From assembly GCA_021808055.1 (NCBI GenBank), contig JAKBCH010000029.1:1-25307 (forward strand): 25,307 nt of DNA, given 5' to 3'. The translations under genes were made by a program, and so were the position numbers. The DNA is from Pseudomonadota bacterium (GTDB lineage: Bacteria; Pseudomonadota; Alphaproteobacteria; Acetobacterales; Acetobacteraceae). The notes under the pieces are model-generated. The model was not told the DNA's origin and made no database searches. It saw only the letters and a program-made list of their open reading frames with translations. Positions 1 through 25,307 of this stretch are shown piece after piece (the first letter of the stretch is position 1; every line of letters begins with the position of its first letter).

Positions 1-377
1 AAGGTGAGCCTTCCGCCCCGGTGGTGATCGGCCGCGACCATCTGGATTCCGGCTCTGTCGCCTCGCCCAACCGCGAGACCGAGGCGATGCTGGATGGATC
101 CGATGCCGTTTCCGACTGGCCGTTGCTGAACGCATTGCTCAACTGTGCCTCCGGTGCCACCTGGGTCTCGCTGCATCATGGCGGCGGCGTGGGCATGGGC
201 TTTTCACAACATTCTGGCATGGTGATTTGCGCGGATGGCACGCCCGAAGCCGCAGCAAGGCTGGCGCGCGTGTTGTGGAACGACCCCGCCACCGGCGTGA
301 TGCGCCATGCTGATGCGGGCTATGAGATCGCCCGGGATTGCGCGCGGGAGTTCAAGCTGGACTTGCCGTCGCTCTAA
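1..377 (+). CDS. hutU: Urocanate hydratase (urocanase), C-terminal part, cut by the window start
   Basis: This is the last ~125 residues of urocanase, which hydrates urocanate to imidazolonepropionate in histidine degradation in the cytosol, using a tightly bound NAD+. The family-typical C-terminal blocks are readable: [19 protein letters not shown], then [28 protein letters not shown], then a closing [16 protein letters not shown] segment. The reading frame is open from base 3, so the gene enters from the left and the N-terminus lies outside. It ends with TAA at 375-377. The rest of the hut pathway is not in view. The next gene is 115 bp downstream on the same strand, so a shared transcript is possible but not shown. 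Confidence 0.95.
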
Positions 378-390
378 GCGGGGTGTTGGT

Positions 391-423
391 TTGGATTGTT
401 TTATCCAAAGGATACGTAGTATC
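391..423 (+). promoter_or_regulatory. Two adjacent small inverted repeats upstream of the Rid-family gene
   Basis: In the 115-bp gap between hutU and the Rid-family gene there is TTGGAT (391-396) / ATCCAA (403-408) with a 6-base loop, directly followed by GATAC (411-415) / GTATC (419-423) with a 3-base spacer. Neither is followed by a T tract, so this looks more like an operator or promoter region than a terminator. The GATAC half resembles the GATA/TATC repeat in front of the LysR gene at 2342-2353, so a shared LysR-type operator is conceivable. This is inference from short repeats. Confidence 0.3.
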
Positions 424-492
424 GACTTTATGAAACATCAGTCGCCTGCCAATGGTTATGTAGGGCTGTTCCAGCCTGCAGCGGAGTAACAG

Positions 493-900
493 ATGATCCA
501 TAAGCGCATTCGTCCGTTCAACACGAAGGACACCTACCCTGAACAGAAGCTCGATAACGATCTCTGCCAGGCGGTGGTAACCGGCAAGATGATCTATCTG
601 CGCGGCCAGGTGCCGCAAGATTTGGATACGCGGGAAAATGTTGCGGTGGGTGACCCGGCAGGGCAGACAGAAAAGGTGATGCAGAACATTGACCTGCTGC
701 TGCGCGAATGCGGTGCCACGCTGGAGCATATCTGCAAGGTCACGGTTTACATTACCGATATCCGTCACCGCGAGGCGGTTTACCGCGTTGCCGGGCGTTG
801 GCTGAAGGGCGTGTATCCGGTGTTTACCGGTCTCGTCATCGTGGCCCTCGCTCGGCCGGAATGGTTGGTCGAGATCGATGTGATCGCGGAATTTCCATGA
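493..900 (+). CDS. Rid (YjgF/YER057c/UK114) family protein
   Basis: A 135-residue protein with the full Rid-family fold signature: a YLRGQVPQD segment near residues 36-44, a GDPAGQTEKVMQNIDLLLRECGA helix, then KVTVYITD near residues 80-87 and the terminal LVEIDVIAEF strand. Rid proteins are small trimers; the RidA subgroup hydrolyses reactive enamine/imine intermediates using an Arg in a PARST-like segment. Here that segment reads YPVFTG, so the catalytic Arg is replaced by Phe. This argues for a non-RidA subfamily without classic imine deaminase activity. Its TGA overlaps the ATG of the aldolase gene by four bases (ATGA), so the two are probably translationally coupled. Confidence 0.9.
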   Translation: MIHKRIRPFNTKDTYPEQKLDNDLCQAVVTGKMIYLRGQVPQDLDTRENVAVGDPAGQTEKVMQNIDLLLRECGATLEHICKVTVYITDIRHREAVYRVAGRWLKGVYPVFTGLVIVALARPEWLVEIDVIAEFP

Positions 901-1604
901 GCGAAGAGAAGTTACGCGGTGACCTCGCAGCCCTCTGTCGCCTCGCTGCCAAATTCGGGTGGCAGGAGGCAACGGCAAACCATATCTCGCTCGCGGTTTC
1001 AGGTGATGGCACGCAATTTCTCATCAACCGCCGCTGGAGGGATTTTGCTACGCTGAAGGCTTCGGAGCTGGCGCTGCTGGACGGCGATGCCAGTGAGCTT
1101 CCGGAGGATATCGACAGCACCGCCTGGGCGATCCATGGTGCTATCCACCGGCTAGTGCCGCAGGCGCGTTGCGTGGTGCATTTGCACCCAGTCTATGCCA
1201 CCGCACTTTCCTGCCTCAGGGACCCAATCCTTTACCCTGTGGACCAGACCAGCGCGCGTTTCTTCAAGCGCGTTGCCATCGACAGTGCCTATGCTGGGAT
1301 GGCCGATAACCGCGCCGAGGGTGAAAGATTGGCCAAAATACTTGGCAAGAAGAAAATATTGATGATGGGCAATCATGGTTTGCTCAGCATCGGCGAAAGT
1401 GCGGCCGAGGCGTTCGATGCGTTTTATCATTTCGAACGCGCGGCGCGGACCTTGATGCTGGCTTATGGCACCGGCAAAAAACTCAACGTGCTGCAAGACA
1501 AGGTGGCAGAACAAACCGCCCTGGCCTGGGAGAGCGAGCCGGAATTTGGCGAAGCGCATTTCGCGCAGATGCGCGCAGCACTCGATCAGAGTTACCTGAA
1601 CTGA
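897..1604 (+). CDS. Class II aldolase/adducin family protein
   Basis: A 235-residue protein of the class II aldolase/adducin head family, whose members are Zn-dependent aldolases, epimerases or decarboxylases such as fuculose-phosphate aldolase. The start chosen is the ATG overlapping the preceding stop codon; the longer open frame upstream is only read-through in a different frame of the Rid gene. Features seen: TANHISLAV near residue 27-35, the metal-binding HLHPVYATAL pair of His near residue 100, and a third metal His in MMGNHGLLSIGES near residue 157. The FERAARTLMLA helix is also typical. The substrate cannot be read from the sequence. It sits in a two-gene unit with the Rid-family gene and converges on the DUF1028 gene with no gap. 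Confidence 0.9.
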   Translation: MSEEKLRGDLAALCRLAAKFGWQEATANHISLAVSGDGTQFLINRRWRDFATLKASELALLDGDASELPEDIDSTAWAIHGAIHRLVPQARCVVHLHPVYATALSCLRDPILYPVDQTSARFFKRVAIDSAYAGMADNRAEGERLAKILGKKKILMMGNHGLLSIGESAAEAFDAFYHFERAARTLMLAYGTGKKLNVLQDKVAEQTALAWESEPEFGEAHFAQMRAALDQSYLN

Positions 1605-2282
1605 TCACTCGTCACCCGGCACGCCGTAGGATGGTGCTGCCTCCGGGTTCAGCGCCCGCGTGACATAATCATACATTTGTGGCTGCCAGAGTTCCCAAAG
1701 CCGGGCGAGTTCAGCCAACGGTTCATCATGCCAGTCCACCCGTAAATCCGCGATGGGCCAAGCTTCTTTGTCCACCACAATCAACCCGGCGGATTTAACC
1801 GGCCCGGCCTCGCCGCCGGCCACTAGCCCCGCTTGCATCGCGGCGACCACCCGCGCGCCAAGTTCGTCCTCCGGTTTGGTTGCCACGAAGGCCGAGATCA
1901 CCGCGCCGGGCACGCTGGCATTGGCCAGCAAATTTCCGGCGGAAACAGCGTTTGCGGCCTGTGCTGAAGCAAATATACCCAGGGTTTTTGCACCGGAATG
2001 AATGGCAGCAAAGCCTTTCGCGTCCATAACCGTGAGCTGGCGATATGCCGAATAGCTGGCGGCTCCGGTAATTTTTACCATCGCTTCATCAGCGCTCATT
2101 CCGGCGGCCAGAGCATCCAGAAGTTGTGGCCCTAAACGCGGGTCCGTCACGTTCTGGGTGGTGGCAGCCCCTATCCCCGCCCGCGCGAAGGCGCAACGCG
2201 CAGCCACGGCGGGCGAGGAGGATGTTACAGCCACGGCGAATTGCCCGCTACGGGGGCAGCGCGCAACGAGTGAAAAGGTCAT
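1605..2282 (-). CDS. DUF1028 family protein (Ntn-hydrolase-like)
   Basis: A 225-residue protein matching the DUF1028 / COG3342 family, recognised by the N-terminal TFSLVARCPRSGQFAVAVTSSS strand pattern, the GxGAATTQNVTDPRLGPQLLDAL segment, and the central SAGNLLAN and AGGEAGPVKSAGLIVVD blocks. The family is predicted to have an Ntn-hydrolase fold. Thr2, exposed after Met removal, would be the candidate nucleophile, which is inference. The biochemical function is unknown. Members are commonly found beside Rid proteins and amidohydrolases in amino-acid or amide catabolic clusters, as here. It is divergent from the LysR gene across a 102-bp gap, the typical arrangement for a LysR-controlled target. 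Confidence 0.85.
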   Translation of the reverse strand: MTFSLVARCPRSGQFAVAVTSSSPAVAARCAFARAGIGAATTQNVTDPRLGPQLLDALAAGMSADEAMVKITGAASYSAYRQLTVMDAKGFAAIHSGAKTLGIFASAQAANAVSAGNLLANASVPGAVISAFVATKPEDELGARVVAAMQAGLVAGGEAGPVKSAGLIVVDKEAWPIADLRVDWHDEPLAELARLWELWQPQMYDYVTRALNPEAAPSYGVPGDE

Positions 2283-2333
2283 ATAAAAGCTCCTGGGCAG
2301 CCAATCATGGTTTCGGCGGCAATCTTGCTTTTG

Positions 2334-2353
2334 TATAATATTATCTTGTGATA
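2334..2353. promoter_or_regulatory. Divergent promoter/operator between DUF1028 and LysR genes
   Basis: The AT-rich centre of this 102-bp divergent gap contains a consensus -10 hexamer TATAAT at 2334-2339 (plus strand), about 45 bases before the LysR start, and right after it an interrupted inverted repeat TATC (2342-2345) / GATA (2350-2353). It fits the loose T-N11-A pattern of LysR-type operators. On the minus strand a TTGAAC box about 18 bases before TATTAT could serve the DUF1028 gene. The overlap of both promoters with the repeat suggests joint control and autoregulation by the LysR protein. This is inferred from motif position only. Confidence 0.4.
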
Positions 2354-2384
2354 CCTTGGTTCAAATATCCTGATTGATAACGCG

Positions 2385-3302
2385 ATGCGCTTTACGCTGA
2401 AACAAATAAGCTATTTCGTGGCGACGGCAGAGATGGGCAGCATTACCCTGGCCTCGGAGAAGGTAAACATCTCACAGCCTTCAATTTCCTCCGCGATTAC
2501 GGCGCTGGAACACGACTTCGGCATTCAACTGTTCATCCGCCACCATGCGCAGGGGCTCTCGCTCACGGCCGAAGGCCAGAGGTTTTTGCGTGAGGCGAAG
2601 GCGCTGTTGTTGCAGGCGGAGGAAGTGCAAAACGCAGCCTCGATGATTTCCGCCAAAGTGGGTGGCCCGCTGGAGATTGGCTGCCTTTCCACCTTGTTTC
2701 CCTTGGCCATTCCCGAATTGCTTTCGGTGTTCAGAAAGCGTCACGAAACCGCCAGGGTCAACGCTGTGGCCGGCAATCAGACGGAATTATTCGAAGCTAT
2801 GCGCCACGGCCGCATTGCCCTGTTGCTCACATACGACATGAATATCCCCACGGATTTCGATTTTATTCCGATGGCGCCCTTGCCGCCTTATGCGTTTGTT
2901 GGCGCAGACCACCCCTTCGCGCATAGGCGATCTGTGAGCTTGAAAGAGTTTGAAGGTGAGGATTTTCTGCTGCTGGATTTGCCGATGAGCCGGGATTATT
3001 TTCTCTCCCTGTTCCGCGAGGCCGGTATCGCCCCGCATATTGTGGGGCGGTATGCGTATATCGACATTATTCGCAGCCTGGTGGCGCGCGGCGAAGGTTA
3101 TGGGCTGGCGAACGCCCAGCCCATAAACCTTACGACATTAGATGGCCACAAGCTCTCTTACCTGGCGCTTGAGGACAAGTTACGACCGTTGGTTTATGGA
3201 ATCGCCACGCTGAAAGGGTTGCGCCGCACGCCGACTTCGGAAGCCTTTATCGAGCTTTGCCGTGAATTGCTGTTTCAGAAACCACTGCCCGGAACGCGTT
3301 AA
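2385..3302 (+). CDS. LysR-family transcriptional regulator
   Basis: A 305-residue LysR-type regulator. Residues ~2-62 form the winged helix-turn-helix: LKQISYFVATAEMGSITLAS, then the recognition helix around VNISQPSISSAITALE and the wing ending in LSLTAEGQRFL. Residues ~90-295 are the periplasmic-binding-protein-like effector domain (GPLEIGCLSTLFPLAIPELL onward). Such proteins bind DNA as tetramers and respond to a small-molecule inducer. It is divergent from the DUF1028 gene and sits inside a catabolic cluster, so it probably regulates the neighbouring Rid/aldolase, DUF1028, M20 and permease genes. Its stop codon overlaps the stop of the convergent M20 gene within a shared TTAA. The inducer is unknown. 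Confidence 0.95.
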   Translation: MRFTLKQISYFVATAEMGSITLASEKVNISQPSISSAITALEHDFGIQLFIRHHAQGLSLTAEGQRFLREAKALLLQAEEVQNAASMISAKVGGPLEIGCLSTLFPLAIPELLSVFRKRHETARVNAVAGNQTELFEAMRHGRIALLLTYDMNIPTDFDFIPMAPLPPYAFVGADHPFAHRRSVSLKEFEGEDFLLLDLPMSRDYFLSLFREAGIAPHIVGRYAYIDIIRSLVARGEGYGLANAQPINLTTLDGHKLSYLALEDKLRPLVYGIATLKGLRRTPTSEAFIELCRELLFQKPLPGTR

Positions 3303-4435
3303 ACTGTAAGCCCGGCGATCACGCGGTCCAGAAACCTATCACATGCGTCCAATTCGTCCTGGGTCACATACTCATCCGGTTTGTGGGCCCGGTCGATACT
3401 GCCTGGCCCGCATACCACAACCGGTAGGTGCAGCGCTTCCTTAAATAATCCGCCTTCCGTGCCAAAGCCGATCTTGCTGGGTTGCGTGCCGGAAATCTGT
3501 AGCATCTTTCGGGCAAAAGCGTCGTTCTGATCAGTCTCCAGTCCAGGGTATTCATTGGTGATTTCAATCGTGATCCGCCCTTTGCCGTGGCGCGAGGCAA
3601 TTTCCGTCGCCTGGCCGCGGAGTCGCTCCACAAGGGTGCGCGGCTCGTCTCCCGCCACGTTGCGGATCTCGAATTGCATTTCGCAAAATTCCGGCACGAT
3701 GTTTAGCGCGGTGCCACCTTTTATGGTGCCCACCTGCACGCTTGTTGAGGGGAAGGGATAGGCATCATCATGCGCCCCGCTTTCAGCAAGCTCTGTTTGC
3801 AGCGCGTGTGCCGCGCACACCATTTCCGCTGCCAACGAAATGGCATTGCACCCCAATGCCGGGTTGGCGGAATGGGCCGGCTGACCAAAACAGCGCACAC
3901 AGCCTGAAAGCTTGCCCTTATGCCCAAGTGCGATTTTTTGTTCGGTCGGCTCGCCGATCACGCAGCCTTCCGCACGAAAGTTTTCCTTCGCCAGGCGCGC
4001 CAGCAAATCCCGCACGCCAATGCAGCCAATTTCCTCGTCATATGAAAAAGCAAGGTGCAGCGGGCGGGCAAGCTTGGTTTTATGCGCCCTGGCGGCAGCG
4101 CTTAATGCGGCAGCCAAAAATCCCTTCATGTCGCTGCTGCCGCGGCCGTACAGTTTCTGGTCTTTCGCCGTGAGAATAAACGGGTCTGTGTTCCAGGCTT
4201 GCCCTGCGACGGGCACCACATCGCTATGGCCGGAGAGCACAATACCCGCCCCTGTCTCTGGCCCAAAACTTGCCAGCATGTTGAATTTCCCCGGCTTGGC
4301 GCCTGCCATGATATGAATCCGCCCGCCTGAAGCGGTTATTCGAGCCGCACTCCAGCGCATCAATGCTTCATTGCTGTCAGCGCTGACAGTGGGGAAGGAG
4401 ATGAGTGTCGCCAGGGTTTCTGCGGTGCTTATCAT
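3299..4435 (-). CDS. M20 family amidohydrolase, ArgE/acetylornithine deacetylase-like
   Basis: A 378-residue M20A metallohydrolase resembling ArgE, which hydrolyses N2-acetylornithine to ornithine and acetate. All metal and catalytic motifs are present: SGHSDVVPV near residues 68-76, LYGRGSSDMKG near residues 94-104, DEEIG near residues 133-137, GEPTE, the dimerisation-domain AHSANP, and the closing GPGSIDRAHKPDEYV with the last metal His. Length is normal for the family. It lies in a catabolic cluster between a LysR regulator and an NCS1 permease instead of among arginine genes. I infer that it acts on another N-acyl or N-carbamoyl amino acid, or on a ring-opened product of the imported compound, rather than being the biosynthetic ArgE. 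The exact substrate is unknown. Confidence 0.9.
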   Translation of the reverse strand: MISTAETLATLISFPTVSADSNEALMRWSAARITASGGRIHIMAGAKPGKFNMLASFGPETGAGIVLSGHSDVVPVAGQAWNTDPFILTAKDQKLYGRGSSDMKGFLAAALSAAARAHKTKLARPLHLAFSYDEEIGCIGVRDLLARLAKENFRAEGCVIGEPTEQKIALGHKGKLSGCVRCFGQPAHSANPALGCNAISLAAEMVCAAHALQTELAESGAHDDAYPFPSTSVQVGTIKGGTALNIVPEFCEMQFEIRNVAGDEPRTLVERLRGQATEIASRHGKGRITIEITNEYPGLETDQNDAFARKMLQISGTQPSKIGFGTEGGLFKEALHLPVVVCGPGSIDRAHKPDEYVTQDELDACDRFLDRVIAGLTV

Positions 4436-4480
4436 TTGCCTGAATTGTAACGCGGCCCGGCATTGGGGGGAAGCACGAAT

Positions 4481-4537
4481 TTTGCCAAGAAAGCAGGCAC
4501 CTACGGCTTGGTTTGCCCAAGAAATACCCTGGCAAAC
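4481..4537. promoter_or_regulatory. Repeated TTTGCC(C)AAGAAA sites and inverted repeat between M20 and permease genes
   Basis: The 216-bp divergent gap before the permease contains two direct copies of an almost identical word, TTTGCCAAGAAA at 4481-4492 and TTTGCCCAAGAAA at 4512-4524. In addition there is an inverted repeat GTTTGCC (4511-4517) / GGCAAAC (4531-4537) followed by a run of A. Repeated and mirrored half-sites in a divergent promoter are typical of an operator, here possibly for the LysR protein. The AT-rich stretch 4560-4615 nearer the permease could hold its promoter. I see no gene in the gap. Confidence 0.4.
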
Positions 4538-4651
4538 AAAAAAAGGATTGCCTTTGCTTCGGTAAATTCAATGCTGAATAAAGATAGATTAGTGTAAATT
4601 ACCTGTAACATTAAATCACAGTCCCACATCCAGCCTAAAGGACAAAGCCCC

Positions 4652-6034
4652 ATGGCAGCGGAATCTCCAGGAAGAGTCGAGCAGCATACCATTTATCAAA
4701 TTCCGTTGGACCAGCGCCACGGCACCTGGAGGGACCTGTTCACCATCTGGTTCGGCTCGAACATCATGATGCTGACAATTGTCACCGGCGCGTTGGCGAG
4801 TTCGGTTTTCAAGCTGGGTTTCATGAGCTCGTGCCTGTCCATCATCGTCGGCAATCTTGCGGGGGCTGTGTTCATGGCGCTGCATTCCGCGCAAGGGCCA
4901 CGGCTTGGCGTGCCGCAAATGGTGCAAACCCGGGGGCAGTTCGGCACCATCGGCGCGGTGCTGGTGGTGGCCATTGTCATCATTATGTATGTGGGGTTTC
5001 TGGCCTCTAACATCGTGCTTGGCGGGCAGTCTCTGCACACCATCGCGGGCGGCATTGATGAGCATCTGCTGATTGTGTTCATTGCGGTGGTCAGCGTGAT
5101 CGCCACTATCTTTGGCCACGACCTCATCCACGCCTATGCGCGTGTCCTCACCTGGACTTCAGGCCTGGCGTTGCTCGTTGCGTTTATCTGGATTGTCGTC
5201 ATTCATGGCCTGCCGGGCAATTTCATGGCGATGAACAGCTTCAGCGCCTCCGGGTTCTTCAGCATGGTCTCTGTCGGCGCGCTGTGGCAGATTGCCTATG
5301 CGCCTTACGTCTCAGACTATAGCCGCTATATGCCTTATGAAACGGGTGCCAAGCCTGCCTTCTGGGCTTCGTATTGGGGCTGTTCGCTCGGCTCTATCTT
5401 CCCGATGATTCTGGGCGCTCTGCTCGGCCTTGTTGCCGCCAATGGCGACCCAGTGGGCGGGCTCACCACCTTCACCGGTGCCGCGGCCATTCCCATTGTC
5501 GTTATTTTCTCTGTCGGCATTGCCGGTACCAATGCGATGAACCTTTATTGCGGCGTGCTTTCCACCATCACGCTCATCAACACCTTCGTGCCGTCTTGGA
5601 AAGCAGGGGCCGCGGCGCGCACCGTTACCGCCATTGCCATTACCATCATCGGCCTTGCCATTGCGCTGTTCGCGGCCGGCAACTTCCTCACCAACTACAC
5701 CAATTTCATCCTGCTGCTGCTTTATGTTTTGGTGCCCTGGACCGCGATCAACCTGGTGGATTTCTACCTCGTCCGCCATGGCGATTACGACGTTGCCGCC
5801 TTCTTTACGCCTGAAGGCGGTGTGTATGGCCGATTTAACAAATCGGCGATCTTCTGCTATATTCTGGGTATTCTGATTCAGTTGCCTTTTGTTTCCACCG
5901 ACCTTTACACCGGTCCGGTTGCCAAGGCGCTGAATGGTGTGGATCTCTCCTGGATCGTCGGCATACTGGTGATCAGCCCGATTTATTATTTCATGGCCCG
6001 CAAGGCGACACCTAATCTCGCCGCTGCGGAATAA
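4652..6034 (+). CDS. NCS1 family permease (cytosine/purine/hydantoin type)
   Basis: A 460-residue integral membrane protein with about 12 hydrophobic segments, matching the nucleobase:cation symporter-1 family (CodB/PucI/Mhp1 type). The N-terminus has the typical HGTWRDLFTIWFGSNIMMLTIVTGAL signature leading into TM1, the central YAPYVSDYSRYMP segment (residues ~215-230) is a strong family motif, and LVPWTAINLVDFYLVRHGDYD near residues 365-385 is another. The family imports cytosine, purines, allantoin, uracil or hydantoins with H+ or Na+. Which of these applies is not readable. The start ATG follows AAAGGAC. With the M20 amidohydrolase on the other side of a shared promoter region it probably supplies that enzyme's pathway with substrate. 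Confidence 0.93.
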   Translation: MAAESPGRVEQHTIYQIPLDQRHGTWRDLFTIWFGSNIMMLTIVTGALASSVFKLGFMSSCLSIIVGNLAGAVFMALHSAQGPRLGVPQMVQTRGQFGTIGAVLVVAIVIIMYVGFLASNIVLGGQSLHTIAGGIDEHLLIVFIAVVSVIATIFGHDLIHAYARVLTWTSGLALLVAFIWIVVIHGLPGNFMAMNSFSASGFFSMVSVGALWQIAYAPYVSDYSRYMPYETGAKPAFWASYWGCSLGSIFPMILGALLGLVAANGDPVGGLTTFTGAAAIPIVVIFSVGIAGTNAMNLYCGVLSTITLINTFVPSWKAGAAARTVTAIAITIIGLAIALFAAGNFLTNYTNFILLLLYVLVPWTAINLVDFYLVRHGDYDVAAFFTPEGGVYGRFNKSAIFCYILGILIQLPFVSTDLYTGPVAKALNGVDLSWIVGILVISPIYYFMARKATPNLAAAE

Positions 6035-6045
6035 ACAATGAATGT

Positions 6046-6077
6046 CCCGCTCAGTTGCCAGCATCAAACTGGGCGGG
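6046..6077. terminator. Hairpin between convergent permease and lipocalin genes
   Basis: CCCGCTCAGTT (6046-6056) pairs with AACTGGGCGGG (6067-6077), 11 bp with one possible G-U wobble and a 10-base loop. It lies just after the permease stop and includes the stop codon of the opposing lipocalin gene. There is no clear T run on either side, so it is a weak or non-canonical bidirectional terminator candidate. Confidence 0.4.
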
Positions 6078-6629
6078 ATACTCCAGCGGCCCTTGATAGC
6101 CCAGCGCCCTTACCCGCGCCGTTAGCTTGTTTACCTCGCTTGGCGGCGGGTTGGGATTGCGGGTGAGCATGGAGACAATGCTCATGTCCGGCGTGGCGAC
6201 GATAAACCAATGGTAGTTCGCGCCATGATCAAGAATCCAATACGTGTAGGGCAGGGTGAAAATGTGCCATACCTTATACCGTACGAGGATTTTGTTGTTT
6301 TGCCCGGGGTCCAACACAGCAACTGTGCCCTGGAAAGCGCGTTCCTTGCCTTCGGGCGTTCCCGTATGGCACGCATCACGCTGCACAAGCTGACCTTTTG
6401 AATTTGCCAGATACGATGTTGTGCCGGCCACGCAGCCATCTGTCAGCTTCGTTGGTTCACGGCCCACCTCATACCATCGTCCGGTATAGAGCCGCGCCAT
6501 ATCAACGCTTTTCACCGGTTCCGGCGCCATTTTCTGGGGCGGCTGCCCGGTGGCGCAGCCAGCCAATGGCAGGATCAACAGCGGGGCGAGCAAGCTTGTG
6601 GAGCGCATATTTTTGAGCATGTGCATCAT
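6051..6629 (-). CDS. Outer-membrane lipocalin lipoprotein (Blc-like)
   Basis: A 192-residue lipoprotein. The N-terminus has a hydrophobic signal with the lipobox LAGC, giving lipidated Cys at residue ~25. The lipocalin signature GRWYEVGR follows at residues ~50-57, then a single eight-stranded barrel (FQGTVAVLD, KVWHIFTLPYTYWILDHG, YHWFIVATP, MSIVSMLTRNP) and the C-terminal helix region PSEVNKLTARVRALGY. Bacterial Blc proteins bind lysophospholipids or fatty acids and act in envelope maintenance. Several in-frame ATG codons cluster at the start (residues 1, 2, 4, 8) and no strong ribosome site decides among them, so the true start may be up to 7 residues shorter. It is divergent from the DUF6065-like gene. 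Confidence 0.88.
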   Translation of the reverse strand: MMHMLKNMRSTSLLAPLLILPLAGCATGQPPQKMAPEPVKSVDMARLYTGRWYEVGREPTKLTDGCVAGTTSYLANSKGQLVQRDACHTGTPEGKERAFQGTVAVLDPGQNNKILVRYKVWHIFTLPYTYWILDHGANYHWFIVATPDMSIVSMLTRNPNPPPSEVNKLTARVRALGYQGPLEYPAQFDAGN

Positions 6630-6729
6630 ACGCCGGCCTGGCGGCGGTGGATCACATTTGCCTCAGGCAAAATCCGTGTTGTAGAGGCAATTTTACAGTT
6701 TGCCCTACCGACTTTCGGGAATGTCATTC

Positions 6730-7467
6730 ATGAGCATTGTCAAATATCGTCTGTATCAGCCGCGCCTGGCTCCCCGGCGCACGAAAATGGAAGTGCCCGG
6801 CTGGGGTGGCGAGAAACAGCCTCGGCAGGATGGCGCACACGAACAGGGCTGGCATTGCTTGCCTTTTGTTGAAAGCGCGCAATACGGCATTGAGATTTTC
6901 TACCCGTATGAGAACGAGTTGCGCGTCTCCCACCAGGATGGAAAATTCACCTTCGACGGCGATTTCGGGCCGCCGCCCAGCCCTGGCCTGCAATGGCCGC
7001 CTTTTCGTGCTTTTGGCGCGGGTTATTATACCTATCAGCTTTTGCTGGATTTGAAGGTGCCGGAGGGCGTTGCCATCCGCACTGAGCCGCACCCGCGCTA
7101 CTATCTCAGCGCCTCGAATGATGTGCCACTCGCGGTTCCGGCGCTGTTGCGCACATCCTGGTGGCCGATGGTCAATTTCGTGGTTTTCAAAGCCCCACCT
7201 GAAGGGATTACGCATGTTTTTCGGCCTGGCGAGCCGTTCATGCAAATCTGCATTCTTCCCGCCGAGCCTCAGTTCAGTTTGGAACCAATGGGCGAGGAAG
7301 AAGCGGCCGAGCGGGAAATGCAATCCAGACGCATCCACGCCAGCCGCGAAACATTGGGCCGTGACACAAGGTGGACCTCATCAACCAACACTGTGTTCGA
7401 TGGCACATATCGCCGTATCCTCGGTGCCGCCCGCGCCAGAGACCGGGCGGCGGAGGATGAAGGTTAG
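6730..7467 (+). CDS. DUF6065-like protein of unknown function
   Basis: A 245-residue soluble protein without signal peptide or membrane segment. Recognisable pieces are the N-terminal YRLYQPRLAPR, the WHCLPFVESAQYGIEIFYPYE block, FGAGYYTYQLLLDLKVPEGVAIRTEPHPRYY, and WWPMVNFVVFKAPPEGITHVFRPGEPFMQICILP. The pattern reminds me of the DUF6065 family, but that is recalled from memory and not checked. I chose the ATG at 6730, which has GGGA nine bases upstream; an in-frame ATG at 6721 is the alternative. No catalytic motif is evident. It is divergent from the lipocalin gene, and its stop overlaps the stop of the convergent secreted His-rich gene by 4 bases. Confidence 0.75.
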   Translation: MSIVKYRLYQPRLAPRRTKMEVPGWGGEKQPRQDGAHEQGWHCLPFVESAQYGIEIFYPYENELRVSHQDGKFTFDGDFGPPPSPGLQWPPFRAFGAGYYTYQLLLDLKVPEGVAIRTEPHPRYYLSASNDVPLAVPALLRTSWWPMVNFVVFKAPPEGITHVFRPGEPFMQICILPAEPQFSLEPMGEEEAAEREMQSRRIHASRETLGRDTRWTSSTNTVFDGTYRRILGAARARDRAAEDEG

Positions 7468-7886
7468 TTAATCTGTACGCCGATCCCCGGCAGCATAATG
7501 ACCGCACCGCTGTGGTGATGGTGGTGATAGTAAACGGGCGGCGGTGGTGGCGGCGGCGGATAATAATACGCTGGCGGCGGCGCGTAATATTCCGGGGGCG
7601 GGGGTGGATAATATGAATTGTGATGATGATGATGGTGGTGATGGTCGTTGCCACCCCAATCCACCTGCTCAGCCACGGGTGCATTTGTGGCTTGTGCCAT
7701 AATTTCTGCATTATGACTTTGCAAAGCCGCCGTCGCGTTGGGAATAGGTCGTAGAAGATCCGCATAAGACGATACGGCCATCGGCTCTGTGTTGATGGTC
7801 ACGCTCGATGCGGCCTGTGCAGCCGTGCTTCCCAATGTGGCCAGCCCAGCCAAGGCACCAAGCAGGCCAGCGGTTTTCCGTTCCAT
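7464..7886 (-). CDS. Secreted His/Pro/Tyr-rich low-complexity protein
   Basis: A 140-residue protein with a cleavable signal peptide (residues ~1-26, ending AAQAA). The N-terminal half after it is ordinary; the second half is extreme: eight consecutive His (residues ~82-89), then alternating Pro runs and Tyr pairs (PPPPPEYYAPPPAYYYP), a run of seven Pro, a second block of five His and a short hydrophobic C-terminal cap, AVIMLPGIGVQIN. The His clusters suggest binding of Ni, Cu or Zn in the periplasm, but this is inference. The design matches the protein at 21378-21767, with the word PPPEYYAPPP identical in both. The long histidine and proline codon runs keep frame, so this is a real ORF rather than a sequencing artefact. 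Confidence 0.75.
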   Translation of the reverse strand: MERKTAGLLGALAGLATLGSTAAQAASSVTINTEPMAVSSYADLLRPIPNATAALQSHNAEIMAQATNAPVAEQVDWGGNDHHHHHHHHNSYYPPPPPEYYAPPPAYYYPPPPPPPPVYYHHHHHSGAVIMLPGIGVQIN

Positions 7887-8002
7887 TTGAAACCCCTTTA
7901 ATTCCGAAGAACAAAGTTACAAGTGCCAAAACGCTCGGGCTTAATTGCGCGAGAAAAAGGGTTGGATTGTGGCAACGGCTTTAAATGCCATTACAATTTA
8001 GT

Positions 8003-8031
8003 CAGGCGGAACCGCGATACGGCCCCGCCTG
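8003..8031 (-). terminator. Hairpin downstream of ssb
   Basis: CAGGCGG (8003-8009) pairs with CCGCCTG (8025-8031), and inside the loop CCG pairs with CGG, giving a long imperfect stem just after the ssb stop codon. There is no strong T run on the minus strand, while GTTTATTTT follows on the plus strand. It is a plausible 3' stabiliser or terminator of ssb. The remaining bases of the 7887-8038 gap hold no gene. Confidence 0.4.
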
Positions 8032-8038
8032 GTTTATT

Positions 8039-8530
8039 TTAGAACGGAATTTCATCGTCCATGTCTGTGCCGGGGCGGGCATCCCAGCCGCCCACTGCCC
8101 GTGCGGCGGGTTTCGCCGCCGGGGCGGAAGTTGTTCGCGGCGCATAATCCTCCCCGCCGCCGATACCAGCCCCGCCGCCGGCGCGGTCCAGCAGCACCAG
8201 CTCGCCATTAAACCGACCGATCATAATCTCGGTGGTATAACGCTCCTGGCCGGATTGGTCCGTCCATTTCCGGGTTTGCAGCTTGCCTTCGAGATAAAGC
8301 TTGGAGCCCTTACGGAGATATTTCTCCGCCACGTCAGCCAGCCGGTCGTTCATGATCACCACGCGGTGCCACTCGGTCAGCTCTTTGCGCTCACCGCTGG
8401 CCTTGTCGTTCCAGGTCTCGGATGTCGCCACCGCCAGGTTGACGATCTTCATGCCGGATTGCGTATTACGGATTTCCGGGTCGCGCCCCAGATTGCCCAC
8501 GATTGTCACCTTATTAACGCTGCCAGCCAT
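8039..8530 (-). CDS. ssb: Single-stranded DNA-binding protein SSB
   Basis: A 163-residue SSB. Residues 1-~110 are the OB fold ([54 protein letters not shown]), followed by a Gly/Ala/Pro-rich linker and the conserved acidic tip MDDEIPF, which recruits repair and replication partners. It coats ssDNA during replication, recombination and repair. The length is normal for alphaproteobacteria. The gene is divergent from uvrA across a 123-bp gap, a widespread arrangement in proteobacteria that allows shared SOS control. Confidence 0.98.
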
Positions 8531-8625
8531 ACCACCCTCTACAACTCAAAATTGCCTTCCAGGATAGCGCATTCGGCCCGCCTAGACCAGCGTTGCTTTA
8601 TGGGCGCTCTACCCTTATCGTGCAA

Positions 8626-8640
8626 GAACGTTTCACGAAC
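8626..8640 (+). promoter_or_regulatory. LexA (SOS) box upstream of uvrA
   Basis: GAAC (8626-8629), seven bases, GAAC (8637-8640) is a perfect match to the alphaproteobacterial LexA operator, a direct repeat GTTC-N7-GTTC on the other strand. It ends 13 bases before the uvrA start codon and lies in the gap shared with the divergent ssb gene. The position would let LexA block uvrA transcription and possibly influence ssb. The match is seen in sequence; the regulation follows from knowledge of the family. Confidence 0.85.
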
Positions 8641-8653
8641 ACTTAAGGTAAGC

Positions 8654-11524
8654 ATGGCGGTTGAACAGAAGGGTGCGGGGTTCATCACTGTGCGGGGCGC
8701 GCGTGAGCATAACCTCAAGAACATCGATATTCAGATCCCCCGTGAGCAGCTCACCGTCATCACCGGCCTGTCCGGCTCGGGCAAATCCTCGCTGGCGTTT
8801 GACACCATCTACGCTGAAGGTCAGCGCCGCTATGTGGAGAGCCTCTCCGCCTATGCACGGCAGTTCTTGGAGCTTATGGGCAAGCCGGATGTAGACAGCA
8901 TCGAGGGCCTGTCGCCTGCCATTTCCATCGAACAGAAAACGACTTCCAAAAATCCCCGCTCCACAGTCGGCACGGTCACGGAAATTCACGACTATATGCG
9001 CCTGCTCTGGGCGCGGGCGGGCGTGCCGTATTCTCCCGCCACCGGCCTGCCGATTGAGGCACAGACCGTCAGCCAGATGGTGGACCGGGTGATGGCGATG
9101 CAGGAGGGCACGCGGCTATTGTTGCTCGCCCCGGTGATTCGCGGCCGCAAGGGCGAGTACAAAAAGGAGTTGGCAGAATTCCAGCGCAAGGGTTTCACCC
9201 GGGCGAAGATTGATGGCGAGATCTATGAGATCGACCAGGCCCCCACGCTGAAGAAAACCTTGAAGCACGATATCGAGGTGGTGGTGGACCGGCTGGTGGT
9301 AAAACCCGGGTTGGAGCAGCGCCTGGCGGATAGCTTCGAAACCGCCTTGGGCCTGGCGGATGGCATTGTGTATGCCGAAAATGCCGATACGCGCGAACAC
9401 ACAGTGTTTTCCTCTCGCTTTGCCTGCCCGGTTTCGGGTTTCACCATCGAGGAGATCGAGCCCCGCCTGTTCTCCTTCAACTCACCCCACGGCGCCTGCC
9501 CGGCCTGCGATGGGCTGGGGCATGAGATTTATTTCGACCCGCATCTGGTAGTGCCGGATGAGCAGCGCGCTTTGGACAATAACGCCATCGCGCCCTGGGC
9601 GAACGCGCAATCGCCTTTTTGCGACCAGACCATTGCCGCCATTGCCAAGCATTATGGCGTGAAGCTGAATACCGCCTGGGAAAATTTGCCGGAGGAGATT
9701 CGGGATGTATTCCTTTACGGCTCCGGCAAGGAAGATATTAAATTCACGTATAAAGATTCCGCCCGCGCTTATAATGTCGTGAAGCCCTTTGAAGGGATCA
9801 TCAAAAACCTCGAACGGCGTTTCAAGGAAACCGATTCCGCCTGGACCCGCGAGGAGCTTTCCCGCTACCATGCCGAGCGCCCTTGCGGCACTTGCCATGG
9901 CGCGCGGTTGAAACCGGAAGCTCTGGCGGTGAAAGTGGCGGAAAAAAATCTTGCCGAAGTGGCGGAGCTTTCCATCGATGCTGCGCGGGACTGGTTCGGC
10001 AAGGTGGCGGCCACCCTCACCCCGCAACGTTTGGAAATCGCCCGGCGGATCCTGAAGGAAATCGAGGAGCGGCTGCAATTCCTGCTCGATGTCGGGTTGA
10101 ACTACCTCACTCTGGCGCGCGGCTCGGCCACGCTATCAGGCGGGGAGAGCCAGCGTATCCGCCTGGCCAGCCAGATCGGCTCCGGCCTCACCGGCGTGCT
10201 CTATGTGCTGGATGAACCATCCATCGGTCTGCATCAGCGCGACAATGAGCGGCTGCTCGGCACGCTGGAGCGGTTGAAGAATCTCGGCAACACCGTTTTG
10301 GTGGTGGAGCATGACGAAGATGCCATCCGCGCCGCCGACCATCTCATCGATATGGGGCCGGGGGCGGGTGTTGCCGGTGGGCATGTGGTGGCGCAGGGCA
10401 CGCCGCAGGAGGTTGCGGCCAATCCAAAATCCATCACCGGCGATTATCTCTCCGGCCGCCGTGCCATTCCCATACCCATCCGCCGGCCGGTACAGAAAAA
10501 TCGCATGATCAAACTTGTTGGCGCGCGTGGAAACAATCTGAAAAACCTCACGGCGGAATTTCCGCTGGGCCTGTTCACCTGCGTTACCGGCGTTTCCGGC
10601 GGCGGCAAATCCACTTTGGTGGTGGATACGCTTTATAAAGCGCTTTCCCGTCGCCTGATGGGCTCAGGCGAGGTGCCGGCACCGTTCGAGAAAATCGACG
10701 GCATGGAACAGCTCGACAAGATCATCGATATCGACCAATCCCCCATCGGCCGCACGCCACGTTCCAACCCCGCCACCTATACCGACCTTTTCGCACCCAT
10801 CCGCGACTGGTTTTCAGAAATGCCGGAGGCCCGCGCGCGCGGCTACAAGCCGGGCCGCTTTTCCTTCAACGTGAAGGGTGGGCGCTGCGAGGCCTGCCAG
10901 GGCGATGGCGTGTTGAAGATTGAGATGCACTTCCTGCCGGATGTGTTCGTCACCTGCGACACCTGCAAAGGCAAACGCTATAACCGCGAAACTTTGGAGG
11001 TGAAGTTTCGCGGCAAATCCATCGCCGATGTGCTGGATATGCCCGTGGACGAGGCTTTGGTATTCTTCTCCGCCGTGCCGAAAATCCATGACCGGCTCAG
11101 CATTCTCGCCCGTGTCGGCCTTGGTTACATCAAGCTTGGCCAGCAGGCCACGACACTTTCGGGCGGCGAGGCGCAGCGCATAAAACTGGCGAAGGAACTG
11201 GCGCGGCGCGCCACCGGCCGCACGCTATATATTCTCGACGAACCCACAACGGGGCTTCATTCCGAGGATATCCGCAAGCTGCTGGAAGTGCTGCACGCGC
11301 TGGTGGATGCGGGCAACACCATCATCGTTATCGAACATAATCTCGAAGTCATCAAAACCGCTGACCATATCATCGATATCGGTCCAGAAGGCGGGGCAGG
11401 GGGCGGGCGTGTGATAGCCGCCGGTACACCAGAGGTTATCGCGGCTACAGCAGGTAGCTACACCGGCAAATTCCTCAGCTCGCTATTGACGCAAAAAACA
11501 CTAAAGGCCCGCAAGAAGGCATAA
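8654..11524 (+). CDS. uvrA: Excinuclease ABC subunit A (UvrA)
   Basis: A 956-residue UvrA, the damage-recognition ATPase of nucleotide excision repair, which loads UvrB onto lesions. It has two ABC ATPase units: first Walker [10 protein letters not shown] at residues 38-46 with signature [14 protein letters not shown], second Walker [10 protein letters not shown] near residue 648 with signature [15 protein letters not shown]. The zinc modules CPACDGLG and [11 protein letters not shown]...[10 protein letters not shown] are complete. The open frame extends 223 codons further upstream, across the ssb gene, but the ATG at 8654 is preceded by AAGGTA at good spacing, matches the family N-terminus and lies after the LexA box. 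The downstream C92 gene begins five bases after the stop. Confidence 0.98.
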
Positions 11525-11529
11525 CAACC

Positions 11530-12249
11530 ATGAATCGCTCCCGCCGGATTATTGGTCGCTGGATTGCTGATTTCCTGACCCAGGAGCTGGTGATGCCGCC
11601 AGCCCTGCCGGTGGATATCGCGGCTTTGGAGAAGCTGCTGCACAAAGCGGATGTAATTCTGGTGGAAGGCAATCTGCGCATCAGCGCCATCATCAAATAT
11701 CTTACCCAATCCACCTGGTCTCACGCCGTGCTGTATGCCGGAGACGGCATGTGCATAGAAGCCGATGTGCTGCTCGGCGTGCGGCGTTTTCCGCTGGCTG
11801 AGCTTGCACCTTATCACATCCGCGTCTGCCGCCCGATCAGCATGACACCGGAGGACGCTGACCGGATTGTCGCTCATGCTGCCGCGCGCATCGGTGTGCA
11901 ATACGACCTCAAGCATGTGGTGGATTTGGCGCGCTACATGGTGCCATTACCCATGCCGCAATCCTGGCGCCGCCGCGCCATTTCTCTCGGCTCGGCAGAC
12001 CCCAGCCGTGCCATCTGCTCCACGTTGATTGCCGAAGCCTTCCAACAGGCTGGCTATCCGATTCTGCCGGAACTCCCGCCTTCGCCGCCCGTTGAGCACG
12101 CGGCCAGCGCCAGGGTGCGCGAAATTTTTCATATCCGCGACACTGGCCTGTTTACCCCACGGGATTTCGATATCTCGCCCTATTTCCAAATCATCAAGCC
12201 AGATATGCCCCGGCCCTTCGACCATCATAATCTGGTTTGGGTTGCGTAA
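11530..12249 (+). CDS. YiiX/YebB-like papain-like hydrolase (peptidase C92 / NlpC-P60 superfamily)
   Basis: A 239-residue protein resembling the permuted papain-like amidases of the YaeF/YiiX group. The catalytic His lies in the STWSHAVLYAGDG motif (H65), an acidic residue in MCIEADVLLGV follows, and the catalytic Cys is in SRAICSTLIAEAFQQAG (C163); the His-before-Cys order is the mark of the circular permutation. No signal peptide is visible. Family members are thought to cleave amide or ester bonds in cell-wall peptides or lipids; the substrate here is unknown. It starts 5 bp after uvrA, so it is probably co-transcribed, and overlaps or abuts the next gene. Confidence 0.85.
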   Translation: MNRSRRIIGRWIADFLTQELVMPPALPVDIAALEKLLHKADVILVEGNLRISAIIKYLTQSTWSHAVLYAGDGMCIEADVLLGVRRFPLAELAPYHIRVCRPISMTPEDADRIVAHAAARIGVQYDLKHVVDLARYMVPLPMPQSWRRRAISLGSADPSRAICSTLIAEAFQQAGYPILPELPPSPPVEHAASARVREIFHIRDTGLFTPRDFDISPYFQIIKPDMPRPFDHHNLVWVA

Positions 12250-12299
12250 TCACAACCGAACATGGACGCCGCCTGCAGCCTCCGCTAGCCTGCCGCCCG

Positions 12300-14054
12300 A
12301 TGCCGCAAAACCCTGCCCATTTTCTGCCCCCCTTGCCGCGCATTGCGCTGCTTTCCTGGTTCGGCACGCTCGTCTGTTTCGATACCAGGGCAAAATGTCT
12401 GGTTCATCTGGGGCTGGAGAATTTGGCCCTTTGGCATTTGCCGTTGGGGCTGGAGCCAAAGCCAGAGGATGGCGGCTTTAAGCTTGCGCTGCTGCATCAG
12501 CCTGATGCCTTACAAAATCTTGCACTACCGGAACTTACCCCCGGTACCGGCACCTTTGTGGGCAGCGTGCAATTCTCTCATGACGGCTTATTTCTAACCG
12601 CCAAACCTGATGGGTCTCTGGAGGTTGGTGCTGAAATCGCGCGAGACTGGGAACAGTTTCTGCCCCTGCGCCCACGTGATGCGCAGTTGCTGCGGGAGAT
12701 TCTATCGCGTTTCTGGTCGGTGGATGGGCAGCCGCCTGTTCCGGCCGGGCTTGACGGGTTTGCCCTTAAATTCGGCGCGCACGCCTCCATGCTTTCAGCC
12801 ATCCTGCCATTTCCACCTGAAACCCTGCCTAATCGTCTCGGTACGGAGGTTGCGGGGGGTGAGGCCGTTAGCGTGCCGAAACCGACGGGGGGCAAGCAGG
12901 TCTGGATCAACCCTCTGGGCAATATCGGCAACCGTGCCCTGCAATATCTCACCGCCATGAGCATTGCTGCGCGTGTGCCGGGGGCCGAGGTGCGCAATAT
13001 CCATCTGGACATGTGGGGCAAGGTTGAACCAGCGCCGCGCCCGCCAGCCTGGGCAAGTGCCGGCACGGGCACGCGCTTTCATATCGATGTCGAGGGCCTG
13101 GCGGATTGCTTGCGGCGCGGCGTGGTGGATGCTGTTTGCGTTGAAGGTTACGCCTTTCACCTGGACCATTTCCCGTCACGCGATGAATGCCGGGCGCTGT
13201 TTCCACCCACGCTGGGCCAGGCGGAGGCGCGTGGGTTCGGACCGCACGAGTTGGTTTGCAGCGTCCGCGCGGCGGAGATTTTACGCCTGGTCCACAAGGA
13301 TTATTTCCCGCTTCCCCCAGGCTATTACGCCAAGTTGCAAGCGCAAACGGGGCTTGATCTCGTGTTTTTTGGTCAGCTTGGCGATGACCCTTATTCCAAC
13401 GGGTTGCGCGCGGCCTTTCCGAAGGCGCGCTTTGTTCCGGGGGTTGATCAGAATCATGATTTTGAGGTGCTGCGCCGCTCTGCCAATGTGGCGCTCAGCA
13501 TTTCCACCTTTGCCTGGCTGGCCGCCTGGCTGGGCGAGGCCGAACGTATTTATATGCCGGTAGGCGGTATGTTTAGCCCGATCCAGCATCCGGATTTTAT
13601 TCTCACACCGCTCGACGAGCCAGCCTATCGTTTCATGCTGCTGCCGCCGGTCGAGGCGGTGAATCCGTTTGAGGATATCACCCGCTTTCTGCTGATGCAG
13701 GAAACCATCGCAAGCCAAACACGCCTGGCCAGCCTGAAGGAGTTGCGTGAGATGCTGCCGCGATCACGCAAGCTTGGCAGAGGCATGGTGCCGGTTAAAG
13801 GGTTTAACAACGCCGCCCATCTGGCCGCCAATCCAGAGGCGGCGCATGAGGTGCGGGCCTTGCGGCAGACCGCCCTTAACCATTGCCTCACTGTGGATGA
13901 GAGAATGCAGCGGCTTTTCCGCATCTTCGATCCACTTTTTTACGCCTTCACTTATCCAGATTCGGCTGAGGCCGTTTCGCTTGGCCATTATCCTGATTTA
14001 TGGACGCATTTTCGCCTCGCCGGTGAAGCCCTGGGCTACGCCTCTGCGCCGTAA
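12300..14054 (+). CDS. Multidomain glycosyltransferase-like protein
   Basis: About 584 residues, with no named family certain. The first ~180 residues look like a small beta-rich domain (LLSWFGTLVCFD..., FLTAKPDGSLEVG...DWEQFLPL), perhaps a beta-trefoil. Residues ~195-480 resemble a fucosyltransferase-like (GT11-type) GT-B core: NPLGNIGNRALQYLTAMSIA near the start, and LSISTFAWLAAWLGEAERIYMP resembling the STFSWWAAWL motif near the end. The C-terminal DPLFYAFTYPDSAEAVSLGHYPDLWTHF resembles the small domain appended to capsule or rhamnan glycosyltransferases. The start is uncertain: ATG at 12300 is the first ATG, while a TTG at 12237 would overlap the preceding gene by 13 bp. The 3' end overlaps the convergent ratA by 19 bp. 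It probably works on surface glycans. Confidence 0.65.
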   Translation: MPQNPAHFLPPLPRIALLSWFGTLVCFDTRAKCLVHLGLENLALWHLPLGLEPKPEDGGFKLALLHQPDALQNLALPELTPGTGTFVGSVQFSHDGLFLTAKPDGSLEVGAEIARDWEQFLPLRPRDAQLLREILSRFWSVDGQPPVPAGLDGFALKFGAHASMLSAILPFPPETLPNRLGTEVAGGEAVSVPKPTGGKQVWINPLGNIGNRALQYLTAMSIAARVPGAEVRNIHLDMWGKVEPAPRPPAWASAGTGTRFHIDVEGLADCLRRGVVDAVCVEGYAFHLDHFPSRDECRALFPPTLGQAEARGFGPHELVCSVRAAEILRLVHKDYFPLPPGYYAKLQAQTGLDLVFFGQLGDDPYSNGLRAAFPKARFVPGVDQNHDFEVLRRSANVALSISTFAWLAAWLGEAERIYMPVGGMFSPIQHPDFILTPLDEPAYRFMLLPPVEAVNPFEDITRFLLMQETIASQTRLASLKELREMLPRSRKLGRGMVPVKGFNNAAHLAANPEAAHEVRALRQTALNHCLTVDERMQRLFRIFDPLFYAFTYPDSAEAVSLGHYPDLWTHFRLAGEALGYASAP

Positions 14055-14488
14055 ACCGTCTCGGCGCGTTTTAAAAACGCGTTCACCATGTGTTGTACTG
14101 CCTCGGTGAACACCGTGCCGATGGCTTTTTGTAGAATGATGTTGCGAAATTCAAAATCCACGAAGAAATCCACCTCGCATCCTTCCGGGTGGAGTACGAA
14201 ATCCCAGCGATTATGCAGATATTTGAATGGCCCGTTCTCATACTCAACGCGGATGGCGCAGGGGTCATCGCCATCGCCTGGCAGCAACGTCACCCGGCTG
14301 GTGAAACTTTCCCGGAATGGGCCGAAGCCAATCGTCAAATCCGCGATCATCAGATTATTCACATGGTTGCGCACGCGCGCCCCCACGCACCAGGGTAGGA
14401 ATTTCGGATATTTCCCCACATCCGCCACCAGCGCGTAAAGCTGCTGCGGGGTGAAAGGAACGATCTTCTGCTGCGCGTGTTTTGTCAC
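14036..14488 (-). CDS. ratA: RatA/Coq10-type START-domain protein
   Basis: A 150-residue single START/polyketide-cyclase-like domain matching the RatA/COQ10 family: QQLYALVADVGKYPKFLPWCVGARV at the N-terminus, then GFGPFRESFTSRVTL, the WDFVLHPEGCEVDFFVDFEF strands and the long C-terminal helix AVQHMVNAFLKRAETVYG. Family members bind ubiquinone and support respiratory quinone function; the E. coli relative was described as a ribosome-associated toxin, which I do not infer here. The start is GTG, its G shared with the TAG of lipA, so the gene is translationally coupled to lipA. It is the last gene of the minus-strand pdh-lipA block. Confidence 0.9.
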   Translation of the reverse strand: MTKHAQQKIVPFTPQQLYALVADVGKYPKFLPWCVGARVRNHVNNLMIADLTIGFGPFRESFTSRVTLLPGDGDDPCAIRVEYENGPFKYLHNRWDFVLHPEGCEVDFFVDFEFRNIILQKAIGTVFTEAVQHMVNAFLKRAETVYGAEA

Positions 14489-15438
14489 TAGGCCGCCAGT
14501 TGTTTTGCCCGGGCCGTGCGCAGGCCTTCGAAATCGGCATCCGCGTGGTAGGAGGACCGGGTAAGCGGTGTTGCCGCCACTTGCAGGAAGCCTTTGGCTC
14601 GCGCCAGCGCCGCCAATTCCTCAAATTCCTCCGGCGTCCAGAATTTCTCTACCGCCGCGTGCTTTACGGTCGGCTGTAAATATTGCCCAATCGTGATGAA
14701 ATCCACATCCGCGATACGCAGATCGTCCATCACCTGGGAAATCTCGGATTTGCTCTCGCCCAGCCCCACCATCAGCCCGGATTTGGTGAAGATCGACGGA
14801 TCCACCTGCTTCACCTTATCCAGCAGCCGGATGGACTGATAATACCGCGCCCCCGGCCGTATCGTCGGGTAAAGCCGTGGCACGGTCTCGAAATTATGGT
14901 TGAACACGTCTGGCTTCGCTGCCGCCACAACCTCGATCGCCCCCGGCTTGCGTAGAAAATCAGGCGTCAGAATTTCAATCGTCGTGGCGGGTGCTGCGAG
15001 CCGCACGGCGGCGATCACGGCGGCGAAATGTGCCGCCCCGCCATCGGGCACATCGTCACGGTCCACGGAGGTTATCACCACATGCCGTAACCCCAATTGC
15101 GCCACGGCTTCGGCCACGCGGCGGGGTTCATCCGCATCCAGCGCGTTCGGCAACCCGGTGGAGACATTGCAGAAGGAACAAGCGCGGGTGCAAATCTCGC
15201 CCATGATCATCATCGTCGCGTGGCGCTGAGACCAGCATTCCCCGATATTCGGGCAGGCGGCTTCCTCGCAAACGGTCGCGAGCTTCTTCTCGCGCATCAA
15301 CGCGCGGGTTTCGTGATAAACTGGGTGCGTGGGTGCCTTCACACGAATCCAATTCGGCTTGCGGGCAATCGGGTTGTCCGGCCGGTGCTGTTTCTCCGGG
15401 TGACGTATCCGGTGGTCTATCTCGATGCGTGTGGCCAT
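14488..15438 (-). CDS. lipA: Lipoyl synthase
   Basis: A 316-residue radical-SAM lipoyl synthase, which inserts two sulphurs into octanoyl groups on lipoyl domains. Both 4Fe-4S clusters are readable: the auxiliary CX4CX5C (C57, C62, C68 in [15 protein letters not shown]) and the radical-SAM CX3CX2C (C83, C87, C90 in [13 protein letters not shown]). The terminal RSSYHAD motif with the Ser ligand is present near residue 290. I start at the ATG at 15438, preceded by AGGTGAG; an upstream in-frame ATG at 15477 lies within the hairpin between lpd and lipA and is less likely. It serves the lipoyl domains of the adjacent PDH complex, which explains its position behind lpd. Confidence 0.97.
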
Positions 15439-15456
15439 TTCGTGCTCACCTAACAA

Positions 15457-15478
15457 AATGCCCCCTTGCGGGGGCATT
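15457..15478 (-). terminator. Intrinsic terminator-like hairpin between lpd and lipA
   Basis: On the minus strand AATGCCCCC and GGGGGCATT form a perfect 9-bp stem closed by a GCAA (GNRA) tetraloop, followed by TTTG. It starts 8 bases after the lpd stop. It could end pdh operon transcripts or reduce read-through into lipA. It also lies so close to the lipA ribosome site (15440-15448) that it could influence lipA translation. Confidence 0.7.
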
Positions 15479-15485
15479 GGGTATC

Positions 15486-16880
15486 TTAGAAGTGGATGAC
15501 CCGCCCAAAAGCGTCAAGCACGGATTCATGCATGGCTTCCGAGATGGTGGGGTGGGGGAACACCGTTTCCATCAGTTCGGCCTCGGTGGTCTCCAACTGC
15601 CGGGCGATCACATAGCCCTGGATCATCTCGGTCACTTCCGCGCCGATCATATGCGCGCCCAACAGCGCGCCGGTCTTGGCGTCGAACACGGTTTTCACCA
15701 GCCCCTCCGGTTCGCCCAGGGCAATCGCCTTGCCATTGCCGATGAACGGGAACCGCCCCACCTTCACCTCATGCCCGGCTTCCTTGGCCTTAGCCTCGGT
15801 CAGCCCGACGCTGGCCACTTGCGGGTGGGCGTAAGTGCAACCGGGGATGTTGCCGGTTTCGAATGGATGCGGCTTCAGCCCTGCAATGTTCTCAACGCAC
15901 ACAATCGCCTCGTGGCTCGCCTTATGCGCCAGCCAGGGCGGCCCGGCGAGGTCACCAATGGCGTAAATGCCCGGCTCGCCGGTCTGGCCATAGCCATCCA
16001 CCACCACATGGGTGCGGTCGATCTTCGCCTTGGTGTTCTCCAGGCCGATATTCTCGACATTGCCGACAATACCAACCGCTGAGATCACCTTTTCGACCTC
16101 GAACACCTGTTCCTTGCCGCCAGCCTCAACCGTAACCTTCACGGAAGCCGCACTCTTCTCGGCCTTCTTCACCACGGCGGAGGTGAGGATTTTAATCCCC
16201 TGCTTCTCAAAGCTCTTGCGCGCCAGGGCGGAAATCTCGGCATCTTCCACCGGCAGAATGCGGTCCAGCATTTCCACCACGGTCACATCCACGCCCAGCG
16301 CGTTATAGAAGCTGGCGAACTCGATACCGATGGCGCCGGAACCCATAATCAGCAGGGATTTCGGCATGGTCTCCGGCACCATGGCCTCGAAATAAGACCA
16401 TATCTGCTTGCCATCCACTTCCAGGCCGGGAATTTGCCGTGGCCGCGCGCCGGTGGCCAGAATGATATGCGGAGCCTGAAGCTGGGCCACGGGCTGGTTG
16501 TTCAGGCTGACGGAAAGATGGCCATTGCCCATAAGTTTGCCAAAGCCATCATACACCGTCACCTTGTTCTTCCGCATCAGATGCCCGATGCCGGACGAAA
16601 GCTGCTTGGAAACAGCGCGCGAGCGCGCTACCACCTTGGTCAGATCTACCTTCACATCGCCCACGGTGATGCCAAAGGCATCCGCATGGTCGATCAGGTT
16701 TTTCACCTCGGCAGAGCGCAGCAGCGCCTTGGTGGGAATGCAGCCCCAGTTCAGGCAGATGCCGCCCAGATGCTTGGCCTCCACCAGCGCCACCTTCATT
16801 TTGAGCTGTGCCGCGCGGATGGCGGCGACATAGCCGCCTGGCCCGCCGCCAACCACAATCAGGTCGAATTTATCAGCCAT
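15486..16880 (-). CDS. lpd: Dihydrolipoyl dehydrogenase (E3)
   Basis: A 464-residue flavoprotein that reoxidises dihydrolipoyl groups of the pyruvate dehydrogenase complex with NAD+. The N-terminal FAD-binding [10 protein letters not shown] is at residues ~11-20, the redox disulphide is C42/C47 in [16 protein letters not shown], the NAD-binding [17 protein letters not shown] is central, a second FAD stretch [18 protein letters not shown] is at about residue 310, and the C-terminal [10 protein letters not shown] carries the catalytic His443/Glu448 pair. Its ATG has GGGGAT upstream. It follows pdhC after an 87-bp gap with a large inverted repeat. Confidence 0.98.
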
Positions 16881-16897
16881 GTCGTTATCCCCGGTTA

Positions 16898-16954
16898 GAG
16901 CAATATGTGTTTAAGTTGACGCGGTAGCGTCAAGATAACCACATGAAATTGCTC
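16898..16954 (-). other. Nested inverted repeat between pdhC and lpd
   Basis: An unusually regular nested palindrome fills this gap. The outer arms are GAGCAAT (16898-16904) / ATTGCTC (16948-16954), the middle arms ATGTG (16905-16909) / CACAT (16940-16944), and the inner hairpin TTGACGC (16916-16922) / GCGTCAA (16927-16933) with a GGTA loop. As RNA it would form one long interrupted stem between the pdhC stop and the lpd ribosome site. It has no T run, so it looks more like an RNA-processing or stability element, or a mobile-type palindromic unit, than a terminator. Confidence 0.55.
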
Positions 16955-16967
16955 GCCAAAATAAAAG

Positions 16968-18248
16968 CTAGAGCATTAGGCCGAGCGGCTCTTCGAGCAA
17001 GCCCTTAACGGTTTGCACAAACTCAGCCGCCCCCGCGCCATCCATCACCCGGTGGTCGGCGGTGATGGTGATGCTCATCATTGTGGCGATCTTGATCTCG
17101 TCACCCTTCACCACGGCCTGTTTGGTGCCAGCCCCCACCGCCAGAATCGCCGCCTGGGGTGGGTTGATGATGGCGGTGAATTCAGCCGTGCCGAACATGC
17201 CGAGATTGGAGATGGAGAAGCTGCCGCCCTGGAACTCTTCCGGTTTCAACTTGCCCGCCTTCGCCCGCCCCGCCAAATCCTTCATGGCATTGGAAATGGC
17301 GGCAAGCCCAAGCTGGTCCGCGTTGCGGATGATGGGCGTGATCAGCCCTTCCGGCAGCGAAACCGCGATCGAGATATCCACGTCGTGGTGCTGAATGATC
17401 GCCTCTTCAGTCCAGGAGGCATTCACATTCGGGTGCCGACGCAGCGCCACAGCGCAGGCCTTAATTACGAGGTCATTTACCGAAAGCTTATACGCCCCCG
17501 GCCCCTCCTTGGGGGATTTGCCGTTGAGTTCGGCGCGCAGCGCCAGCAGCTTGTCGATCTCTACATGCGCGGTGAGAAAGAAATGCGGCACCAGCTGCTG
17601 CTCGCCAAGCCGGCGGGAGATGACCTTGCGCATATTGGTGTTCGGCACCTTGGTATGCGGCGTGGTGATGGCCGGGGCGGGGGCGGCGGGCTTGTCGGGC
17701 GCGGATGCCGGGGCGGCTGCGGGCATTGGTGCGGCTTCGGCCCTCGGCGCTGGGGCGTGGGCGGGTTGGCCTTCCACATCCGCGCGCACGATCCGCCCGT
17801 TCGGGCCTGAACCCTTCACGGAAGCCAGATCGATGCCGTTCTGCTTGGCGATGCGTTTTGCCAGCGGTGAGGCAAAAACCCGCTCGCCATGCTCAACTGG
17901 GGCCGCAGCGGCGGCTGCCGGGGCAGGGGCGGCAGCTTTTGGCTCCTCCTTCGGCGCTTCCGCCTTCGCGGCGGGCGCTGCGGCGGGTGTATCCACCGCC
18001 TCGCCCTTGGCAGCGGTAATCACGCCGATCACGGCATTTACCGCCACGCCATCAGTGCCTTCCGGCACCAAAATTTTGGCGAGGAACCCCTCATCCACGG
18101 CTTCCACTTCCATGGTCGCCTTGTCGGTCTCGATCTCGGCGATTACATCGCCGGATTTGATCTCATCGCCTTCCTTCTTTATCCATTTGGCAAGCTTGCC
18201 TTCAGTCATCGTCGGCGAGAGAGCAGGCATCAGAATATTAATGGCCAT
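16968..18248 (-). CDS. pdhC: Dihydrolipoamide acetyltransferase, E2 of pyruvate dehydrogenase
   Basis: A 426-residue E2 that transfers the acetyl group from its lipoyl arm to CoA and forms the core of the complex. One lipoyl domain (residues ~1-80) has the lipoylated Lys43 in [14 protein letters not shown]. An Ala/Pro/Glu-rich linker follows, then a peripheral subunit-binding domain ([28 protein letters not shown], residues ~125-155), a second Ala/Pro linker, and the catalytic domain ending with DHRVMDG at residues 398-404 (His399 and Asp403). Size and layout are typical of alphaproteobacterial PdhC. It starts 18 bp after pdhB with GGAAGG upstream. Confidence 0.98.
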
Positions 18249-18266
18249 GTTGGAACGCCTTCCGGA

Positions 18267-19598
18267 TCAGAACAGTTTTTTCACGGCATCCACAACCCAT
18301 TCAGGCTGGGGCAGCGCCAGTTTTTCGAGGTTGGCCGCATAGGGCATCGGCACGTCCACGCCGGCCACGCGGGCGGGTGGGGCATCCAGCCAGTCAAAGC
18401 AATGCTCGGTCACCACGGCGATAATCTCCGCCCCGATGCCAGCAAACGGCCAGCCTTCCTCCAGGCTCACCACGCGGCTGGTTTTCTTCACCGAAGTCGC
18501 GATGGTCTCGATATCCAACGGGCGGATGGTACGCAGATTGATCACCTCGGCGGAAATCCCCTGCTCTGCCAGCGCCTCGGCGGCCTTCAGCGCCGTATCC
18601 ACCATGATCGAGAAGCTGATGATGGTGACATCGCTGCCTTCGCGCTCCACCTTCGCCTTGCCGATGGGCAGAATGAAATCCTCATCCTCGGGCACCTCGA
18701 AGCTGTGGCCATAGAGGATTTCATTCTCCAGGAAGATCACCGGGTTCGGGTCACGGATGGCCGCGCGCAGCAGGCCCTTCGCATCGGCGGCGGACCAGGG
18801 GGCCACCACTTTCAGGCCAGGGCAATGCGCGTACCAGGAGGCGAAGCATTGCGAGTGCTGTGCCGCAACACGCGCGGCCGCACCGTTGGGGCCACGGAAC
18901 ACAATCTGCGCGCCCATCTGTCCGCCGGACATATAAAGCGTCTTGGCGGCGGAGTTGATGATCTGGTCGATCGCCTGCATGGCGAAGTTGAAGGTCATAA
19001 ATTCCAGGATTGGCTTCAGCCCGTTCATCGCCGCACCCACGGCCATGCCAGTGAAACCATGCTCGGTAATGGGTGTGTCGATCACGCGGCGGGGGCCGAA
19101 CTCGTCCAGCATCCCCTGGCTGATTTTGTAAGCGCCCTGATATTGGGCGACTTCCTCGCCCATCAGGAACACGTCCTTGTCGGCTCGCATCTCCACCACC
19201 ATGGCCTCGCGCAAAGCCTCGCGCACGGTCATGGTCTTGGTTGCACCCCATTCCTTTTCCGTCGTCGCCTGTATCGTGGCGACGGCTTTCTGCGGCTTGG
19301 TCAGGGGGGCAGGCGCTGGGGCCTCAGCCTTGGGTGCCGGGGCGGGTTGAGCGGCTTCAGAACCGCCATTCAGCCTGGCGATAACGGCATTCACCGCCAC
19401 GCCCTCGGTGCCTTCCGCCACCAGAATCTCGGTAAGGGTGCCTTCATCCACGGCTTCCACTTCCATGGTCGCCTTGTCGGTCTCTATCTCGGCGATCACA
19501 TCGCCGGACTTCACCTCATCGCCGACTTTTTTAAGCCATTTGGCGAGCGTGCCCTCGGTCATGGTGGGGGAGAGGGCGGGCATCAGAATATCGGTCAT
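18267..19598 (-). CDS. pdhB: Pyruvate dehydrogenase E1 beta with N-terminal lipoyl domain
   Basis: A 443-residue E1-beta. Residues ~1-80 are an extra lipoyl domain ([11 protein letters not shown], lipoyl Lys42 in [13 protein letters not shown]), nearly identical in motif to that of PdhC. An Ala/Pro linker leads into the transketolase-like E1-beta domain ([75 protein letters not shown]). The lipoyl extension on E1-beta is known in several alphaproteobacteria. I start at ATG 19598, with GGAGGG eight bases before it, four bases after the pdhA stop; an 8-residue longer frame has no such support. Confidence 0.97.
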
Positions 19599-19602
19599 GG
19601 CT

Positions 19603-20616
19603 TTAGCCCTCCACCAACACATCGGTATAAAGCTCGGCGGGGTCTGGTTCCGGCGAGGTTTGCGCGAAATCAGCGGCTTCTTGCACGCGCGCCTTAATTT
19701 TGTCGTCCAACGTTTTCAGCTCTGCTTCGCTCACGCCCAGCTCCTCCAGCCGCTTCCTGGCGCTATCCAGGCTGTCATGTTCGGTCCGCATTTTCTGCAC
19801 TTCCTCGCGGGTGCGGTATTTCGCGGGGTCGGACATGGAATGCCCGCGATAGCGATAAGTCTTCATCTCCAGCAGAAATGGTCCCTTGCCGGCGCGGCAA
19901 TGCGCCACGGCCTGCTCACCCGCCGCCTTCACTGCCAGCACATCCATGCCATCCACAGCCAGGCTGGGCATACCCCAGGGCGCGGCATTGTGGGAAAGGT
20001 CAGTGGAGGCGGTGGCGCGTTCAACCGAGGTGCCCATGGCGTAGCGGTTGTTTTCAATGATGAATACCACGGGCAGCTTCATCAGCGCCGCCAGATTATA
20101 GCTTTCGTAAACCTGCCCCTGATTGGACGCGCCCTCGCCGAAATAGGTGAGGCTCACATTGTCGTTCTCGCGGTACCAGTTGGAGAAGGCGAGGCCGGTG
20201 CCCAGAGAAACCTGCGCGCCGACAATGCCATGCCCGCCGAAGAAGCCCTTCTCCTTGCTGAACATATGCATGGAGCCGCCCTTGCCCTTGGAATAACCGC
20301 CGATGCGCCCGGTCAGCTCCGCCATCACGCCTTTCGGGTCCATGCCGGTGGCCAGCATATGCCCATGGTCGCGGTAGGAGGTGATAATCTCGTCGCCTTC
20401 CTTCAGGCAGTGCTGCATTCCAACAACAACAGCTTCCTGCCCAATATAGAGATGGCAGAACCCGGCAATCAGACCCATGCCGTAAAGCTGCCCGGCCTTC
20501 TCCTCGAAGCGGCGGATCAGCAGCATCCGCTCATAAGCGTTCAGCAATTCTTCCTTATTCATCGCATCGGTGGGTTTCTTTGTGGCTTTCCTGGCTTTGT
20601 CAGGGCTTGCGGCCAT
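19603..20616 (-). CDS. pdhA: Pyruvate dehydrogenase E1 alpha
   Basis: A 337-residue E1-alpha that decarboxylates pyruvate with thiamine diphosphate together with PdhB. Visible motifs: [32 protein letters not shown] (residues ~31-61), [21 protein letters not shown] with active-site His, the ThDP-binding GEGASNQG (160-167) ending in ENN (188-190), and the phosphorylation-loop-like [20 protein letters not shown]. The ThDP motif reads GEGAS where GDGAA is commoner, a conservative change. GGGAG lies before the start. It is the first gene of pdhABC-lpd. Confidence 0.98.
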
Positions 20617-20639
20617 GTGTTTTGGCTCCCGGGTTTGTA

Positions 20640-20669
20640 CATGTTCCGTTGGCAGCTAGGCCGAACATG
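20640..20669 (-). promoter_or_regulatory. Inverted repeat in the pdhA leader
   Basis: CATGTTC (20640-20646) and GAACATG (20663-20669) form an inverted repeat 24-53 bases before the pdhA start codon, separated by 16 bases. It may be a protein-binding site or a leader hairpin affecting pdhA expression. No known consensus is claimed. Confidence 0.35.
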
Positions 20670-20704
20670 CCGCCGCGCGCAAGAGAAGATTCGAAAACAT
20701 CCTC

Positions 20705-20718
20705 TTTGCATATGCAAA
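20705..20718. promoter_or_regulatory. Perfect 14-bp palindrome upstream of the pdh operon
   Basis: TTTGCATATGCAAA is its own reverse complement. It sits between the ftsB terminator and pdhA, about 90 bases before the pdhA ATG, partly sharing the T tract of the terminator. A palindrome of this length in the only upstream region of the pdh operon is a good operator candidate. The binding protein is unknown. Confidence 0.45.
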
Positions 20719-20751
20719 AAAATAAATTAACCAGAAGTTGGTTAATTTATT
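20716..20751 (-). terminator. Intrinsic terminator downstream of ftsB
   Basis: AATAAATTAACCA (20721-20733) and TGGTTAATTTATT (20739-20751) make a perfect 13-bp stem with a 5-base loop; on the minus strand it runs into seven T residues (complement of 20716-20722). It lies about 100 bases after the ftsB stop and before pdhA, so ftsB and the pdh operon are probably separate transcripts. Confidence 0.75.
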
Positions 20752-20849
20752 CTGTTTTTGTTGATGCGGATATTGTTGGCGAAATAAAATTTCAATTCCG
20801 TGACTTTTGGGCGATCTCCATGGCGTGTTTGCCTGGAACAAGGAAACGA

Positions 20850-21227
20850 TTAATCGGAGGTTTTTTGCGTGGGCAGCTCCACGACCAGATCGTTCGGGTT
20901 GGCGAGATTCAGCACGGTGCGCGCCTCTTCATCCAGCATATCCGGCTGAATGCTTTGCCCCGATAGGGCGGCTACTTTTGTCTGCCACATCAGCATGGTT
21001 TTATGCACCGTATCGGCCTGACTCTGTGCAGCCTGCAATTCTGTGCGCTGCGCCGCCTGGGCCTCCAGCCCGCTTTTGCCATGCACAGCGTTCCACCCAA
21101 AATAATAGGTGAGCGCCAGGAACAGTGCCGGTCCCACCAATCCACGCAGGCGATATTTTATGGCGCGAAGCAAAACGGTTCCTTGACAAAATAACGAAAA
21201 GCTCGGTGAGGCCGAGTCTTGAGTCAT
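20850..21227 (-). CDS. ftsB: Septum formation initiator FtsB/DivIC family
   Basis: A 125-residue protein with a short cytoplasmic N-terminus, one membrane segment (LVGPALFLALTYYFGW, residues ~30-45), a YFGWNAVHGKSGL junction typical of alphaproteobacterial FtsB, a coiled-coil stretch rich in Ala/Gln (ca. 55-90), and the family's closing DMLDEEARTVLNLANPNDLVVEL. FtsB bridges FtsL and FtsQ in the divisome. The frame extends 40 codons further upstream to 21347, but that part is AT-rich and basic and unlike the family, so the ATG at 21227 is preferred. Its place next to pdhA is conserved in alphaproteobacteria. Confidence 0.85.
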   Translation of the reverse strand: MTQDSASPSFSLFCQGTVLLRAIKYRLRGLVGPALFLALTYYFGWNAVHGKSGLEAQAAQRTELQAAQSQADTVHKTMLMWQTKVAALSGQSIQPDMLDEEARTVLNLANPNDLVVELPTQKTSD

Positions 21228-21377
21228 TCTTGCTGGTTTCGCAAGAGCTTTCTGCTTTATCCTTATGATTTTAATAAATTTAATGAACTTGCGTTGGAAT
21301 GCCATGTTTTGGCCGCAGGCACAGCATCGAATCGCCGCACCACGCACACCATATGTTAAACGGAAGGGGCGAGGTTG

Positions 21378-21767
21378 ATGCCTATGCGGGTCAGGCTATG
21401 GCTGATGGGTTGTGTGGTGGCGGCCGGTATGGCGGCGGCAGGTGTTGCCCCTGTTTTGGCCGATGGGGGTCATAACGGCCAGAGCGGCTGGAATGATGGC
21501 CATTGGAATGGCGACAGGGACGCTCATTCTTATGATGATTGGCAAGACCATGGCTGGATGGATGATGACCGCCGCTGGCACTGGTTTCCAGGTTGGGGGC
21601 CAGGGATTGCGGTTTATGCGGCACCGGTGCTCCCGCCTGAATATTACGCACCGCCACCGCCACCGCCACCGCCACCGCCCGTTTATTACGCACCGCCCCC
21701 GCCGGTTTATGTGGCGCCGCCACCTTCCATCATCATCACGCCGGGCGGCATCGGCATCGCGCCTTAA
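21378..21767 (+). CDS. Secreted Pro/Tyr-rich protein, paralogue of the His-rich protein at 7464-7886
   Basis: A 129-residue exported protein. Residues 1-~28 are a signal peptide (WLMGCVVAAGMAAAGVAPVLA), followed by an Asp/Trp/His/Gly-rich section (DGGHNGQSGWNDGHWNGD, HGWMDDDRRWHW), then WFPGWGPGIAVYAAPVL and a poly-Pro/Tyr stretch with PPEYYAPPPP, VYYAPPPP and VYVAPPP. It ends in the hydrophobic cap SIIITPGGIGIAP. The Pro/Tyr word and terminal cap match the 7464-7886 protein. ATG 21378 has GGAAGGGG eight bases upstream; ATG 21384 is an alternative. Function is unknown; a periplasmic or surface structural or metal-binding role is only a guess. Confidence 0.72.
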   Translation: MPMRVRLWLMGCVVAAGMAAAGVAPVLADGGHNGQSGWNDGHWNGDRDAHSYDDWQDHGWMDDDRRWHWFPGWGPGIAVYAAPVLPPEYYAPPPPPPPPPPVYYAPPPPVYVAPPPSIIITPGGIGIAP

Positions 21768-21777
21768 CGCCTAACAT

Positions 21778-22626
21778 TCAAGGCCATTTCACCTCTGGCG
21801 GCATGGACATCAAAATGGCCTCAGTATTGCCGCCGGTTTTCAGCCCGAATGTCGTCCCCCGGTCGTAGAGCAGATTGAATTCCACATACCGCCCCCGGCG
21901 GATGAGCTGTGCTTCGCGTTCTTCCGGCGTGAAGTTCTCATGCATGCGACGGCGGACGATCGGCGGGTAGGCGGCTAAAAACGCCTCACCCACATCCCGC
22001 GTGAAGGCGAAATCCGCTACTGCGTCGCCGCTATCCAGATAGTCGTAGAATATCCCGCCCGCGCCGCGCTTCTCGCCCCTATGCGGCAGGTAGAAATACT
22101 CATCGCACCACGCCTTGAATTTTGGGTAATAGGCGGGGTCGTGCTTGTCGCAGGCGGTTTTATAGGCGGCATGGAAAAACGCTGAATCCTGTTCCGCCGC
22201 CCCGGTGCCCGGCTGCAAGGGGGTCAAATCGCCGCCGCCACCAAACCAACCCTTCGCGGTCACGATCATGCGGGTGTTCATATGCACCGCCGGAATTTTT
22301 GGGCTGCGGGGATGGATGACGAGTGAAATGCCTGCCGCCCAAAATTTCGCTCCCGTCTCGGTGCCGGGAATCCGGCTCGCGAATTCGGTGGTGAATTCGC
22401 CCTCCACCACCGAAATATTCACCCCGGCCTTCTCGAAAATTTGCCCGCGCATCACGCTCATCTCGCCACCGCCACCGCCTGGCCTCTCCCATGCGGTGCG
22501 GGCAAACTGGCCATTTCCGCCTTCGCCCTCAATCGCCTCCAGCGCGGCGCAAACGCGGTCCCGCAGGGTTGCAAACCAGGCGGCGGCCTCGGGCTTTAGG
22601 CTTTCATGTGGGGGCAAATTGCTCAT
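21778..22626 (-). CDS. hemF: Oxygen-dependent coproporphyrinogen III oxidase
   Basis: A 282-residue HemF, which uses O2 to decarboxylate coproporphyrinogen III to protoporphyrinogen IX in haem synthesis. Clear family blocks: WERPGGGGGEMSVMRGQIFEKAGVN near residue 46, SLVIHPRSPKIPAVHMNTR near residue 100, WFGGGGDLTP, HRGEKRGAGGIFYDYLD near residue 180 and the C-terminal GRYVEFNLLYDRGTTFGLKTGGNTEAILMSMPP. The length is normal. It is divergent from the petABC genes across 105 bp, coupling haem supply with cytochrome genes in position. Confidence 0.97.
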   Translation of the reverse strand: MSNLPPHESLKPEAAAWFATLRDRVCAALEAIEGEGGNGQFARTAWERPGGGGGEMSVMRGQIFEKAGVNISVVEGEFTTEFASRIPGTETGAKFWAAGISLVIHPRSPKIPAVHMNTRMIVTAKGWFGGGGDLTPLQPGTGAAEQDSAFFHAAYKTACDKHDPAYYPKFKAWCDEYFYLPHRGEKRGAGGIFYDYLDSGDAVADFAFTRDVGEAFLAAYPPIVRRRMHENFTPEEREAQLIRRGRYVEFNLLYDRGTTFGLKTGGNTEAILMSMPPEVKWP

Positions 22627-22731
22627 GCGGCGGGTTTAGGCCATGTGCCAAAGCCGATCCACTCTTGAAATTTTTCTGCTCTGCCTCCACGCTGCATTCC
22701 AGGGGAGAGATCATCTTCCAGGGAGCGAAAT

Positions 22732-23289
22732 ATGGCTGAATCAACAGCGAAGCCAGGAGCCGTGCCAGCAGAGGCCGATCGGCGCGATTTTTTACGAATC
22801 CTCGCCATGGCCGGCGGTGCCGTTGGTGTGGCCTCGGTGATTTGGCCATTGGTGGATGCGCTAAACCCCGGTGATGCCGCAGAAGCGCATGCGCAGCCGA
22901 TCATCACCGTATCGGATATTCCCGAAAACAGCGCCAAAAGGGTCTATTGGGCGGATACGCCGATTCTGATCCGGCGGTTGACGGATAAGCAGATTGCGGA
23001 TGCCTCGGTGGTGGCGATGACGGATTTGCCCGACCCGGCGGAAATTTCCACCCGCGTTGCCCCCGGCAACGGGCATTTCGTGGTGGTGGTGGGGCTGAAC
23101 ACCGGCACGCCCTGCGAGTTGGAGGGCAACAGCCCCTCTGACCCGCATGGTAATTTCGAGGGCTGGGTGTGCCCGTGCGATGGCAGCCAATACGACGTTC
23201 TGGGGCGGGTGCGCTCCGGCCCGGCCAGACGCAACCTCGTGATTCCTCGTTTTACGTTCATCAATAAAGATCAAATTCAGCTTGGCTAA
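22732..23289 (+). CDS. petA: Rieske subunit homologue of cytochrome bc1 lacking most [2Fe-2S] ligands
   Basis: A 185-residue protein with the full architecture of a bc1 Rieske subunit: a twin-arginine signal anchor (RRDFLRILAMAGG, residues 17-29, then a membrane span), hinge region, and soluble domain ending GRVRSGPARRNLVIPRF. The cluster-binding boxes are degenerate. Box I, normally CTHLGC, reads NTGTPC (123-128), so ligands Cys123 and His125 are Asn and Gly. Box II, normally CPCHGS, reads CPCDGS (147-152), so ligand His150 is Asp. Only Cys147 remains of four ligands, though the disulphide pair C128/C149 is kept. Frame and flanking sequence are intact, so a sequencing error is unlikely. It probably cannot bind a normal Rieske cluster. 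It begins the petABC operon with GGGAG before the start. Confidence 0.93.
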   Translation: MAESTAKPGAVPAEADRRDFLRILAMAGGAVGVASVIWPLVDALNPGDAAEAHAQPIITVSDIPENSAKRVYWADTPILIRRLTDKQIADASVVAMTDLPDPAEISTRVAPGNGHFVVVVGLNTGTPCELEGNSPSDPHGNFEGWVCPCDGSQYDVLGRVRSGPARRNLVIPRFTFINKDQIQLG

Positions 23290-23299
23290 GGGGGCGGAA

Positions 23300-24403
23300 A
23301 TGCAAATCGAAGCAAAGCAAAGCTGGTTGGCAGCGCGCGTGCCTGGCCTGGAATGTATGTGCGGTTTAATGCGGGAGGGCCGAGCCCCGGGCGCGCCCTG
23401 GCTCGCCGCCTTGCCAGCCTTGCTGGGGGCGTTGCTGGCGGTACTGCTGGCCTCGGGCGTGGTGATGACGGTTTATTATAATCCCTGGCACGCTTACGCC
23501 TCGTTGCAAGCCATTTCACGGGAGGTGCGCGGCGGCTGGCTGGTGCTGGGCTATCATCAAACCGGTGCCAGCCTGATTTTCGCGTTGCTGTATCTGCATC
23601 TGTTCCGTGTGCTGCTGGTGCGCGGCTACCGCGCCCCGGCGGAGTTTGCGTGGATGCTCTGGGTGAAGTTGCTGGCGGTTTTGCTGTTCACCGGCTGGCT
23701 GGGCTTTGTGTTGGATGGCGGGGCGGGTGGGTACGCCTCCTTGTTCAATGCCAGCAATGACGCAATGACGCTTTCCGGCTTTCCTGGCGAGGTGGAGCGG
23801 TGGTTTCTGGGTGCTGCGCCGGGTGGTGCCACGCTGGCGCGGCTGCTGGTGTTTCATGTGCTGCTGGCGCTTTGTGCGGTTGGGATTGTTCTGCTGGCCC
23901 GCGCCGCCGCCAGAAAGGCGCGGCCAATGCCGCAGGGCCGGGTGGTGCCGTTCTGGCCGGTTTATGCGTCGCAATATTTCGCAGCGCTCGCGGTGTTGGC
24001 GCTGGTGTTCACAGTGCTGCTCTGTTTTGCGCCGCATTGGGGGCAGGGGGCGCAAAACTCTATTCCGGCTTCCGCCATGGCCGTGCCGGTTATCTCTTAC
24101 CCCTGGTATCTTACCCCCATTGCCGGGCTGGCAGGGGTGTTTCCGGGCGTTGCGGGGCATGTTTGGATCGTTATTCTGGCCGTTGGCCTGCTTTATGCGT
24201 TGCCGTGGCTGGACCGTTCAAATGGCGCGCAGCCCGGGCGGGTTTATAAGCTGCTAACATGGCTGCTGGGGTTGGATGTGCTGGCTTTGGGCCTTGTAAC
24301 GGCTTTCCCCATGGGAGCGATGCTGCCTGAGCTGTTCGCTTTCTGGTTCTTTTTCCACTTTCTGGTGCTCACGCCGCTGGTAACGATGATGGAGGCTGCA
24401 TGA
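23300..24403 (+). CDS. petB: Cytochrome b homologue of bc1 with altered haem and Qo motifs
   Basis: A 367-residue multi-span protein clearly homologous to bc1 cytochrome b: VVMTVYYNP near residue 54, GGWLVLGYHQTGAS near residue 78, a 14-residue His spacing (H86, H100) in helix B, FAPHWGQGAQNSIPA near residue 243 and LPWLDRS at 301-307. In helix D His186 is kept, but the partner 14 residues on is Ala200, so one axial ligand of haem bH is missing. The PEWY quinol-oxidation motif reads YPWY (267-270), losing the Glu. The LPWGQMS segment is LDGGAGG (137-143). It is shorter than usual for a cytochrome b (about 400 residues or more). Start ATG 23300 has GGGGGCGG upstream; petC overlaps by four bases. 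Confidence 0.92.
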   Translation: MQIEAKQSWLAARVPGLECMCGLMREGRAPGAPWLAALPALLGALLAVLLASGVVMTVYYNPWHAYASLQAISREVRGGWLVLGYHQTGASLIFALLYLHLFRVLLVRGYRAPAEFAWMLWVKLLAVLLFTGWLGFVLDGGAGGYASLFNASNDAMTLSGFPGEVERWFLGAAPGGATLARLLVFHVLLALCAVGIVLLARAAARKARPMPQGRVVPFWPVYASQYFAALAVLALVFTVLLCFAPHWGQGAQNSIPASAMAVPVISYPWYLTPIAGLAGVFPGVAGHVWIVILAVGLLYALPWLDRSNGAQPGRVYKLLTWLLGLDVLALGLVTAFPMGAMLPELFAFWFFFHFLVLTPLVTMMEAA

Positions 24404-25107
24404 TGCGCCGTTTCTTTGCTCCCTTGCTGATGGCGGGGCTGTTGGCAGGTTTTGCCGCCCGGGCGGAGGACACGCTGTCTCCGTTAAAATTTCAGTCAGA
24501 CGGCGCAGTTGGCAGCATAGACCTTGCCGCCGCCCAGCGCGGTTTTGCTGTGTATCAGGGCGTGTGTGCGAGCTGCCATGGCATGAGCAGCCTGCATTAC
24601 CGGGATTTACAGGCGCTGGGGCTGACGCCCGAGCAGGTTGCGGGCATTGCCGGCAGCGTGAAGCTGGCTGATGGCAGCTCCGCCACGTTGAATTCCCGCT
24701 TTAAAGAGCCCGCGCCAATGAGTATGGGCGGTGCCGTGCCGCCCGACCTTTCCAGCATTGTGGCGCAGCGCCCCGGCGGCACGCGCTATATTTACGATTT
24801 TCTGACCGGGTTTGGCCCGGCCCCGGCGGGCTTCACGCTGCTGCCCGGCCATAATTACAACGCGGCTTTTCCGGGTGGGCAGGTTACCATGCCCGCCGTG
24901 CTGCGCGATAACGCGGTAACCTACGCTGATGGCACCAAAGCCACCACAGCGCAGGAAGCAGCAGATGTGGCGGAGTTTCTCACATGGTCATCGGACCCGA
25001 ATTTATCCGCCCGGCACGCGGTGGGTTTGCGCGCAGTGATTTTCTTCGCCTTCCTCACCATCGTGGCAATGCTGACCAAACGCAAAATCTGGCGGCAGGA
25101 AGGCTGA
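24400..25107 (+). CDS. petC: Cytochrome c1 (bc1 complex), apparently intact
   Basis: A 235-residue cytochrome c1. Residues 1-~22 are a signal peptide; haem is bound by CASCH (C56, C59, H60) in QRGFAVYQGVCASCHGMSSLHYRDL. VPPDLSSI near residue 113, YDFLTGFG near residue 132, and the axial Met164 in FPGGQVTMPAVL followed by TYADGTKATTAQEAADVAEFLTW are all conserved. A C-terminal membrane anchor (residues ~208-226) precedes the basic tail KRKIWRQEG. In contrast to PetA and PetB, no key residue is lost. Its ATG overlaps the petB stop (ATGA), so the genes are coupled. Confidence 0.96.
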   Translation: MMRRFFAPLLMAGLLAGFAARAEDTLSPLKFQSDGAVGSIDLAAAQRGFAVYQGVCASCHGMSSLHYRDLQALGLTPEQVAGIAGSVKLADGSSATLNSRFKEPAPMSMGGAVPPDLSSIVAQRPGGTRYIYDFLTGFGPAPAGFTLLPGHNYNAAFPGGQVTMPAVLRDNAVTYADGTKATTAQEAADVAEFLTWSSDPNLSARHAVGLRAVIFFAFLTIVAMLTKRKIWRQEG

Positions 25108-25111
25108 TCCC

Positions 25112-25124
25112 TTTACACTGTAAA
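25112..25124. promoter_or_regulatory. Near-perfect 13-bp palindrome between petC and the DUF2189 gene
   Basis: TTTACA (25112-25117), one central base, TGTAAA (25119-25124), five bases after the petC stop. The centre is too tight for a good RNA hairpin, so a DNA-binding site is likelier than a terminator. No regulator can be named. Confidence 0.3.
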
Positions 25125-25210
25125 AAGCGTGATATTTTCTCTGGGTTCTGCTAGGCTGAGCGCGCCATACCAGCGCGGGCACATAACCGCGCGGATAGAG
25201 GAGCAAAGCC

Positions 25211-25307
25211 ATGCATATTCGCAATCCCATAGAGTGGGTAGTGGAGCAGATCGAAGCCCCAGGCAGAACCATAGGCAGCACCCGGCCCGAGGATTATTGG
25301 TCTCTGC
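25211..25307 (+). CDS. DUF2189-like protein, N-terminus only (cut by window end)
   Basis: The ATG at 25211 follows GAGGAG at good spacing and opens a frame to the window end: MHIRNPIEWVVEQIE, then a stretch ending RPEDYWSL. The NPIEW start and the RPEDY-type segment recall DUF2189 family membrane proteins, which are of unknown function. Only 32 residues are visible, so this is tentative. It lies 103 bp after petC on the same strand. Confidence 0.6.
   Translation, partial: MHIRNPIEWVVEQIEAPGRTIGSTRPEDYWSL

Follow-up and report, generated by a model that had tools for sequence, protein, structure and literature searches.

Retention under purifying selection of a Rieske protein with one remaining cluster ligand in the bc1 operon of Acidocella and its relatives

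Introduction

Why should a bc1 operon keep the gene of a Rieske protein (ISP) in which three of the four residues that hold the cluster have been replaced? The locus that raises this question is petABC in a stretch of 25,307 nucleotides, referred to below as the window. An earlier note, made from the letters of the window alone, had read petA as encoding an exported, clusterless Rieske protein and stated that no description of such a protein was known. That last statement does not stand, as the central fact, a clusterless ISP in Acidocella, has been in print since 2023 (Degli Esposti et al. 2023, Microbiol Spectr 11:e00575-23, PMC10715153). The part of that paper considered here describes Acidocella ISPs without three or four of the ligands, together with the loss of bH ligands from cytochrome b and an intact cytochrome c1. 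The window agrees with this deranged bc1 in the loss of three to four ISP ligands, the retained disulphide Cys pair, the loss of bH ligands, the intact c1 and the retention of petA, and a cytochrome oxidase is present in most of the published cases, as it is in the clade genomes analysed here; the window sequence itself comes from an Acidocella-type lineage. Searches of the open-access literature turned up no further report of ISP ligand loss. Relative to the part of the 2023 paper considered here, the new elements are perhaps the selection analysis, the invariance of the replaced ligands, the single-copy check, the retention of heme bL alongside the loss of quinone-site residues, and the case of a sister-lineage genome, G228.

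Results

The window PetA is predicted to keep the Rieske fold with one cluster ligand

The petA reading frame is open from its ATG start and encodes 185 residues, whose numbering is used throughout (Table 1). Ten bases separate petA from petB, and the petC ATG overlaps the petB stop codon. Upstream lies the divergent hemF, which adjoins petA in most of the clade loci that extend that far. The protein scored 117.7 bits against TIGR01416 (cut-off 97.4) and 42.6 bits against the Tat/transmembrane model PF10399 (cut-off 24), bearing out the open frame and Tat anchor of the earlier note; a search of the window PetA with PF00355 gave no match. Elsewhere in the window, ORFs of 140 and 130 aa (7464-7886, minus strand, and 21375-21767, plus strand) have a hydrophobic N-terminus and Pro/Tyr-rich tracts, and by eye they resemble related small exported proteins.

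Table 1. Positions of the petABC operon, its divergent neighbour and the altered ligand boxes in the window
Feature	Position	Strand	Evidence
hemF, oxygen-dependent coproporphyrinogen oxidase, divergent neighbour and yardstick gene	21778..22626	-	profile match
petA, Tat-anchored Rieske-fold protein, one of four cluster ligands left	22732..23289	+	ORF, TIGR01416, alignment, predicted model
Box I, residues 123-128, NTGTPC (canonical CTHLGC)	23098..23115	+	alignment to solved bc1 ISPs
Box II, residues 147-152, CPCDGS (canonical CPCHGS)	23170..23187	+	alignment to solved bc1 ISPs
petB, cytochrome b, 367 aa	23300..24403	+	profile match, alignment, predicted fold
petC, cytochrome c1, 235 aa	24400..25107	+	PF02167, 196.7 bits

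Alignment to solved bc1 ISPs reproduced the reading of the earlier note, namely C123N, H125G and H150D with C147, C128 and C149 retained. In box I, N123 and G125 occupy the positions of the old Cys and His ligands and the disulphide residue C128 is kept; in box II, D150 takes the place of the old His ligand and both the ligand C147 and the disulphide residue C149 are kept. The window PetA therefore lacks the set of two Cys and two His that holds the cluster of a bc1 Rieske protein, and C147 alone remains. Compared with canonical bc1 Rieske ISPs (TIGR01416; PDB 2fyn, 2yiu and 1rie), the Tat/transmembrane anchor, the predicted fold, the disulphide Cys pair and the operon position are shared, whereas three of the four ligands are replaced (by N, G or A, and D). 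The predicted model has a mean pLDDT of 78.9, with ten-residue block means of at least 88 from residue 61 on, and its head superposes on 1rie with a TM-score of 0.95 (target length) and 1.4 Å over 134 columns, indicating that the Rieske fold is kept. A Rieske-like domain without [2Fe-2S] is also found in NirD, which has the same fold; unlike the window PetA, NirD is a soluble cytoplasmic subunit of another enzyme and has no bc1 context.

Ligand loss is a trait of Acidocella and its relatives

A protein search with PetA returned 152 relatives, and residue counts refer to the 120 that were listed. Among these 120, which were collected by shared exact words so that conserved stretches are favoured, N123, T124, C128, C149, D150, G151 and S152 are invariant, and R18 of the Tat/transmembrane anchor is likewise unchanged in all. 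Position 125 is Gly in 101 and Ala in 19, and position 147 is Cys in 113, Ser in six and Ala in one.

The contigs were also scanned for petA loci. Among the best 80 of the 218 loci found, 35 (L001-L034 and L036) are clusterless and the other 45 carry CTHLGC and CPCHGS. The boxes of the window and the 35 loci follow the forms NT[G/A]xxC and [C/S]xCDGS, and the loci include those of Acidocella aminolytica, A. facilis, A. aquatica and A. aromatica. In the petB tree the 36 clusterless loci form one side of a branch with a support of 100, and the window is nested among named Acidocella in both the petB and petA trees. The occurrence of the same boxes in the window and in 35 loci that form one side of the petB tree argues against both chance and sequencing error. 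The petA of L036 is cut at a contig edge; this locus is included in the box counts and dN/dS statistics, and the petA conserved-residue counts and the hemF-yardstick comparison were made without it. Two database titles are at odds with genome placement: L035 (JAIMBF010000092.1) is titled Terriglobia, yet G035 was placed in the family of A. aminolytica, and L009 (JAMFSE010000149.1) is titled Rhodovastum atsumiense, yet G009 was placed in the genus of A. aminolytica. Both are perhaps mislabelled bins.

Because one of the contig-scan patterns contained PCDGS and so favoured forms of this kind, the searches were repeated without it, once with the TIGR01416 profile and once with a protein query. 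The profile, run on 200 genomes of the family, found an ISP over the cut-off in 175. The protein query, run on 397 genomes, matched 349; the 14 closest matches were of the clusterless Acidocella type, with GQNTGTPC as the box I stretch of A. aminolytica (G006), and the next 16 were canonical. From the TIGR01416 survey, 26 weak-scoring genomes were chosen by eye, a choice that left out the similarly scoring G170, G206 and G224. An ISP exceeds the cut-off in 25 of the 26. Of these 25 ISPs, 24 retain all four ligand residues, that of G228 with its changed boxes included, and the other, that of G164, has lost both His and retains both Cys; in the remaining genome, G212, the only Rieske match is distant and falls short of the cut-off. 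Where matches were inspected, these searches agree with the contig scan. We conclude that ligand loss is a lineage trait of Acidocella and its relatives.

petA is under purifying selection, with relaxed constraint

The earlier note had proposed checking whether the ligand loss is conserved in homologues at a dN/dS below 1, and both proved to be the case. Between the window and L001, pairwise dN/dS by the Nei-Gojobori method was 0.10 for petA, 0.16 for petB, 0.10 for petC and 0.10 for hemF; medians were 0.29, 0.45 and 0.28 for petA, petB and petC over 245 pairs and, over 228 pairs, 0.15 for hemF. In many pairs the synonymous sites approach saturation. Thus petA is under purifying selection, and all three operon genes have dN/dS below 1. 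No internal stop was found in the top ISP and cytochrome b match of any of 36 genomes.

On an ISP tree of 121 tips and 16.9 substitutions per site, columns underwent a mean of 13.6 changes. By comparison, 32 of the 170 columns are without any change, N123 and D150 among them, and the codons at these two positions vary synonymously (AAC/AAT and GAT/GAC, respectively). C147 changes six times on this tree, which lends no support to a Cys-based site at the old cluster position. The former cluster loops (residues 120-130 and 143-156) average 6.4 changes per column versus 14.0 in the rest of the head; equally quiet were 31 of 20,000 sets of columns drawn at random and, for contiguous windows taken in pairs, 127 of 5,778. 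The majority-residue fraction in the loops versus the rest of the head is 0.89 versus 0.68 in canonical ISPs and 0.84 versus 0.74 in the clade, a smaller contrast, suggesting that constraint on the tip has eased without disappearing.

With hemF as a yardstick, divergence of petA and petB was compared between clade pairs and canonical pairs, the latter being few at short hemF distance. At hemF differences below 0.15, petA and petB differ by 0.21 and 0.27 in 31 clade pairs versus 0.04 and 0.03 in seven canonical pairs, so that the clade exceeds the canonical pairs about fivefold in petA and eight- to ninefold in petB. The values at 0.15-0.25 are 0.39 and 0.51 (384 clade pairs) versus 0.08 and 0.07 (only three canonical pairs), and those at 0.25-0.35 are 0.42 and 0.56 (75 clade pairs) versus 0.38 and 0.35 (27 canonical pairs), where the clade has little excess in petA and a clear one in petB. 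Constraint on petA and petB is therefore relaxed in the clade.

Cytochrome b has lost heme bH ligands and quinone-site residues, and cytochrome c1 keeps its heme motifs

The earlier note had overlooked a further loss in the adjacent cytochrome b, which is missing a heme bH ligand and residues of the quinone sites. The window PetB keeps the bL ligands H86 and H186, has an incomplete bH pair (H100 and A200) and reads YPWY in place of PEWY. Across 36 cytochrome b rows, both bL ligands are kept in 35 (L011 lacks one) and both bH ligands in none, with the window and several others retaining one, and the Glu of the Qo motif PEWY is replaced by Pro in all 36. Many cytochrome b residues that are near-invariant in canonical rows (at least 97% conserved in up to 39 rows) are lost in the clade; W140, M143, K225 and D226 are absent from every clade row. 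Positions 225 and 226, which we take to be the Lys-Asp pair of the Qi site, are Q, H or D and Y, H, T or A, respectively, in the 36 rows. The predicted fold is canonical nonetheless, with a mean pLDDT of 87.2 and a TM-score of 0.88 to 8bel_C of plant complex III.

Cytochrome c1 of the window retains its heme motif, CASCH, and its Met region (AFPGGQVTMPAVL). The CxxCH and Met motifs are kept in all 35 loci with petC, L016 being the locus without it. Of 38 genomes from the genus, mostly MAGs, 35 have c1. In six genomes (G013, G024, G026, G030, G031 and G033) the PF02167 match is split at about 52-57/89-92, which points to a shared mid-protein shortening of cytochrome c1 in one subgroup.

The altered bc1 is the only one detected in the clade genomes, and its retention shows no clean correlation with Complex I or the oxidase

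Each of the 35 clade genomes has one TIGR01416-type ISP (34 over the cut-off) and one cytochrome b; the ISP of G036 is a contig-edge fragment. A search of 36 genomes, mostly drafts, with TIGR01416 and PF00033 found no second intact bc1. Weak extra TIGR01416 matches of 20-23 bits in some clade genomes are mostly ORFs of more than 400 aa. An NrfD-type protein, used as a proxy for alternative complex III, exceeded the cut-off in three of the 35 clade genomes, and alternative complex III was therefore rejected as a general bypass.

The aa3 oxidase subunit CtaD was found over the cut-off in 26 of the 35 clade genomes, and several of the remaining nine contain fragments of it. The A. aminolytica oxidase operon contains ctaC, ctaD, ctaB, ctaE and a surf1-like gene, named by eye from translations. 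In the same species, an ORF on L128 (4356-5375; genome G006, C91) is a second ctaC-like gene with a broken CuA motif, GHSSSICG, next to an intact ctaC-like ORF (5485-6438) with GQCNQICG; it appears to encode another respiratory subunit retained with an incomplete set of metal ligands.

NuoD-type matches at E values of 1e-80 or better occur in 30 of the 35 clade genomes, with one more as a fragment. G134, a genome of the same family given as 2.7 Mb and represented by a contig of 2.74 Mb, has CtaD and NuoD, and ISP and c1 searches of it gave no match, indicating that bc1 is not a strict requirement of either enzyme there. Strong NuoD-type matches are also present in other genomes in which c1 gave no match, and four draft MAGs (G002, G011, G025 and G031) keep petABC with no strong NuoD match. 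In sum, retention of bc1 showed no clean correlation with the presence of Complex I or of the oxidase.

Sister lineages suggest that cytochrome b changed first

In the petB tree, G228, G130 and G186 group together (support 100) as sister to the Acidocella clade (99), in a quick tree with a warning that long branches meet at this point. The petA tree places the ISP of G228 as sister to those of Acidocella (99/94). The G228 ISP (L100/L125) keeps all four ligands within changed boxes, CPHRGC and CPCHGA, and its cytochrome b has E and G in place of the two bH ligands and reads PPWY, without the Qo Glu. This combination of altered cytochrome b and intact ISP ligands makes it most likely that cytochrome b changed before the ISP in the lineage. 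The part of the 2023 paper considered here states that in acidophilic taxa the alterations of ISP and cytochrome b are always associated (PMC10715153); G228, a single genome, looks like a counter-example.

The TIGR01416 genome survey found no ISP match in G130 and G186, where petBC is present and hemF adjoins petB. These two operons share with the window an altered Qo motif (xPWY), the loss of bH ligands and the retention of bL ligands, and differ from it in that petA is missing, indicating that the ISP is dispensable in the sister lineage. They are perhaps the Acidiphilium case of the 2023 paper, as described in the part considered here (PMC10715153). The c1 of G186 (L118/L124) is shortened, apparently without the Met-ligand region. 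G164 (L103/L126), on a long branch of uncertain placement, has an ISP with both Cys kept and both His gone (CGPDGC, CPCTGS) and a cytochrome b with PQWY and Asn at one bH ligand position.

Discussion

We propose that PetA is probably a structural subunit in a bc1-type complex so remodelled that it has ceased to oxidise quinol, as the residues that have disappeared suggest. Clade-wide conservation, dN/dS below 1, a single copy in 35 genomes and the predicted fold all fit a maintained clusterless Rieske protein with a structural role, as the earlier note had ventured. The kept Tat anchor suggests that PetA is exported, and it would cross the membrane folded, its conserved tip then docking onto cytochrome b or c1 in a complex with heme bL and heme c1. 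Such a complex may be retained as a membrane anchor that keeps cytochrome c1 next to the aa3 oxidase, perhaps within a supercomplex, and non-quinol donors may pass electrons through c1. This role beside aa3 is possible from the co-occurrence of the two, with nine of 35 clade genomes lacking a CtaD match over the cut-off. Also weighing against the structural reading are the relaxed constraint, the absence of petA beside petBC in G130 and G186, the bL ligand missing from L011, and G134, in which the oxidase and Complex I occur with no ISP or c1 match. As read from the trees, cytochrome b would have changed first, the ISP ligands would have gone in the Acidocella stem, and petA would have been lost in the two sister-lineage genomes. 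In yeast, heme bL is inserted into cytochrome b before bH (in the parts considered of PMC9502982 and PMC10132202), which fits retention of bL for folding. A more specific form of this proposal is that the operon encodes a re-purposed "bL-c1 complex" and not a relic, with the N123/D150 tip as a docking device that fixes the head, heme bL as a structural element and c1 as a relay from a non-quinol donor to aa3; we regard this form as unlikely.

Several other explanations bear on the same observations. Degli Esposti et al. (2023) proposed that the complex is retained to stabilise Complex I, and the strong NuoD-type matches in most clade genomes are in line with this published proposal (PMC10715153, in the part considered here). 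We nevertheless think it doubtful, given that G134 and other genomes have NuoD with no c1 match and that four genomes, all draft MAGs, keep petABC with no strong NuoD match. Slow decay, in which function was lost in an ancestor and the genes persist as expressed relics under weak selection, for instance against misfolded harmful products, would account for the raised substitution rates, above all in petB, for the missing petA and the apparently Met-less c1 in the sister lineage, and for the repeated loss of C147. Set against it are the open frames in 36 genomes, an omega of about 0.1-0.2 among near relatives, the unchanged ISP columns that include both replaced ligands, and the presence of c1 in most genomes of the genus, and on balance decay seems improbable to us.

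The invariance of N123, T124, D150, G151 and S152 among the 120 listed relatives goes beyond what a bare scaffold would need, and might reflect another cofactor or metal bound at the old cluster site through N123, C147 and D150, leaving the ISP redox active or sensing. This is very unlikely: C147 is Ser or Ala in seven of the 120 relatives, Asn and Asp alone make a weak site, and no window position has His in at least 90 of the 120. The earlier note's idea that PetA binds something else through His139 fails on the same comparison, since this residue is Arg in 118 of them. Least probable of all is that the quinol:cytochrome c step falls to another, intact bc1 or to an alternative complex III and that the window copy is a regulatory paralogue. 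The aa3 oxidase does imply that cytochrome c must be reduced somehow; however, each clade genome, mostly in draft form, has a single ISP and a single cytochrome b, and NrfD-type proteins are rare.

This lineage is a natural experiment that bears on which components of complex III are needed for anything besides quinol oxidation. It has lost its cluster ligands, its bH site and residues of the quinone sites, and under selection it retains the fold, the bL ligands, c1 and the empty tip. If confirmed, G228 gives the order of loss, with cytochrome b first, and corrects a statement in print (PMC10715153, in the part considered here). An explanation of this pattern would test whether assembly or scaffolding is a reason for retaining respiratory complexes, and would bear on the route by which electrons reach cytochrome c in these acidophiles.
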